Assembly (NCBI GenBank): GCA_002712005.1
Contig: PASP01000016.1
Location: 62,001-126,000, forward strand
DNA from: Halobacteriovoraceae bacterium
GTDB lineage: Bacteria > Bdellovibrionota > Bacteriovoracia > Bacteriovoracales > Bacteriovoracaceae
DNA length: 64,000 nucleotides
Direction: 5' to 3'
The position numbers and the translations under genes were made by a program. Position 1 is the first letter of the stretch, and every line of letters begins with the position of its first letter. Under the pieces are notes generated by a model. It made no database searches. It had not been told where the DNA came from and worked only from the letters and a program-made list of their open reading frames with translations. Shown piece by piece: positions 1-64,000 of the stretch.

Positions 1-946
1 ATCGCTCGGACTCATCCCTGTTAAAACCAGCTACAATATTTAGATTAGGATTATTCGCCCTTTTAGCTAATGTATATTCTTTATCTTTGATGGATTCAGT
101 CATTTGAGCAATCAGATAATTTCTTGTTTCATCTCCTTGAATCGTTTTGCTTTTTGAAAAGAGTTGCTCTAAAACTCGTACGATATCTCCTTGATCAGCA
201 GGGAGAATATCAGAAAAAGCATTTCCTGTGAGTGTCTGAATATTCTTCTTCATTTCAGTAAAGTTTCTTTGTTCGTCGAGATAGTTTTCCTGCCTCTCTA
301 GAACTAATAATTCACCTCTAGCGAGATCTGTATCCGTTGCAACTCTAGAGCTATGACGACTCTTTATATTCTTCTCTAATTTTCGGGCTTCATCATAAAT
401 CGTTTTAGCTAAATTCATACTCTGATAAGCTTGCTTAAAATCGAGGAAGACCGATATCCCCTCCTCTAAGTAAGTCTCGTAGTTTTCTTGCACTTGCAGC
501 AATGTTGATTCTTTCTCAGCTTCTAGAGCACTCGCCTGTAAACGAACATCTCTACCAAAAGCATTATTTAATATAGATTGCTCTACTCGAAGTTGCGTTA
601 AATTTACATTCGTACCAATCTGCTTAGATTTCATATAACTGGCCGATACACTCGTTCCTGTTTTTACAAAATCCTTACTTACTGTTGTACTAAAATCAGA
701 CGTATTTCCTGCATCCGAAGTATATCCATTTTCCTTTTGAAGACTCAAAAGAAGTTGTGAATTAGGAAGTCCCTTTTCAACAATATATTGAGCATTCTTT
801 TCATCGGCAAAAATAGATTTATATTCTGGATCATGTTTCTTTAATAATTCTATAAAGCCAGGAATATTAAGTTCTTTTGCTAAAGTTCCCTTTGAAATGA
901 GGGTGGCCCCTACTAAGCTAACGAAAAGATTCAAATAAATTCTCAT
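1..946 (-). CDS. TolC-like outer membrane efflux protein (partial, C-terminus outside window)
   Basis: Reading from ATG at 946 gives an open frame running off the left edge (about 315 residues seen). It starts with a signal-peptide-like MRIYLNLFVSLVGATL and continues with long charged helical stretches and repeated Ser/Thr/Asn-rich segments, as in the OEP/TolC family, which forms the trans-periplasmic and outer membrane channel of tripartite pumps. The ATG overlaps the stop of the upstream RND pump gene by four bases (ATGA), so the two are translationally coupled. No membrane fusion protein is seen in the window; it may lie beyond the left edge. TolC-family membership rests on pattern and context rather than a search. 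Confidence 0.8.
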   Translation of the reverse strand, partial: MRIYLNLFVSLVGATLISKGTLAKELNIPGFIELLKKHDPEYKSIFADEKNAQYIVEKGLPNSQLLLSLQKENGYTSDAGNTSDFSTTVSKDFVKTGTSVSASYMKSKQIGTNVNLTQLRVEQSILNNAFGRDVRLQASALEAEKESTLLQVQENYETYLEEGISVFLDFKQAYQSMNLAKTIYDEARKLEKNIKSRHSSRVATDTDLARGELLVLERQENYLDEQRNFTEMKKNIQTLTGNAFSDILPADQGDIVRVLEQLFSKSKTIQGDETRNYLIAQMTESIKDKEYTLAKRANNPNLNIVAGFNRDESER

Positions 947-3900
947 GAATCAGCTCCTTTAAGTTTTATTCCTGCATAAAAGCTGTAGATACAAGGGACT
1001 AGGATGAGAGTAATAAACATCCCAAAGAGAAGTCCCCAACACATGGCGAGCATCATTTCGGCCAACATAGAATCATAACCTCCAACTCCATAGGCCGTAG
1101 GAAAAAGACCAGCGACAGTTGTAAAGGTCGTAATAAAAATGGCTCTTAACCGAGTCGAGGAGACTTTTGCTATTTGATAAAGCATATTATCTCGACTTGT
1201 GATTTTCTCATTGAGTTTATCGATCAAGACGATGGAGTCATTGATCACCACTCCAATCATACCAAGAGTTCCCACAACAGAGAAAAATCCATACTGTTGC
1301 ATTCCATGAAAATAGAAGGCCAAAACTGATCCTACGACTCCAAATGGAATAATGGCTCCAATAAGTAGGGGTGTCCATAAACTATCATAGAGAAAAATGA
1401 GTAAGAGATAAATAAGACCTACTACCATTAAAATAGAAACCGAGAAGTCCGACTGCGATTCTCTTGAGTCTTTAACTTCACCAACAAAATTAAGATGAGT
1501 TGTGGGTTTACCTTTTAATATTTCTGGGAAAAAGCGCTCTTCGATTTTTTGGGCCATCTCTAAAGGAGTAATGAGTAGCCCCCTCTTAATCGAAGCATAG
1601 ACAAGTGTCGTTCTCTTAAAATTTACTCTTTGAATATTTGCATCTTTATTGCCTTCTTCTACGTCCACAAGCTGTCGGATAGGAACGAGATACCCATCTT
1701 CATTTCCAACCGTAAGATTTAAAATCTTTTCAAGGGAGTCTTTATTCTCCGTTCTTCCCGTTAGGCGAACATCGACCTCTTCTTCTCCTTTATTTAAGGT
1801 ATAAAGAATACTTCCCTCTATGTAGGCCCTCAAAGTAGAGGCGAGCTGGGAGTAACTCACATTTAAACGGCTCGTTTCTGCTTTATTAATGGTTAAACGG
1901 AATTCATTTTTTTGAACAGGCTTTTCAATTTCAATATCTACGATTTGCCCATCCGATTCGAGCTTAGCAACGAGATCTTTTACAGCCTGAGCTCTTCTTT
2001 CATCATTATTTTCTTGAACTTGAATAGCAAGGGAGCTTCCACTATCCGATCCGAAACGACTTTTCATAAATCGCACATCTTTAAATCCTTCTACAGCTTT
2101 GGCCTTCTTCTCCCAGTCGGATAAGAGTTGATTGATGGATTCCTTTCTCTCTGTAGCGGGAACAATCTCTACTCTTACGGAAGCTTCATTTTCTTTTACT
2201 GCTCCTCCCCTTCGATTCATACCAATCCGTGTATAGACGGCGGTAACAATACCTCTTTTATCGTTGAGAAAAATATCTTCAATGGCCCTCACTTTCTTTG
2301 CCGTTTCAAACCTCTTCATGGAGGGATCTCCAATCACTTGAATATTAAAATCACGACTTTCTTCTCTAGGAAACATCACATATCTCATCTTACTTTTAAA
2401 AATGTAAAATGATCCTCCTAGCAATAGAGAAAAAAGAAGAATAATCAGAACTCTTCCCTTTAAGAGCTTATTTAATAGGAGTGCGTATTTATCTTCTACA
2501 ACATGTATGAAGTGTTCACGAAATTTCTGTAGTCCTTTCCCCCATCCCTTTTTTTCAATGAAGTACTCGATTTTCATTTTATGGATCATATGGGCCGGTA
2601 GGAGAAAGAATGACTCTATCATGGAAGCTAATAGCATGAGGAAGATAACCGGTGGAATATATTTTACAAAAAGACTAAAGCGGCCACTAAAGAATAAGAG
2701 TGGAACAAAAGCGGCACAAGTCGTTAGAACACTTGCTGTCACAGGGCCAATTACATCAAGTACGGCCTGAACCCCACTTTTTCCCTGAGGGTCATCTACT
2801 TCTCGAGAAATATTCTCCGCAATAATAATGGCATCATCCACCACAATACCTAGAACAATAATGATGGCGGCTAAGGTCATATTATTTACGGTATAACCAA
2901 TCAAATGACACATAATGAGAGTGAAGCCTAGAGAAAAAGGAATTCCCATAGCCACCCAAATCCCTGATTTAAAATCGAGAAATAAAAAGAGAATAATAAG
3001 AATGAGTACAAAGCCAACGAGCCCATTACTTCCAATAAGTTCTAAACGATTACGAACATCATAAGATTCATCATCAATGAGGACAAACTTTAGCTCCTCT
3101 ACATCATTATCTCTTTTAAACTTTTCAATAAACTCAACAACAGCTTCAACCGCACTCAATATATCAGCAGAAGAACTCTTCTTAATACTAACTCTAATTC
3201 CTTCATGTCCCTGAATTTTTAAAACTGAAGTTGTATCTTCAAATCCATAACTAACATCGGCAACTTCTTTGAGTTTCAGCATTTGTCCCTGAAAACCAGC
3301 ACTCACTGTAACTTCCTTTAAAGGGGCAATGTCATCCAATTCCGATACTAAAGTAACTTCAGACTCGAGATGGTCTCTCATATTTCCAATAGGATTTCTG
3401 ATGTGTTGAGTTTCAATGGCACTTCTGACTTGTCCCATTGAGATCTCATTGGCCACAAGAGATTCGGGATCAACCTTTACTTGAAGCTCTGGAGCCAAAT
3501 AGCCATTACTTTCAGTTCCACTTATCTTTTGCTCAGATATGATCTTATTCATAAACGCCAAGGCATATTCTTGTAACTTAAAGCGCTCATTAACCGATAG
3601 AATTTCTTTCCCTTCTAGGTAAATACCTACATCTATAATGGCCTTTTCCTTAGAACGAAAGCGAAAGAAAGTGGGCTCTTCGGCCTCAGAGGGTAACTGA
3701 ACAGCATCGACCGCATCTTTTACATCTTGAATTTTTTCAGTGAGGTTTTCAACATTGGCTTCAAAAATTATCGAAATAGAACTTCGGCCATAAGAAGACG
3801 AGCTATTAACCTCATCAATATCAGAAATCCCTTTTAGCTCTTCTTCAATGGGTTTGGTAATAAAGAGCTCTACATCCTGTGCGGTAGCACCCGGATAAAC

Positions 3901-4050
3901 AACATTCACACTTATAAAATTCAGAGTGAAGTCTGGCATTTCTTCTTTTCCTATCCTATCCCATGTAACAAAGGCCGTGATAAGAAGTCCGAACATGAGG
4001 GCGTTGACCACAACAGGTCTATGGACAAAGTATTCGATAAATTTCTTCAT
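943..4050 (-). CDS. RND-family efflux pump inner membrane permease (AcrB/HAE1-like)
   Basis: A 1035-residue protein of the usual RND length. TM1 is at about residues 10-30, followed by a large periplasmic loop with the family sequence VVYPGATAQDVE. TM4 carries GIVVDDAIII (residues 401-410), whose two aspartates (405-406) form the proton-relay pair of RND pumps. The second half repeats the plan, with GMIGVVINDSIVLIDKLNE in a late TM helix. It would export drugs or other toxic compounds using proton motive force, docking to the TolC-like protein encoded immediately downstream. It sits 21 bases after the MarR gene, so the order is regulator, pump, channel. The substrate cannot be told from sequence. 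Confidence 0.95.
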   Translation of the reverse strand: MKKFIEYFVHRPVVVNALMFGLLITAFVTWDRIGKEEMPDFTLNFISVNVVYPGATAQDVELFITKPIEEELKGISDIDEVNSSSSYGRSSISIIFEANVENLTEKIQDVKDAVDAVQLPSEAEEPTFFRFRSKEKAIIDVGIYLEGKEILSVNERFKLQEYALAFMNKIISEQKISGTESNGYLAPELQVKVDPESLVANEISMGQVRSAIETQHIRNPIGNMRDHLESEVTLVSELDDIAPLKEVTVSAGFQGQMLKLKEVADVSYGFEDTTSVLKIQGHEGIRVSIKKSSSADILSAVEAVVEFIEKFKRDNDVEELKFVLIDDESYDVRNRLELIGSNGLVGFVLILIILFLFLDFKSGIWVAMGIPFSLGFTLIMCHLIGYTVNNMTLAAIIIVLGIVVDDAIIIAENISREVDDPQGKSGVQAVLDVIGPVTASVLTTCAAFVPLLFFSGRFSLFVKYIPPVIFLMLLASMIESFFLLPAHMIHKMKIEYFIEKKGWGKGLQKFREHFIHVVEDKYALLLNKLLKGRVLIILLFSLLLGGSFYIFKSKMRYVMFPREESRDFNIQVIGDPSMKRFETAKKVRAIEDIFLNDKRGIVTAVYTRIGMNRRGGAVKENEASVRVEIVPATERKESINQLLSDWEKKAKAVEGFKDVRFMKSRFGSDSGSSLAIQVQENNDERRAQAVKDLVAKLESDGQIVDIEIEKPVQKNEFRLTINKAETSRLNVSYSQLASTLRAYIEGSILYTLNKGEEEVDVRLTGRTENKDSLEKILNLTVGNEDGYLVPIRQLVDVEEGNKDANIQRVNFKRTTLVYASIKRGLLITPLEMAQKIEERFFPEILKGKPTTHLNFVGEVKDSRESQSDFSVSILMVVGLIYLLLIFLYDSLWTPLLIGAIIPFGVVGSVLAFYFHGMQQYGFFSVVGTLGMIGVVINDSIVLIDKLNEKITSRDNMLYQIAKVSSTRLRAIFITTFTTVAGLFPTAYGVGGYDSMLAEMMLAMCWGLLFGMFITLILVPCIYSFYAGIKLKGADS

Positions 4051-4071
4051 TAAGTTCTACTTTGGTTAATT

Positions 4072-4497
4072 TTACACAACAAACTTTTCGAGTTTTTCAA
4101 GGGCCTGCTCTATTTCCCTCACTTCACTATCTTCAAGTTGTTTAAGCTTAGTTAAAACTCTATCAACTGCACCCTGTTCTATCGAGTTATAAATTTCTTT
4201 TCCTTTAAAAGTAAGGCGTAGAACAGAACTTCTTCTATCTCCACCATCTCTTTCTCTTGAGATCAAATCCATTTTGACCATGAGTTCAACCATTTTAGAG
4301 ATGGCCGGTTGGCTAACGCCGTTGGCCTCAGCAATATCTTTGACCCGGTCGGTTCCGTTAACAATATTTGATAAAATTCTAAATTGAGTGACTCCTAAGT
4401 CACCACGGGCACTATCTTTGATGGCCATACTTAAAAAAGACATGGTGCTAGGTATGGTCACCAAAAGCTGGTGGGATAACTTATGCTTTGCTTCCAT
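4072..4497 (-). CDS. MarR-family transcriptional regulator
   Basis: 141 residues, the usual MarR length. The central winged-helix region reads GVTQFRILSNIVNGTDRVKDIAEANGVSQPAISKMVELMVKMDLISRERDGGDRRSSVLRLT. It contains the helix-turn-helix (about 50-80) and the wing with the conserved D-x-R-S/R signature (about 86-96). It is the first gene of an RND efflux operon, so it most likely represses the pump and itself and is released by a ligand. A perfect 10-base palindrome 52 bases upstream of its start is a candidate operator. Confidence 0.92.
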   Translation of the reverse strand: MEAKHKLSHQLLVTIPSTMSFLSMAIKDSARGDLGVTQFRILSNIVNGTDRVKDIAEANGVSQPAISKMVELMVKMDLISRERDGGDRRSSVLRLTFKGKEIYNSIEQGAVDRVLTKLKQLEDSEVREIEQALEKLEKFVV

Positions 4498-4548
4498 TTT
4501 TGTTCCATTACTGAAGGTTAATCTTTTGCTAACGAAGTCTATTTAACC

Positions 4549-4558
4549 AAGTTAACTT
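4549..4558. promoter_or_regulatory. candidate MarR operator palindrome
   Basis: AAGTTAACTT is a perfect 10-base palindrome, flanked by TTAACC and TTATAA. It lies 52-61 bases upstream of the marR-like start in the only sizeable gap before the efflux operon. MarR proteins are dimers that bind such sites near their own promoters. The assignment is inferred from position only, and no clear -10/-35 pair was recognised around it. Confidence 0.35.
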
Positions 4559-4627
4559 ATAACCATACTAAGTAAGGAGTGTTGAAGAATTATGGAAAGT
4601 CGTAACATTTGTAAGTATCTGAAATAA

Positions 4628-4651
4628 GGAGATCAAGATCCCTTAATCTCC
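4628..4651 (-). terminator. Rho-independent terminator of the ABC-F gene
   Basis: On the minus strand GGAGATTAAG-GGAT-CTTGATCTCC folds into a 10-pair stem with one U-G pair and a four-base loop. It is followed by TTATTTC and starts 8 bases after the stop of the ABC-F gene. Confidence 0.75.
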
Positions 4652-4658
4652 CTTTTAA

Positions 4659-6284
4659 TTAGGCCTGCATTGTCTTCTTATCGATATAATACTGGTAATT
4701 TCCAGGATAGAGAGTCACTTTTGACTTATCTACTTCTATTACCTTTCGTGTCAATTCATTGAGAAAATGCCTATCGTGACTAACAAAGAGAATGGTTCCC
4801 TCGAAGCTTTTCAATGCATTAAGAAGAACTTCACGTGATTGAATGTCCAAATGGTTAGTAGGCTCATCCAGAACCAAGAGATTATTATTTTGGCTCAGAA
4901 GAACGGCCAAAATAAGTCGACTCTTTTCCCCACCAGATAAGTGGCGAACTTTCTTTTTAACATCATCACCACGAAATAAGAAAGCAGCAAGTAGATTTCT
5001 TAAATACCCTTCACTCGCTTCAGGTAGAGATGATTGAACTTCATCCAAAACGGTATTTTCAGGTTTTAAAACATCAAAAGAAAACTGGCTAAAGTAGCCA
5101 ACCTTAATAGAGGGTCCAATAGAGACACTACCTGCGGTAGGCTCAGTATCCCCACAGATCGTCTTAAGCAAAGTAGACTTTCCTGCCCCATTAACCCCTA
5201 CAACGGCCAAACATTCTTGGCGCTTCACCATGAGATCTAAACCTTCAAATACAAGGTGTTCACTACCATCAGGCTTATTCCAGATTTTCTTTAAATCTTT
5301 AACAACGATGACATCATCTCCCCCTCGAGGAGGAGTCGGAAATGTAAAGGAGATCGATTCTTCTTCAGGTGGAACATAGACGCGATCAATTTTTTCTAAT
5401 TTCTTAATTCTCGATTGGACTTGTGCCGCATGGGATGCACGGGCCTTAAATTTAGCAATAAACTCTTCATCTTTCGCAATACTATCCGCTTGGCGCTTTG
5501 ATTCTGAAATTAATTGCTCTCTTCTTAGATTTCTTTCTTTCTCATAGAAGTCGTAGTCTCCAGAGTAAACAGTAACTTGCTTATGGGCGACCTCAACAGT
5601 TTTCTTACAAATATTATTCATAAAGTGGCGATCGTGAGTTGTCATAAAGATCGCACCTTCATAGTTTTTCAGCCACTCTTCCAACCAAAGAATGGTCTCC
5701 ATATCAAGGTAGTTAGTAGGCTCATCCATGATGATGAGATCAGGTTTAATCACGAGAACTCGGGCCAAGGCGATTCTCATTTTCCACCCACCACTGAATT
5801 CTTCAATATTCTTTCGATGATCACTTGGATCAATCCCTAAACCAGTAAGCACTTCTTCTGCTCTACTTTCGAGATCATAGCCTCCACGCTTTTCAAACTC
5901 TGTTTGAACATCACCCATTTTCATTAAAATTTCATTCATTTTATCTGGATCAAGATCTGGATCACATAATTGGATTTCAAACTCAGATAACTGAGATTGC
6001 AACTCTTTTACTTTTTCGTCTCCGCTAAGAACAACTTCTAAAGCGGTGGCTCCTTTCATCTCCCCAACATTTTGAGAAAAATAGGCCATTCTCAATTTAT
6101 CCGAAAAACTTATTTGTCCTTCATAGTTCTTATCTTCTCCAATGATCATTCGAAATAAAGTTGTCTTTCCGGTACCATTTGGACCAACTAGCCCTACTTT
6201 TTCTCCTGGATAAATTTGAAAATTCACTTTGGAGTACAAGGTTTCTCCACCCTGAATTTTTGAGAGATTACTTATATTAAGCAT
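4659..6284 (-). CDS. ABC-F family ATPase (ribosome-associated type)
   Basis: 541 residues with two ATP-binding cassettes and no membrane segment, as in ABC-F proteins that act on the ribosome. NBD1 has Walker A GPNGTGKTT (34-42), signature FSGGWKMR and Walker B IIMDEPTN. NBD2 has GVNGAGKST, LSGGEKSR and LVLDEPTNHLD. A charged helical linker (about 245-310) separates the cassettes. Both sites look intact. Members include translation factors (EttA, Uup, YheS) and antibiotic-resistance proteins; the subgroup cannot be fixed here. Its start has a good AAGGAA ribosome site, and it lies 15 bases behind the glutaminase gene, so the two are probably co-transcribed. Confidence 0.93.
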   Translation of the reverse strand: MLNISNLSKIQGGETLYSKVNFQIYPGEKVGLVGPNGTGKTTLFRMIIGEDKNYEGQISFSDKLRMAYFSQNVGEMKGATALEVVLSGDEKVKELQSQLSEFEIQLCDPDLDPDKMNEILMKMGDVQTEFEKRGGYDLESRAEEVLTGLGIDPSDHRKNIEEFSGGWKMRIALARVLVIKPDLIIMDEPTNYLDMETILWLEEWLKNYEGAIFMTTHDRHFMNNICKKTVEVAHKQVTVYSGDYDFYEKERNLRREQLISESKRQADSIAKDEEFIAKFKARASHAAQVQSRIKKLEKIDRVYVPPEEESISFTFPTPPRGGDDVIVVKDLKKIWNKPDGSEHLVFEGLDLMVKRQECLAVVGVNGAGKSTLLKTICGDTEPTAGSVSIGPSIKVGYFSQFSFDVLKPENTVLDEVQSSLPEASEGYLRNLLAAFLFRGDDVKKKVRHLSGGEKSRLILAVLLSQNNNLLVLDEPTNHLDIQSREVLLNALKSFEGTILFVSHDRHFLNELTRKVIEVDKSKVTLYPGNYQYYIDKKTMQA

Positions 6285-6299
6285 GATGATTCCTTTCGA

Positions 6300-7247
6300 T
6301 TATAAAATGTCTTTTGTGCTATTAGGTCCAGCAGAGTCTAATATATGAAGATTATAGATATTAGAAAGTTCTTCACAGACCTTGATACCTCTTACACTAT
6401 TTCCCCTCTTATCTAATCGAGGGCTGTAAACGGAAATGGCCATGAGTCCAGGGATGATCATTATAATCCCACCAGAGATACCACTTTTAGCGGGAACTCC
6501 AACATCAAATACCCATTCCCCTGAATAGTTATACATACCACAAGTGAGAAGGATACTCAGTACATGGCGCAAGTTCTTAGGGTCGATACAACTCTTACCT
6601 GTTTTAGGATTAACTCCTCCGTTGGCCAGAGTTGCCCCCATCATAGCGAGGTCTTCGGTATTAACTAAAATAGAACATTGATTGAAATAAAGATCTAAGT
6701 CATCTTTAAAATCTTTGGTCATAAGATTAAAGTGGCGAAGAAGATGCACAATGGCCCAATTCTTGTGACCATTTTCTCTTTCTGAAGCATATATTTCTTG
6801 ATCGATATCGAGCTCTCTTCCTGCAAAATCAGAAAAATAGCCAACCAGTTCATCTTTCTTTGTATTTTTCACTCCTGAACCAATTAGCCCAGTTGTTACA
6901 ATGGCACCAGAATTCACCATCGGATTAAAGGGTCGATTAAGATCATCTAACTTAATAATAGAATCGTAGTCTTCGCCAGTAGGCTCCATTCCAACTTTTT
7001 CTTCGACGAATTCACTTCCATGCTGCTTTAGTGCTAAGGCATAGGAAAAGGGTTTCGAAATCGACTGGATAGAAAATAAACTCTCTTTATCTCCAACACT
7101 GAAGCTTTTGCCATCTGCGGTAACGACACTTAAAGAAAAGAGATCAGGGTCAACTGCAGCAAGTGCAGGAAAGGAATGAGAAACACGACCAGAGAGGTCG
7201 TTCTTATACTTTTCATAGAGATAATGAATACACTCTTCAATTTTCAT
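6300..7247 (-). CDS. glsA: glutaminase A
   Basis: 315 residues, the usual glutaminase length. It hydrolyses L-glutamine to glutamate and ammonia in the cytoplasm. The beta-lactamase-like active site is visible: SIQSISKPF carries the Ser-x-x-Lys pair, NPMVNSGAI is the substrate-binding Asn loop, and there is a late Gly-rich segment PAKSGISGGIIMIIP. First of two genes with the ABC-F ATPase 15 bases downstream. It diverges from a DUF3750 lipoprotein gene across a 58-base gap. Confidence 0.94.
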   Translation of the reverse strand: MKIEECIHYLYEKYKNDLSGRVSHSFPALAAVDPDLFSLSVVTADGKSFSVGDKESLFSIQSISKPFSYALALKQHGSEFVEEKVGMEPTGEDYDSIIKLDDLNRPFNPMVNSGAIVTTGLIGSGVKNTKKDELVGYFSDFAGRELDIDQEIYASERENGHKNWAIVHLLRHFNLMTKDFKDDLDLYFNQCSILVNTEDLAMMGATLANGGVNPKTGKSCIDPKNLRHVLSILLTCGMYNYSGEWVFDVGVPAKSGISGGIIMIIPGLMAISVYSPRLDKRGNSVRGIKVCEELSNIYNLHILDSAGPNSTKDIL

Positions 7248-7305
7248 AATCTATCTGGCCTTTTTTTATTAAATCGACGCACAGTATAAGGTAAAATACG
7301 GGACT

Positions 7306-8022
7306 ATGAAATACTTAATTCTCTGCTTTTTACTACTTTCATGCTCTTCCAAGAGTTACCGTGACGCCAACCGAGACAGTGCACAAATGGCGCCTAAACC
7401 TTGGACACTGAAAGAAGATATTTTTCAAATCTATTATGCAAGGGCCTTCTCATGGAGAGGATACTTTGGTGTACACCCGTGGGTAAGTTGGAAGAAGAAA
7501 GAGGAGAAACACTATACGGTATCTCAGGTAACAGCTTGGAATTTAAGAAGACTCAAAACAACGATCAGCACGCGTACGGATGATCCAGACCGCTATTGGT
7601 TTGACTCTAGGCCGACGTTATTATTTGAAGCTCGAGGAGACAAAGCAACAGTCATTATTGAGAAAGTAAAGAAACTGATAAAGTCCTATCCTATGGGAGA
7701 TCGCTATGTTGTTTATCCAGGACCAAACTCGAACACTTTTGTTTCCTATTTAATTAGAAATATTCCTGAGCTCAAGGTTTCGCTACCACCCCATGCTATT
7801 GGCAAAGACTTTTTTGAATCACCCGTAACCCTGACCAGTTCTCCCTCCAATACGGGGTTTCAATTTTCGGCCTATGGTATGTTCGGCCTCACCCTTGGAT
7901 TAGAAGAAGGTATTGAACTCAATATTATTGGGCTCAATTTTGGTGTCGACTTTTGGCCACCTGCTCTTAAACTTCCCATTGTAGGGAGACTTGGGTTCCC
8001 TGAAAAAGCACTCTCCGATTAA
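7306..8022 (+). CDS. DUF3750-family lipoprotein
   Basis: 238 residues. The N-terminus MKYLILCFLLLSC ends in a lipobox, so the mature protein should be lipidated at Cys13 and held in the envelope. The rest matches the DUF3750 pattern as I recall it: RAFSWRGYFGVHPWVSWK, YTVSQVTAWNLRRL, then VVYPGPNSNTFVSYLIRNIPEL and LPPHAIGKDFF. The family is of unknown function; the conserved His, Trp and PGPNSNTF segments look like a binding or catalytic pocket. It diverges from glsA. Confidence 0.8.
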   Translation: MKYLILCFLLLSCSSKSYRDANRDSAQMAPKPWTLKEDIFQIYYARAFSWRGYFGVHPWVSWKKKEEKHYTVSQVTAWNLRRLKTTISTRTDDPDRYWFDSRPTLLFEARGDKATVIIEKVKKLIKSYPMGDRYVVYPGPNSNTFVSYLIRNIPELKVSLPPHAIGKDFFESPVTLTSSPSNTGFQFSAYGMFGLTLGLEEGIELNIIGLNFGVDFWPPALKLPIVGRLGFPEKALSD

Positions 8023-8045
8023 TTCTGGAAAATGTGACCAATAGT

Positions 8046-8073
8046 TTTATCTTTTACTTCCCTAGTCTATAAT
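8046..8073 (+). promoter_or_regulatory. candidate sigma-70 promoter of the GreA-like gene
   Basis: A perfect -10 box TATAAT lies at 8068-8073, 37 bases upstream of the GreA-like start. The best -35 candidate, TTTATC, is 16 bases before it and is weak. Confidence 0.45.
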
Positions 8074-8109
8074 TAGATTTTCTATAAGTTTAATTAAACG
8101 CGAGTATTT

Positions 8110-8583
8110 ATGAATAAAGAAGCCATTCTCAATCATCTCAAAGATCAACTTCAATCTGAATTTCAAAAGGCCAAGTTAGCGTATGAAACCTCTCGTAAAC
8201 ATGCCACTAGCGATGAAATGAAATCTGAAGGTAAATACGATACTCGTTCTATTGAAGCCGGATATTTAGCGGGTGCTCAGAAAAGAAGAGTCGATGAACT
8301 TGAAGAAGAAGTAAAACTCTTAGATGAAATCGATCTCAGCCTACCCAATGATACGGTAAGCGTAGGAAGCCTAGTCAATATAGAATTTAATGATATTGAA
8401 CGTACTTACTTTATTAGTTCTACTTCAGGTGGAAGTATGATTAAAAATGAAAGTGGAGTCATATTAGTGATCAGTGCTTTTTCACCTATAGGCGTAGAGG
8501 TCATTGGTCTAAGTTCAGGCGATAGCTTTGAAGTCGAAATTCAAGGTAATACGAGAGAATACACCGTTAAGTCCATTTCTTAA
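8110..8583 (+). CDS. GreA/GreB-like transcription elongation factor
   Basis: 157 residues in two parts. An N-terminal coiled-coil hairpin (about 1-75) carries an acidic tip, ATSDEMKSEGKYDTRSIEAGYL. A C-terminal FKBP-like domain (about 85-157) ends in FSPIGVEVIGLSSGDSFEVE and TREYTVKSIS, the usual Gre C-terminal pattern. Gre factors enter the RNA polymerase secondary channel and help cleave backtracked RNA; the acidic tip suggests the same here. It is divergent enough from standard GreA that another secondary-channel role is possible. Its 3' end overlaps the convergent small membrane protein gene by 17 bases. Confidence 0.75.
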   Translation: MNKEAILNHLKDQLQSEFQKAKLAYETSRKHATSDEMKSEGKYDTRSIEAGYLAGAQKRRVDELEEEVKLLDEIDLSLPNDTVSVGSLVNIEFNDIERTYFISSTSGGSMIKNESGVILVISAFSPIGVEVIGLSSGDSFEVEIQGNTREYTVKSIS

Positions 8584-8941
8584 GCTTTAAGTTAAGTAAG
8601 GCCAAAGGAATCACACTTAAAAAGGCTCCAAGTCCCAAAGCCCCTCCCATTCCTTTTATAAAGGGTGCGAGTTGAAAAAAATAGAGATAGAAGAGAAAAC
8701 AGCTAAACGAAAGTAGCCATGGATGAATTCTACTCACTCCAGACATACCGATAAAACTTCCACCAAAGAATAACACTTCACTAAAATAGTGAAATTTGAA
8801 CGAAAAAAGTGATTCCACGAAAAGAAAAATAAGAGTTGTTCCCACTGAAGCTCTAATAGGACCAATAAAAGAAACTCGCGATAAATAAAAGGTCGAGTAA
8901 GCACTTACCAAAATAAGAATAAGACAAATTAGAGTATCCAT
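8567..8941 (-). CDS. small membrane protein, second of a homologous pair
   Basis: 124 residues from ATG at 8941, which has a GGGGAG ribosome site (an upstream TTG at 8953 is less likely). It is hydrophobic, with about four membrane segments. It is clearly homologous to the protein encoded just upstream: both carry GSFxGM at residues 61-66 and a G-x-GG-x-LG motif followed by AF-x-SV (97-109 here). It overlaps that gene by 13 bases and ends the run kinase, porin, binding protein, membrane pair. Two small proteins sharing a fold and a start-stop overlap suggest a heterodimeric channel or carrier. I do not recognise the family. Confidence 0.8.
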   Translation of the reverse strand: MDTLICLILILVSAYSTFYLSRVSFIGPIRASVGTTLIFLFVESLFSFKFHYFSEVLFFGGSFIGMSGVSRIHPWLLSFSCFLFYLYFFQLAPFIKGMGGALGLGAFLSVIPLALLNLKLKKWT

Positions 8942-9309
8942 ACATCTCCCCAACCTTTTAATAGGTAAAATAGAGCAACTGAGATGAATGCAATAGTGCC
9001 CAATTTACCACCTATTCCATTAAATAAATCGATAAGAAGATAATAGAGAACACTACCAAGTAGCGAAATCAAGATAATTTCGTATTCACTTTGAATCAGT
9101 TCACTTGAACACATTCCAGCAAAGGAGCCACTATAAATAGCAGCGGGGCAATGATTCCATAAGTTATTTTTCTTACTTTGAATGAAACTTCCTACAAACC
9201 CAACAAGGCATGAAGAGAGGACTACAGAAAGGGAGAAATAATAGTGTCCCCAAAAACACAAAAGGCATCCTAGAATGAATGAAGGAAGAACGGGCCATTT
9301 ATTATTCAT
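8929..9309 (-). CDS. small membrane protein, first of a homologous pair
   Basis: 126 residues, hydrophobic, with predicted membrane segments near 7-37, 72-95 and 100-118. It carries GSFAGM (61-66) and GIGGKLG (98-104), matching the downstream neighbour at almost the same positions. Its ATG overlaps the stop of the PstS-like binding protein by eight bases, so translation is coupled. The context (periplasmic binding protein and outer membrane porin in the same run) points to transport of a small solute across the inner membrane. No known transporter family was recognised, and no ATPase subunit is present. Confidence 0.8.
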   Translation of the reverse strand: MNNKWPVLPSFILGCLLCFWGHYYFSLSVVLSSCLVGFVGSFIQSKKNNLWNHCPAAIYSGSFAGMCSSELIQSEYEIILISLLGSVLYYLLIDLFNGIGGKLGTIAFISVALFYLLKGWGDVWIL

Positions 9310-9784
9310 TAGATATCAGTTTAATCGATTTCACAGAAGGTCTCTCTAATTTATTCCACTCTTTCTCTGGTATCACAGCAATAGCTCCTTTAAGAATACC
9401 AATGAGTTTAATAAGTGAGGAGACATCCCCTTCCTTAGGCTTAGTTAGGCCTTTCGTGAATTTTTGCTCAATCCAAAATCTTGGATACTGTGAACTATTG
9501 AAACCAAGAAATAAACGAGAAAATTCATTAAATTTTTCGTGACTGGGCTCTAAAAAGAGAGGTACAGCGCGATTATTCTCAGACCAAAAAAGTTTCTGCT
9601 TTAATAGAATTCTTCTCAATTCGACTTTAGATAACGAAACAAGAGGATTACTTGAATGGACAGCAACAACCCAATTTTTATAAGGATCTTCAATTGATTT
9701 CTTTAAAGAAGTCTCAGCACTGGCGTAAATCTTCTGAGGATAAAGAAAAGAAGATAGGAGGAATATTGTTTGGAGACTCATCAT
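9302..9784 (-). CDS. PstS-like periplasmic phosphate-binding-type protein
   Basis: 160 residues from the ATG at 9784, which overlaps the porin stop as TAATG; an upstream ATG at 9808 is possible but gives a poorer signal peptide. An exported N-terminus (SLQTIFLLSSFLYPQKIYA) precedes a short PBP-like domain: AVHSSNPLVSLSKVELRRIL, FWSENNRAVPLFL, FNEFSRLFLG, YPRFWIEQKFTKG and KGAIAVIPEKEW. This order is typical of short PstS-like binding proteins. The domain is shorter than a true PstS, and no pst permease or ATPase genes are present. It may present anions to the paired membrane proteins or to the sensor kinase encoded upstream. Confidence 0.78.
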   Translation of the reverse strand: MMSLQTIFLLSSFLYPQKIYASAETSLKKSIEDPYKNWVVAVHSSNPLVSLSKVELRRILLKQKLFWSENNRAVPLFLEPSHEKFNEFSRLFLGFNSSQYPRFWIEQKFTKGLTKPKEGDVSSLIKLIGILKGAIAVIPEKEWNKLERPSVKSIKLISNE

Positions 9785-10965
9785 TAAAAACTTAATACAG
9801 TCCCCCATTCAATACTGGTAAAATCTCTACTTATACCATCAAGTCGATTATTCTTTCCTACGTAAACAGTACGGCTCACACCTAGAGAAATACGCCAATT
9901 AGCGATTGGTAAAAAATTATATCCAAAAGTATACTCATAGAATTCAACGGGATCCCTCAAGGCTTCTGTATTCACATCTCTATCGTGATCGAGATATCTT
10001 ATTCCGAGAGTATCGTGTAAGTAGTCAAATCGACTGTAGAGAATGTGACGATGATCAACAAGATGATACCAAGGTTCAAAATAAAATGAGATTGGATTTT
10101 GGTCAATTCTGTTTTTACTTTGATCCAAGTCGCTCATGAAAAGCTCACTTCTAAATTCAAAGAACCCTATTCTTGCTTTCATATCGAGACCAAAGGAATA
10201 GTAGCGACCAAAAGAACTTCGCTGCCCCGTTTGAAAACTCGTGCCTACCTTAAGGTTACCTTCCTCAGAGCGATAACCCAAGCGGTAACCTGTAGCGAAG
10301 CGATTTCGGTCCTCATCAATAGAGCCTAAATATAGAGAACTTTCAAGAAGACCACGATCTAGCTGATATCTTGTATCAACCGAAAAGCCCCTAACATGAT
10401 CATCAAAGAAAATAAATTCGCCTTGATTTTCTCTAAGCGCAAGAGGTTTTTCATTTTGCCATCTCAAAAAATCAAAGTGCTCCCGATTACTTACTCCAAA
10501 AGGAGTAATTAAAGCACCAAAATTAAAACTTAGAATATCGTTACTACGGTAAGTAAGAAAAAGGTCTTCAACTTCGACCTGTTGGTCATCATCTCCAAAA
10601 GTACGAAAATAAGCATGATGGTTAACGATCTCTCTTTCTTGCTCAAATTCAATATGCGAAAAAAAACTTAGATTCTCCGACACTTGTCCATTAAGCATCA
10701 ATCCCATCTCCACTTCATCGAATGTCTGAACATTTCGAGCATGGGGAAGAGACCAACTGGTCCCAGTAAGATTGAAGTACCCACCTAAGCTCAATGAAAG
10801 AGACTCAAAAGAAGAGATTTTCCCTTTCGAATGCTTACTCAAAAGTAAAGAATTCTCCAATTCATCAATACGATGATTCAGTCGATCGATATCTGCACCG
10901 GAATGAGAATGAACAGGATTTAGAAATCCGCCACAGAGGAGAGCTCCTAACAGTATTTTTTTCAT
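9784..10965 (-). CDS. OprO/OprP-like outer membrane porin
   Basis: 393 residues. A signal peptide (MKKILLGALLCGGFLNPVHSH) is followed by a short coiled coil (about 25-45). The remainder alternates like a beta-barrel, with many aromatic strand ends and a C-terminal Phe (EWGTVLSF) as in outer membrane proteins. Segments such as LITPFGVSNREHFDFLRW resemble porins of the phosphate-selective group, though the selectivity is not readable from sequence. It sits between the kinase (32 bases upstream) and the PstS-like gene, which it overlaps. A second porin of this type is at 61132-62352. Confidence 0.8.
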   Translation of the reverse strand: MKKILLGALLCGGFLNPVHSHSGADIDRLNHRIDELENSLLLSKHSKGKISSFESLSLSLGGYFNLTGTSWSLPHARNVQTFDEVEMGLMLNGQVSENLSFFSHIEFEQEREIVNHHAYFRTFGDDDQQVEVEDLFLTYRSNDILSFNFGALITPFGVSNREHFDFLRWQNEKPLALRENQGEFIFFDDHVRGFSVDTRYQLDRGLLESSLYLGSIDEDRNRFATGYRLGYRSEEGNLKVGTSFQTGQRSSFGRYYSFGLDMKARIGFFEFRSELFMSDLDQSKNRIDQNPISFYFEPWYHLVDHRHILYSRFDYLHDTLGIRYLDHDRDVNTEALRDPVEFYEYTFGYNFLPIANWRISLGVSRTVYVGKNNRLDGISRDFTSIEWGTVLSF

Positions 10966-10997
10966 AATAATATATTAAGATGCCTACTGAGTATTGC

Positions 10998-12806
10998 CTA
11001 GTTTTTTATTTGGACAGCACCGAGGAACTCAAGCCTAAAGGTCACTGGCTTTAAACAATCCAGTTTAAGATCGATATCGTTTCTTTGGCAAAGCGAATGA
11101 GCAATAGAAAGCCCCATGCCTATTCCATTAGTCTTGGTTGTATAGAACGGATCAAATAATTTAGTGGCCACATCTTTAGAAATCGCAGCTCCATTATTTC
11201 TGAATAGAATAAATAACCTTCCTTCATCGTATACCATTTTAAAAGAGATCACTCCCTGTTCGATATGACTTCGACTAATGGCTTCATAAGCATTGGTTAC
11301 TAAACTTTGGAGGATTTGATCAATATCCGCCCGATGAACGAGGACTTCAACTTTCTTATCAATATAAGATGTCTTCACCTCTATCCCTAAAGACTTCAAT
11401 TTTTCTTGATTTAAGCTTAGGTGAGACTCTATCAATTCTTCAAGATCAACCATGGATCTCATCACCTTATCATTCTGATTTCCAAAACTTTGCATAACAA
11501 ACATAATGGAACTAATTCTTTCTGAAACTCGGCTCAGCCTTTCAATAATTTTCTCAACCTTCTCACTTAAATGCCCTTCTCGAATAAGGATCTTATTTAA
11601 TCGAGATAGCGATCCTTTCATGATCATCAATGGATTATTTATTTCGTGAGCTATACTCCCCGACATTTCACCTAATGATGCCATCTTACTATTATGAAAT
11701 AACTGCTTTGATTTCTCTCGCAATTCTTCTATCTTCTTTTCACCACTTCCATCTTTTAAAACCACTATAATCTTATTCTTCTGCTCCACTTTGTCATAGT
11801 AATTCAAAAATGTTCCAAGAATCTCCTTCATTTCTCCTCGACTGCTTAAACACTGGAATGAAATATTGAAAAGCTTTTTAGCATTTTGGTAGTATTTCAA
11901 TTCAAGTTCTTCAAATAGCCCCTCAGTATTTAAGATAAAATTGAGCTTCTTATTTTCAACTTCAAAAGACTCCCAGCCTAAAAGCTTTTTAATCTCCTTA
12001 GTACAACTAAGAACTGTGAAATCAGTTCTGCAAACAAGAAAGGTTTCTTGAGTAAAGTGGAGGTAATCCCTTATCTTCTCATCTTGAAGTTCTAGCTTAT
12101 GGTATTGCAAATCCATTTTTTCTTTTAGTGCAAAAATTGATCGTTCATTTATTTTTGGCTGATCGGCGACACTTCCCTTAAGAAGATCATATAAATAATC
12201 ATTCAAAGAAATGAGATCAAACTTCATAATGAATAATCTTTTAAGTAAGATGATAAAAGATAACGAGATAAGGCTTAAAGCAAATAAGCGAATCAACTTA
12301 AGCTTTTCAATTTCGAATGATTTAATTTCAACATTATCATTCAATACGCTTTGAGTTTCTTTTCTAAAACGAGTTAAGAAGTCTTCAAGATTGGAAAAAT
12401 CAACATGATCTTTTTCCACTAAGGCCAATAGATCAATTAGTGGATTTACCTCTTTTACCCAACGACGATTTAAAAGTTTAAAACGTGGATAATTTCGTTT
12501 CGAAGCCAAATAATTGAGTTGAACTTCTATTTGATTACGTAAGTTTCTTATTTCTTGATGATTTGATTTTTCTTTATAGGGATCTGTTATATAAAAGTGA
12601 TTCTCTAGAAGTATTTCAACTTTTTCCACATGAGATAGAGTTCTTAAAATAACCGATTGGTCTTTAAGCGTGTAATTAGTCGTTTTTTCCAAACGATTGC
12701 CATAGTAAAAAGAGAGTAAGGAGCCTATTAGAAGCATGATCATCGCCGCCCATAAGGCGTAATCGATCCCAGAAATAATGGTACTTATTTTCTTTTTTAG
12801 AGGCAT
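10998..12806 (-). CDS. membrane sensor histidine kinase, orphan
   Basis: 602 residues from ATG at 12806; a longer GTG frame would overlap the thioesterase gene and adds no recognisable sequence. It has TM1 near 16-35, a roughly 140-residue helical periplasmic region, TM2 near 173-194, a PAS-like region (about 250-352), then an H-box MASLGEMSGSIAHEINNPL with the phosphorylated His at 387. N-box (LVTNAYEAI), G1-like (FRNNGAAIS) and G2 (GIGMGLSIAHSL) motifs follow. No response regulator lies nearby. It heads the porin/binding protein/membrane pair run, so it probably senses the solute that run handles. Confidence 0.88.
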   Translation of the reverse strand: MPLKKKISTIISGIDYALWAAMIMLLIGSLLSFYYGNRLEKTTNYTLKDQSVILRTLSHVEKVEILLENHFYITDPYKEKSNHQEIRNLRNQIEVQLNYLASKRNYPRFKLLNRRWVKEVNPLIDLLALVEKDHVDFSNLEDFLTRFRKETQSVLNDNVEIKSFEIEKLKLIRLFALSLISLSFIILLKRLFIMKFDLISLNDYLYDLLKGSVADQPKINERSIFALKEKMDLQYHKLELQDEKIRDYLHFTQETFLVCRTDFTVLSCTKEIKKLLGWESFEVENKKLNFILNTEGLFEELELKYYQNAKKLFNISFQCLSSRGEMKEILGTFLNYYDKVEQKNKIIVVLKDGSGEKKIEELREKSKQLFHNSKMASLGEMSGSIAHEINNPLMIMKGSLSRLNKILIREGHLSEKVEKIIERLSRVSERISSIMFVMQSFGNQNDKVMRSMVDLEELIESHLSLNQEKLKSLGIEVKTSYIDKKVEVLVHRADIDQILQSLVTNAYEAISRSHIEQGVISFKMVYDEGRLFILFRNNGAAISKDVATKLFDPFYTTKTNGIGMGLSIAHSLCQRNDIDLKLDCLKPVTFRLEFLGAVQIKN

Positions 12807-12850
12807 GGTTTCTATTCGGTTAAAGCATTGATTTTGTTTATATTTTTGTC

Positions 12851-13603
12851 TTAGTGAGTAGAATATAAACACTGGACTAGCATACTTGGTTTCCTCGCTC
12901 CTGGAACACGTCCCAAATAAGAGACCCTGGAGTGCTCATCACTATGGCTGAGGTCTTTATAGACCTCAATTTCATCACCTAATTTAACTTCACTGAGAAA
13001 ATTAATATGATATTCGGTCACGACATGGGTACTGTGATATTGAAAGTCGATAGAATCTAATACCCACTGACTATACTTTGTATTATTCACATGGCCGTTG
13101 AGGTCTAAATCAGAGTTTCTTGTATGAAAACGACAAACTTTTTCTAAATCTTTTTCTTCTATAGAGACTTCGACTTTGCTCGCCTCATAATCAAGGGCCT
13201 TATCCGATCGAATATCCAAAGGTAAATTCTTTAAAGGGATTTCAGTTGGTCTTCTCGTTTGCGCATTTAATGTTACCCAAGTTGTCGTCGCCGTTCCAAT
13301 GAGTTCATCTTGAGAATAGATCTCAAAATCTCGGTAGGCATAATAGGAGTCAGGAAGACGAGACCAGGTTTTAACTGTTATGGTCGAAAATAATGCAGGC
13401 CATTTCTTCATTTTTATACTCTTACGAATGAGGACCCAAAAGACCGATTTTTCGAGCATCTCTTCGTGGCCAAATCCTGCATCTTTAGCGTGAAAAGTTG
13501 CAATATCTTGCAAAATTCCGACTAAGCCTAGCAGGCCTAGTCTCTTATGAGAATTAGAGGTAAAAGTATCAATTACATAATCTTTAGAATAGATACCTTT
13601 CAT
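12851..13603 (-). CDS. acyl-ACP thioesterase (FatA-like, double hotdog)
   Basis: 250 residues. It should hydrolyse acyl-acyl carrier protein to free fatty acid in the cytoplasm. N-terminal hotdog features include LLGLVGILQDIATFHAKDAGFG and FWVLIRKSIKMKKWP. The second hotdog has the family signature HTRNSDLDLNGHVNNTKY followed by W-x-LDS, with the Asn/His residues used in catalysis. It lies 2 bases after the DUF3347 gene and 44 bases before the kinase, so it sits in the same transcript. The reason for the link with copper genes is unknown. Confidence 0.88.
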   Translation of the reverse strand: MKGIYSKDYVIDTFTSNSHKRLGLLGLVGILQDIATFHAKDAGFGHEEMLEKSVFWVLIRKSIKMKKWPALFSTITVKTWSRLPDSYYAYRDFEIYSQDELIGTATTTWVTLNAQTRRPTEIPLKNLPLDIRSDKALDYEASKVEVSIEEKDLEKVCRFHTRNSDLDLNGHVNNTKYSQWVLDSIDFQYHSTHVVTEYHINFLSEVKLGDEIEVYKDLSHSDEHSRVSYLGRVPGARKPSMLVQCLYSTH

Positions 13604-13605
13604 AA

Positions 13606-14091
13606 TTAGTAGTCAGTATCTCTTTGCCCACAATGAGGCATTTCTGGAGCATAAGGATTATGAACACGTAGCATTTTCTTACTATTTTGAACCCATTTCT
13701 TTTTCACCATTGGACAAGAATAGGAATTATATTTCTTTCCAGGATTATATTTTTCCAATAATTCGATAAGGCCAAGACTTGCACTGTGATAAGCTTTGTT
13801 ATTCTCTTCTACTCCGGCACCGGCTTTGATTTTACCAAGTTCCATAGTTGTCTTTTTGAGAAGTTTTGAAATTTCTTTATCTTTAATATCAGCAATGGCC
13901 TTTTGCAGACGTTTTGCATCTTCCTCCACAAGAGAAGCGTTATAGTTAAAAAAGTTCTTGTGAAGGGATTCATTAATTTCTAATACCTTGAGAACTTTAG
14001 TCTTTGCTTCTCCATTCAATTCAACCCGTGAGGCGAAAAGAGTTAAAGAGCTAAGGAATAGGCATAGGGAAATCATTATTTTCTTGTACAT
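13606..14091 (-). CDS. DUF3347-type exported copper-site protein
   Basis: 161 residues with a signal peptide (about 1-21) and a helical body. The C-terminal signature is YSCPMVKKKWVQ (Cys126, Met128) followed by VHNPYAPEMPHCG (Met151, His153, Cys154). The CPM plus NPY-M-CG pattern is typical of DUF3347 domains, often linked to CusB or copper proteins; the Cys/Met/His set could bind Cu(I) in the periplasm. It lies 24 bases downstream of copA, which supports a copper-handling job such as accepting exported copper. Confidence 0.8.
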   Translation of the reverse strand: MYKKIMISLCLFLSSLTLFASRVELNGEAKTKVLKVLEINESLHKNFFNYNASLVEEDAKRLQKAIADIKDKEISKLLKKTTMELGKIKAGAGVEENNKAYHSASLGLIELLEKYNPGKKYNSYSCPMVKKKWVQNSKKMLRVHNPYAPEMPHCGQRDTDY

Positions 14092-14115
14092 ATAAAACCT
14101 CTAAAAAAGTTATTC

Positions 14116-16320
14116 TTATAAATTTTCTTTAAACTTGATTCTTAAACTATTCGTTACTACAGAAATGCTACTCAATCCCATAGCAATACTGGCCAAAACC
14201 GGGGGCATTAACGGTCCATCAAAAATATAAAGGATTCCCCCAGCAATGGGAATAAGTAAGCTATTATATATAAGAGAAAGAAAGAGATTTTGCTTAATAA
14301 CTCTCATGGTCAAATTGCTAAGTTCCATAAAGGAGAGAAACTTATTGAGGTCTCCCTTTACAAGAGTGACATCGGAAGCATTAATCGCCACATCAGTTCC
14401 AGTTCCCATCGCAATGCTTAAATCTGCCTTTGCAAGAGCAGGAGCATCGTTCACACCATCCCCCACCATGGCCACCTTATGACCCTCATTTTGCAACTCT
14501 TCAATTTTTTCTGATTTATTCATAGGCAAGCACTCTGCATAGAAGTCACTTAAATGCAGTTCATTCGCCACATGAGAGGCAATCTTTTCATTGTCCCCTG
14601 TCATCAAAATGGTTTTAATTCCCTTCTTCTCTAGAGAGTCGAGGACCTCTTTGACTTCGTCCTTAATCTTATCCCCAATTATCATTGTTGCAGTATGCTC
14701 ATTATTGATTGAGATAAAAACTTCAGATCCAATTTGATTACTTTTCAAATTATCATTTAATGGAATTTTTCTTTCTTTAAAAAGTCTTGTATTTCCAATC
14801 AATAAATCTTTCCCTTGAACCTCTCCTTCTACACCCTTTCCTTTAATAATATTGAAACTATCTGGCTCAAAATCTAATGGTGAATTTGGTAATTGCGATT
14901 CAACGAATTGATTTACAGCCCGAGCTAAACTATGTTCAGAATACTGTTCTAAAGAGTAAGTGAGTTTTAAGACTTCTTCTTTTGTCTGATCCGTTCTTAA
15001 TTTGAAATCAATTACACTCGGCTTTCCTACAGTAAGAGTGCCAGTTTTATCAAAGATAACCGTATCGATATCAACTGCTTTTTCTAAAATGGCTCCTCCA
15101 CTAATCAAAATCCCATGCAGAGATGCCTTACCGGTAGCCACGACAACAGCTGTTGGAGTAGCTAGCCCTAGAGCACAAGGACAAGCAATTACTAAGACAG
15201 CAATAAAATTAGATATGGCATTTCCCCAATGTGGATTTGGCCCCAAAAAGAACCAACTGAAAAATGTGATCAGAGAAATGATAACGACAATTGGAGTGAA
15301 TATAGAACTCAGCTTATCAGCATAGAGCTGGATTTCAGGCTTAGAATTTTGAGCATCTTCAACATATTGAATAATTTGGGCTAAGAAGGTATCAGGGCCT
15401 ACTTTCTTAGCCTGATATTCTATAACCCCATCTTCGTTAAATGTTCCAGAAAAAACCTTATCCCCTTTTTCTTTTTGAACTGGTTTCGATTCTCCCGTTA
15501 ACATTGATTCGTCAACAGTCGTGCTACCTTTAACGACAGTTCCATCTACAGGTATCTTTTCTCCGGGACGTACAATAATAAGATTACCAATCTTTACATC
15601 TTGAATGGATATTTCTTCGACTTCATCATTTCTGCGAACACGGGCTAACTTTGAAGAGAGTTCAAATAGACTATTGAGTGCCTTTTTAGTTTTTCTCTTG
15701 GCCTTATCTTCAAAATAATTTCCGAGATAAATAAATGAAATAATAAAACCAACGGCTTCAAAGTATACTTTTTGAGTCATTCCAATCTCAAGAGACCACT
15801 GCTGAAATACAGTGATAAAGAAGCTATAGATATATGCACTACTCGTACCAATACCGACAAGAGTATTCATATTAGAGCGACCTGTTCTTAAAAAGTTTAA
15901 AAAACTTTTTTGGAACTTCAATCCAATCCAGATCCAAATGGGCGTGGCCAATATAAGTTGAATCAACCAATTCACTCTCTGGGTCGGCCACCCCTTTGCA
16001 GGTCCCATAGCGAGTATAAAAATAATCAAAGAAAGAGAGATACTAACTAAGAACTTCCCTATATCTGGCCGGTGAGACTCTTCTTGAGTTGGTGTCGATT
16101 CTTTATCAATCGCCTCAAAACCAAGAGACTCTATTTTCTTCTTCAGATTAAGGTCAATTTGAGACGTCGTTTCTTCATCAGATAATTCAAAAGATGCAGT
16201 TTCCATCGCATAATTAACGACAGCACTTTTTACTCCTTTCATAGGAGAGGTTTCTTTTTCTATAGAGGCGGCACAGCTAGCACAGCTCATACCTTTTATC
16301 TGATACGTTAGCTTTCCCAT
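14116..16320 (-). CDS. copA: Cu(I)-exporting P1B-type ATPase
   Basis: 734 residues. One N-terminal heavy-metal domain has GMSCASC (Cys13, Cys16). The actuator loop has TGES (275-278). TM6 carries the metal site CPC (380-382). DKTGT (Asp424 phosphorylated) and [10 protein letters not shown] follow, then the TM7 and TM8 signatures YN and M-x-x-SS (IYNSLL, MGLSSIS) that mark Cu(I) specificity. It exports cytoplasmic copper. The start codon lies inside a CsoR-like operator. Downstream is the DUF3347 copper protein. Confidence 0.96.
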
Positions 16321-16335
16321 ACCCCCACAGGGTAT
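16319..16335. promoter_or_regulatory. CsoR-like copper operator at the copA start
   Basis: Reading the minus strand, ATACCC-TGTGG-GGGTAT is a 17-base dyad with perfect 6-base arms. CsoR-family copper repressors bind GC-rich dyads of the form TACCC/GGGTA upstream of copA genes, as known from Bacillus. The site overlaps the copA ATG. No csoR gene is in the window. Confidence 0.6.
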
Positions 16336-16402
16336 ATAGATTTTAAATTGAAGTCAATCTAATTAAGAACACTACAGAAGGATTCTAACTTCTAGACTTA
16401 AT

Positions 16403-17209
16403 CTATGAAAATTCCTTAGTCATCTCCAAAGAGCGATTACAAGCAGCTCCTAAAGCCTTCTCGACCAACTCGGGAAGCCCTTGATTTTTAAAGACTTCCA
16501 CCGCTTCAATCGTCACTCCTTTCTTGGAAGTCACTTGATCAACAAGTTGAGAAAGAGAAACATCTCCTCGGTGAGACATAAGTTCTACAGATCCTTTCAT
16601 TAGCTGAATCGCCAGTTCTGTAGCCTCTTGTTCCTGCATGCCCCATCCTTTTAGGGATTGAGATAAGATATCTGCTAAATAGAAGATATAAGCGGGACCC
16701 GATCCAGAAACAGTTGTTACTTTGTCGAATTGCTCTTCGTTCTTCATGGTATACACATGAGAACAAGCTTTAAAAAGCTTGGTAATGTGAGCTACCTTTT
16801 CATTGGAATCATCTCCGGTGTGAAGTAAGAGGCTAATTCCCTCACCATGGCGAATGGGAGTATTGGGCATAACACGAGTGACTTCTTTAGAGCCCAATTT
16901 CTTTGTAATAGAATCAATGGATACTGCGGCCATCATGGAGACAATATACTTCTGATCCACAGAAGGAAGCTCTCTTTTGAGCCCATCTGCTAAATCAGAA
17001 AACTGCTGAGGCTTACAACCGATAAGAAGGTATTCACACTCTTGAAGTTCGGAAAGTTCTTTAACGGCCTTTCCTCCCACTTTCTTTGCAAGCTCTTCAG
17101 CACGAGTAAAACTTGGAGTATAGGTTAGAAATTTTTCTAACGGAAATTTTTCGTGCATTCCCGTAACAATAGCACTCGCCATATTTCCACATCCAATTAC
17201 TCCAATCAT
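16403..17209 (-). CDS. proC: pyrroline-5-carboxylate reductase
   Basis: 268 residues, the usual length. It reduces pyrroline-5-carboxylate to proline with NAD(P)H, the last step of proline synthesis. The N-terminus MIGVIGCGNMASAI is the Rossmann dinucleotide site. VMPNTPIRHGEGIS and TVSGSGPAYIFYLADIL are strong family signatures, and VTSKKGVTIEAVEVF is the C-terminal substrate motif. It is third in the proB-proA-proC order and lies 18 bases after proA. Confidence 0.97.
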   Translation of the reverse strand: MIGVIGCGNMASAIVTGMHEKFPLEKFLTYTPSFTRAEELAKKVGGKAVKELSELQECEYLLIGCKPQQFSDLADGLKRELPSVDQKYIVSMMAAVSIDSITKKLGSKEVTRVMPNTPIRHGEGISLLLHTGDDSNEKVAHITKLFKACSHVYTMKNEEQFDKVTTVSGSGPAYIFYLADILSQSLKGWGMQEQEATELAIQLMKGSVELMSHRGDVSLSQLVDQVTSKKGVTIEAVEVFKNQGLPELVEKALGAACNRSLEMTKEFS

Positions 17210-17227
17210 ATACTTTCCTTTTTTTTA

Positions 17228-18475
17228 TTACTGTCTAATGTGTCCATCACCGACTACAACATAACGAGACGTTGTCATCTGTTCAGCTCCCATAGGTCCA
17301 TAGGCATGGATCTTAGTTGTTGAAATACCAAGTTCAGCACCTAGGCCCAATTGTCCACCATCATTAAAACGAGTGGAAGCATTCACCATTACACATGAGG
17401 CATCAACCGAAGAGAGAAACTTATTACATGTTTCTTCACTCTCCGATACAACACATTCAGAGTGGTGACTACCGTATTCTCCAATATGAGAGATAGCATC
17501 GTCTACATCGGATACTAATTTAATCGATAAAATATTATCTAAGTATTCTGTAGCCCAGTCTTCATCAGTAGCGGCTTTAATATTAGAATGATCCATTTTT
17601 ACTTTTGAATCTAAACGAATATCAGTCCCTTTATCAACGAGGGCATTTACAATTTTTGGGAGTAGAGTTTCTTTTAAAGACTCATGAACCAATAAGGTTT
17701 CGATAGCATTACAAACTCCCGTTCTCTGTGTCTTCGCATTGACAACGAGATCTATCGCTTTTTCTGGATTGGCCATCTCATCGATGTACATATGACAAAG
17801 ACCTTTAAAATGGGCAATCACAGGCATTTTAGCATTTTCAGTAACATATTCCACAAGACGATGTCCTCCTCTTGGAATGACAACATCAATATACTCTTCC
17901 ATAGAGAGAAGCTCATTTACAACACTTCTATCATCTGAAGCGAGTACTTGAACGGTTTCTCTTGGAATAAAGTCCGAAATAACATCTTGAATAAGATTAC
18001 CTAAAATTTCGTTGGAGTACTTAGCTTCTTTTCCACCTTTTAGTACGATAGCGTTTGATGATTTGATCGCAAGGGCAGCACAGTCGACAACTACATTAGG
18101 GCGACTTTCAAAAATCATTAAAATGACACCAAGAGGAATCCTCTGTCTCTTAATGGTTAGACCAGCATCATTTTTAAATTCATTATAAAAAGTATTAACG
18201 ACTTCTGGTTGTTCAGCGATGGCCTTAACTCCATCAACCATTCCTTGAATACGCGACTCATCTAACTTAAGTCGATCAGTCATCGCCGAGTTAAGTCCAA
18301 TCTCTTCAGCATATGCGAGATCTTTCTTATTCGCTTCCATAATCGTTTCGCGGTTATCCCATAATTTGGCCGCCATATGATTAAGCACTTCTTTTCTTTT
18401 TGTAGCATCAAGAGAAACGATCTTTCTCGATGCCATTTTTGCATTACATGCCAGTTGTTTCACTGATTTTGTCAT
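17228..18475 (-). CDS. proA: gamma-glutamyl phosphate reductase
   Basis: 415 residues. It reduces glutamyl-5-phosphate to the semialdehyde with NADPH. Family motifs are IPLGVILMIFESRPNVVVDCAAL and AIVLKGGKEA. The catalytic Cys lies in RTGVCNAIETLL (near residue 251), followed by NASTRFNDGGQLGLGAELGIST. The ATG at 18475 has a very strong GAGGAGGT ribosome site and lies inside the end of proB, with a 32-base overlap that suggests coupled translation of the two channelled enzymes. Confidence 0.97.
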   Translation of the reverse strand: MTKSVKQLACNAKMASRKIVSLDATKRKEVLNHMAAKLWDNRETIMEANKKDLAYAEEIGLNSAMTDRLKLDESRIQGMVDGVKAIAEQPEVVNTFYNEFKNDAGLTIKRQRIPLGVILMIFESRPNVVVDCAALAIKSSNAIVLKGGKEAKYSNEILGNLIQDVISDFIPRETVQVLASDDRSVVNELLSMEEYIDVVIPRGGHRLVEYVTENAKMPVIAHFKGLCHMYIDEMANPEKAIDLVVNAKTQRTGVCNAIETLLVHESLKETLLPKIVNALVDKGTDIRLDSKVKMDHSNIKAATDEDWATEYLDNILSIKLVSDVDDAISHIGEYGSHHSECVVSESEETCNKFLSSVDASCVMVNASTRFNDGGQLGLGAELGISTTKIHAYGPMGAEQMTTSRYVVVGDGHIRQ

Positions 18476-19607
18476 GATCTACCTCCTCACTAACAACTAA
18501 GTTGATAGTGTGAACGACTTCACTCTTGGCCTTGTGTCCAAGAATATCTTCAATGTCGTCGCTATGTTTACGTTTAATTAATTCAATTTCTGTTGAATCG
18601 TATTCTGTTATTCCTGAAGCGAATGCTTCACCGGCATAACAGATATCGATACTATCCCCTTTAAAGAAGCTTCCTTCTGTCGTGATAATCCCTTTTGGAA
18701 AAAGAGACTTACCATCGAGAAGAGCCTCGTATGCCCCTCTATCTACCTCGATAGCGCACTTATGCTTTTTCATGGAAAGCAACCAAGATTTTCTGTGCTC
18801 AGGATCATAATTATGACGTGGCTCAAATAGCGTTCCATTATCTTGAACAAGGGGATCTATAATGATGCGATCATTATCTTTAGATGCAATAATGGCACTG
18901 ATTCCCATCTGGGTAACTTTATTTACTGCATATACTTTTGATTCCATTCCACCACGGCCTACATTTGTTTTAGTGGACATATCAACGTGGTCAATACTAT
19001 CTCCATAAGAAACCTTACCAATAAGTTGAGCTCCTTCTTCATTAGGGTCCCTATCATATAAGCCTTTGGCGCTTGTAATGACTAAAAGAAGATCAGCATT
19101 AGTCATCTGAGCCGCTTGCGCAGCAAGGTGGTCATTATCTCCCACTGTAATTTCAGAATAAGAAATCGAGTCATTCTCATTTAAGATGGGAACAACTTTA
19201 TTTTTTAAGAGAACATCTACTGTCTGTTTAACATGCAGAAATCTTTTACGATTTCTAAAGTCATCGTGGGTAAGAAGAATTTGAGAACAGATATGTTGAT
19301 TCTCTTCAAAGAGTCTTGAGTAAATATTGAGCAACTTCGGTTGGCCAATAGAACTAGCAGACTGCTGAAGATCGATACGACCTTTCTTAGGCAGATGCTT
19401 TTTAAGAAAGTGTTTCCCAATACTCACGGCACCAGAGCTCACAAGAACGACTTCCACTCCTGCCTCAGTTAGCTCACAAATATCTTCGACAATGGCCCGC
19501 AATTTGCGGTTGTCCATCTTACCGTTTTTCTTGGTAATAACATTACTACCAACTTTGACGACCACCCTTTTGAGGTCCTTAATTTCATTTCGAAACTTCA
19601 TATACAT
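18444..19607 (-). CDS. proB: glutamate 5-kinase
   Basis: 387 residues from ATG at 19607 (ATG at 19601 is nearly as good; an open frame continues upstream to 19688 but precedes the conserved kinase start). It phosphorylates glutamate, the committed and usually proline-inhibited step. LKRVVVKVGSNVITKK is the nucleotide-binding start, VLVSSGAVSIG follows, and ILNENDSISYSEITVGDNDHLAA is the glutamate site. FEPRHNYDPEHRKSWLL and the C-terminal part (about 290-375) form a PUA-like domain. First gene of proBAC. Confidence 0.95.
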   Translation of the reverse strand: MYMKFRNEIKDLKRVVVKVGSNVITKKNGKMDNRKLRAIVEDICELTEAGVEVVLVSSGAVSIGKHFLKKHLPKKGRIDLQQSASSIGQPKLLNIYSRLFEENQHICSQILLTHDDFRNRKRFLHVKQTVDVLLKNKVVPILNENDSISYSEITVGDNDHLAAQAAQMTNADLLLVITSAKGLYDRDPNEEGAQLIGKVSYGDSIDHVDMSTKTNVGRGGMESKVYAVNKVTQMGISAIIASKDNDRIIIDPLVQDNGTLFEPRHNYDPEHRKSWLLSMKKHKCAIEVDRGAYEALLDGKSLFPKGIITTEGSFFKGDSIDICYAGEAFASGITEYDSTEIELIKRKHSDDIEDILGHKAKSEVVHTINLVVSEEVDHDKISETTGM

Positions 19608-19659
19608 ATACTTTGCTTGAGGTTTAAATCTAAGGTTGATTAGTTTATAACTTAGAAAG

Positions 19660-19673
19660 CGACCGACTGGTCG
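19660..19673. promoter_or_regulatory. inverted repeat upstream of proB, candidate operator
   Basis: CGACC-GACT-GGTCG is a perfect 5-base-arm dyad 53-66 bases upstream of the proB start. A TATAAA (19644-19649, minus strand) lies just downstream and could be the -10 box, which would place the dyad in the -35 region. Function is inferred from position only. Confidence 0.3.
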
Positions 19674-19808
19674 AAACAATTGAAACAATTAGGTAAATAC
19701 GAACTCAGTTCTTAGAAAACTGGTTAAACAAGGCACAACTATATGAAATCATATTATCATTTCGAGGTTCTATGATTTTCAAATACTAAAGTTTTTTAAT
19801 CTACTAAA

Positions 19809-20753
19809 CTAGAGATTGGCCCTTAAGCGGCTCTTACACGACTGTGTGCAACATCCTAATTCAGGACCTAAGTGCTTATTAAACTGTAGACGATTTCGAG
19901 TACTGGCCGAGCAGTGGCGATTAGAACCCCAAGCATTAGAAGTCCCCCAGTCTCTAAAACCATTTTGACGGTAGAGAATCATCGCACACTGTGCATTTTG
20001 TAACTGTACAGCTGGATCACGATAACGATTACTCTCCTTAATCTCTCTTCCATTAGAATCTCTTACAATGGCACGAGGTAATCCGTAACAAACGCCATTA
20101 CGATCCAAGGTCACTGTTCTTCCCCCCGTAAAGGCACGAGTTCCAGCAGCTTGATTGTGCATAGGGTGAATTCCCCAAGGACCACGACCACCCATTCCTA
20201 TATTTCTTGTTCCAAATACAGATTCTGAATTCGAAATACACAAGAATTGGTGGAGAACATCATCAGGTGAAGAGATATTGATTCCATTAAAACTTTGCCC
20301 TTTTACATCCAATTCACAAACACCTGCTTCGTGCAAGGCTCTGGCCAATGCGATTACATTTTGTACAGTCGAATGACTGGTAGGAAGGGCGTTAAATTCA
20401 TCTACTCGATAGTAAACCTTCTCTAAACAAGAACCTCCAGGAGGACTTCCTGCCCCGAGAATTTGCTCTACTCCATCAACCACGATTCTCTGAGAGTAAT
20501 CTTCCACAGATATAATCGCTACTCCACGATCTTCAAATTCTCTTTTCCAATACTCTTCCTCTAACGGATTTACTTCTTTCTTGAAAGCAGTCTTAGAGAC
20601 ACTATCAAAACAGTAAAAGTCAGAACTCTCCTCCCCTTGATGGATAGAACAATAACTCTCTCCAGCTTCAGCGCTTTGTTCAGCGTAGGAAGAGGCCGTC
20701 AAAAGAAGGGGGAATAAAAAAGAATTTAGGATAATAGCTCGTAGTTTTCTCAT
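19809..20753 (-). CDS. secreted lysozyme/transglycosylase-like protein (SLT fold)
   Basis: 314 residues with a signal peptide (about 1-24). The C-terminal half has the order expected of a lysozyme/soluble lytic transglycosylase fold. FLCISNSESVFGTRNIGM places a candidate catalytic Glu at 177. GRGPWGIHPMHN (189-200) fills the place of the usual G-x-x-G-x-x-Q, and NAQCAMILYRQNGFRDWGTS (253-272) matches the terminal A-x-x-IY-x-x-GF-x-x-W helix. It is rich in cysteines, which suggests a disulphide-stabilised exported enzyme. It would cleave peptidoglycan, perhaps of prey. It diverges from a PLA2-like gene. The fold call rests on motifs only. Confidence 0.65.
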   Translation of the reverse strand: MRKLRAIILNSFLFPLLLTASSYAEQSAEAGESYCSIHQGEESSDFYCFDSVSKTAFKKEVNPLEEEYWKREFEDRGVAIISVEDYSQRIVVDGVEQILGAGSPPGGSCLEKVYYRVDEFNALPTSHSTVQNVIALARALHEAGVCELDVKGQSFNGINISSPDDVLHQFLCISNSESVFGTRNIGMGGRGPWGIHPMHNQAAGTRAFTGGRTVTLDRNGVCYGLPRAIVRDSNGREIKESNRYRDPAVQLQNAQCAMILYRQNGFRDWGTSNAWGSNRHCSASTRNRLQFNKHLGPELGCCTQSCKSRLRANL

Positions 20754-20940
20754 GATCTTATTATATGACTAAGTCTATTTTTTCTCCGAGTAGGCAGTTT
20801 TTTGTCCCCATTTAAACGAAGATGACATCGATAAAACCGAATACCAATAAATCTAGATAGTTAATTGTGTCTACAAATCAAACGGTCTGAGTAAATTTGT
20901 AAATTATAGATAGATCTCTTAGTTTTTTATTTATCATAGA

Positions 20941-21579
20941 ATGATGAAACTAAAATTTCTTCTTTGTTTTATTTTTCTCTTAAATGGACCCACATGGGCC
21001 CGTTCAAAGTTGCCTGCTCTCAAGATCCCTAATTTAAAGATAAAAAGTTTTGAGACGGATGGTTGTTCGGCTTATCCAGATGGTAATCCCTTTACTTCAA
21101 CCCACGAGTGGCTTCACTGTTGTATTGCTCATGATATGCGCTACTGGATTGGAGGAACTTTAGAACAAAAGAAATTTGCTGATGAGGAACTGGGAAAATG
21201 TATTAAAGCAGAAACCACTCCTGGTCATGGTGACTTAATGGAAGCTGGTGTGGCCATTGGCGGAAGTGCTCACTTTCCTACAGGCTGGCGCTGGGGTTAT
21301 GGTTGGAATCGCCTTATGCCCTATCAAAAACTCTCTTCAAGAAATACTCTTGAAGTTGCGACTAAATTTGACTCGATATTACATGCTCTAAATTCTGAAA
21401 AGCAAAAGGGTCATATAAATTATCGCCAAGTCTACTATCTCATTATCAAGTATGAGGAGCTCAGAGAAGAGTTCTCAGCCTATAGAGAAGTCAATATGGG
21501 AAATGATCATAAAATGAAGGAAGAGAGTCTAGATGAAATGCCAGATAGAACCGAGTTTATACTCGATCTTCTAAACTAA
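20941..21579 (+). CDS. secreted phospholipase A2-like protein
   Basis: 212 residues with a signal peptide (about 1-20). DGCSAYPDG (40-48) followed by EWLHCCIAHDMRYWIGGT (56-73) matches the CC-x-x-HD active-site helix of the phospholipase A2 fold, with candidate catalytic His64 and Asp65. Such proteins hydrolyse the sn-2 ester of phospholipids; that has not been shown for this bacterial CC-x-x-HD-x-x-YW-x-GG subgroup as far as I know. The tail (about 140-212) is charged and helical. It is transcribed away from the lysozyme-like gene, from a shared 187-base promoter region in which I recognise no clear site. Confidence 0.65.
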   Translation: MMKLKFLLCFIFLLNGPTWARSKLPALKIPNLKIKSFETDGCSAYPDGNPFTSTHEWLHCCIAHDMRYWIGGTLEQKKFADEELGKCIKAETTPGHGDLMEAGVAIGGSAHFPTGWRWGYGWNRLMPYQKLSSRNTLEVATKFDSILHALNSEKQKGHINYRQVYYLIIKYEELREEFSAYREVNMGNDHKMKEESLDEMPDRTEFILDLLN

Positions 21580-21599
21580 ACATTAACCTAGATCAAAAA

Positions 21600-21625
21600 A
21601 AGAGAGCCCAGAAATGGACTCTCTT
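21600..21625 (-). terminator. Rho-independent terminator of the TonB receptor gene
   Basis: On the minus strand AAGAGAG-T-CCA-TTTC-TGG-G-CTCTCTT forms a stem with one mismatch, followed directly by a run of T. It lies between convergent genes, so it may also stop transcription of the PLA2-like gene, though that side lacks a T-run. Confidence 0.7.
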
Positions 21626-21667
21626 ATAGCAATATAAATTTAAGATAACTTCTCTTAAGTCTTTAGC

Positions 21668-24145
21668 TTAGAAGGTATGCGTATAACCTACATAGTATCT
21701 TCTTCTTAGTGGTGAGTAAGATGATGAAGACTCACTCAACCATCCATAACGGACTAATTCAGAGTTCGTATTGGCCTGAGGACGAGAGTTGAAAATATTC
21801 TTAACTGTGAAGTTAAGCTTTCCACCCCATTTCCAAGAATAAGAATAAGTGAAGTCAAATTCTTCGTAGCGCTTAACCTGAATCTCGTCATTATAACCTT
21901 GAGAGATAATATCCTTCCCTGTCATAACCATAGCAATTCGGGCAAAGTGTGTAGAATTAAAAAGAGAAACGAAAGTTCTATTCTTCCAACTGCTATCAAA
22001 CTTCTGCTCATCTTCGAAGCTAAATCTCTGTCTCTTTCTATCAAAGATAAACATCCAGCTCGATCCAATCTTCATATCGAAATCTTTGAATACGTTGTAG
22101 CGGTAGTCAGCTTGAACATCTAATCCACGAATGGTTTGTTCTCCAATATTAGTTACATTGGGAACTCTCATCGAAACAATATCCCCACTTCCATCACGAG
22201 TAATAGAAGCACCTAAACTTTCTACAGCAGCAGAACCTAGTTCCTCTTCAACTTGTACGTAAGAGCGATTACTTACTCGCGTAATAGTGTCTTCACTTTC
22301 GTAATTCCATTGATCAACAATAAAGCTGAATCCTTTGAATGGTTGAAAGATAGCTCCAAAATTATAAGATAAACTTTTTTCAGGTCCAAGATCAGACATA
22401 TTATAAGATGTCTCACTGTAAGTACCTGTACACTGACTATCAAAACATGAACTATCAGAAGTTGTTTCTCTAGGAGCAACGTCTGAAATCCCAGGAGCAC
22501 GGAAACCTGTTCCGACTGTAGTTCTAAACATGACAAAGTCCCAAGGACGATAAGAAAGACCGAGCTTAGGATTAAAAGTATCACCCATATCAGAGTAATG
22601 ATCAAAACGAGTGGCTAAATTGATTTCAACTTCAGAAATAGGAGAAGCACTAAACTCTACGAACCCAGAAACAATCTCTCTATCGATTGAATAATTCTCT
22701 GAAGTTTGACTTAAAGCCGTTCCATTAGAAAGAGAAGCATCATTTTCGGTTTCATAGTCTTCACGGATAACCTCTGCTCCGGTGGCCATACTAATATAAC
22801 CTCCACCATTATAGAGCTTACCTAAGTCAAAAAGATCTCCAGAGAAAACAACTCTCGTCTGCATTAATGTACTTGTACTGTTGTATTCAGGATTAAATTT
22901 AGCAGAAGAAACATCTGATTTATTTCCCTGACCTGCAAAAACGTTGAAGTCACCATCGAGGAAGAGTTGAGTCAAGGCTCCTTCATCTGCCTCACCACTA
23001 ACAACAGTATCCGTTGTATCAACAAGAGAAAGTCCTGTTTGAACATTCCAAGACCAGTCACTGCTAGAACTAAAATAACCATTAGCCCCAACTTGAAGCG
23101 AGTAAACATTTCTTTCTTGCTCAGTTACATAATCACCAAGCTCATCAACAAAGCGACCATTAATGGTTAGTTCTCCAGAGTTGTCATAATTATCAGCAGT
23201 TGAATAATAACTACTTGTATTATCCATATCTGATAAATTAATAGTCCAGTTGGCCCTTTGAGGCGAAGACAGAGCAGTCGTCTTATTGCGGTTATAAATC
23301 CCTACAACACTTAATGTGAAATCATCAAAGTCATACTTACCAGTTAGAAGAGCACTGATATCATTATTCTTTGGTCTGGCCTGACGATATAAAATGGAAC
23401 TGGGTTCACAAGGAGCTGTACCAGGGCAACCAGCTGTTGCTCCAGCTACATCCGTGTTATTGGCGGTAACATAACTTGTTTTCTGTGTAGGATTTCCTTC
23501 TGAATCATAACTCCCAAGATCCAATTCATGAATGGCATTTGTTTTTTCGAATTGAACTACCCCCATGATATTCCCGCGAGAAAAGTTCTTACCATAAGTT
23601 GCAGAGTAAGTTTGTTGCATTCCTTCACTACCCATCTCAGCACGACTTACACCTGCAGTTACTTCTGCCCCTTCATAGTCTTGCTTGGTAATAAAGTTAA
23701 GAACCCCACTCATGGCATCTGATCCATAAGTTGCTGAACCACTATCTTTTAACATTTCAACTCTATCGATAACCGCCGTAGGAAGGTCACGAACAGAAGT
23801 GTAATAACCGCCGTTATATTTAGGGAGCCTTAGACCGTTAAGAAGAATAAGAACATTTCCTGCATTTTGACCACGAAAACGAACATTCCCACCATCAGAG
23901 TAAACAGATTCAAAGGCAGGTGTTTCTCTAAAAACATCGCCAATTTCAACAGCACCCCTTTTGGTAAATTCTTCGTTATTAATTGTTTCTAAAGGAGCAA
24001 CTCCTTGAACATCAATTTTTTTGATAAAAGAACCAGTTACAGAGATTTTTTCTATTCTCTCTTCAGATTCAGAAGAACTTTGAGCAAAGGTAGAAAGACT
24101 ACCCAATAAAATAAATAGAGTTAACGTTGAACGATAGACGGCCAT
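21668..24145 (-). CDS. TonB-dependent outer membrane receptor
   Basis: 825 residues. A signal peptide (about 1-21) is followed by a TonB-box-like EKISVTG and a plug domain (about 45-160) with NVLILLNGLRLP and RVEMLKDSGSATYGSDAMSGVLNFITK. The rest is a 22-strand-type beta-barrel ending in an aromatic residue (YVGYTHTF). Such receptors import siderophores, haem, cobalamin or similar with energy from TonB-ExbBD. It diverges from a Fur-family gene with a Fur-box-like sequence just before its start, so iron or zinc control is likely. The ligand is unknown. Confidence 0.93.
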   Translation of the reverse strand: MAVYRSTLTLFILLGSLSTFAQSSSESEERIEKISVTGSFIKKIDVQGVAPLETINNEEFTKRGAVEIGDVFRETPAFESVYSDGGNVRFRGQNAGNVLILLNGLRLPKYNGGYYTSVRDLPTAVIDRVEMLKDSGSATYGSDAMSGVLNFITKQDYEGAEVTAGVSRAEMGSEGMQQTYSATYGKNFSRGNIMGVVQFEKTNAIHELDLGSYDSEGNPTQKTSYVTANNTDVAGATAGCPGTAPCEPSSILYRQARPKNNDISALLTGKYDFDDFTLSVVGIYNRNKTTALSSPQRANWTINLSDMDNTSSYYSTADNYDNSGELTINGRFVDELGDYVTEQERNVYSLQVGANGYFSSSSDWSWNVQTGLSLVDTTDTVVSGEADEGALTQLFLDGDFNVFAGQGNKSDVSSAKFNPEYNSTSTLMQTRVVFSGDLFDLGKLYNGGGYISMATGAEVIREDYETENDASLSNGTALSQTSENYSIDREIVSGFVEFSASPISEVEINLATRFDHYSDMGDTFNPKLGLSYRPWDFVMFRTTVGTGFRAPGISDVAPRETTSDSSCFDSQCTGTYSETSYNMSDLGPEKSLSYNFGAIFQPFKGFSFIVDQWNYESEDTITRVSNRSYVQVEEELGSAAVESLGASITRDGSGDIVSMRVPNVTNIGEQTIRGLDVQADYRYNVFKDFDMKIGSSWMFIFDRKRQRFSFEDEQKFDSSWKNRTFVSLFNSTHFARIAMVMTGKDIISQGYNDEIQVKRYEEFDFTYSYSWKWGGKLNFTVKNIFNSRPQANTNSELVRYGWLSESSSSYSPLRRRYYVGYTHTF

Positions 24146-24160
24146 GAGGAATTCCTTAAA

Positions 24161-24175
24161 AATGATAATAATGAT
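24161..24175. promoter_or_regulatory. Fur-box-like sequence before the TonB receptor
   Basis: AATGATAATAATGAT, 16-30 bases before the receptor start, contains a perfect TGATAAT half-site and a poorer second half, similar to part of the Fur consensus. Binding there would block the start region of the receptor gene. The regulator gene diverges 207 bases away. Confidence 0.4.
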
Positions 24176-24382
24176 GTGCTGTTATTAAGGTTTAGATCAT
24201 GAGATGTAAACCCAACATTTACAGGCCAACCTAATCTTGATCATTAAGTTAGCTTCAGAGGGTAAAATTTACTCAAGATAAAATGATTTCTTTTTATAAC
24301 GCAGCAAGCATGTAAAAGAATTTCCCTTTTTGTCCCCATTATCCTAAAAGAGTAAATTGCATAAATAAAAGGAACTTACCCT

Positions 24383-24814
24383 ATGGCCATAAAGAATAGT
24401 GAAGAAATTAAAGCGATTCTAAAAGAATATGGACTTCGCATTACGAAGGCCCGTGAACAAGTTCTCTCTGAATATATAAATAGCAAGAAACCTCTTTCCA
24501 TTTTTGATTTTAAAAAGAAGAAAGTTTTTAGCACTTGGGATGAGTCTTCAATTTATAGAAATATCACAAAACTTGAAGAGGCAGGCTTAATTCAGTCAGT
24601 GCCCTCTTCAAAAGATATGAAGCTCTATGAGCTTGCCCCAAAGAAAGACCATCATCATCACCATCATATTATTTGTACTCAATGTGAAGCTGTTCAATGT
24701 CTTCACGATTGCAGTATCGATGGGCAACTCTCAAAGATGGCCAAGAAAGCAGGCTTCACCATGCAAGGTCATACTCTTGAGCTTACAGGTCTTTGTGCCA
24801 AGTGCTCCAAATAA
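24383..24814 (+). CDS. Fur-family metal-responsive repressor (Fur or Zur type)
   Basis: 143 residues. An N-terminal winged helix is visible (GLRITKAREQVLSEY, SSIYRNITKLEEAGLI). The hinge carries a run of six His (about 91-96) where Fur proteins have their HHDH metal site, then IICTQCEAVQC and a C-terminal GLCAKC, i.e. two CxxC pairs for a structural zinc. GHTLELTGLCAKC resembles Fur and Zur more than PerR. It probably represses the divergent TonB receptor gene when iron or zinc is plentiful; which metal cannot be decided. Confidence 0.88.
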   Translation: MAIKNSEEIKAILKEYGLRITKAREQVLSEYINSKKPLSIFDFKKKKVFSTWDESSIYRNITKLEEAGLIQSVPSSKDMKLYELAPKKDHHHHHHIICTQCEAVQCLHDCSIDGQLSKMAKKAGFTMQGHTLELTGLCAKCSK

Positions 24815-24963
24815 TAGTCTAAACACTGCACAACAATACAATCTATTCAAATATCAATCAGATATTAACCAAATCCTAAAATTCACCTACTAGCCGATTA
24901 ACACTTGGTTTGAAAAAATGTAGTATAGGTTTTTCAACAAGAATCTATACAAGAGAGACATGC

Positions 24964-26166
24964 ATGACTGAACTTAGTTTTGAAAAAGTAAAAGAACTCG
25001 ATCACAAGTACCGTTACCAGAACTACAATCCATTTCCTGTAGAGTTTGTTAAAGGTGAAAACGATGTCTTATTTGATGAGTCGGGAAAATCCTATATTGA
25101 TAACCTAAGTGGAATTGCAGTTATGTCTCTTGGGCATGGAAATAAGGATTTAGCACAACTTGCTTACGACCAAGTCATGTCTGTCCAACACACTTCAAAT
25201 CTCTTCTTTAATAAAGAGCAATCTCTACTTTCCCAAGCTCTCGTTGAAGCGACTTTTCCTTCAAGAGTCCTCTATTGTTCAACGGGAACTGAAGCTAATG
25301 AAGCGGCTTTCAAACTCATGAGAGCTTACGGTTTTTCAAAGAACGAAAAGAAACAGAAAATTATCTCACTGACTAATAGTTTTCATGGAAGAACTTTTGG
25401 TTCCATGGCGCTCACGGGTCAAGAGAAAGTTCAAAAGGGCTTTGGAAATATGCTTGAAGGTGTTGTTAACATTCCTTTGAATGATCTTGAGGCTCTTGAA
25501 AAAGAATTTGATGAAAATACATGTGGAATCATTATGGAAACCCTTCAAGGAGAAGGAGGACTTTCTGTAGCAACCCCTGAGTTCGTTAAAAAAGCTCGTG
25601 AACTAGCTAGCCAATATGATGCACTCTTTGCAGTTGATGAAATTCAAAGTGGAATTGGAAGAACAGGAAAACTTTTTCATTACGAACACTATAACGTCAC
25701 GCCTGATATTGTGACGATGGCCAAAGGTCTAGGTGGAGGGTTCCCTATCGGTGCGATTCAAGTTGCGACTGCTTTTGAAAATGTTTTCAAGCCTGGAATG
25801 CATGGAACGACTTTTGGTGGGAACTACCTTGTTTGTAGAATTGCTCGTCATATTATCGAGGTCGTAAATCAAGAGAAATTTCTTCAAGAGGTTTATGAAA
25901 AAGCAGAACTCTATGAAACCCTACTTAATGAAATTGTAAACTCTCAAGAAAAGGCTATTGAGGTTCGTGGTCGTGGACTCATGAGAGGATTAAAGATTGA
26001 TGACTCCATTGTTGCGAGAGAATTTGCAATCAAACTCCTTGATAAAGGAGTGGTTATTGGAGTTGCAGGTGGAAACACTTTACGTTTTGTTCCCGCTTTG
26101 ACCATAACTAAAGAAAATATTCAAAAATCAATCAAGGCCGTTGGCGAATTGTTAGCGGAGTACTGA
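24964..26166 (+). CDS. argD: acetylornithine aminotransferase
   Basis: 400 residues from ATG at 24964 with an AGAGAG ribosome site; a TTG 54 bases upstream is unlikely. It is a class III PLP aminotransferase that makes N-acetylornithine. STGTEANEAAFKLMR holds the cofactor phosphate, SFHGRTFGSMALTG follows, AVDEIQSGIGRTG has the PLP Asp, and TMAKGLGGGFPIGA has the PLP Lys. TTFGGNYLVCR and the C-terminal GRGLMRGL also fit. First gene of argDCJB, with argC 16 bases downstream. Confidence 0.93.
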   Translation: MTELSFEKVKELDHKYRYQNYNPFPVEFVKGENDVLFDESGKSYIDNLSGIAVMSLGHGNKDLAQLAYDQVMSVQHTSNLFFNKEQSLLSQALVEATFPSRVLYCSTGTEANEAAFKLMRAYGFSKNEKKQKIISLTNSFHGRTFGSMALTGQEKVQKGFGNMLEGVVNIPLNDLEALEKEFDENTCGIIMETLQGEGGLSVATPEFVKKARELASQYDALFAVDEIQSGIGRTGKLFHYEHYNVTPDIVTMAKGLGGGFPIGAIQVATAFENVFKPGMHGTTFGGNYLVCRIARHIIEVVNQEKFLQEVYEKAELYETLLNEIVNSQEKAIEVRGRGLMRGLKIDDSIVAREFAIKLLDKGVVIGVAGGNTLRFVPALTITKENIQKSIKAVGELLAEY

Positions 26167-26182
26167 TGTTAAAGGATGATAG

Positions 26183-27247
26183 ATGGAAGAAAATAGAGCG
26201 CTAAAAGTTAGCGTTTTTGGTGCCCGAGGCTACACTGGACTTGAAACATGTCGCCTCCTTTTGAATCACCCCCTGATATCATCCCTCCAACTTGTTAGTA
26301 GTGATACGAGTTGGGCTTTAGAGCATGACCTTCTTGAAGCAAGAAGAACTTCTGTAGCGATTAGCTATATAACGAGAGAAGAGTTTTCAAAAAGTACTCC
26401 AGATCGTTTTGCAGATTGTTTAAAAGATACATTTGTTTTTCTTGCTTGCTCAGCTACAGATGCAGCAGAGCTAACTCCCATCCTTCTTGAAAGAGGAGCA
26501 AAGGTCATTGATCTAAGTGGTGCTCATCGCTTAAATCAAAGAGAGGCTCAATCCTTTTATCAAATTAAACACAAGAGTAGCTTCTTCTGGGATGAAAGAA
26601 ATTATGGTCTTGTCCCCCATCAAAAAGTGAAAGGTCCCTTAGTTTCAAATCCAGGCTGCTTTGTTTCAAGTATTTTAATGGCCTTAATTCCCCTCCTTCA
26701 CAACAAAGTGATACGAGAAGATCAGATCATCATTGATTCAAAATCGGGAACAAGTGGAGCAGGTCGCTCCCCAAAAGATATAACAAATTTCAGTGAAATA
26801 AGTGACGGCATGATCCCTTATAAGATAGGACACCATCAACATCTCCCTGAAATTATCCGCTATGCAAATTTTTTTACCGAAGCAAAAATAGAGCCACGCT
26901 TTACCACGACCTTGATCCCCATTAAAAGAGGTATCCTCTCTACAATCTACACAGAACTTAGAAGTGAGATGGCCCTACAAGATGTGATTGAAGCTTTCGC
27001 CCATTATTATAAAGATTATCCCTTTGTTACCGTTTACGGTTTGGGCACCCATCATAAAGAAGATCATAAACTTGCTCTTAGAAATGTACTTCATACAAAT
27101 CAAACTCAAATAACCCTCCATTTGGAAGGAAAGAAGCTCACCATTTTCAGCATGATCGATAATCTTATGAAAGGTGCCGCTGGTCAGGCCCTTGAAAATT
27201 TCAACTCACTTCTCAATATCCCCCTAACGACAGGTTTTACTGTATAA
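26183..27247 (+). CDS. argC: N-acetyl-gamma-glutamyl-phosphate reductase
   Basis: 354 residues. It reduces acetylglutamyl phosphate to the semialdehyde with NADPH. FGARGYTGLETCRLLLNHP is the Rossmann start and VIDLSGAHRL follows. SNPGCFVSSI has the catalytic Cys (near 157), and YKIGHHQHLPEI has the His-rich substrate site. An AGGATG-type ribosome site lies before the ATG. It lies between argD and argJ in a tight operon. Confidence 0.95.
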   Translation: MEENRALKVSVFGARGYTGLETCRLLLNHPLISSLQLVSSDTSWALEHDLLEARRTSVAISYITREEFSKSTPDRFADCLKDTFVFLACSATDAAELTPILLERGAKVIDLSGAHRLNQREAQSFYQIKHKSSFFWDERNYGLVPHQKVKGPLVSNPGCFVSSILMALIPLLHNKVIREDQIIIDSKSGTSGAGRSPKDITNFSEISDGMIPYKIGHHQHLPEIIRYANFFTEAKIEPRFTTTLIPIKRGILSTIYTELRSEMALQDVIEAFAHYYKDYPFVTVYGLGTHHKEDHKLALRNVLHTNQTQITLHLEGKKLTIFSMIDNLMKGAAGQALENFNSLLNIPLTTGFTV

Positions 27248-27256
27248 GGATTAAGT

Positions 27257-28453
27257 ATGGAACCAGCACAGGCCATGATTAAAACCAAACTCCCAAAAGG
27301 GTTTACTTCCAATAGTGTTAATTGCGGAGTTCGAAAATATCGACCCGACCTAGGTATTATCTCTTCAGAAGTTGATATGGTAGTCGCAGGAGTGTTCACT
27401 AAGAATGAAGGTAGAGCTGCTCCGGTAAAATATTGTCAGTCCATCCTACCCTCTGATCGAATTCGCCATATTATAACCAATTCAGGACAGGCCAATTCGG
27501 CAACGGGAAATAGAGGAATCGAAGACAACCTAGAATTAGTTCAACATACCGCTTCTACTTATGGATGTTTACCAGAACAAGTTGTCATCTCCTCTACTGG
27601 CGTTATTGGAGTTCCCCTTGAAATGAAGAAACTCAAAAGAGGAATTAACGAACTCCACGATAGAAAATCTAAATCTGCGAATTCTTTCGCTTTGGCCATA
27701 ATGACAACCGACCTTATTCCAAAAAGTGTTTATAAAGATATAGAACTCTCTGAGGGAAAAGTACGCCTTACGGGTGTTTGTAAGGGTTCTGGAATGATCC
27801 ACCCCAATATGGCAACGATGCTAGGATATGTATTCACAGATATTACCCTTACTCCAGAGAGTGCCCAAAGATATGTTAGAGATATTGCTGATAAGAGCTT
27901 CAATATGATTAGTGTAGATGGGGAGACATCCACTAATGATTCCTTCTTTCTAGCGGCTAACGGTCAAAGTGGACTAACTTTAAATGATCCTGAAGACGAA
28001 CGTATCTTCTTAGAGGCCTTTGAGGAAATTTCTATTTTCATGGCGAAATCCATCGCAGCAGATGGCGAAGGGGCAACCAAGCTCATCGAAGTACAATTAA
28101 AAGGTCATAATGACTTAGAAAGAGCACGTGAAGCGGCCCGTGGAATCACGAACTCTCCACTCATAAAAACCGCTATCCACGGAGAAGACCCCAATTGGGG
28201 AAGAATTTATTCTCGCTTAGGACAATTTGGTGTTCCTGAAGAAATGATGAATCGCCTTAATCTTAGTATTCAAGGAGTTCCCATCGTAAAGTCTGGACAA
28301 CCCATTCCCCTAGACTATTACAAGATGAAAACTCGCTTTACAGAAGATGTGATAAAAATAGAGCTCGACTTCTGCTCCGGAGATATTCAAACGGTGGCTT
28401 GGGGCTGTGATCTTTCTAAAAAGTATATAGACATCAACACTGAGTATAATTAA
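27257..28453 (+). CDS. argJ: glutamate N-acetyltransferase / ornithine acetyltransferase
   Basis: 398 residues. It moves the acetyl group from N-acetylornithine back to glutamate; bifunctional forms also use acetyl-CoA. KGSGMIHPNMATMLGYVFTD contains the autocleavage Ala-Thr (near 185) that makes the alpha and beta chains and exposes the catalytic Thr. VDGETSTNDSFFL, AADGEGATKLI and GEDPNWGRI are family motifs. No argA is in the window, which agrees with an acetyl-recycling pathway. It overlaps argB by one base (TAATG). Confidence 0.96.
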   Translation: MEPAQAMIKTKLPKGFTSNSVNCGVRKYRPDLGIISSEVDMVVAGVFTKNEGRAAPVKYCQSILPSDRIRHIITNSGQANSATGNRGIEDNLELVQHTASTYGCLPEQVVISSTGVIGVPLEMKKLKRGINELHDRKSKSANSFALAIMTTDLIPKSVYKDIELSEGKVRLTGVCKGSGMIHPNMATMLGYVFTDITLTPESAQRYVRDIADKSFNMISVDGETSTNDSFFLAANGQSGLTLNDPEDERIFLEAFEEISIFMAKSIAADGEGATKLIEVQLKGHNDLERAREAARGITNSPLIKTAIHGEDPNWGRIYSRLGQFGVPEEMMNRLNLSIQGVPIVKSGQPIPLDYYKMKTRFTEDVIKIELDFCSGDIQTVAWGCDLSKKYIDINTEYN

Positions 28454-29220
28454 TGAAGATCGTATTAAAGATTGGTGGCGCATTTCTCAATAAGTATCAA
28501 GAGTCCACTTGGATAGAAGAAGTAGGAAATCTCTATCGAAAAGGTCATGAAATCATTATCGTTCATGGAGCTGGCCCTTATATCAACGAAGCATTCGAGA
28601 AAAAGGGAATTTCTCCTCAGTTTATCGATGGGCAGAGAGTGACCCAGACTCATGAAGTCGAAATCGTAGAACAAGTCCTAACTCATCAAATTAATCCCCG
28701 ACTCGCTCATCAATTCATGAGTCGCTCTCTTCCTGTTATTGGTATAAGCGGTCTCACCGCGAGAACCTTAGAGTGCTCTCCCTTAGATAAGAGACTTGGT
28801 CAAGTTGGAAAGGTCGAAAGTGTTAACCAGCCCTTTCTCAATGACCTCACCAAACATGGAGTCGTTCTTCTCTCCCCCATTGGTATCAATATGAGAGGCC
28901 ATGATAAATTTAATATCAACGCTGATGTAGCGGCTGCTGAGATTGCAAAGTCTTGGGATGCAACACTTCTCTTTCTAACTGGAGAGAAAGGACTCTTAGA
29001 CGATCAAGGTGGGGTCATTACCCATATTAATTCCCAAGAGGTTGATCATATGATCGACAACAAATCCATTCGAGGAGGAATGATCATTAAAGCGAGAATG
29101 ATCCAAAGTCTTTTGGCAAAAAACTCAAAAGTGGCCTTACTGAATGCTGAAAGCCACAAACCTCTTGAAGCCTTTATTTTTGATAAGAAGGTACAGGGAA
29201 CTCTATTTCTCCCTCAATAA
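28453..29220 (+). CDS. argB: acetylglutamate kinase
   Basis: 255 residues of the amino acid kinase fold. It phosphorylates N-acetylglutamate, usually the regulated step. MKIVLKIGGAFL is the ATP-binding start. VHGAGPYINEAFEKKGI and FIDGQRVT bind acetylglutamate. NINADVAAAEIAKSW and RGGMIIKARM are further family motifs. It is last in argDCJB and is followed by a strong terminator. It lacks the N-terminal extension of arginine-sensitive hexameric forms, so feedback control by arginine is not obvious. Confidence 0.95.
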   Translation: MKIVLKIGGAFLNKYQESTWIEEVGNLYRKGHEIIIVHGAGPYINEAFEKKGISPQFIDGQRVTQTHEVEIVEQVLTHQINPRLAHQFMSRSLPVIGISGLTARTLECSPLDKRLGQVGKVESVNQPFLNDLTKHGVVLLSPIGINMRGHDKFNINADVAAAEIAKSWDATLLFLTGEKGLLDDQGGVITHINSQEVDHMIDNKSIRGGMIIKARMIQSLLAKNSKVALLNAESHKPLEAFIFDKKVQGTLFLPQ

Positions 29221-29240
29221 TTATTTGGTTAAAGAAGAAA

Positions 29241-29270
29241 AATATGGGGATCCCTAAAGATCCCCATATT
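29241..29270. terminator. bidirectional terminator between argB and the M1 aminopeptidase gene
   Basis: AATATGGGGATC-CCTAAA-GATCCCCATATT is a perfect 12-base stem with a 6-base loop between two convergent genes. On the minus strand it is followed by a T-rich run; on the plus strand a short T-run begins 8 bases later. Confidence 0.9.
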
Positions 29271-29281
29271 GAGTTCAATTT

Positions 29282-31906
29282 TTAGTAGATAAGATCAATA
29301 CAGCGATTATTTTCTTGAAGAGTGATTTTTAAGCTCTTCATTATTCCCACCGGAAGATCTTCATTCGCCTCAATAAATTCGTTGAGTTTTTCAGAAGAAG
29401 GTTCATCACAAAAAGCTGGAATAAAGCTTCCTACAAATAGTCTCTGCATTCTCATTTGACGATCTAACATATGCTTTTTCAGATCAGAATAAAAATGACC
29501 CGACATTTGCTTTTTTAGATCCATCTGACTTGCAGGAAAAAGAGAGCTTAATGCACTTCCCATCTCTTTTAGAGAATAGGGACTCATCTTTTTTAAACTT
29601 GCTTGATACCACTTCTTTTTAACTTCTAAAGATCCCTCTGTTGCATCAATAGCGAGTAAACTCTTCTTTGCACGGTCCGAGTCGTCCTTCTTCTTCAATT
29701 CAGCAACATATTGATCCACTTTTCCAAAATCATAAATTTTAAGACGTCTTAGCATTTCCCACTTCTGATCCATCCCTATGGGAACCCCTTCCAATTTGAT
29801 TTTACCAAGATAGACTTTTTCAATTTGGCTTAAAGCATTCTTAGAATGGGCAACAGAAAGATAGGCGTAGAAATACTGCCGCTTAATTTCAGAATTCTTA
29901 ACTTCCTTTATCTGAGACCATAGGAAGTCTTCGATCTTAGTGATTAATTGTTCGTCCTCAATCTCCTTGCTAAAGAGATAAGTAATCACACCCATTAGGC
30001 CCTGGATTCCTTTATCGGCAACATTGTAGTTTCTTTCTTTTTTCAAATGAGGAATGATGATCTCGGTATAGTCTCGTAAAGAAAGCTTAGCATTTCTCAC
30101 CATATCAAATAATGAGTTATAAGACATAAGCCTAATCATATCATCTTCAATCATAGAGAGATTCTCTTTCATGGCCGCTAAGTCTTTTTTACTAAACTGG
30201 ATATGAACAAAATCAAAGTCTTTGTAGTTGATAAAAGCTAAGGTTGGACAGGCCTTATCTTTCATCTCTTCAATCAATGTTCTTTCCTTAGCATATTCCG
30301 TTTTAATGGTTTCCTTAACTTCTAATTTTCCGTTTTCTTTATTCTTATAAAGAAGGGCTACTTGTGTTTTATGCGTACGGTAATAAGGATGCTCTTTTTT
30401 AAAGCCTTGATAAATTTCAAATTTTACAATTTTATCTTCTTTACATTCATATTCAGCTCTTGCCGTGTTGGTACCAGCAGTTTTAAGCCACTGATCAACC
30501 CATGAATCCAGTTCGACCTTGGATACATCTTCAAAAGCTTTAAAGAAGTCAGCTAAAACTGTATTGCCTTCACTGTGGCGATCAAAGTAAAGCTTCAATC
30601 CTTTTTTGAAATTTTCTTCTCCGAGATAATAATAGAGCTGCTTAAGAACACTTGCTCCTTTACCATAGGTAATTCCATCGAAGCTTAGCATTGCCTCATC
30701 GGTATTTTCAATTTCACCTAATATGGGATGAGTAATAACAAGATCGTCATTCCAGTAGGCCCACTGCTTAGTTCTTGCATAGAAAGACTCAAAGCTATCT
30801 TTAAATACAGTATTTTGCTCTAAAGCGAGATAGGCCATAAAAGTAGCGAAACTTTCATTAAGCCATAAATTATCCCACCACTTCATCGTCACGAGATTTC
30901 CAAACCACATATGGGCCATCTCATGTAAAATGGTATATGATCGCCTTCTTCTCTCACTATAGCTTGCCTTCGTTCTATGAATGGCCCTTTCATTAAAGGT
31001 TACCGCAGCAACATTCTCCATAGCCCCTGAATTAAATTCCGGAACAAGAAGCTGAGCATATTTCTTATAAGGATAGTCTGTTCCAAAGAAGTCTTGAAAG
31101 AATTCAAAACCTTGTTTTGTAATCTCAAACCATTCCTTAACTTCAGGCTCAAAATATTTGGCCATAGACTGGCGAGTATAGATATCAAGTGGAATTCTCT
31201 GTCCCTTTTCTTCATCAACATAAACATCAGTCCATACTTTATAGGGTCCTGCATGAAGGGAGAAAATATAGGTAGAAAAGATCGCACTCTTAGGAAAATT
31301 CCAAACCTTATGATCACCCTTTTTCAAAACCGAGTCAGCATACCGACTTGTTATGACAGTCCATTCACGAGGAGCTCTTACAAGAAGTTGATAATCAGCT
31401 TTTAGATCAGGCTGATCAAAGAAGGGAGCAAACTTATTAGCATCAAATGGCTCAAAGTCTGTGTAGGTATAAATTCGACCGTCTTTAGGATCTTGGAAAC
31501 GATGAATTCCAGCTCCACGATTTGAAAATTTGTGAGAAAAAGCAATCTTAATCTCATTAACCCCTAACTTGAGAGCAGAAGCTGGAATAGTAAGCCGCGC
31601 CTTATTATAGGAAATATCAACCATTTGAGCACCATTGACTACAACTTCCCCGATCTCGCCCTCTACAAAGTCAATTCGGAGGGGATAGACTTTTCCAAGT
31701 TTAAAGGAGATATTTTGCTTTCCTTTATAGTCCTCGGCTTCTTTTTCAAAAGATATTTCCATTTTATAAGAAATATCAGTCAAAGACTGAGCTCTATATT
31801 CAGCTTCAGATTGTGATAGGGCCTTAGGATTTGTGGCCCTCTTATAACTGAGTCCTGTCGCACAACCAACGAGTGCAATAATTAAGAGATACTTAAATGA
31901 TTTCAT
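29282..31906 (-). CDS. M1-family aminopeptidase, lipoprotein
   Basis: 874 residues. The N-terminus MKSFKYLLIIALVGC has a lipobox at Cys15, so the enzyme should be anchored in the envelope, unlike cytoplasmic PepN. The M1 features are complete: exopeptidase motif GAMEN (294-298), zinc site HEMAH (328-332) and the third ligand Glu351 in WLNESFATF. An N-terminal beta domain and a helical C-terminal domain flank it. It removes N-terminal residues from peptides, perhaps from digested prey protein. Gene ends 12 bases from the shared terminator. Confidence 0.93.
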   Translation of the reverse strand: MKSFKYLLIIALVGCATGLSYKRATNPKALSQSEAEYRAQSLTDISYKMEISFEKEAEDYKGKQNISFKLGKVYPLRIDFVEGEIGEVVVNGAQMVDISYNKARLTIPASALKLGVNEIKIAFSHKFSNRGAGIHRFQDPKDGRIYTYTDFEPFDANKFAPFFDQPDLKADYQLLVRAPREWTVITSRYADSVLKKGDHKVWNFPKSAIFSTYIFSLHAGPYKVWTDVYVDEEKGQRIPLDIYTRQSMAKYFEPEVKEWFEITKQGFEFFQDFFGTDYPYKKYAQLLVPEFNSGAMENVAAVTFNERAIHRTKASYSERRRRSYTILHEMAHMWFGNLVTMKWWDNLWLNESFATFMAYLALEQNTVFKDSFESFYARTKQWAYWNDDLVITHPILGEIENTDEAMLSFDGITYGKGASVLKQLYYYLGEENFKKGLKLYFDRHSEGNTVLADFFKAFEDVSKVELDSWVDQWLKTAGTNTARAEYECKEDKIVKFEIYQGFKKEHPYYRTHKTQVALLYKNKENGKLEVKETIKTEYAKERTLIEEMKDKACPTLAFINYKDFDFVHIQFSKKDLAAMKENLSMIEDDMIRLMSYNSLFDMVRNAKLSLRDYTEIIIPHLKKERNYNVADKGIQGLMGVITYLFSKEIEDEQLITKIEDFLWSQIKEVKNSEIKRQYFYAYLSVAHSKNALSQIEKVYLGKIKLEGVPIGMDQKWEMLRRLKIYDFGKVDQYVAELKKKDDSDRAKKSLLAIDATEGSLEVKKKWYQASLKKMSPYSLKEMGSALSSLFPASQMDLKKQMSGHFYSDLKKHMLDRQMRMQRLFVGSFIPAFCDEPSSEKLNEFIEANEDLPVGIMKSLKITLQENNRCIDLIY

Positions 31907-32035
31907 AGATTTTCCTCATCAAAAATGAAGTATTAATTGGTATTCAAACCTATCAATATCCTACTTGATTGGAAAATTTTCTCACCGAAATGAAGACAAA
32001 ATTATTTATGGGCTCGCACGCATAGCAGTAAAACC

Positions 32036-33622
32036 CTATTTTATCGTCTCATCCAGGTATTCATCATAAGTTGTCTTTTTGTCGTAGCTTACCTGTCCAT
32101 CGAGAACGATAACTCTATCTGCAACAGTTTGGATGAATTCATGATCGTGAGTGGTAAATAGAATTGTTCCTTTGAAACGAGTAAGACCTTCGTTCACGGC
32201 CACAATACTTTCAAGATCTAAGTGATCTGTTGGACCGTCAATAATAAGAACATTCGCTCCTGAAAGCATCATTTTAGAGAGCATACATCGAACTTTCTCA
32301 CCACCAGAAAGAACGCGGGCCTTCTTCTTCGCCTCTTCTCCAGAAAAGAGCATTTTCCCTAGAAATCCACGAACAAAGGTCTCGTCCTTATCTTCGGAGT
32401 ACTGACGTAGCCAATTAACGAGATCATCGTCGGTATCAAAGTACTCTGTATTATCGGCTGGAAAATAAGATTGGGTTGTCGTAACTCCCCACTCGTAAGT
32501 TCCCGAATCTGGCTCTTCCTCACCAGCAAGGATATTAAAAAGAGTTGTCACTGCCAGAGAGTTATCACTTAGAAAAACGGCTTTATCCCCTTTATCAATA
32601 TGAAAACGTACATTATCTAGAACTTTCACTCCATCAATTGTTTTCGTTAGACCCTCTACTTTTAGCATTTCCTTTCCAGCTTCACGCTTAGGCTTAAAGT
32701 CGACAAAAGGATATTTACGAGAAGTTCTTGGGAGATCACCAATTTGCAGCTTATCTAATTGCTTCTGTCTAGCCGTGGCCTGTTTAGACTTTGAAGCGTT
32801 GGCCGAGAATCTTTGAATAAAGGCCTTAAGCTCAGCAGCTTTCTGCTCAGCTTTCTTATTTTCATCATTACGTAATCTTTGGGCCAGCTCACTAGAAGTT
32901 TTCCAGAAATCGTAATTCCCTGCATATACAGTGATTTTCTTAAAATCTAAGTCTGCAATATGCGTACAAACCTTATTTAAAAAGTGCCTATCGTGGGAAA
33001 CTACAATCACTGTATTTTTAAAGTTCATTAAGAAATCTTCTAACCAACGAATGGCCTTAATATCAAGGTGGTTGGTAGGCTCATCCAAAAGAATCACATC
33101 TGGCTGTCCAAAGAGAGCTTGAGCAAGGAGAACCTTAACCTTCTCCGAACCTGTAAGGTCACCCATGAGTTTGTCATGATACTCTGTTCCGATTCCAAGA
33201 CCGGCCAACATTATCCCTGCATCAGATTCCGCTTCCCAACCATTCATTTCAGCGAAGTCAGCTTCTAGCTCAGAAGCCCTGATACCATCTTCATCACTAA
33301 AATCTTCTTTGGCGTAGATAGAATCCTTTTCTTTCATAACTTGGAATAATCTCTCATTCCCCATGATCACTGTTTGCAAGACGGGATATTCATCAAAAGC
33401 AAAGTGGTCCTGCTTCAGTACAGATAGCCTTTGCCCAGGCTCCATATTTACAGTTCCCGTTTGCGGCTCTAATTCTCCAGAGAGAATTTTAACAAAAGTT
33501 GATTTCCCAGCACCGTTGGCACCAATCAAACCGTAGCAATTTCCTGGGGTAAATTTGACATTAACCTCATCAAAGAGCTTTCTTCCACCAAAACTTAAAC
33601 TAACATTATCTGTACTGATCAT
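32036..33622 (-). CDS. ABC-F protein of the YbiT type with degenerate second ATPase site
   Basis: 528 residues, strongly YbiT-like in NBD1 and linker: YGLIGANGAGKSTF (31-43), LDEPTNHLD and RFSANASKSKQATARQKQLDK. NBD2 is altered. The Walker A position reads FLSDNSLAVTT (350-360) without the Gly-Lys-Ser core, and Walker B reads IDGPTDHLD (461-469), losing the catalytic Glu, while LSGGEK (438-443) remains. The NBD1 signature is also changed to LTGSEK. Probably one site hydrolyses ATP and the other is structural. ABC-F proteins act on the ribosome in the cytoplasm. No operon partner. Confidence 0.9.
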   Translation of the reverse strand: MISTDNVSLSFGGRKLFDEVNVKFTPGNCYGLIGANGAGKSTFVKILSGELEPQTGTVNMEPGQRLSVLKQDHFAFDEYPVLQTVIMGNERLFQVMKEKDSIYAKEDFSDEDGIRASELEADFAEMNGWEAESDAGIMLAGLGIGTEYHDKLMGDLTGSEKVKVLLAQALFGQPDVILLDEPTNHLDIKAIRWLEDFLMNFKNTVIVVSHDRHFLNKVCTHIADLDFKKITVYAGNYDFWKTSSELAQRLRNDENKKAEQKAAELKAFIQRFSANASKSKQATARQKQLDKLQIGDLPRTSRKYPFVDFKPKREAGKEMLKVEGLTKTIDGVKVLDNVRFHIDKGDKAVFLSDNSLAVTTLFNILAGEEEPDSGTYEWGVTTTQSYFPADNTEYFDTDDDLVNWLRQYSEDKDETFVRGFLGKMLFSGEEAKKKARVLSGGEKVRCMLSKMMLSGANVLIIDGPTDHLDLESIVAVNEGLTRFKGTILFTTHDHEFIQTVADRVIVLDGQVSYDKKTTYDEYLDETIK

Positions 33623-33804
33623 GGCCTTACCTTAAATTACTGAATTTATCATTGTTTATAGAGGCAATGTAAAACATCTCTTAGGAAATGTCTTGTCTTT
33701 GACGCATATTACATAGTCTATATACGTGTGAATGGAAGATTTATCGTCATTTCGCACTGGTCAATAATTACTTTTTACAACTAGCTCAAAATCTAAGAAT
33801 TCAT

Positions 33805-33832
33805 TAAAATAGTGAACAGCAAAAACCGATAA
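33805..33832 (+). promoter_or_regulatory. sigma-28 (FliA)-like promoter of the chemoreceptor gene
   Basis: TAAA at 33805-33808 and ACCGATAA at 33825-33832 match the FliA consensus (TAAA, 15 bases, GCCGATAA) with one base change and a spacing of 16 (15 if AAAA at 33806 is used). It lies 50 bases before the start of a chemotaxis receptor gene, the usual class of FliA target. Confidence 0.65.
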
Positions 33833-33882
33833 AGGAAGCTGTAAACACATTTTCTGTTTGCTTCCCAATTGAAGGAAAAGTT

Positions 33883-35826
33883 ATGAAGTCATGGGGTCTC
33901 CATTCCAAAATCATTTTTATTCTCTCCATTTTTGTCTTATCTGGTGGAATCGCCTCATTTGTTGGATTCAACCGCATTGGTCATTTGAAGTCATCAATGG
34001 ATGTCATTGTGGATAAGAATATTTTGGTTCTCAAGCATGCCCAAAATTTGAAGTCCCTCTACCACATCCAACTTATCAACGAAAAAAACTTCATCCTCTC
34101 GGATAGTCAAAAGAACCTCAGCCGCCACAAGAATCTCATGGCCAAGAGAACAAAAGAGATCAATGAGACCATTGATCATCTCGAGAAATCTCCTCTTGAT
34201 TTACAGACCAGAGAACTTCTCACTGAATTTAAAAAACTTAATCTTGAATGGGTCATGCTCATGGATCAAGTAGAGTCTTTTAAAAGAACAGGAGAAACAC
34301 AAAAGGCCATTGAAATCACTCAAGGTCCAGGAAGAGAATTACGTCTAGAGGTCACCTCTCTTTTAAATAAAATGATATCTCAAAGCATGAATGAAATTAA
34401 TTCTGATCGCTTAGAATCTGATCAAACTTATATCTTATCTAGAAATATAATTCTTGCCGTAGGAGCAATCAGTATTCTTTTAGGACTGAGTTTGGCCTTC
34501 TTACTCATTTTTTCAACGAAGAAAAAAATGAGAGATGCACTTGAAAAATTAACGAAGAACTCTTCTTCTTTAATGAAGAGTTCAACTCAAATCAAAGAAT
34601 CTTCTCACGAAATTTCTTCATCTTCTACTCAACAAGCCTCTTCGATACAAGAAACAGCATCTGCTATAGAAGAGCTTAATTCGATGATAAGAAAGAATGC
34701 TGACAACTCTCAAAGCGCATCAGATATGGCCTCTAGGAGCTCGCAAAGTGCACAAAGAGGTAAATCGGTTGTAGAAAATATGGTAAAGGCCATCGATGAA
34801 ATCAATGATAGCAATCAACGAATGGTTCAATCTATCAATGAATCCAGTGATCAAATCTCAGATATTGTAAAAGTCATTGCAGAAATTGGGGGAAAAACCA
34901 AAATCATCAATGACATTGTTTTTCAAACCAAACTTCTGGCCTTTAATGCATCTGTAGAAGCCGCTCGCGCAGGTGAACACGGAAAAGGATTTGCAGTCGT
35001 CGCTGAAGAAGTTGGTAATCTTGCCGAAGTAAGCGGTAAGGCTTCTAAAGAAATCTCAAGCCTATTAGAGGAAAGCATAGATCAGGTCCAAGGAATTGTT
35101 GATCAAACCCGATCTAATGTTCAGCATCTTGTAACAGAAAGTAGCTCTAAAGTTGAAATGGGAAATCAAGTTGCCTCTGACTGCGCTCAAGTCTTAGAGG
35201 AAATTGTTCTCGATATTAACAAACTTGCAACCATGGCCAGTGAAATCAGTTCGGCCAGCCAAGAGCAATCTATTGGGGTACAAGAGATTACAAAAGCTAT
35301 GAATACCCTTGATGAAGCGACTCAATCAAATTCAGTCACCGCCAAGAGATCTTCTCTCACGGCCCAACAACTCAACTCCCAAGCTGAAGAACTTCAATCT
35401 ATTTTTCAAACACTTGTTCTTTCCATCGAGGGAAAGCGCTCAGACCTTCTCAATCCCAGCAAGCCACAAAGTGAGTCCAACTCCCCTACTCAACTTCAAA
35501 GCAAACCAAAAGAAAATAAAAATAATATCGAGAAAGCTTCCTTTTCTGAATCATCGAAGAACATGAAAACTTCAGAGAAGACTATAGAGAAGACTGTTAA
35601 AGAAAATATCCTCCCCATGGATCGCCCCCTTCATTCGATGTCAAAAAATCATGAATCAAAAAATTCTATTGAAAACCAAAAAGATCCCAATGATCAAGAC
35701 ATACAATGGGAAGACCTCCCATCCTCGCAAGACAAGTCGACTGATCACAAAAATGATCACCAAGATGATCACCAAGACGATCACCAAGACGATCACCAAG
35801 ACGACGACGGGTTTAAGATAATCTAA
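33883..35826 (+). CDS. methyl-accepting chemotaxis protein
   Basis: 647 residues. TM1 is at about 9-30, then a four-helix-bundle-like sensor region (about 30-188), TM2 (about 188-212) and a long cytoplasmic coiled coil. The signalling hairpin tip is [23 protein letters not shown] (near 344-366), which couples to CheA/CheW. A clear HAMP domain is not obvious. The C-terminus (about 525-647) is a low-complexity polar tail ending in four DDHQ-type repeats and an acidic end. Start has GAAGGAAAAG before the ATG and a sigma-28-like promoter. The ligand is unknown. Confidence 0.93.
35755..35802 (+). repeat. four tandem 12-base repeats coding DDHQ
   Basis: GATCACCAAGAY occurs four times in a row inside the chemoreceptor gene, the first copy ending in T and the next three in C. 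Each unit codes for Asp-His-Gln-Asp. Near-identical units suggest recent slippage, so copy number may vary between strains. Confidence 0.9.
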
Positions 35827-35864
35827 TAAAAGTTTAATTTCCAAAATCTTATTTCCCCACTAAG

Positions 35865-37235
35865 ATGAAAGAGCTCCAAAATAATTGGAGCCTTTTCAAA
35901 GTAGCCTCTATGTTTAAAGATCCCAGTCACCTCCCCCAATATTTTCAAAGAAAAGGTATCTACTACGGTTATATTATTCTTGCTGTAGGAACTCTTGGTG
36001 TCGTGATGAGTATTCCCGGTCAAACGATGGGAGTAAGTGTTTACACCGAGTATTTAATTGAGGCCTTAGGTATGTCCCGTTCCCAGTTAAGCTTTGCTTA
36101 TCTATTGGGAACAATATCATCAAGCTTTCTCCTACCCTATGCGGGTAGAGTTCTCGATAAGCTTGGCCCCAGATTTATGGCCGTCTTGGCCACGACATGC
36201 CTTGGTCTATCTCTTCTCTACATATCGTTCACCCCAATCGTTTCCGAAGCATTCGTTTCACTAACAGGTCTCGATAAAAGTACTCTTTCCTTCATTATTA
36301 TATTCTTTGGCTTTCTCGGAGTAAGGCACTTTGGCCAAGGGCAACTTACCATGTGTTCGCGAACTATGATGGGTCAATGGTTTGAAAAGAAAAGAGGAAC
36401 CATGTTGGGAATTAGCGGCCTTTTCGTCGCTTTTGGTTTTGGGTTAGCCCCTTTAACGCTAACCCAATTGATAAAGGCGATGTCTTGGCAAAACTCTCTC
36501 TACCTACTCACCAGTCTCTGCTTTAGCGTCGGTGTCGTCGCCTATCTCTTTTTCAGGAAGTCTCCAGAGAGTTGTGGCCTCAAGATAGATGGCGGATTTA
36601 GTGACCCCAATTCAGATGAGGAAAAAGAAGAAGCTCTTCGCTTAAGCACTCAGGACTTTACAGCAGCACAGGCCAAAAGAACTTTTACTTTCTGGGTCTA
36701 TAACTTGGCCATGGTTGGGCAAGCAACCTTTGTAACAGCCGTTACTTTTCATATGAGCTTTATTGGAAAACTTAACGGAATGAGTTCGGAAAAGGCCTAT
36801 TCTATTTTCCTCTATATTGCCATCATCTCTACTCTAGCTGATTTAGTGGGAGGATACCTCTCTGATAGAATCCCCCTTAAGTATTTGCTCGCAACGATGC
36901 AGGGAGGATTAACCCTAGCTCTAATAGGAATCACGTATTATCACTCAAATATTGGAATGATGATCACGGCCCTTGGCTTTGGTATTTCTGGAGGACTCTT
37001 TGCCCAACTCTCCGGCTCAGCTTGGCCAAAGCTATTCGGAAGAACCCACTTAGGCTCTATCGCTGGAATGAGTATGTCTTGGTTGGTAATGGGAAGTTCG
37101 CTTGGTCCCTATATGTTGAGTTTAGGAGGAGAAACAGTGGAAGGTGTAAATACTGTTCTCTATCTATTTGCTCTCTTTCCCCTTTTAGTGGCTGTAGCGT
37201 CATTTTTCGCCAACCCACCGAAAAAAGGTGTCTAA
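35865..37235 (+). CDS. major facilitator superfamily transporter
   Basis: 456 residues with about 12 membrane segments in two halves. The first half has AGRVLDKLGPRFMAVLATT, matching the MFS loop 2-3 motif (D-x-x-G-x-R). Another such loop is DLVGGYLSDRIPLKYLL in the second half. A cytoplasmic acidic stretch (DPNSDEEKEEALR) separates the halves. The layout resembles oxalate/formate-type or monocarboxylate MFS carriers, but the substrate is unknown. Start ATG at 35865 lacks a strong ribosome site; an in-frame ATG at 35910 is possible. Confidence 0.88.
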   Translation: MKELQNNWSLFKVASMFKDPSHLPQYFQRKGIYYGYIILAVGTLGVVMSIPGQTMGVSVYTEYLIEALGMSRSQLSFAYLLGTISSSFLLPYAGRVLDKLGPRFMAVLATTCLGLSLLYISFTPIVSEAFVSLTGLDKSTLSFIIIFFGFLGVRHFGQGQLTMCSRTMMGQWFEKKRGTMLGISGLFVAFGFGLAPLTLTQLIKAMSWQNSLYLLTSLCFSVGVVAYLFFRKSPESCGLKIDGGFSDPNSDEEKEEALRLSTQDFTAAQAKRTFTFWVYNLAMVGQATFVTAVTFHMSFIGKLNGMSSEKAYSIFLYIAIISTLADLVGGYLSDRIPLKYLLATMQGGLTLALIGITYYHSNIGMMITALGFGISGGLFAQLSGSAWPKLFGRTHLGSIAGMSMSWLVMGSSLGPYMLSLGGETVEGVNTVLYLFALFPLLVAVASFFANPPKKGV

Positions 37236-37260
37236 CTTCATTGAGGCACCTCTTTGTTTG
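37226..37260 (+). terminator. probable terminator of the MFS gene
   Basis: AGGTGTC, a 12-base loop and GGCACCT form a 7-pair stem with one G-U pair, then CTTTGTTTG. It overlaps the last codons of the transporter gene. Confidence 0.55.
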
Positions 37261-37327
37261 TCACACAGTAAAACTTATTCTATCGTCAAACTAAGTAAAA
37301 TTAATTTTATTCGTGAAGGGGTTTTTT

Positions 37328-37600
37328 ATGAAAAAATATTTAACTGCACTTTTTATTCTATGTTCAACTCAAAGCTTTGCTCTTGAGAACTGCGTTGATT
37401 TTCCAGTAAGAGATAATCAAGAACAAAATTATAAAGGTGAAATTACTGAAGTATCAGACATTACATCCTACGCAGGATGCCCAGCTTCTGTACTCGTTAA
37501 TAAAGAAAATGTTTCACCTCTAGTAAAAGTAGTCGATAGAGATGAAGAGAAGAGATGTGTATACCAATATCGTGGTGTTCACTTCATGTGCCAAATGTAA
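37328..37600 (+). CDS. small exported cysteine-containing protein, unknown
   Basis: 90 residues from ATG at 37328, preceded by GAAGGGG at good spacing (an upstream GTG at 37313 is unlikely). A signal peptide MKKYLTALFILCSTQSFA is followed by a 72-residue mature part with four Cys, which could form two disulphides. I recognise no family. It is bounded by terminators on both sides, so it is a single-gene unit. The leader AAGGGGTTTTT before the ATG also precedes the small exported protein at 62999-63280. Confidence 0.75.
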   Translation: MKKYLTALFILCSTQSFALENCVDFPVRDNQEQNYKGEITEVSDITSYAGCPASVLVNKENVSPLVKVVDRDEEKRCVYQYRGVHFMCQM

Positions 37601-37602
37601 TC

Positions 37603-37642
37603 CAATATCCCCCTCTTTCTCTAATAAAAGAGGGGGATATTG
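37603..37642. terminator. bidirectional terminator
   Basis: CAATATCCCCCTCTTT, loop CTCTAATA, and AAAGAGGGGGATATTG form a perfect 16-base stem between convergent genes. No long T-run follows on the plus strand, but the stem is strong. Confidence 0.8.
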
Positions 37643-37643
37643 A

Positions 37644-38258
37644 TTAGATCATCTTCTTTTTAAATTTCAAAATAAGAGAGTCATCTTCATTTTCAACTTC
37701 TAGATCTTGTTCGGAAACTCCACTTGGAATATTAAAGCTTTGGGAAAATCGTGAAATATAAGTCGACTGAGATCCTTTTCCATCACCACTAATTTTTTTC
37801 ACCTGACCAGATATAGAAACCATTCCTTCTTTTACCTTAATATCCAAAGTCTCTTTATCTACACCTTCTCCAGAAATTTTAATGAATTTGTATTCATCAT
37901 CTTCTCCATGGGTGACCTGAATACCTGGCCGAAGCGCTGACTTTTCAAAGCCTGCACCAATGCCTGAATCAGAAAATAAAGATGATTTAAAAAAGTCATC
38001 GTCGCTGTCATCGAAAGCTCTCGCCATCATTTGATCCATTTGCCTTCTCATCTCTAGTCTCATTTGATCAAACTGAGAAAAGGGATCGACTCGCTTTTGA
38101 CTTGATTGATCCATCTGGGAGGAATCATCTTTTAAACTAAAATCCGCCGCATGAATATCCGTTCTGATCTTTAAATTATTCGTTGAGAGAAACATGATCA
38201 GCCCACCTAGAACGACACCACCAAGTAAGCTAAAAAAATGGGATTTCTTTAAATTCAT
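37644..38258 (-). CDS. membrane-anchored Hsp20/alpha-crystallin-like protein
   Basis: 204 residues from ATG at 38258 with GAGGTGG before it. An N-terminal hydrophobic segment (about 8-27) looks like an uncleaved anchor or signal. It is followed by a polar Gln/Asp-rich region with a Met-rich helix (QMRLEMRRQMDQMMARAF). The C-terminal 100 residues fit an alpha-crystallin domain: YKFIKISGEGVDKETLDIKVKEGMVSISGQVKK, then SFNIPSGVSEQDLEVENEDDSLILKFKKK. Small heat-shock proteins are normally cytoplasmic; this one should face the periplasm, where it could hold unfolded envelope proteins. Confidence 0.75.
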   Translation of the reverse strand: MNLKKSHFFSLLGGVVLGGLIMFLSTNNLKIRTDIHAADFSLKDDSSQMDQSSQKRVDPFSQFDQMRLEMRRQMDQMMARAFDDSDDDFFKSSLFSDSGIGAGFEKSALRPGIQVTHGEDDEYKFIKISGEGVDKETLDIKVKEGMVSISGQVKKISGDGKGSQSTYISRFSQSFNIPSGVSEQDLEVENEDDSLILKFKKKMI

Positions 38259-38329
38259 GGCCACCTCTTTTGTTAAATTTCTTCACTAAATAAATTAATA
38301 GCGAATAAAAAAATGTCAAGGTCCACCTA

Positions 38330-38920
38330 TTATTTCAATAACTTAAACGCCATAACAAGGAGGACAAGCGCCCCTGCTAAAGAGAAGTAGCCACCGAAAC
38401 GTTCGGATACTCTTTTGGCCAAGGTCATACCAAAGACCGTAGAGAAAAAGGCCCATAGAGAGATAGAAATGATATAGGGATATAGGGAAACTCCTATGCT
38501 TTGTGCTCGTGAGCCTAAGGTAACTCCTACTGCAAATGCATCTAAACTAGTGGCAAAAGAAACCATCAATACTTTAGCAAAACTATGAAAAGAGATAACT
38601 TTTGCACTCTGTTCTTCATTTTTCTCAGCTCTGATTTCTTCCCATCCCTCTTTAATCATGTGAAGACTTACGATTAAAAGTAAGACAAAGGAAATCCAAT
38701 GATCATATTTATCAAATTCCGCAATGACCTTTACACCAATCATGGCACCAAAAAAGGCAACTAACCCTTCTGCAATCCCAGAACTTAAAGCAAATTTAAC
38801 AACATCCCATTTTGTATGATTTCTAAAGCCCATGGCCAATGCAGCAGAAAAGGAGTCTGCACTGAGCACCAGCCCAACAATTAAAATTTCTAGCATATAA
38901 TCCATAAGAATCTTTACCAT
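38330..38920 (-). CDS. mntP: manganese efflux pump MntP
   Basis: 196 residues with six membrane segments, the usual MntP size. Two repeat halves each carry a conserved Asp motif in a membrane helix: LSADSFSAALAMGF (about 19-32) and ATSLDAFAVGVTLG (about 122-135). MntP exports Mn(II). A charged loop (about 90-105) divides the halves. It diverges from the flavoprotein gene across 47 bases; no yybP-ykoY-type riboswitch is visible in that short gap. Confidence 0.88.
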   Translation of the reverse strand: MVKILMDYMLEILIVGLVLSADSFSAALAMGFRNHTKWDVVKFALSSGIAEGLVAFFGAMIGVKVIAEFDKYDHWISFVLLLIVSLHMIKEGWEEIRAEKNEEQSAKVISFHSFAKVLMVSFATSLDAFAVGVTLGSRAQSIGVSLYPYIISISLWAFFSTVFGMTLAKRVSERFGGYFSLAGALVLLVMAFKLLK

Positions 38921-38967
38921 TTTACCAAGTCTCTGGGCAAGTCCGATGTAAATTGCTAATTTAGCTT

Positions 38968-40206
38968 GTGAATAAAAGTAATAAGAAAGTTATCATTTTT
39001 GGTGCAGGGCCATCAGGTCTTTTCTGTGCCTACCACCTGCTTAAAACAGGTCATCAAGTAGAGCTCTACGATCATCAAGGTGGAGTGGGAAAGAAATTTC
39101 TTGTGGCCGGTCACGGGGGACTTAATCTTACTCACTCTGAAGACTTAGATCAATTTGCCCTCAAGTATGGAAAAGACTCTCAACATTTTTCATCTTACCT
39201 ATCCGAATTCTCCCCTGAGAATTTAAGACAGTGGTGTCATAACTTAGGGGTAGAGACTTTTATAGGCACGAGTGGCAGAGTTTTTCCTAAAAAATTAAAG
39301 TCTTCTGAAATTCTCTTTCTATGGCTTAAAACACTTAAAGAGTTTCCTAACTTCCGATTAAATCTCAAACATAAATTAATAGATATCGACTTTCAGGAAA
39401 AAATAGCTGTCGTCCAAAGTAAAGATAAGGAAGACAAGGAAGACAAGAAAGAACTCAAAATATCTGCCGATTATTTTATCTATGGTCTCGGCGGTGCTTC
39501 GTGGAAGAAAACCGGATCGACAGGAGAATGGACTCAGATCTTCATTCGTAATCAAATTAAATGTAATGCCTTCCAACCTATGAACTGTGGTTTTGAAAGG
39601 AAATGGTCTGAATACTTTAAAGAAAAAGTAGATCGCTATCCCTTGAAGAATGTTAAAGTTACTCTTGCTCATCATTCTATACTAGGAGAAGTAATGCTCA
39701 CTCCTTATGGAATAGAGGGTACGACCATCTATGCCTTATCAAAGCAAATAAGAGAAGAAATAAATCAATTTCAAAAAGCGACAATCTATTTAGACCTATG
39801 TCCCCATTGGAGTGAAGAGAAAGTTCTTGAGAAACTATCTAAAAAGAAGGTGAAGACTTCTCTATCTCAACATCTTAAAAAGTCTCTTCATATATCTAAA
39901 GAATGTAATATTCTCCTAAAGGAGCTAACCACCGATGATGAATATAAAACCTCTTCATCATTAGCAAAGAGAATTAAAAACTTACCTATTGAACTAAACC
40001 GCCCTCGACCCATGGAAGAGGCCATATCCACTTCTGGTGGAATTGATTGGCAAGAGCTCACCCCAAATTTAGAATTAAAGAAATATCCCAATCATTTCGT
40101 TATGGGAGAAATGATCGACTTTGATGCACCCACAGGGGGTTATCTTCTCCAAGCTGCATTTTCAATGGCCTACAGAGTCGCTCAAAATATCAATTCGATG
40201 CTATAA
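38968..40206 (+). CDS. HI0933/YhiN-family flavoprotein
   Basis: 412 residues starting with GTG at 38968. The N-terminus has the FAD dinucleotide motif VIIFGAGPSGLFCAYHLL, then KKFLVAGHGGLNLTHSE, characteristic of the HI0933-like family. The C-terminal STSGGIDWQEL and APTGGYLLQAAFSMAYR segments also fit, including the late FAD-binding stretch. It is a predicted NAD(P)/FAD-dependent oxidoreductase of the cytoplasm; the physiological reaction is unknown. The mgsA start lies 23 bases downstream. Confidence 0.88.
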   Translation: MNKSNKKVIIFGAGPSGLFCAYHLLKTGHQVELYDHQGGVGKKFLVAGHGGLNLTHSEDLDQFALKYGKDSQHFSSYLSEFSPENLRQWCHNLGVETFIGTSGRVFPKKLKSSEILFLWLKTLKEFPNFRLNLKHKLIDIDFQEKIAVVQSKDKEDKEDKKELKISADYFIYGLGGASWKKTGSTGEWTQIFIRNQIKCNAFQPMNCGFERKWSEYFKEKVDRYPLKNVKVTLAHHSILGEVMLTPYGIEGTTIYALSKQIREEINQFQKATIYLDLCPHWSEEKVLEKLSKKKVKTSLSQHLKKSLHISKECNILLKELTTDDEYKTSSSLAKRIKNLPIELNRPRPMEEAISTSGGIDWQELTPNLELKKYPNHFVMGEMIDFDAPTGGYLLQAAFSMAYRVAQNINSML

Positions 40207-40229
40207 TATTGGTTTCAAAGGAGTGGATG

Positions 40230-40694
40230 ATGGCAAGAAGATTAGAAGAAAAGAAAACTATGGCCCTCGTAGCCCATGATAATCGAAAGAAAGATCTCAT
40301 TAACTGGTGCCAATCTCACAAAGACATTCTTGCTCAACATAACCTTGTTGCTACAGGAACAACAGGAGGACTCCTCTCCAAAAACCTAGGAATTAAGATA
40401 GAGAGTTTTCTCAGCGGTCCTTTAGGAGGAGACTTTCAAATTGGTACGGGAATAGTAGAAGATAGAATCGATATGCTTATTTTCTTTTGGGATCCCTTGG
40501 AATCTTTGGGCCATGACCCAGATGTCAAGGCCCTTCTAAGACTGGCCACCCTTTACAATATTCCCATGGCCTGTAATCAAGCGAGTGCAGACTTTTTCTT
40601 GAACTCCACACTTATGAGTTCAAAGTATGAGCGTCAACTCAATCTCATTGAACAGTATCAAATGAAGAGAAAAAATACTTCCCTCTTAGATTGA
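40230..40694 (+). CDS. mgsA: methylglyoxal synthase
   Basis: 154 residues from ATG at 40230, six bases after AAGGAG (an ATG at 40227 and a TTG at 40209 are worse placed). It converts dihydroxyacetone phosphate to methylglyoxal and phosphate. MALVAHDNRKKDLINW is the N-terminal motif. ATGTTGG binds phosphate, SGPLGGDFQIG has the catalytic Asp, and FFWDPLESLGHDPDVKALLRLA plus NIPMACNQASADF complete the signature. It probably forms a unit with the flavoprotein gene. Confidence 0.95.
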   Translation: MARRLEEKKTMALVAHDNRKKDLINWCQSHKDILAQHNLVATGTTGGLLSKNLGIKIESFLSGPLGGDFQIGTGIVEDRIDMLIFFWDPLESLGHDPDVKALLRLATLYNIPMACNQASADFFLNSTLMSSKYERQLNLIEQYQMKRKNTSLLD

Positions 40695-40707
40695 AGGAAA
40701 CAATAAC

Positions 40708-41175
40708 TCAATATTCACTAAAGTCTTCAAAGTCCTCTTTTAAAGTTGCGTAGCAACTTTTTTGATCAGACATGGCATTCTTTAAAACTTCAAACTTCTT
40801 ACGCTCTTTATTCCATCGGGTAAGTTGCACACGTTTTGGAGATAGGAAACTTATAGTTGATCCTGGTCCATCTAAAAGAGCAGAGCATCCTCGAGTAAGC
40901 TCATTATTCTTCAACGTAAAAATGGCCTGAACCCAATCCTCATCTCCTCCGGACCTTACGAATAATGTGAGTTCATCAAAGAAAGATTCTGTCTCTATGG
41001 AGTAATAGTTCTCATTTTTTAAGAGCTTAACTTCACCACTTGAATTAAGGAGAAAAGTTACACTTTCGGCATCAAAATAACCCGTTTCAACTTCAAGCTT
41101 AAATAGGCCATAATTAAGTGCATAACCATTGGTTGCAATCAGCGCTAGGATAATTCCTATAAATATTTTCTTCAT
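40708..41175 (-). CDS. exported protein of unknown function
   Basis: 155 residues from ATG at 41175 with GGGGGA before it. A signal peptide (MKKIFIGIILALIATNGYA) is followed by a beta-rich mature domain of about 135 residues with two Cys (RGCSALLDG and KSCYATL), which may pair. No family recognised. It is convergent with mgsA and divergent from hrpB, so it is a single-gene unit. Confidence 0.7.
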   Translation of the reverse strand: MKKIFIGIILALIATNGYALNYGLFKLEVETGYFDAESVTFLLNSSGEVKLLKNENYYSIETESFFDELTLFVRSGGDEDWVQAIFTLKNNELTRGCSALLDGPGSTISFLSPKRVQLTRWNKERKKFEVLKNAMSDQKSCYATLKEDFEDFSEY

Positions 41176-41279
41176 TGTATCCCCCATTTAAATAGATCTT
41201 CTCTATAGCATAAGTCAGATATCTTCCATCGACTCGAGTATTCTTTACAGCCATCGATCATAGCCTCTATACTAAATTC

Positions 41280-43877
41280 ATGCAGTTACAACCAGAGAAC
41301 TATCCTATTGACCAGGTTCTTCCTAAAATAGAAGCTCATTTGAAGAACCATTCCTGTCTTCTTCTCAAGGCGGAGACTGGAGCAGGAAAGACGACTCGTC
41401 TTCCTCCGTATCTCTGTCATAAATTGGGAAAACGAGTTCTTGTTTTAGAGCCTAGAAGACTAGCCGCTATTCTTTCGGCCAAGCGTTGCGCAGAAACTCT
41501 AGAGTGCTCATTAGGAGATAAAGTAGGTCATCATATACGATTTGATAAAAGAAAATCGGAAAAGACAGATCTTCTCTTTATAACAGAAGGTCTCTTTCTC
41601 CATTATCTAAGAGAAGATCCTCAATTATCAAACTTTGATATAATCGTATTAGATGAATTTCATGAGAGAAGTATTCATACAGATTTGGCCATGGCCTTGA
41701 TCCGTCGAGTACAAAAGCAAAGAGATGACTTAAAACTCATTATCATGTCGGCAACCTTAGATACGGGCCATCTTGAATCATACCTTCAAGATACGGCTGT
41801 TATGAATATTAAAGGGAGAACCTATCCCCTTCACATAGAGTATAAAGAAGATCTCAGTCAAAGAGACGCCATTTTTGAAATGGTAAATCGAAAGGATTGT
41901 CCTCACAATATACTCGTCTTTCTCCCCGGAGTTGCAGCGATAAAATCCCTTGAAAATCTTCTCATGAATCGAGATCTCAATGGAAAAAAAGTTCATTCCC
42001 TCTATTCTTCCCTTTCTAAAGAAGATCAAGAGAAAATATTTCAAACCGATCACCCTAAAATTGTCTTGGCCACCAATATAGCTGAAACGTCATTAACCAT
42101 TCCTCAAGTTACTGGAGTCATAGATATCGGACTTGAAAAAAGAGCAAGCTTCGCTTCTTGGAGTGGCATGCCCTTACTTCTTCTTGAAAAAATATCGAAG
42201 GCCAGTGCCATCCAAAGGGCCGGTAGGGCCGGTCGAGTTCAAGAAGGAATCGTTTATCGCCTCTACAGCGAAATAGATTATACCCAAAGAATGACCTTCA
42301 CTCCTCCAGAAATAAAGAGAGTTGATCTTTCAGCCTATCTTTTACAACTTCTATCTCTGTCTATTCCCCTTGAGTCCATTGAATGGTTTGAATCCCCAGA
42401 CGAAAAAAATTTATTACGCTCCCTCGATTTACTGAGAATATTAGGAGCGACAGAAACCAACTCGGAACATGAATTAAGTGAGAAATTGACTGCGAAAGGT
42501 CATTTCATGGCCAATTCCCCCCTACATCCGCGTCTTAGTGCTATGCTATGGCAGCAAAACTTAAGTGAATTCCCCGACCTCTTAGTCGCAACATCCATAC
42601 TTTCAGAAGGTGGTATTTTCAACAAAGCTTCTAGCTTTCACGAGGATGACTTTGAGACTTGTGACCTCACCATTCAGTGTAATCTCCTAAAGTCCTATTA
42701 CTTGAAAGATAAGAATCTCTGCGATTATTCATACAATTATCTCGATAAAAAAAAGGCCAGTAGAGTTAAAGATCTTTATTTCTCTCTTTGTAGAAGTTCC
42801 AAACTTCCGGCGAAATGGAGTTCTCATAAAGTCGACTCCAGCCGCTTAACATCTGCTTTATTGCAGGGATACCCTGATCGCGTGGCCGTTAATAGAAAGA
42901 ATTCAAAGCCCAATTCTAAAAGATCAAGATCTCCCCAACGCTTACTCTATAATTTCTGCCTTGGTAGAGGAGGCCAAATTTCACCATCTTCTTTACTCTC
43001 CCATGCTGCAGGTAAAAATATTCCAGAGCTCATTATTGTTCTTGAAGCCCTCGAAAATCCAAAGGCCAATGCAGCGAAAGGGACCATGATTCATATGGCA
43101 AGTTCCCTATCATTAGACCAACTCTTTAAATCAAAAAATCATGGAAATACTCTCTTCTCTTTTCAAAATGAAAGTCTATTTGATGAGAAGAAAAGAAAGC
43201 TAATTATCGAAGAGCGTACATATTACGGAAATTTAGTCTTAAAAAAAGAGGCAACCGAGCACGAAAGTCCTAAAGGCTTAGTGCTCAAAGAAATTATCCA
43301 GAATAATTGGCCTTGGCCATTCACAGATACGTTAGAGCTTGATCTTTATCATAGAAAGGTTGAACTCATATCGAAATACATAGGGAATCATCCTTTTTGC
43401 TACTTTAGGAATGAATTTTTTGAATTATTTATTGATTCTATAATTGATGAAGAAACAGACTACAGGTCTCTTCAAGAACGGGGTTTAAGGCAATTAATCT
43501 ACGATCAACTTGCCCCTCAAGATCTCTACTTACTTGAGAGTCTAACTCCCGATAAAATCAAATTGAATCGTAAAGAGTTTGAGATTCATTATGGAGACGG
43601 AGACCAAGTTAAGCCTTTCATTAAAGCTCACTTCCAAGACCTTTACGGAATTAACGAACATCCTCGCATCTTAACTCAGTTGGAAGAGTCACTTCCTCTT
43701 CAACTCTGCCTTCTCTCTCCAGCAGCACGAGTTGCTCAGATTGTCAGCGATCTTCCAAATTTTTGGGCGGGCAGTTGGACAGAAGTTTCAAAGGAACTCA
43801 AATCTAGATATCCCAAACACTATTGGCCGGAAGATCCGGCCAATGCAAAACCTATTCGACTTAAGAAAAATATTTAA
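41280..43877 (+). CDS. hrpB: ATP-dependent RNA helicase HrpB
   Basis: 865 residues, close to the HrpB length. DEAH-type helicase motifs are in order: AETGAGKTT (31-39, motif I), VLEPRRLAA (Ia), VLDEFHERS (near 124, motif II with Phe, usual for HrpB), MSATLD (III), NIAETSLTIP (V) and QRAGRAGR (VI). Helicase-associated and HrpB C-terminal domains follow, the latter with PKHYWPEDP near the end. The cellular RNA target is not known. Its 3' end overlaps the convergent ferritin-like gene by 4 bases. Confidence 0.95.
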   Translation: MQLQPENYPIDQVLPKIEAHLKNHSCLLLKAETGAGKTTRLPPYLCHKLGKRVLVLEPRRLAAILSAKRCAETLECSLGDKVGHHIRFDKRKSEKTDLLFITEGLFLHYLREDPQLSNFDIIVLDEFHERSIHTDLAMALIRRVQKQRDDLKLIIMSATLDTGHLESYLQDTAVMNIKGRTYPLHIEYKEDLSQRDAIFEMVNRKDCPHNILVFLPGVAAIKSLENLLMNRDLNGKKVHSLYSSLSKEDQEKIFQTDHPKIVLATNIAETSLTIPQVTGVIDIGLEKRASFASWSGMPLLLLEKISKASAIQRAGRAGRVQEGIVYRLYSEIDYTQRMTFTPPEIKRVDLSAYLLQLLSLSIPLESIEWFESPDEKNLLRSLDLLRILGATETNSEHELSEKLTAKGHFMANSPLHPRLSAMLWQQNLSEFPDLLVATSILSEGGIFNKASSFHEDDFETCDLTIQCNLLKSYYLKDKNLCDYSYNYLDKKKASRVKDLYFSLCRSSKLPAKWSSHKVDSSRLTSALLQGYPDRVAVNRKNSKPNSKRSRSPQRLLYNFCLGRGGQISPSSLLSHAAGKNIPELIIVLEALENPKANAAKGTMIHMASSLSLDQLFKSKNHGNTLFSFQNESLFDEKKRKLIIEERTYYGNLVLKKEATEHESPKGLVLKEIIQNNWPWPFTDTLELDLYHRKVELISKYIGNHPFCYFRNEFFELFIDSIIDEETDYRSLQERGLRQLIYDQLAPQDLYLLESLTPDKIKLNRKEFEIHYGDGDQVKPFIKAHFQDLYGINEHPRILTQLEESLPLQLCLLSPAARVAQIVSDLPNFWAGSWTEVSKELKSRYPKHYWPEDPANAKPIRLKKNI

Positions 43878-44341
43878 GCGGATAAGAGATGATCAATAAC
43901 TTTAATATGGTCTCTTTGAATAGGGGCAAATTGCTCTCTAATCTTTCGCTTTTGATTAACTGACAATTTGTCACTAAGAAGAAGTTTTTCATAGAGCTCT
44001 AGTCCATGTTCTTCTCCTTTTTTCAAGGCCATAAGTGCAGTATCTTCACCAGCAAGTTTAGAAACTCCTACAAAAGCTTCCACGACATTTCCCCAAATTC
44101 CAGAATCAATATTAGGAATCGTTCCATTTACTTTGGCCTGATGTTTCCAGAATCGAATAGCATCTTCGTGATCGGCCATATGCTTCTTTAAGCGATTTAT
44201 TTCACTAGCATCAGTAATTTCAGAAATCACTTGCTCATAAGCTTCTAGTGCTGAAATTTCACCTCTTAAGATTTCATCAATATCTTCATTTCTTACTTTT
44301 ATTGCGTCATTATTTGTTAATTCCATCGTACCTAAATTCAT
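43874..44341 (-). CDS. ferritin-like four-helix protein (DUF2383 type)
   Basis: 155 residues, almost all helix, with GGAGG before the ATG. It shows the regular Glu and Glu-x-x-His spacing of a ferritin-like fold: ISALEAYEQVISEI, MADHEDAIRFW, AGEDTALMALKKGEEHGLELYEKLL and QRDHIKVIDHL. These resemble the DUF2383/PA2169 family of stress-related proteins with a possible di-metal site. Iron binding or oxidase activity is not proven by sequence. It diverges from an Nramp-like carrier, which suggests shared metal-linked control. Confidence 0.75.
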   Translation of the reverse strand: MNLGTMELTNNDAIKVRNEDIDEILRGEISALEAYEQVISEITDASEINRLKKHMADHEDAIRFWKHQAKVNGTIPNIDSGIWGNVVEAFVGVSKLAGEDTALMALKKGEEHGLELYEKLLLSDKLSVNQKRKIREQFAPIQRDHIKVIDHLLSA

Positions 44342-44425
44342 ATTTCCTCCTTAAAAGAAATTTAACCTCTTACTCTAATAATGATGAAGGATACAGCAGA
44401 CAAAATCATGTACTTGAATTAAAGT

Positions 44426-44449
44426 AATTGTGTTAATCGATTCACAATT
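44426..44449. promoter_or_regulatory. 24-base dyad upstream of the Nramp-like gene
   Basis: AATTGTG, 10 bases, then CACAATT form perfect 7-base arms ending 12 bases before the carrier's start. It resembles a CRP half-site pair (TGTG...CACA) but the spacing is 10 rather than 8, so the regulator is unknown. It may control the divergent ferritin-like gene as well. Confidence 0.45.
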
Positions 44450-44461
44450 TAGGGACTATAA

Positions 44462-45682
44462 ATGTCTAAAATAATTAGAATAATTCTTCCAGGGCTTCTT
44501 GTGGCTGCTACAGGTGTAGGCGCAGGTGATCTTATTACCGCCACCTTGGCAGGACATCATATAGGGGCGCTCTTATGGCTTCCGCTTTTAGGAGCACTTT
44601 TAAAATACTTTTTAACGGATGCAATTGCTCGTTATCAATTGGATAACCAAGAACATCTTATCCATGGGTGGATTAAATTATTTGGTAATGCTTTTAAATG
44701 GCCCTTTCTCATCTATCTCTTTATTTGGTCTTATAGTGTTGGCGGAGCATTGATCAATGCTACCAGTAATGCCTTTTTAAACCTCTTTCCCCATTTATCG
44801 AGTTTCCCAGGAATTGTAGAAAAAAGCCTTGTATCTGTCGTCTTTTCAGCATTGGCCTTTATCCTTGTATGGTCAGCGAAATTTAAGCTATTTGAAAAAA
44901 TCATGATGCTTCTCATCGGTATGATGTTTATCTCTGTCATTGCCTCATCCTTCCTCTTACTTGATGGACCAGAAGAATTCTTTAAAGGTCTCTTTCACTT
45001 TCATCATATTCCTTTTAACTCTCCATGGTTTTTAAGTGTTCTCGGAGGAGTCGGAGGAACTCTGACTATCTTGTGCTACGGCTACTGGATTAAAGAAAGT
45101 GAAAGAGAGGGATATAAAGATTTAAAAATGACTAAGATAGACTTAGCGATTTCCTATTTGTTAACAGGGGTCTTTAGTCTGTCCATGATGATCATTGGAA
45201 CCAAGATTACAGAAGTAGGTTCAACTGGAGATATTTTCATTTCCAATGTTGCAAAACTCTTTGAAAAGGAAGTAGGAATTTATGCAGCCTACTTATTTAG
45301 AATAGGCTTCTTCTGTGGCGTTTTCTCTTCTCTCTTGGGAGTTTGGCAATCGGTCCCCTATCTCTTTGCCGATCTCGTTTCTAAAGAAAGGGAGCGTTCA
45401 AAAGATCTCAAGCAAACGAAGGCCTACAGAATTCATTTAACTTTTTTAAGTTTAGCGTCCTTAACAAGTTTAACTTTTAAATTTCAATCCATTCAACTTC
45501 TTTACGCTATTGTCGGTGCCCTCTTTATCCCGTTATGTGCTATAAGCCTTGTTTATATCAATAATAGGGAAATAAAAGATACCCGCCTAAAGAATACAAA
45601 GTTTCAGAGTATAAGTTTATCCCTAATATTTATTTTCTTTATCCTCTATGGTGCAACTTTAGTCTATCAAAAATGGGCTTAG
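44462..45682 (+). CDS. Nramp-like (SLC11-type) carrier with altered metal motifs
   Basis: 406 residues with about 11 membrane segments. The general Nramp plan is present, but the TM1 metal motif Asp-Pro-Gly-Asn is replaced by GVGAGDL (18-24). The TM6 Met-Pro-His motif is absent; the region reads VGGTLTILCYGYWIKESERE. Classical Nramp proteins need those residues to bind Mn or Fe. Related carriers with changed motifs are known to move Mg or have unknown substrates, so the substrate here is open. It diverges from the ferritin-like gene and abuts the convergent lipoprotein gene end to end. Confidence 0.82.
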   Translation: MSKIIRIILPGLLVAATGVGAGDLITATLAGHHIGALLWLPLLGALLKYFLTDAIARYQLDNQEHLIHGWIKLFGNAFKWPFLIYLFIWSYSVGGALINATSNAFLNLFPHLSSFPGIVEKSLVSVVFSALAFILVWSAKFKLFEKIMMLLIGMMFISVIASSFLLLDGPEEFFKGLFHFHHIPFNSPWFLSVLGGVGGTLTILCYGYWIKESEREGYKDLKMTKIDLAISYLLTGVFSLSMMIIGTKITEVGSTGDIFISNVAKLFEKEVGIYAAYLFRIGFFCGVFSSLLGVWQSVPYLFADLVSKERERSKDLKQTKAYRIHLTFLSLASLTSLTFKFQSIQLLYAIVGALFIPLCAISLVYINNREIKDTRLKNTKFQSISLSLIFIFFILYGATLVYQKWA

Positions 45683-47500
45683 TTATTCTAAAGCAAATCC
45701 AGCTTCAATATCATCCCAAATACATAAGAGATAATGTCCGTTTGAATGATCCTCTCCATTTGCAGAGAATACTGCAGTATCTGCATCCCAGGTTAGATAA
45801 GAATTAACAGCAGTATTACTCGCATCAGCTGTCCAATACGTTTTTCCATTTGATAGGGCGGGAAGTCCCGAATCACTTTGGCTTATCAGTCGACCGCCAT
45901 AGCGATGACAGCTAGAATTAATATGAGAACCAGTAAAACTAACTGAATTCAAGTGACCAGGAATACTACTTGAGCCATCATGCTCAGATAAATTAATTCC
46001 CTCATCATGAAATTGATTATTCAAAGACTCCACTGAGTCTAATAGATAATGTTCAGGAACACCAAAAGTCTTTCCCGCAAAGGTTCCCATAAATAAAGCA
46101 TCATAATGTTTCGCCACATCCCAATACTTCGTAAATATATAGCCCGAGTTTGTTGAATTCGTGTAATCATCAATGAGGTATTTATCCTGCCACACTCCAG
46201 TAGAGTTCTCTGCAAATATAACTCTCCATATGTCACCCGAAGAATATCGATGCATGATTTCACCATTGGTCGAGTGAATCGCCCAAGCATTTTCCGGATA
46301 GGTTCCAGAATAACAAGTGGTATTGTCACAGTTATAAAATGTTTCTACCGGATCGATTGTCCCATTACTGGAGAGCATCCACCACTGACTTCCATCTGAA
46401 GTCAAATTTACTGTCGCTAGTTTTGAGCGAAGGATAAGATTTTCATAATTAACATCAATCTTTTCCCCAGTAGCAGTTTGTACTCTAACCACTCCATCAA
46501 ACCCATCCCCTATGGATTTGATGATAATATTAAAGCCTGCGCCGGCATCAGCAACACTTGGAAGAACTAGAGTATGTTTTCCATTAACAAGAAAGAGGCT
46601 TTGGTTTTCAGATGAAGAAACTGAGTAATCACTAGTCACATTAACAATATTGTATCCAGCATTTCCCCCGACTGTAATATTAAAGACTTCCTCTCCATAC
46701 GCATTTGATATGAAAAGTTCGTAGAGTGTATTCATAGCAAGATTCAATGAACTTCGTGCCTTCAGGGCCATGGCGTGATGGTTTTTGGATAAAATAGCAA
46801 GCTTCGTCTCATTCCCACTAGGATCAACCACACGTGCTTCACGAGCAGAACCTAAATTCTCGCCAGTAACGGTTAAAAAACCTTCATGAATAGAAAAGCC
46901 AGTGCTCTTAGGATTTGATTCTTCCCAAGAAAAGCTCTCTCCAATGCAATCATTTAAAGCAATGGGATTATCCATAGAAATCGAAACTTCAACTTCCATC
47001 TCATCCCCTTCAACATCAACTTCAGTTTCTCCTAAGATCAGGGGAGCTGAAGAATTCTTCATTTGAACTTTAGTTAATGCAGCAATATCCTTTGGACAAC
47101 TACCGTCATGGGTTGCAAACCCAATCACCTGTATTTTTCTACTCTTTCCTGACTTGATATTTGCTCTAAGAATTTCTCCGCCCTTAACAGAGCCAAAGAG
47201 TTCATCGACAGTGGCCTCTCCTCCTTCAAGTAATTTACAGCTATTTTTATCGCCTTCAGGGTAGTAAGCACCAATAGCAAAACAATCTATCTCTGAAAGC
47301 GATACTGGTTTTACAAGACCCCATAGTCCAGAATTTGTATGAGCTGAAGAACTCTCTATTTCAGCAGTTATCGAATCTACTCGTGAGACAATAGGAACTC
47401 TAATGCCCAGATCAGTTCGAGGAGCCTTTCCTGTTTTATTTGAACAGGCCATGAAAGAAGATAATATAAAGAGTATAAGGTGATGTTTTACATTTTTCAT
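45683..47500 (-). CDS. large lipoprotein of unknown function with IPT/TIG-like domain
   Basis: 605 residues. MKNVKHHLILFILSSFMAC has a lipobox at Cys19. The N-terminal third is beta-rich. A segment near 205-290 (FLTVTGENLGSAREARV ... LYELFISNAYGEE) looks like an IPT/TIG immunoglobulin-like domain. The C-terminal region has Cys pairs and a Gly/Asn/Trp-rich lectin-like look (GKTYWTADASN, YLLCIWDD). It is probably surface-exposed; no enzyme motif seen. The start codon and ribosome site lie in a perfect 12-base hairpin, so translation may be controlled. It follows the DUF885 gene by 73 bases. Confidence 0.75.
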   Translation of the reverse strand: MKNVKHHLILFILSSFMACSNKTGKAPRTDLGIRVPIVSRVDSITAEIESSSAHTNSGLWGLVKPVSLSEIDCFAIGAYYPEGDKNSCKLLEGGEATVDELFGSVKGGEILRANIKSGKSRKIQVIGFATHDGSCPKDIAALTKVQMKNSSAPLILGETEVDVEGDEMEVEVSISMDNPIALNDCIGESFSWEESNPKSTGFSIHEGFLTVTGENLGSAREARVVDPSGNETKLAILSKNHHAMALKARSSLNLAMNTLYELFISNAYGEEVFNITVGGNAGYNIVNVTSDYSVSSSENQSLFLVNGKHTLVLPSVADAGAGFNIIIKSIGDGFDGVVRVQTATGEKIDVNYENLILRSKLATVNLTSDGSQWWMLSSNGTIDPVETFYNCDNTTCYSGTYPENAWAIHSTNGEIMHRYSSGDIWRVIFAENSTGVWQDKYLIDDYTNSTNSGYIFTKYWDVAKHYDALFMGTFAGKTFGVPEHYLLDSVESLNNQFHDEGINLSEHDGSSSIPGHLNSVSFTGSHINSSCHRYGGRLISQSDSGLPALSNGKTYWTADASNTAVNSYLTWDADTAVFSANGEDHSNGHYLLCIWDDIEAGFALE

Positions 47501-47529
47501 GTCTTCCTATCGTGATAATAGGAAGACAT
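47499..47529 (-). promoter_or_regulatory. hairpin covering the ribosome site and start of the large lipoprotein
   Basis: On the minus strand ATGTCTTCCTAT-TATCACG-ATAGGAAGACAT forms a perfect 12-base stem with a 7-base loop. The 3' arm contains AGGAAG and the first two bases of the ATG, so CUUCCU in the 5' arm would mask the ribosome site. No T-run follows, which speaks against a terminator. Confidence 0.6.
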
Positions 47530-47573
47530 TTTCAAATAAAACTCATTTTAGATTTAAAGAGAACAAATTTACC

Positions 47574-49352
47574 CTATGGATTAACAGAGCTTTTTAGTCC
47601 GCATTTCTTAAAATTTTCTTTAAAGAGCATTATATCTCGATGGGGCAATAAACCGAAAGAGAGCAAAGTATCATTAAAACATTGGGTATCCATTTTTCCA
47701 TAAGCTTCAGTCAATTCTTCCTTGATGGAGAGAATATTAAGATAGCCATGGAAATAAGCTGTTGCTTGCCCAGGACTTCTAAAAGCATATCTTTGATACT
47801 CAAGGGTTGCCATCGTTTGAGAGACTCCAAGTTCTTTATTAAAGATATTCATGACATTAGAGAGATCCCCCTTCCCTAATTGAACCATAGGATCTAAGAA
47901 ATACCTCGCTTGACGCCAGAGTCGCATTTGAATACCTGCAAATTTCTCTTCTAAGTTCAAATAAGGATAAACAAGATCTTCCGCATAGAGCGCCCAACCT
48001 TCAACATTTACAGAATTCATAGCATAACGTGCTCTAATAATAGAAGGTGGGTTCTCAACCATTCTTGTAAACTGAAGGTCGTGACCAGGCCTTCCTTCAT
48101 GGGCCGTTAGAATAGTCGCAGTACTTTCATAACTAAAGTCATTGAAAGGAACTTGTCCTGTAGAAGAAGTTGGTACTACAAATTCAGGTCTTATTCCTTG
48201 ATTGTTGATTAAGGGCGGTGGGTTTAAATGAGGAACAGGACTTGCCTTACTCTCAGCATCTGAGGCCATACGAATTTTTAAGGGAGTTTTGGGCAAGGTG
48301 ACGAGTTTATTTTCTTCAATAATTTTCTCTAATTTATGAGCAGCATCATGATAGAGCTTTTCTACTTCCTTCAAGCGAGTCACTTGGCGTGTCTTTAGAA
48401 AGTTGACGACATAGGCTGGATCGCTAGATTTAAGTTTATTCTTATCTGCAATCTTTTGGGCCAGTTTCCTATATTCTTTATAAAGAGTTTTATATTCACT
48501 CTTTCCCAATTTGATTAAAGTAAGTGGATCAGCATCGACTCCTATGGCCTTAAGGGCGAGAGCATATAACTTCCTCGGAAGCATCGGACTCTTTCTCGTC
48601 AAAGGAAGAATCTTATTTCTTATATGGCCATCATAGAGTTCAACTTCGGCTTTAAAATCTCGAAAGGCCTTGTGCCAATCTTCTCTTCCACTTTGAGCGA
48701 GTAATTCCCCCACCCCCTTAACATAGAAGGGTGAGTCGGAGAGGTACTTCTCAACTTCCCCTCTAAAAGGATAAGTTCCCTTCTTATATAATTTCTGATG
48801 CCTTTCTATTTCTGAACGAAAAGACTGAATAAGACTCTTCTTACCCGTTTTGGAATCCGATTTCATGTAAAAAAGAAAGCGATCAACAGCAGCTAACTTT
48901 CTCGACTGAGGAGACTGATCATTGATTAATTGAAATAGAGAACCATAAACTCTCTGACTTGCAGAATAGACAGGGATAAGGCCAAGTTCTTCTTCGATCA
49001 TGGTCTTATTTAAATCTTGTTTTGTATTTTTTAGTAAGATTTTTAAATCGACGATTAGGTTTTTATCCTCTGTCTCATTAAGACTTTTTTCCAGTTTAGA
49101 AATCCACTTCTTTGTCAGTTTCTTATACTGCTTTTCTGCTTCAGGCCCTGGGTTTTGTCCTTTACTATCATAATCACGATATCCCAAACTAGAACCAAGC
49201 TCAGGATAAATTTCTGCGTAATCACGAGTAAATTCTTCTGCGAGCTTATCTGATCTTTCCATCCACAGGGGCTTAATTGACTGTCCAGAACAAGAAAAAA
49301 GAAGAAGTAAAATAGAAAGAGCCATCCCGAAAAAGGGCGTCCAAGATAACAT
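47574..49352 (-). CDS. DUF885-family lipoprotein, predicted metallo-hydrolase
   Basis: 592 residues with a lipobox at Cys21 (SILLLLFSC) and GGAGG before the ATG. The DUF885 signature is present: HEGRPGHDLQ (near 416) with the H-E-x-x-P-G-H zinc-type motif, then VEGWALYAEDL (near 450). The helical remainder has the family length. Members are thought to be zinc peptidases but few are characterised. It is the last of a three-gene run with the scramblase-like and 2H phosphoesterase genes. A paralogue is at 59295-61046. Confidence 0.88.
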   Translation of the reverse strand: MLSWTPFFGMALSILLLLFSCSGQSIKPLWMERSDKLAEEFTRDYAEIYPELGSSLGYRDYDSKGQNPGPEAEKQYKKLTKKWISKLEKSLNETEDKNLIVDLKILLKNTKQDLNKTMIEEELGLIPVYSASQRVYGSLFQLINDQSPQSRKLAAVDRFLFYMKSDSKTGKKSLIQSFRSEIERHQKLYKKGTYPFRGEVEKYLSDSPFYVKGVGELLAQSGREDWHKAFRDFKAEVELYDGHIRNKILPLTRKSPMLPRKLYALALKAIGVDADPLTLIKLGKSEYKTLYKEYRKLAQKIADKNKLKSSDPAYVVNFLKTRQVTRLKEVEKLYHDAAHKLEKIIEENKLVTLPKTPLKIRMASDAESKASPVPHLNPPPLINNQGIRPEFVVPTSSTGQVPFNDFSYESTATILTAHEGRPGHDLQFTRMVENPPSIIRARYAMNSVNVEGWALYAEDLVYPYLNLEEKFAGIQMRLWRQARYFLDPMVQLGKGDLSNVMNIFNKELGVSQTMATLEYQRYAFRSPGQATAYFHGYLNILSIKEELTEAYGKMDTQCFNDTLLSFGLLPHRDIMLFKENFKKCGLKSSVNP

Positions 49353-49378
49353 AGGGCCTCCATAGAAAACAATAATAT

Positions 49379-50020
49379 CTATAGGACCATATTTAAATCA
49401 GCATAGCAAGAGTGCTTATCTTTGATAATTCCTTCATTTTCATGAAGATCACGATGAGTAAAGCCAAGGGTAATATGAGCAAAGAAATGTTCGGCATCAA
49501 AAGCACCTTTCTCTCCTCCTCTTTTAACAAAGAGCGATTCGACCTTTCTTCTAAAACGAAGAAGATCTTCTGACTCAACGACAAGATAGTATGTACTTTT
49601 ATGAGGTTTACTCTTAGGACTTACATCTTTCAATGTACCCTTACCTAAGCAGATGACTTTAAATGAACTCTTCTGGATAGAATCTTCTTTGGCCAACTGA
49701 TGAAGTTCTTGGACGCTGATTTTATCTTTTAAGATATCTTCATACTCAAGGGGAGTAATGACCGTAATATGAGCTTCACCTCGGTTTTTCAAATCGACTT
49801 GAAGAAAACTCACTAACTCTTTATAAAGCTCTGAGATTGGAAGAAAAGGAATATCAACCACTACGTAGTTACTATATTTTTCTTTTCCCATATGAGATTG
49901 AAAAGGGAGATTTTTAGATTCATATATCTTTTGAGAGAGCGAAAAACTCTCAGCCCCTAATGGGGACAAACCGAAAAGAATAAGAAAAGTTAAGTAAGAA
50001 AAAGTTTTTGTATTCACCAT
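49379..50020 (-). CDS. exported 2H phosphoesterase-like protein
   Basis: 213 residues with a signal peptide (about 1-23). Two H-x-T motifs are seen: EAHITVITP (His84, Thr86) and FFAHITLGFTHRDLH (His182, Thr184). This paired pattern defines the 2H phosphodiesterase superfamily, whose members cut or ligate cyclic phosphates in RNA or nucleotides. Export is unusual, because most 2H enzymes are cytoplasmic. It lies 2 bases after the scramblase-like gene and 26 before the DUF885 gene. A role in handling prey nucleotides is possible but speculative. Confidence 0.75.
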   Translation of the reverse strand: MVNTKTFSYLTFLILFGLSPLGAESFSLSQKIYESKNLPFQSHMGKEKYSNYVVVDIPFLPISELYKELVSFLQVDLKNRGEAHITVITPLEYEDILKDKISVQELHQLAKEDSIQKSSFKVICLGKGTLKDVSPKSKPHKSTYYLVVESEDLLRFRRKVESLFVKRGGEKGAFDAEHFFAHITLGFTHRDLHENEGIIKDKHSCYADLNMVL

Positions 50021-50022
50021 AT

Positions 50023-50676
50023 TTAGTCAAAGAGATCTAGTGCTGAACCTCGTGCGCTATTATCTTCAAAGTAATCAAAGTCTACAGAAATCGCCGTCGA
50101 AAGAACAATCGCTTTTTGTTCTTCACTTAATTCATTAGAGATATCAACTCCGAAGGTGTCACTATCCGTAAAAATCTCTTTAAGTAAATTCCCCCACTTT
50201 TTGCGAATCTCACCTAGAGACCGACCTGTTCTTGTATCTTCAATTTTAAATGTAAAGAAACTAAAGAATCCTGAATTAATAAGCGCAAAGGGATTGCCTC
50301 TTGCATCTTTAAGCTCATAACGTTTACGAAAAATCGCAAATTTTTGATCTATACTTCCCAAAAGTCTTCCTGTTCGATCGTTTACAAACATCGTGGAAAA
50401 GAAAAAATAAAAGGGACGATTAAGCTTAATCACTTCTTGTCCATTCTTATCATAGATTCGGACATCTAAAGGACGGTGTGACTTAAAGAAAGAGCGAATA
50501 AGCATTTGGAATATTCCAGAGCTTTGTTCTGAGATATAACCAATCTTCTCACCTTGCTCATTTAATAATTCATACTTATTACTTCCTTCAAAACCAATAA
50601 GAATTTCACCCCACTCTTTAATTTGACGAATAAAGCATCTTGATGATCCGGCCAGTAGTGAAATTTCATGGTCCAC
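50023..50676 (-). CDS. phospholipid scramblase/LURP-one-related protein
   Basis: 217 residues without a signal peptide. The beta-barrel pattern of the scramblase/LURP-one fold is visible as repeats of short strands with D-x-x-G turns: YELLNEQGEKIGYI, DVRIYDKNGQEVIKLNRPF, NDRTGRLLGSI, KDARGNPFAL and EDTRTGRSLGEI. A buried C-terminal helix ends in IVLSTAISVDFDYFED, as in scramblases. Bacterial members have no settled function. First gene of a three-gene run with the exported 2H protein and DUF885 lipoprotein; diverges from the LysE gene. Confidence 0.82.
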   Translation of the reverse strand: MDHEISLLAGSSRCFIRQIKEWGEILIGFEGSNKYELLNEQGEKIGYISEQSSGIFQMLIRSFFKSHRPLDVRIYDKNGQEVIKLNRPFYFFFSTMFVNDRTGRLLGSIDQKFAIFRKRYELKDARGNPFALINSGFFSFFTFKIEDTRTGRSLGEIRKKWGNLLKEIFTDSDTFGVDISNELSEEQKAIVLSTAISVDFDYFEDNSARGSALDLFD

Positions 50677-50752
50677 AAAAACTCCTCTTTTTCAGTTGCC
50701 CCCGTCTTTGAAGGCCGCTAAGTATAGATAAACTTATTTTAAACGTAATTAT

Positions 50753-51460
50753 ATGAATTTCGAAGTTAATTTACCATTAGTTTTCAGTATCTTAGGCGTT
50801 CACCTACTGGCCGTTATGTCTCCTGGTCCTGATTTTATTCTTGTAACAAAGAACTCACTAACCTTTTCCAGAAAGGCCGGAATTTATACCGCACTTGGTA
50901 TAGCTCTTGGTCTCATAGTCCACATTACCTACTCCCTTACAGGGCTAGGACTTCTTCTCAAACATAATCAGAATCTTTTCAGAATTATACAAATTGTTGG
51001 GGGCAGCTACTTAGCCTATATCGGTTTGAGTTCACTCTATTCTCTTTTCAAAAAAATGAGAGAAAATAACAAAGTAAAAAGTCTCTCATCATCAATCGCT
51101 TACGATTACGATAGTGAGACTGAAGTAAAGCTTAAAGAGTTCAATCATGAACTCACCATTTCCGATATTTCGACAAAGAAGGCCATAACCATGGGGTGGA
51201 TCACTAATGTCTTTAATCCAAAAGCTGGACTCTTCTTTGTAAGTATCTTTACTCAATTCTTTGAAGACAAAGAAACGATTCTAACCAAGATTATTGTCGC
51301 CTTTGCCATAACCATAGTTACCTTTCTCTATTTCTCTCTAGTCTCCATTGGGATTACAATCCAGAGCGTGAAGGAGAAATATCTTCAACTCGAATTCATA
51401 ATCGAATTCATCTTTTCGTGTATCATTCTTATCTTAGCCGCAAGTATTCTGATTTCCTAA
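50753..51460 (+). CDS. LysE/RhtB-family amino acid exporter
   Basis: 235 residues with about six membrane segments. The N-terminal family motif is VMSPGPDFILVTKNSL (about 22-37), followed by KAGIYTALGIALGLIVH. QIVGGSYLAYIGLSSL and WITNVFNPKAGLFFVSIFTQF are the later conserved segments. It likely exports an amino acid or homoserine-like compound. An unusually long charged central loop (about 103-145) separates the halves. Confidence 0.9.
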   Translation: MNFEVNLPLVFSILGVHLLAVMSPGPDFILVTKNSLTFSRKAGIYTALGIALGLIVHITYSLTGLGLLLKHNQNLFRIIQIVGGSYLAYIGLSSLYSLFKKMRENNKVKSLSSSIAYDYDSETEVKLKEFNHELTISDISTKKAITMGWITNVFNPKAGLFFVSIFTQFFEDKETILTKIIVAFAITIVTFLYFSLVSIGITIQSVKEKYLQLEFIIEFIFSCIILILAASILIS

Positions 51461-51522
51461 ATTCAGAAATTTCATAACTTCTCTTTTTTTACAACCCGTA
51501 AACAAAAAATCAGAAATCAATA

Positions 51523-51637
51523 AAATCCCCTATTAGACGGGGTTTTGACAATTTTAAGATCAAGAGACTTTTCCTTTAAATAATCACGACTTATAAAACC
51601 GAACGCTAGAATCCCCTATCAGAGGGCATTTTGACAC
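51523..51637 (+). repeat. two copies of a roughly 28-base motif upstream of the GH25-like gene
   Basis: AATCCCCTATTAGACGGGG then TTTTGACA (from 51524) and AATCCCCTATCAGAGGGC then ATTTTGACA (from 51610) are 86 bases apart. They share AATCCCCTAT, AGA and TTTTGACA. The first copy has a C4/G4 inverted repeat. The 278-base gap from 51461 to 51738 otherwise holds only AT-rich sequence. Each TTGACA could be a -35 box but lacks a good -10 at the right distance. A regulator site is the simplest reading. Confidence 0.6.
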
Positions 51638-51738
51638 CACGGCACTTATTTTTCCTGCACTTTTTTCATCTGAAGAAATGAGAAAATAGTAAGCACGGTG
51701 AAAGAATTTCATAACAAAAAAAATTCCAAGGAGGGATA

Positions 51739-52695
51739 ATGAGTTCTAGAACACTCTACCAAACACTACTACCTCTACTTCTAACCTTAACCCTAAATTT
51801 TTCATGTGTTCCTCAAAATGAGGATTGTGATGCATCAGATACCAGCTGTGAAGTTTCAGAAGAAAATGGAAGCGAAGAGCAGGAGGGAGATGGAGAAGTT
51901 GAAGAAGTTCCAACAGAAGAGGAAGATGAAGATGAAGAAGGATCAGATGAAAATCCTGTAGAAGAAGAAGAAGAGGACGAAGAAGAACATGAGCACGCAC
52001 AAGAACCCACAGAAACCATAAGAGAGTCATTCTTCAGTCCCTGGAATAAAGGCGGCTCTACTATTGTCATAGATGCCTACCAAGGTAACTCTATCGATTG
52101 GAATCAAATGGCATCCGATAACAATATGGTCGGGGTCATCCACAGATCGAGTATTGGCTTAAGAGTCGATACTAAGTACGAGTCCCGTAAAAATATTGCC
52201 AAATCTCGTGGTTACCTCTGGGGTGCTTATCACTTAGGTTATAGAGGAGATACCATTAAACAGGCCGATCTCTTTTTAGACCTCATTGATGGAGAGCAAG
52301 ACACCCTTATGATTTTAGATCTCGAAGACACGGCCAATGGACGCTTTATGAGTATTGATGAGGCTGTTGTATTCATGGAATATGTCTACAACAAAACGGG
52401 TCGTATTCCGGTGGTCTATGCGAACCACTCAACAACCATCAAACTCAATCAAAGAGTAGCGGCTCATCCCCTTTTTCAACAAGCAAAGCTCTGGTACGCA
52501 CGATTTAAATCCAATGTTACGGACTTTCCATTTGGTATATGGAATAATTATTTCCTATGGCAATTTTCTAGCGAGATTAATTGTAACTCCACAGGAAGTT
52601 GTCTCTATAATGTTCCCGGTACCCGTTATGATATGGATGTCAATGTCTTCTATGGCTCAAGAGGAGAACTCGAGTCCAGATGGCATAATTACTAA
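51739..52695 (+). CDS. GH25-like muramidase lipoprotein with acidic linker
   Basis: 318 residues. The signal ends in LNFSC (Cys23), so it should be a lipoprotein. Residues about 38-90 are an almost pure Glu/Asp linker. The C-terminal domain (about 105-318) follows the GH25 lysozyme pattern: VIDAYQGNSIDW (Asp112), WGAYHLGY, MILDLED (Asp194, Glu196), IPVVYANHST, LWYARF, YFLWQFSS and a late YDMDVNVFYG. GH25 enzymes cut the peptidoglycan glycan strand; the DxE pair is the active site. It could act on own or prey wall. It ends in a strong terminator and is a single-gene unit. Confidence 0.82.
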   Translation: MSSRTLYQTLLPLLLTLTLNFSCVPQNEDCDASDTSCEVSEENGSEEQEGDGEVEEVPTEEEDEDEEGSDENPVEEEEEDEEEHEHAQEPTETIRESFFSPWNKGGSTIVIDAYQGNSIDWNQMASDNNMVGVIHRSSIGLRVDTKYESRKNIAKSRGYLWGAYHLGYRGDTIKQADLFLDLIDGEQDTLMILDLEDTANGRFMSIDEAVVFMEYVYNKTGRIPVVYANHSTTIKLNQRVAAHPLFQQAKLWYARFKSNVTDFPFGIWNNYFLWQFSSEINCNSTGSCLYNVPGTRYDMDVNVFYGSRGELESRWHNY

Positions 52696-52708
52696 TTTTA
52701 ATTTAGAC

Positions 52709-52736
52709 GAAGGTCAGCTTAGCTGGCCTTCTTTTT
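52709..52736 (+). terminator. Rho-independent terminator of the GH25-like gene
   Basis: GAAGGTCAGC-TTA-GCTGGCCTTC forms a 10-pair stem with one G-U pair and is followed by TTTTT. It lies 13 bases after the stop. Confidence 0.9.
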
Positions 52737-52806
52737 AGAATCCCTACTTTTTTCCTTTCTTTAATATTTCCTTTCTTCTCTTAAATTTCTCCTGTATGAA
52801 GTGAGC

Positions 52807-53685
52807 ATGGAATATCAAGTTCTCGCCCTGGCCTTGGGAGCAAATTTCTGCTTTGCAGCCGGCAGTCAATTCTTTACTCATTTCACACGAAAGCTTGGTA
52901 GCTTTTGGATGAATTGGTTCAAAGCAGCCTTTGCTTTAGTCCTCTTTATTTTTTGGATTCTCATCACAGAAGGAATATCTTGGCCTGGACTAGAAGCGAC
53001 AAGCTATCTCTTCCTATCAGGAATTATAGGACTTGCCATTGGCGACCTGTGCTTACTTCAAGCATTTAAAGACTTAGGCCCAGGAAGAACATTGATGCTC
53101 TTCTCTTTCCAGCCCCTACTAGCAGGAACCGCTGGGCATCTCTTTTTTAATCAGGGAATGGATGCTGAACGTTTTTGGGCCATTTTCTTTTTCATTCTTT
53201 GTGTCTTTATTTTCTCATTAGAAAGTTTTAGAAGGGATAAGCATTGGGCAATAGCTGGTATTCTTATGGCCTTGGCCGGAATGAGCTTAGACACAGCAGG
53301 AGTTATCATTACTCGATTTATTTTCGAAGGACACACAGAAGTTACGCCCATGACTTCCAACCTCTATCGAACACTTGGTGCTGTATTCTTTTTCTTTATC
53401 TTTTCCTTTCATAAAAAAAGAACTTTATTGGCCCCCTTTATGGCCATGAGTGCGAAAGAAAAATGGGGTGTTTGTAGTGGCTCTTTCTTGGGAACTTTCT
53501 TATCCTTAGCTCTCTACCTAGCTGCTGTTCAATATGCCCACTTAGCTAGTCTGGCCGGAATAGCCATTACAGCGGCTTTATTTAGTTCTCTTTTTGAATG
53601 CTTGTGGATCAAAAAATGGCCTTCTCTGTACCTCTGGGCAGCACTAGTGTCCTTTTTAATCGGCATGAATATCCTTCTTTTCTGA
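52807..53685 (+). CDS. EamA/DMT-superfamily membrane transporter
   Basis: 292 residues from ATG at 52807 (a GTG lies six bases upstream). It has about ten membrane segments in two EamA repeats: LALGANFCFAAGSQFFTHF with IGDLCLLQAFKDLGPGRTLML in the first half, then ALAGMSLDTAGVIITRF and LASLAGIAITAALFSSLFE in the second. It is a likely metabolite exporter with unknown substrate. The next gene follows after 65 bases in the same direction. Confidence 0.85.
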   Translation: MEYQVLALALGANFCFAAGSQFFTHFTRKLGSFWMNWFKAAFALVLFIFWILITEGISWPGLEATSYLFLSGIIGLAIGDLCLLQAFKDLGPGRTLMLFSFQPLLAGTAGHLFFNQGMDAERFWAIFFFILCVFIFSLESFRRDKHWAIAGILMALAGMSLDTAGVIITRFIFEGHTEVTPMTSNLYRTLGAVFFFFIFSFHKKRTLLAPFMAMSAKEKWGVCSGSFLGTFLSLALYLAAVQYAHLASLAGIAITAALFSSLFECLWIKKWPSLYLWAALVSFLIGMNILLF

Positions 53686-53750
53686 GTATGAAGATCCATT
53701 AGGGGATTTCTTAACTTTATGGGATAATAGAGTCCTTAGGAGTTTTAGAA

Positions 53751-54524
53751 ATGATCTATATGGCCTTAAAAAAGTTTCTCATCAATCAACTTATTAACTT
53801 TCTTGAGCAACCTAGTTTTCATCTTACGTCACCTCCTACCCACTCAATAGAACTTCTCAAGAAAACCTTACGCCCAGGAGATGTGCTTCTTGTCGAAGGA
53901 CAACAAAGATTCAGTACTGCTATTAAATACCTCACCCAGTCCAACTGGTCTCACGCCGCTCTCTATATAGGGGGAAATGAACTCATCGAAGCTGATTTAA
54001 AAGAAGGTGTGATCAGAATTCCAGTCGATACATATCAGGGTTTTCATACTCGAATTTGCCGCCCAGTAAATCTTCAGCCTGAACACTTAGAAAAAATTAT
54101 TGCTTCTTTAGTTCAAAAGCAGGGGCTCTCTTATGACATTATAAATATCATCAATCTTTTGAAATATCTCATTCCAGTTCACCCATTTAAAAAGTTAAAA
54201 GGTTCAGCCTTTATCTCTCTAGGCTCAGACGACCCAACGAAGGTGATCTGTTCATCCATCATTGCTCAGGCCTATCACGATGTTGGTTATCCCATTTTTC
54301 CCATTGTGAGAAATGTCGAAGGTCAGAGGAGATATGCTAAAAAGCATGTCTCCACCTACGTACCGAGTGACTTTGACCGCTCTCCCTATTTCAGAATTGT
54401 AAAACCTAGTCTCGAACATGAATTCGATTATAGAAAAGTCCCATGGGTTAAAGAATTTAAAGATGAAATAAAACCTCAACCTCTCGAACTCAATCAAGAG
54501 GTTGATAAGCTAGAAGAAGCTTAG
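53751..54524 (+). CDS. YiiX/YebB-like permuted papain-fold (NlpC/P60-type) protein
   Basis: 257 residues with AGGAG before the ATG. The domain (about 40-190) has LRPGDVLLVEG, then LTQSNWSHAALYIGGNELIEA with His68, and later TKVICSSIIAQAY with Cys167. His before Cys is the circularly permuted order of this NlpC/P60 branch, which includes amidases, peptidases and acyltransferases. No signal peptide is seen, though the N-terminus has an amphipathic helix. The charged C-terminus is extra. Substrate unknown. Convergent with the serine protease gene. Confidence 0.8.
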   Translation: MIYMALKKFLINQLINFLEQPSFHLTSPPTHSIELLKKTLRPGDVLLVEGQQRFSTAIKYLTQSNWSHAALYIGGNELIEADLKEGVIRIPVDTYQGFHTRICRPVNLQPEHLEKIIASLVQKQGLSYDIINIINLLKYLIPVHPFKKLKGSAFISLGSDDPTKVICSSIIAQAYHDVGYPIFPIVRNVEGQRRYAKKHVSTYVPSDFDRSPYFRIVKPSLEHEFDYRKVPWVKEFKDEIKPQPLELNQEVDKLEEA

Positions 54525-54530
54525 GTTGAT

Positions 54531-55457
54531 TTAGAGATTTTCTTGAATTAGCTTTTGATAAAATTTCAAGGATTGTACTTCAGAAAAGACATGTGGAAAT
54601 CCCTCTTCTTGGTTTTCAAAAGTATGGGATGTACAGTTGCGACCATTCTCATCGCAACGATTATATCGATCACATCCCGCTTCTCTATCTGTATAAGTTG
54701 AAGCAGCTGGATTCCCAGCCACAAGAACACCAATCACTTCATCTCTATCATTAAAAACCGGAGAGCCACTATTACCAGCAAAGGCATCTAGGTTTGTGTA
54801 ATAAGATCGCCCTACCTGATTATCAAAGACATGAGCTTTCGAAGTATATTTCATAGGAAGCCCCATAGGGTGCCCAATCATAAACACTGAGTCGTTATTC
54901 TTTGTTTGCCCGAAAGACATTTTTAATGGCTTTCTCCCCTTAGCCTTTCGGTCAAGTCTTATTAGTGCAAAGTCATGAGTTTTACCATCAACTTCCTCTT
55001 GTACTGCATAGATGATTTCTTTACAGGTAAATCTATTTTTCTTAGGAATTCTTCTCGCATTACTTTGAGCAGTGTAATCAAATAACCAAGTATAGGCTTC
55101 ACAGAAGTCTTTGGACTGATTTCTAATTTCACCGATGTTTACAGCACAGTGTCCAGCTGTTACCAGTAGATCTTCTCCTACAAGAAAGCCAGAACAAGCG
55201 TAAGCAATATTTTTTTGGCGAGAGAACTTTTCGTCCTTACACATAAAATCACTAATGGAATCCACCCAAAGTTCTGTGTAGTTCTCATTTACATCTTCCC
55301 ATAAGGAATTTATCACACCAACCGCAACAGAACGCCCAAGATACCTCTTAGAACCCGCTCTAATTATATCCTCTCTATCATCCTTACCAAAAATATCAGC
55401 ATGAATATTCACAGAGACGAGAGCAAGAAGACTTACTATACTAAAAATTTTAAACAT
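54531..55457 (-). CDS. exported trypsin/V8-like serine protease
   Basis: 308 residues with a signal peptide (about 1-20). The chymotrypsin-fold triad is visible: LLVTAGHC (His103), THDFALIRL (Asp162) and FAGNSGSPVF (Ser230). It is a secreted endopeptidase. A region before His103 may be a propeptide (about 21-80). Several Cys (for example ACSG, GHC, DFCEAY and FTCKE) can form disulphides. The GNSGSP Ser motif is nearer to V8 and bacterial forms than to animal trypsin (GDSGGP). It may degrade prey proteins. Confidence 0.9.
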   Translation of the reverse strand: MFKIFSIVSLLALVSVNIHADIFGKDDREDIIRAGSKRYLGRSVAVGVINSLWEDVNENYTELWVDSISDFMCKDEKFSRQKNIAYACSGFLVGEDLLVTAGHCAVNIGEIRNQSKDFCEAYTWLFDYTAQSNARRIPKKNRFTCKEIIYAVQEEVDGKTHDFALIRLDRKAKGRKPLKMSFGQTKNNDSVFMIGHPMGLPMKYTSKAHVFDNQVGRSYYTNLDAFAGNSGSPVFNDRDEVIGVLVAGNPAASTYTDREAGCDRYNRCDENGRNCTSHTFENQEEGFPHVFSEVQSLKFYQKLIQENL

Positions 55458-55589
55458 ATTTGACCCCTTCGATTCCTTATAGCAAAGCCCCTCACTTTTT
55501 TCCTTTATAACTTCAAAACTCTGTAGTTTTTGCAGGCAGGATAAAGATGCGAGGGGAAGCCAGTATCATCACAAGAAAGTCTAAAGAGG

Positions 55590-56105
55590 TTAATACTTTC
55601 TGCACTTTACCCAGCGATGAAGCTCACCAACAGAATCATTATCATTGAATCGCAGATCAATCTTTAAGAGATCGTTTTTAAAGGATCGAATTACAATGTC
55701 GACTCCAGAGCCAAAATACCAAGTATTCGGCCAACTTACTTGATAATATATCTCTCTATTCTCCACACTTATCTCCCCCCATCCTCTTTGATTCTTGTAT
55801 TCTCGTGGAGTGATGAGCAACCAATTCGGCAAGGCCTCTGGGTTTACGACCCTGACATCTAAGTCACTATCCCCCTGCTCATTAAGCTTCTTGGAAAAAA
55901 AGAGATCGAGACTCTCCTTTCTTAATCTTGGAGTTTCCAGATGATGCAAGAAATAAGGAAAGTCTTCACCTTCTTCCATGAGATATTCACCTATTTCTTC
56001 AAATTCGATCGCACAAGAGAATCGTCCTTCAGGAATTTTGAGACCGTGTCCATACGCATTTACAACAAATACTATTGAAAAAATTAAATATTTTTTAATC
56101 TTCAT
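55590..56105 (-). CDS. exported protein of unknown function
   Basis: 171 residues from ATG at 56105, preceded by GAGGGAAAG (an open frame reaches 56120 but lacks a site). A signal peptide (MKIKKYLIFSIVFVVNAYG) leads a compact domain with two Cys (FSCAIEF and VKCRKY) that could link its ends. Aromatic-rich strands (YQVSWPNTWYFG) suggest a beta-sandwich. No family recognised. It precedes the serine protease gene on the same strand by 132 bases. Confidence 0.7.
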   Translation of the reverse strand: MKIKKYLIFSIVFVVNAYGHGLKIPEGRFSCAIEFEEIGEYLMEEGEDFPYFLHHLETPRLRKESLDLFFSKKLNEQGDSDLDVRVVNPEALPNWLLITPREYKNQRGWGEISVENREIYYQVSWPNTWYFGSGVDIVIRSFKNDLLKIDLRFNDNDSVGELHRWVKCRKY

Positions 56106-56279
56106 AAAACTTTCCCTCATCTAAATAGATCTCTTTGTTTTCTTTTTTAGAGCTCTTTTTAGATAGGTTTTGATATAACCTCAAATAGCTAATTGCATTA
56201 CCTTGAATAACTAAAAGTTATCATTAAATGGAGTATTTCTCTCCAATTTTAGATTAATTTTCCGCTTTACAGCCCCATT

Positions 56280-56334
56280 TTAAGGGGGATTAAGCCCTTA
56301 ATTGAACTCATCCGAAAAAGTGAGTAAGAACTCA
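56280..56334 (+). promoter_or_regulatory. leader with overlapping inverted repeats before the Ig-repeat lipoprotein
   Basis: TTAAGGG (56280-56286) pairs with CCCTTAA (56295-56301). An overlapping CCCC at 56273 could instead pair with the G-run. Then ACTCA (306-310), TGAGT (321-325) and ACTCA (330-334), all within 56,3xx, allow two mutually exclusive small hairpins. GAACTCA is also directly repeated at 56304 and 56328. All of this lies within 70 bases of the start, so transcript structure may affect expression. Confidence 0.4.
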
Positions 56335-56345
56335 ATGAAAACAGG

Positions 56346-58733
56346 ATGTTTACGAAATTGATTAGATTTTATTTACTTCTCATTATTACAATCGGCCTCT
56401 ATGGCTGTGGTGGAGGTCAAGCAGAAGACCCTTCACTGAGAAGTATAAATGACATCAATCCAGAAGCTCCTAATTATGCCGTTCAAATTACTTCTCCGGC
56501 CAATCTGACCACTTACACTCCAGCTTCCCCTACTAGTTTTAATCTTCAAGGAATCTGCTTAGCAGACGGGACTATTGAAATTTCATTAAATGCAACGCCC
56601 TTAGGGGCTACCAGTTGTTCGAGTAATCTATTTTCTCTTTCTATCAATCGATCGATACTAAACGAAGGTCTCAATTCTCTCACGGCCAGCTATACGATAA
56701 GTAGTCTTACAACTACGATCTTAGTTAGAAAAGATACGACAGCACCTAGCCTGACCATAACAGCAAATCCTATTAACCAATCAAATCAAACCAGTTATGC
56801 CATCCAAGGAACTTGCTCGGAAGAAGGTGCCCTCATCTCTGGTAACCTACAGGGCATTCCTTTCTCTGACCGTTGTACTGGAGGCGTCTTCTCATCCTCC
56901 CCAATGGACTTATCTTTCTTAGCGGACTCAACTTACAGTGCTTCAGCGCAAATTGAAGATAGCAATGGTAATCTGTCACCAGTTGTTAACGAAAATATTG
57001 TTAAGGATACAACTTCCCCCTTACCAAGTTTTGCTTTCTTTAATCCAGCTAACGGATTTGGAAATAGTGGATCAGTAAGTATTGAAGTCACCAATATTCT
57101 AGGAGGCGATGATATCTTCACTTACTCAGATTCAAGCTGCTCCAGCGGACTTCTCTCTTCAGATACAAGTGGGGGAACTTCCCACATTTATTCACTCACA
57201 ACAGTGACAGAAGGAAAATATTATTTTTATTTTACGGTTCCTAATCAAAGTGGCGCAACCTGTTTTGGACCTCTTGTGTATGAAGAGGACTTAACCGCGC
57301 CCAATGGACCCGACACCATAAGTATGAGCTCTCCCAATAATGGTGAAACAAGCTCTGATGCCACTCCACTTTTTACAGGAACGATTAGTGCCACAGAAAA
57401 TGGATCCGAGATTCAAGTTTTTAATAACGATACTTGTACTGGCACACCAAAGGGAGTTTCAAATATTCAGCAAGATGAATTTACGATTGGAGCCAGCCTT
57501 GCTCTTGATGGTAGTGAAAATGGATATAATGAATTCTATGTAAGATTAGTAGATAGGGCCGGAAATATAGGAACATGTCTAGCGACAAATCTCTCCTATA
57601 CCCTTTCAAATACAGGTCTCGCCAATCTTCCTAAACTTGCCATGGTTGGAGTGGACAGTGTAACGAAGCTCATTTCTTTAGAAGATAATAATGAAATTAC
57701 TTGGATTAAAAAGTCAGATCCCAACAACCCCATAACTTTTGGTCCGTTATCGGAAGGTGATGTTATCTACATTGAAGATCCTATCACCCCAAGTGAGAAG
57801 GTGGATGCCGGTGATATTATAGAATCAACCGGTGCAACCTATGTTGTGACCTCAGGCTACGGGACAGCTCCTTGGGCTTCAGAGGCCTATAGTGGTAAGA
57901 CATTTACCTCTTATCAATATCGCTATGGAAACGACTCTAAAATCTATGTGACAAGTTTGGTGGCAGACAGCTTTGTTCAAATCAAACAAGATGTAGACGA
58001 TGATGGCGATCTCGATACTATTGATTACGCCACCGTTCAAAAAAATGAAATTGTTGAATTTTCTCCTGTCATAGCAGATGGGAAACCTTTCCAAATCGTT
58101 AGTGATTACAGCATAAATGTCTACTATGTTTCATCCTCTAATGGAGGAACAACTTTTGATAAAGATGCTCGTGTTCTCACTCCAGCAGCGACTGATATCA
58201 TCGGTTTCTCCTGGTATATTACTTCTATTGAGAATGACACCACCGTCTCAGCTCACCGACATCAAACAGGTAAGAATTTTTCTTCGAATGATCTCGATAT
58301 TAATGAAGTCCTCGATGTAGAAAGAACTCTGAAGTCCAATCTAATTGACTATGCCACTAGAGTAATTGCTGATAAACCTGTTTCTATGCTTCAAATTGCA
58401 GATCAAGATGGAGTCAATGCCAGTCCCAGTCTACCCTTAACGATGTTGGCCACTCACTTTGGAATTCCTGCCAACGCGGATTATATAGGTATTATTGCAC
58501 CGACCTCAGGAAATTATTACTATACCCTACCTGGCAATGCAGAGGTAGGTCCCATCGCTCTTACAGCTCCGGGAAATACAGATCCCAATGCTCCCCATGC
58601 CGCCGTTTTTACGAATGCAGGTCTGGTTCCAGCAGGAACTCTGATTCGCTGTGATACCCCATGCTTTATGATCTATGATGACGAGGAATTAGGAGATGAA
58701 GATGAAACTCTCATGATGGGGTTTTCGCCATGA
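56346..58733 (+). CDS. surface lipoprotein with tandem Ig-like repeats
   Basis: 795 residues. MFTKLIRFYLLLIITIGLYGC has a lipobox at Cys21. About four Ig-like modules (roughly 43-125, 130-220, 222-320 and 322-418) are joined by hinge motifs DTTAP, DTTSP and DLTAP, each with paired Cys. The C-terminal half (about 430-795) is a distinct beta-rich domain with repeated Y-x-V-T-S-type strands; I cannot name it. This architecture suggests an adhesin or binding protein on the cell surface. The ATG has no good ribosome site. Its last codons overlap the next gene by four bases. Confidence 0.8.
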   Translation: MFTKLIRFYLLLIITIGLYGCGGGQAEDPSLRSINDINPEAPNYAVQITSPANLTTYTPASPTSFNLQGICLADGTIEISLNATPLGATSCSSNLFSLSINRSILNEGLNSLTASYTISSLTTTILVRKDTTAPSLTITANPINQSNQTSYAIQGTCSEEGALISGNLQGIPFSDRCTGGVFSSSPMDLSFLADSTYSASAQIEDSNGNLSPVVNENIVKDTTSPLPSFAFFNPANGFGNSGSVSIEVTNILGGDDIFTYSDSSCSSGLLSSDTSGGTSHIYSLTTVTEGKYYFYFTVPNQSGATCFGPLVYEEDLTAPNGPDTISMSSPNNGETSSDATPLFTGTISATENGSEIQVFNNDTCTGTPKGVSNIQQDEFTIGASLALDGSENGYNEFYVRLVDRAGNIGTCLATNLSYTLSNTGLANLPKLAMVGVDSVTKLISLEDNNEITWIKKSDPNNPITFGPLSEGDVIYIEDPITPSEKVDAGDIIESTGATYVVTSGYGTAPWASEAYSGKTFTSYQYRYGNDSKIYVTSLVADSFVQIKQDVDDDGDLDTIDYATVQKNEIVEFSPVIADGKPFQIVSDYSINVYYVSSSNGGTTFDKDARVLTPAATDIIGFSWYITSIENDTTVSAHRHQTGKNFSSNDLDINEVLDVERTLKSNLIDYATRVIADKPVSMLQIADQDGVNASPSLPLTMLATHFGIPANADYIGIIAPTSGNYYYTLPGNAEVGPIALTAPGNTDPNAPHAAVFTNAGLVPAGTLIRCDTPCFMIYDDEELGDEDETLMMGFSP

Positions 58734-59302
58734 AAAGTTTAAAATTTCTTCTCACATTAGGATGTATTCTTATTGCTCTCCAAGCCCGTGCAGCCCAGAG
58801 CTTTAATTACATCGGTGCTTCTTATAATTACCATACCCTTGTTTCGAATAATGAAATATGGAATAAGTTTAGCGCTTCCACACCTAGCTTTACCCTGGGA
58901 AGACGATTTCATCCTCTCTATTCTGCAGAGTTAAGTTACTCCAGCTATACTTATACAGAAGGAGCTTCAGATACGGTTGATGATATCGTCGATTCACAAT
59001 TTGATATTTCACAGCTTCGTCTTGGCGTTCGATTCTTTGGCAAAAATATATCCTTCTCTCTTGGGTATTCTTATGTAGATGTACAGCGCCAACTTACTTT
59101 AAGAGAGGGATCAAATTTGAATAAAGATTTTTATGATTATGATCGCATCCTTCATGGAGTCTATGGAACCATTGGATACCAAGTCTTTATTCTCGGCTCC
59201 ATAGACCTTTATACTGAAATTGAAGCTTCATCCAACGAGCAATACCACAGTATTGGAGCTAGCGTTGGATTTCGTTTCTATCCAGGTGGATTATTTAAAT
59301 AA
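58730..59302 (+). CDS. small outer membrane beta-barrel protein
   Basis: 190 residues. A signal peptide (MKSLKFLLTLGCILIALQARA) is followed by alternating strands with aromatic belts (FNYIGASYNYHTL, SAELSYSSYTY, RLGVRFFGKNISFSLGYSYVDV, GVYGTIGYQV and IGASVGFRFYPG), about eight in all, as in OmpA/OmpW-size barrels. The ATGA overlap couples it to the Ig-repeat lipoprotein, so the two may form one surface complex with the barrel as its anchor or exporter. No OMP family named. Confidence 0.78.
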   Translation: MKSLKFLLTLGCILIALQARAAQSFNYIGASYNYHTLVSNNEIWNKFSASTPSFTLGRRFHPLYSAELSYSSYTYTEGASDTVDDIVDSQFDISQLRLGVRFFGKNISFSLGYSYVDVQRQLTLREGSNLNKDFYDYDRILHGVYGTIGYQVFILGSIDLYTEIEASSNEQYHSIGASVGFRFYPGGLFK

Positions 59303-61046
59303 TCTCTTTCACCCATTTATTGATATTAGCTTCAAGAATACTAAGAGGTAGAGCTCCATTCTTAAGAACTTGATTATGGAATTCTCTTAAATCAAATTTC
59401 TCCCCTAATTTTTCAGAAGCTCTCTTGCGCAATTCTTTAATCTTGAGTTCTCCGACTTTGTAGGACAATGCCTGACCCGGCCAAATGATATAACGATCGA
59501 TTTCAACTGTAATATCATGCTCTGTTTTTGCCGCATATTTTTTGAAATAAGCAATCGCTTGATCACGGCTCCAACCTTTAGCATGCATCCCCGTATCAAC
59601 GACTAAGCGAATCGCGCGCCACATTTCATAAGTCAGTTGCCCAAACTTATCGTAGAGGTCTTCATACATCCCCATTTCTTCACCTAGGCTTTCAGCATAT
59701 AAGCCCCAGCCTTCAATAAATGCCGTATAGTGAGCATATTTTCTAAAATGGGGAACCTCACCTAATTCTTCGTTTAAAGAAACTTGCAAATGGTGACCAG
59801 GAACCGCTTCGTGTAAAGTAAGAGCGACCATTTCCCATTTAGGACGAGACTTCAAATCATAGGTATTGGCATAGAATGTCCCTGCTCTACCTGCAGATGT
59901 GGATCCTCCATAATAATAGGCAGTGGGGGCTGATTTTTCCATGTACTCAGGAGTTGGCTCTACTCCATAGGGAGTTCTAGGAAGAACCTTAAAGACCTCA
60001 AAAAGTTTATAATCTGCTCTTTTAGCAATATCTCTATAAGTCATAAGAAGATCTTCTTTTTTCTTAAAGAAAAATTGCGAGTCAGTTCTTAGAAATTCTA
60101 AGAAAGACTTAAAGCTTCCTTTGTACTTTAACTTTCTAATGACTTGATCCATCTTCTTTTTAATGCGATCAACTTCGGCCAATCCAATTTCATGAATTTC
60201 TTCTGCCGTTTGGTCAGTTGTGATATAGCCTTTAATTTCATGTCCATACCAGGCCCTACCATTGGGAAGGTCGCTAATGGCAATTGTTTTTCGGCAATTA
60301 GGTATGTACTCATTTTCAACAAAGGACTTGGCCTTTTTAAAATGAACAATGGCCTCTTTTAAATATTTCTTGGCCTGCCCTCTCAATTTCTTTTTTTCCC
60401 CCTCACTTAGAGAACGAGGGAATTGAGTAAAAGCTTTAGTCATAGGATTTTTATCAATATCTTGAACAAAGAGCGCATCAAATTGATTAGGAACTTCCCT
60501 AAGAGTTATCTGAGGAGGAGTGACTCCTTTTTTTAGTCCTTCTTTTAATAAATCAATACTCATCTCAATTCGTTCAGGAACTTTTTCAAATCTTGCTAAT
60601 ATATTTTCGTAGTCTTTCAGGGAACGTTTAGGCATACGTGAAAGAAGTTGAGGAATATTGATATGGAATCCACTCAACTGATCAATGGGCATCAACTCAG
60701 AGGGAAATTGAACACCTCTGACTTTATGTTCAAGGCTTTCAAGATAGAGCTCATAATCTAGCTTTGCTTTTTCACTTAACTCTTCTTTATCTATTTCTTT
60801 AATATCGCTGAGATTTGATTTGAGTAATTCAGTCGATTTGTCTATACCTGCAAGAGAGTAGTCCCCCCATCTATCGTTATAGAGACCGTCTTTATAATTC
60901 GTCCATGTGGCAAATTCAGGATGCATCTCCATAACTTTGGCCCAATGGAGATCTAAGGTTTTATAGAATTTAACTTCCTCGGCAGACTTACCCGATTGAT
61001 GTGCACAAGAAAAAAGAAATAAGCATAGTATGATTAGTGCCTTCAA
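59295..61046 (-). CDS. DUF885-family lipoprotein, predicted metallo-hydrolase (second copy)
   Basis: 583 residues starting at TTG (61046) with AGGAGG four bases before it. MKALIILCLFLFSC has a lipobox at Cys14. HEAVPGHHLQ (near 411) is the canonical DUF885 zinc-type motif and IEGWGLYAESLG (near 442) the second signature. AYYYGGSTSAGRAGTFYANTYDL is a further conserved block. It is closer to the family consensus than the copy at 47574-49352. Probably a zinc peptidase of the envelope. Its end overlaps the convergent beta-barrel gene by eight bases. Confidence 0.9.
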   Translation of the reverse strand: MKALIILCLFLFSCAHQSGKSAEEVKFYKTLDLHWAKVMEMHPEFATWTNYKDGLYNDRWGDYSLAGIDKSTELLKSNLSDIKEIDKEELSEKAKLDYELYLESLEHKVRGVQFPSELMPIDQLSGFHINIPQLLSRMPKRSLKDYENILARFEKVPERIEMSIDLLKEGLKKGVTPPQITLREVPNQFDALFVQDIDKNPMTKAFTQFPRSLSEGEKKKLRGQAKKYLKEAIVHFKKAKSFVENEYIPNCRKTIAISDLPNGRAWYGHEIKGYITTDQTAEEIHEIGLAEVDRIKKKMDQVIRKLKYKGSFKSFLEFLRTDSQFFFKKKEDLLMTYRDIAKRADYKLFEVFKVLPRTPYGVEPTPEYMEKSAPTAYYYGGSTSAGRAGTFYANTYDLKSRPKWEMVALTLHEAVPGHHLQVSLNEELGEVPHFRKYAHYTAFIEGWGLYAESLGEEMGMYEDLYDKFGQLTYEMWRAIRLVVDTGMHAKGWSRDQAIAYFKKYAAKTEHDITVEIDRYIIWPGQALSYKVGELKIKELRKRASEKLGEKFDLREFHNQVLKNGALPLSILEANINKWVKEII

Positions 61047-61070
61047 AAGACCTCCTGAATTAAAAAAATA

Positions 61071-61086
61071 AGCCTCTCACGAGGCT
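61071..61086 (-). terminator. Rho-independent terminator of the porin gene
   Basis: On the minus strand AGCCTC-GTGA-GAGGCT is followed by TATTTTTTT. It lies 46 bases after the porin stop and just before the ribosome site of the DUF885 gene, so that gene needs its own promoter or read-through. Confidence 0.85.
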
Positions 61087-61131
61087 CTATCTTTTTCAAT
61101 GACTAGTTAACTATGCAGCACACAAATACAA

Positions 61132-62352
61132 TTAAAAATTCCACATTGTTGTGAATTTAAGGCGTTCTTCTCGATTATAATCCTCTCCATTGGCCAACTC
61201 TTTGCGAAGATTTTGATCAAATCTGTCTTGCTGCCAGGCCAATGAAAATCGAATATGGTTTCGATCATAGTACCAATTGATTCCCATGAGATAAGATTTT
61301 TGATCATAGTCACTTTCTTCTTTAAAGCGATCCCATGATTCATAACGACCAAATAGAGAGAAAGGATTTTCTTCACTTAAGTAATATTCAGCCTGCCAAT
61401 AGAGTCCGTTACTTGAACCTTTATTTTGTACCGAGGCACTGAAGTCTTCAACGACACCTTCAAAATGAAAGAACTCTCCCTGAAAGGAGAAGTTCTTATA
61501 ATGAAAAGATAATTCAATATTTCCTAGAGTTCTATCAATAGATTTGGTGTTATTAAAATTTGTACCGGTATATTCGATCGAACCTGTGTGAAAAAGACCT
61601 CCCCCTAAAGAGAAGTGCTGTCCTTGACCAAAATAGGTTTCCGTCATCGATTGATCAGACCAACCTTCAAAGGGATAAAGTCTCATATAGGCACCCAACA
61701 TTGGGCTTTGTCTTATAATCTCACCACTTCCCAGATCATTATCTTTAGCATCCACAAAAGAGGACTTGTGAACACCATCCCCTGCAACAAGTTGAAATGA
61801 AAAATAGTCCAACACACCATTCATTTGGAAATTGGTCGCCCTTCTTCCCTCATTGACAAAATCAGCAGCACTGTCAGAAATATAGGCTCTTTCGAGATGA
61901 AGAAGTTTAGCTGAACTTATGGTCTGTGATCGAGATAGCTTTACTTTGGAGCGAAAGCCTCGAAAAGATATCCCTTTTAAACCAAAGATATTCTTTTTCT
62001 CTAAGTAGGCATCTCCGATTTCGAATTGACCACTTCCCTTTTCCTCTAAATCGGCATTATCATTTCTGATATCCATATAATAATGCCAATCTTTCTTAAA
62101 ATAGGATTCAAACTCAAAACGCACTCTACGCAAGTAAAAATCAAATTGATTAAGTTCACCTCTTCCCTCATCAGACAGTCGGTTCCACTCAGCTACCGAT
62201 TGTAAGCGAGCACCAACTTTGAGTTCGAGATGGGGATTCATATTATGAGGAATCGCCACTCCCCATGTAGGTTTGAGTTGGGAATCCTCTGAGGCTTCAG
62301 TATTTACGAAGTAAAATAAAAGCAGAGGTACTATGATCGAGGCCAGTCGCAT
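61132..62352 (-). CDS. OprO/OprP-like outer membrane porin (second copy)
   Basis: 406 residues. A signal peptide (about 1-20) is followed by LELKVGARLQSVAEWNRL and FDFYLRRVRFEFESYFKKDWHYYMDIR, typical of the phosphate-selective porin O/P group, then alternating beta strands. The C-terminus is TTMWNF, with the terminal Phe recognised by the BAM machinery. It forms a trimeric-type channel for anions in known members; selectivity is not readable here. It diverges from the 178-residue gene at 62418 across 65 bases. Confidence 0.88.
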   Translation of the reverse strand: MRLASIIVPLLLFYFVNTEASEDSQLKPTWGVAIPHNMNPHLELKVGARLQSVAEWNRLSDEGRGELNQFDFYLRRVRFEFESYFKKDWHYYMDIRNDNADLEEKGSGQFEIGDAYLEKKNIFGLKGISFRGFRSKVKLSRSQTISSAKLLHLERAYISDSAADFVNEGRRATNFQMNGVLDYFSFQLVAGDGVHKSSFVDAKDNDLGSGEIIRQSPMLGAYMRLYPFEGWSDQSMTETYFGQGQHFSLGGGLFHTGSIEYTGTNFNNTKSIDRTLGNIELSFHYKNFSFQGEFFHFEGVVEDFSASVQNKGSSNGLYWQAEYYLSEENPFSLFGRYESWDRFKEESDYDQKSYLMGINWYYDRNHIRFSLAWQQDRFDQNLRKELANGEDYNREERLKFTTMWNF

Positions 62353-62417
62353 CAGTACTCCAAAGTTTGAGATTAAAACTTCTTTAATTCTACCTATAAT
62401 TTTCCTATACTGAAAAT

Positions 62418-62954
62418 ATGTTTTTAATTCCTTTTATACTCGTTTTCGCCCTTTTAATCGGCTTCTTCTTATACAAGCACTATAAAGTAGAAATTGACCG
62501 TGCATTAATTTTAAGAAAAAGAAAGAATGAATTACCTTTATTCAAGAAGGAAGTTTCTGAACTCTCCCATCTCTTTAATCAGCTCAATCCATCACAACTT
62601 CAGCAACTCTTCCATACATCCCTTATTTTTCTATACGAAAAGAAATGGTCATCAAATTTAAGTTTTAAAGAGAAATGTCAGGAGTCATTAAAAGCTTGTC
62701 TCCCCCTATATAGAAAGAAGTCTAACTTCTATCCTCAAATAAAGAAAATTGAAAAGAAAAGAGAATTGAAACAGTGGCTAGATCTTCATGAGCCCCAATT
62801 TGCAGTGGAGATGGGTAAAGATCAATTGCTCAAATTTAAAGGAGAATTTTCTAAGTATGCTGAAATTTTTCTTAGAGAAGAGGGAAATAGAATCAAAAAT
62901 GAAGAAAAAGAAAAGGAACTTTTCCAACTCTTAGAGAGATATTTCGCTCCCTAG
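62418..62954 (+). CDS. membrane-anchored protein of unknown function
   Basis: 178 residues with one N-terminal membrane segment (MFLIPFILVFALLIGFFLY) and a lysine/glutamate-rich cytoplasmic-type helical domain (about 25-178). QFAVEMGKDQLLKFKGEFSKYAEIFL is the most regular helix. No motif or family recognised. The ATG has no clear ribosome site. A strong hairpin follows the stop. Confidence 0.7.
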   Translation: MFLIPFILVFALLIGFFLYKHYKVEIDRALILRKRKNELPLFKKEVSELSHLFNQLNPSQLQQLFHTSLIFLYEKKWSSNLSFKEKCQESLKACLPLYRKKSNFYPQIKKIEKKRELKQWLDLHEPQFAVEMGKDQLLKFKGEFSKYAEIFLREEGNRIKNEEKEKELFQLLERYFAP

Positions 62955-62960
62955 TGAAAA

Positions 62961-62986
62961 GGCCCTCTAAAACAAGATAGAGGGCC
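62961..62986. terminator. bidirectional terminator
   Basis: GGCCCTCTA, 8 bases, then TAGAGGGCC form a perfect 9-base stem between convergent genes. On the minus strand a TTTT follows; on the plus strand there is no T-run. Confidence 0.75.
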
Positions 62987-62998
62987 AACAATAAAAAA

Positions 62999-63280
62999 CT
63001 AGTTACAGAAGAATGAATCTTTAACGATATAAACTTTTGACCATTTACCAAATTTTGCAGTGAGGTCACATCCCCCTTCAAAAACAACAAGGTAAGTATT
63101 CTTACCAACTTTTTCAACATCAACAACTTCTTCACCAAGATCAGCAGAAGCAGACTGAACAGCTTCACTTCTCATGATGGCATTTTCGGCCATATCAAAA
63201 TCAAGATTAGGAAGATTGAAAGATACAAATGCATTTGCAGAAGATGAAAGAATAAGTGAAACAAATAATGCCTTTAACAT
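62999..63280 (-). CDS. small exported protein of unknown function
   Basis: 93 residues with a signal peptide (MLKALFVSLILSSSANA) and AAGGGG five bases before the ATG. The mature part is about 75 residues with two Cys (GGCDLTAKF and the penultimate FFCN) that may pair. EEVVDVEKVGKNTYLVVFEGGC looks like a two-strand sheet. No family recognised. It shares the AAGGGGTTTTT leader with the small exported protein at 37328-37600. The 215 bases upstream to 63495 hold AT-rich sequence with no site I can support. Confidence 0.72.
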   Translation of the reverse strand: MLKALFVSLILSSSANAFVSFNLPNLDFDMAENAIMRSEAVQSASADLGEEVVDVEKVGKNTYLVVFEGGCDLTAKFGKWSKVYIVKDSFFCN

Positions 63281-63495
63281 AAAAACCCCTTTCGTTTTAT
63301 TGTTGAATCAATAAAAGAACTCATAGCAGGAAACTAGACAATTCTTTCGCTAAATGTATTTTTTTCACTAAATAAATTTTACAAGAATCAGTAAAATCAA
63401 TACCTTAAAAAAGCTTCAGAAAGTTTAGATTTACTAATTCAGTTAAAATGAAGAGAATCACTCCATTATTATTTAAAAATTAAAGGTTTGAAGAA

Positions 63496-64000
63496 ATGGG
63501 AAGAAAGTCAGCTAAGATCGCAGCCAAGAAAGGTGCCTCAGATAAGGCAAAAGCTCAGCTCTACGCCAGAGCATTAAAAGATGTTTTTAAAGCTTCTAAA
63601 AGTGGAAGTCCGGACACAGAAACAAATTTTCTCCTAAGAGTTGCTGTTGAAAGATGCAAAAAGTTTAATGTTCCCAAAGATAATATCGATAGGGCCATTA
63701 AAAAGGGTCAAGGTAGTGATGGAGCTGGTTACGAAGATGTAAGCTATGAAGGTTATGGACCTGGTGGAATCGCAGTCTTTGTAGAAGCTTCTACAGATAA
63801 TACAACTCGTACAGCTGGTAACGTCAGAAGCTACTTTAGAAAATGTAATGGTTCATTGGGAGTAAATGGGTCACTCGAATTTATCTTCGAAAGAAAAGCC
63901 GTTTTCATGGTACCTGCGGAAGGTATTGATGAAGATGAATTTACCTTAGAGCTTATTGATGCTGGCGCGGAAGAAGTAGAGCTAGAAGACGGAGTCTATG
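63496..64000 (+). CDS. yebC: YebC/TACO1-family protein (partial, C-terminus outside window)
   Basis: The frame from ATG at 63496 runs off the right edge (168 codons seen of about 240 usual). MGRKSAKIAAKKGASDKAKAQLYARA, then the family stretch VPKDNIDRAIKKGQG and YEGYGPGGIAVFVEASTDNTTRTAGNVRS are diagnostic. GSLGVNGSLEFIFERK follows. Family members act as DNA-binding regulators or, as shown for several, help ribosomes translate polyproline stretches. It stands alone on its strand as far as the window shows. Confidence 0.95.
   Translation, partial: MGRKSAKIAAKKGASDKAKAQLYARALKDVFKASKSGSPDTETNFLLRVAVERCKKFNVPKDNIDRAIKKGQGSDGAGYEDVSYEGYGPGGIAVFVEASTDNTTRTAGNVRSYFRKCNGSLGVNGSLEFIFERKAVFMVPAEGIDEDEFTLELIDAGAEEVELEDGVY

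Follow-up and report, generated by a model that had tools for sequence, protein, structure and literature searches.

A split 5+5 inverted-repeat membrane protein and its unnamed family, encoded in a Halobacteriovoraceae bacterium next to a kinase, porin-like and PstS-like gene module

Two adjacent genes of a Halobacteriovoraceae bacterium, mem1 and mem2, encode a split 5+5 inverted-repeat membrane protein. They lie in the window, the 64,000-nt stretch of DNA that we analyzed as part of a 3.96-Mb genome, at the end of a run of genes that begins with a sensor kinase gene, a porin-like gene and a PstS-like gene (Table 1). The pair is a member of a widespread, unnamed family of familiar architecture that is absent from Pfam and NCBIfam, and the existence of a 5+5 inverted-repeat family that is found in several phyla and missing from both collections represents a gap in the transporter catalog. 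We consider it probable that the run is made up of two modules and that mem1 and mem2 are the parts of a split, undescribed 5+5 inverted-repeat protein, an antiparallel and pseudo-symmetric heterodimer that would most likely move a small solute.

Gene layout and architecture of the membrane pair

The first-pass annotation of this DNA had described a run of five co-directional genes, of which the last four overlap start to stop. The ORF coordinates bear this out, with all five genes on the minus strand and in the order claimed. The kinase and porin-like genes are separated by 32 nt in the sequence, and the overlaps that follow, also read from the sequence, are of 1 nt between the porin-like and PstS-like genes (TAATG), 8 nt between the PstS-like gene and mem1, and 13 nt between mem1 and mem2.

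Table 1. Genes of the five-gene run, with positions in the window. The start codons of the kinase (12803), PstS-like (9784) and mem2 (8941) genes were read off the sequence.
Gene	Coordinates	Strand	Product
kinase gene	12803(ATG)-10998	minus	membrane sensor histidine kinase; HisKA + HATPase_c (Pfam)
porin-like gene	10965-9784	minus	outer-membrane porin-like; homologs adjoin PstS-like genes in L279, L282
PstS-like gene	9784-9302	minus	exported, ~one PBP lobe; family profile matches PstS structures
mem1	9309-8929	minus	126-aa 5-helix membrane protein, first repeat half, N-in/C-out
mem2	8941(ATG)-8567	minus	124-aa 5-helix membrane protein, second repeat half, N-out/C-in

The homology of mem1 and mem2, which had been asserted at first sight, is detected by profile-profile comparison with an hhalign probability of 99%. 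AlphaFold models, for which mem1 was entered with 45 orthologs and mem2 with 44, consist of five helices each and have pLDDT values of 91.9 (mem1) and 92.1 (mem2). When the loops are set by the model helices, lysine and arginine residues are in excess on the N-terminal side in 45/45 mem1 orthologs and on the C-terminal side in 44/44 mem2 orthologs, a bias of +4.6 K/R for mem1 versus -6.2 for mem2 to which there are no exceptions. By the positive-inside rule, these opposite biases indicate that mem1 and mem2 are antiparallel in the membrane. The family thus displays homologous halves, an odd number of helices, opposite topology and natural fusions of the halves, as looked for in an inverted-repeat architecture. 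An antiparallel pair is supported by the homology, the opposite charge bias, the constant gene pairing and the natural fusions, and we propose that mem1 and mem2 would insert antiparallel to form a pseudo-symmetric heterodimer. Such a heterodimer would most likely reside in the inner membrane and transport a small solute, as do other antiparallel inverted-repeat carriers and channels.

The conserved motifs of mem1 are YxGSFxGM and GxGGKLGxIAF. The GGK of the first half is retained in nearly all groups; in the second half, most of the fused forms have GGK, and the split forms found in the Bdellovibrionota, Pseudomonadota and Bacteroidota mostly have GGA or GGG.

Distribution and relation to known families

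Homologs of mem1 are encoded by 36/129 and homologs of mem2 by 35/129 genomes of the order, where they are found side by side, and the pair is present in 58/369 genomes of the phylum in variable contexts. When 84,980 species genomes were scanned, 325 relatives came to light across bacteria, 80 of which were kept for neighborhood analysis. The retained relatives are from Pseudoalteromonas, Alteromonas, Psychrosphaera, Opitutae and many Bacteroidota, together with single loci from the Thermotogota, Mycoplasmatota, Bacillota and Chloroflexota. Every two-gene locus is co-directional (124/124, with a few loci counted twice), the genes mostly overlapping or touching, and the overlap is exactly 4 nt in 60/112 two-gene loci outside the Bacillota set. 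A fused single protein of ~300-320 residues with both repeats is encoded by some Bacillota, Mycoplasmatota, Thermotogota and Chloroflexota; in ten of these proteins that were compared with the repeat profile, each half matches it, at 42-91 bits. The split form is also present in other Bacillota, and in the Bacteroidota the first protein has ~60 additional N-terminal residues.

In a tree of 106 halves, a single branch parts the 53 first halves from the 53 second halves; this separation recurs in 93% of the bootstrap trees, the branch's own support being only 94/27, and with shuffled labels 35.8 changes are expected. Because the first and second halves form two groups in the tree, it is likely that the duplication is older than the change between split and fused forms. 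The split two-gene and fused forms together provide a clean case in which to study the origin of inverted-repeat membrane proteins.

No recurring informative neighbor of the pair was seen in the non-Bacillota loci that we looked at. Individual loci have their own peculiarities: a second-half protein is C-terminally fused to what by eye is a GNAT acetyltransferase-like part, for a total of 271 aa (L065:7442-8257); one Bacillota genome has tandem fused copies with a small ORF between them (L293:4917-7221); and in a Gramella genome the first-half gene is preceded, at a distance of 94 nt, by a histidine kinase gene (L193:7447-10375), the second-half gene not being detected by ORF search in the fetched stretch.

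The first-pass annotation had named a match of the two membrane proteins to a known, unrelated family as a result that would count against its reading, and the search for a known-family match came out negative in Pfam, NCBIfam and the PDB. Neither mem1 nor mem2 matches any Pfam or NCBIfam family above cut-off, neither has a sequence match in the PDB, and Foldseek found no PDB fold match at E < 0.001 for either AlphaFold model. When 89 pair members were compared with Pfam, no family was common to more than three of them, and those matches were weak. The VIA-align rows for Rnf, Mtr, 4u9l and a urea transporter have Z scores of about 5-6, which is the noise level for helical models. Kinship with TM7S3/TM198 (PF13886) was rejected, the score being 18.4 bits against a cut-off of 29.2 and in 1/45 members only, as was a defense function, for which there was no PADLOC match. 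Literature searches found neither the pair nor the kinase/porin/PstS-like trio described, a weak negative given that a search by name does not work for sequence families.

Urea transporters (SLC14/UT) are 5+5 inverted-repeat proteins. A urea transporter is the rank-1 Foldseek match of mem1, a weak match that is not significant (E 1.2), and it aligns by VIA-align with a Z of about 5 over ~87 residues; it is, however, one chain, and the pair has no urea-transporter Pfam match. A parallel in gene organization, which led us to suspect a kinship by eye, is found in the YjjP/YjjB and ThrE proteins (PF06738, PF12821), exporters with homologous five-helix halves that are split in E. coli; as in our family, the two homologous membrane halves are encoded by adjacent genes or fused, and there is a short resemblance around ASxLVGxxG. 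Distant membership of the pair in the ThrE/YjjP-YjjB superfamily is nevertheless unlikely, since hhalign probabilities are 0.5-6.7%, whereas the controls reach 99% for mem1/mem2 and 97% for YjjB/YjjP, and the ThrE_2 and ThrE Pfam profiles match 0/89 members. Profile comparison thus detects no sequence relation, and the pair has neither the N-terminal cytoplasmic domain of YjjP nor the VPG motif of ThrE_2 sequences. YjjB has no detectable homolog among solved structures.

Genomic context in the Bacillota and the putative substrate

The family is present in 25/348 Bacillota genomes, and in 12/25 of these FdhD is encoded immediately upstream on the same strand. Pfam confirmed FdhD in three of the 12 and also confirmed MobA and MoeA neighbors, and SelD is among the genes neighboring Bacillota family members as well. 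In other Bacillota loci, Pfam identifies molybdopterin oxidoreductases (formate dehydrogenase), namely in L295 and L306; the neighbor in L294 is by Pfam an FeFe hydrogenase, and its reading as a formate dehydrogenase was rejected on that assignment. The FdhD link is exhibited by split and fused Bacillota forms alike and so originated or persisted in two or more deep branches. FNT genes are present in 3/25 Bacillota genomes with the pair versus 22/45 FdhD-bearing genomes without it (p 0.0017, kinship uncorrected), and the genome-wide co-occurrence of the pair and FdhD in the Bacillota is marginal (17/25 vs 176/348, p 0.054). The FdhD neighborhood and the few FNT genes point to formate as the leading candidate substrate in the Bacillota, and our best guess, from these genomic neighbors, is that the pair would move formate or a similar small anion there.

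FNT subunits have six helices and are pentameric. The FocA/FNT formate channels (PF01226) may perform the same job as the pair in the Bacillota, where the pair adjoins FdhD or formate dehydrogenase genes, but a sequence match is absent: the FNT profile PF01226 matches neither the pair nor its relatives. We advance tentatively the wider proposal that an unnamed formate/small-anion transporter family replaces FocA-type channels in many anaerobic Bacillota and has the same or a related anion as substrate in predatory and marine relatives. If the formate link is true, formate uptake would be explained in bacteria that possess formate dehydrogenase but not FNT. An acetogen genome with formate dehydrogenase and without FNT genes has been described, for which formic acid diffusion was invoked (PMC10213532).

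The formate reading may not hold in the Bdellovibrionota, because the pair and FdhD are found together in 0/58 genomes (about 3 expected) and the window's own genome, from which FdhD is absent, encodes an FNT protein (a FocA homolog). Exclusion of FNT within the Bdellovibrionota is in the same direction and not significant (3/32 vs 8/32, p 0.09). For the window's organism the formate link is weak, and the pair encoded there is probably a small-solute transporter.

The Bacillota neighbors FdhD, MobA, MoeA and SelD and the enzymes themselves would also suit a non-transport role, in which the pair anchors formate dehydrogenase or hydrogenase in the membrane or helps to assemble it, with some other role outside the Bacillota. 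We regard this as improbable, since most carriers of the pair, in the Bdellovibrionota, Alteromonadales and Bacteroidota, have no such genes nearby, and the pair and FdhD are never in the same Bdellovibrionota genome.

The kinase, porin-like and PstS-like genes

The first-pass annotation was correct that the sensor kinase, confirmed by its HisKA and HATPase_c domains, has no adjoining response regulator, and that there is no ABC ATPase or permease in the five-gene run. Its naming of the porin as OprP-like found no support: the window porin has no Pfam match, the Porin_O_P (OprP/OprO) profile matches neither it nor its L279 homolog, and a three-sequence porin profile has no match in the PDB. 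The term PstS-like is justified by the match of the family profile to PstS structures (E 2.4e-6) and has to be qualified in that only about one PBP lobe is present.

Homologs of the PstS-like protein are encoded in 15/125 genomes of the order, the window's included. PBP_like_2 (PF12849) is matched at E <= 1 by 7/15 of them, with a best value of 7.7e-6, but the window copy by itself has no such match, so that the sequence relation to PBP_like_2 and PstS is found at the level of the family. The PstS-like protein shares with these proteins the profile match and has a signal-peptide-like N terminus, and it differs from them in comprising roughly one lobe and in having no adjoining ABC transporter. 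Judged by these profile matches, the members of the PstS-like family are truncated PBPs.

In 12/14 other loci, the gene next to the PstS-like gene encodes an exported protein 317-413 residues long. Those of L279 (E 7.5e-62) and L282 (E 9.6e-21) are homologs of the window porin; the remaining ones are called porin-like by size, signal-like N terminus and position only. Kinases are encoded near the PstS-like gene in L280 and L282, where they are identified by Pfam, and in L283, L284, L285, L288 and L290, where they are recognized from their resemblance to the window kinase. In several genomes of the L283-L290 group, the PstS-like gene is divergent from or convergent to the porin-like gene and the kinase. 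Because the orientations of the three genes vary across several genomes, the trio constitutes a neighborhood rather than a fixed operon. It likely represents a ligand-sensing envelope module.

None of the order's 14 other PstS-like loci contains the pair. Conversely, when all ORFs of 35 loci of the order with their flanks were searched with iterated profiles, the pair proteins were present in 35/35, and the only genes detected with the porin and PstS profiles were those of the window itself. Kinases are encoded near the pair in nine other loci of the order, without porin and PstS genes, and in three related genomes (L068, L074, L077) the kinase follows the pair. The five-gene run is not found among 16 further loci of the phylum or 80 loci of other phyla, and in the latter no porin or PstS homolog is next to the pair. 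The claim that the five genes form one system, for which conservation of the gene order had been set beforehand as the test, therefore fails: the full run is in no other genome across these three sets, and the order is kept in no relative examined. On this comparison of neighborhoods, the five-gene run is a local juxtaposition of two independent modules. That the five genes are instead one envelope system, in which the porin admits a ligand, the PstS-like protein binds it and the pair carries it inward or signals to the kinase, is very unlikely, because the tight overlapping run in the window, the weak co-occurrence of the PstS-like gene and the pair in the order (8/15, p 0.036, kinship uncorrected) and the co-directional kinase after the pair in those three related genomes are set against an arrangement found in no other genome examined and same-genus genomes that encode the pair without a PstS homolog.

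With two modules, the kinase/porin/PstS-like module would simply be located directly upstream of the pair in this genome and may be co-transcribed with it. The gene directly upstream of the kinase (window 12851-13603) resembles by eye an acyl-ACP thioesterase gene, and the five-gene run may belong to a longer transcript. On the other side of the run, the plus strand (window 7306-8583) encodes a DUF3750 protein (Pfam E 5e-43) and, after it, at 8110-8583, a protein with a GreA/GreB C-terminal domain; the 3' end of the latter gene overlaps the 3' end of mem2 by 17 nt. A probable glutaminase, recognized by eye, is encoded at window positions 6300-7247.
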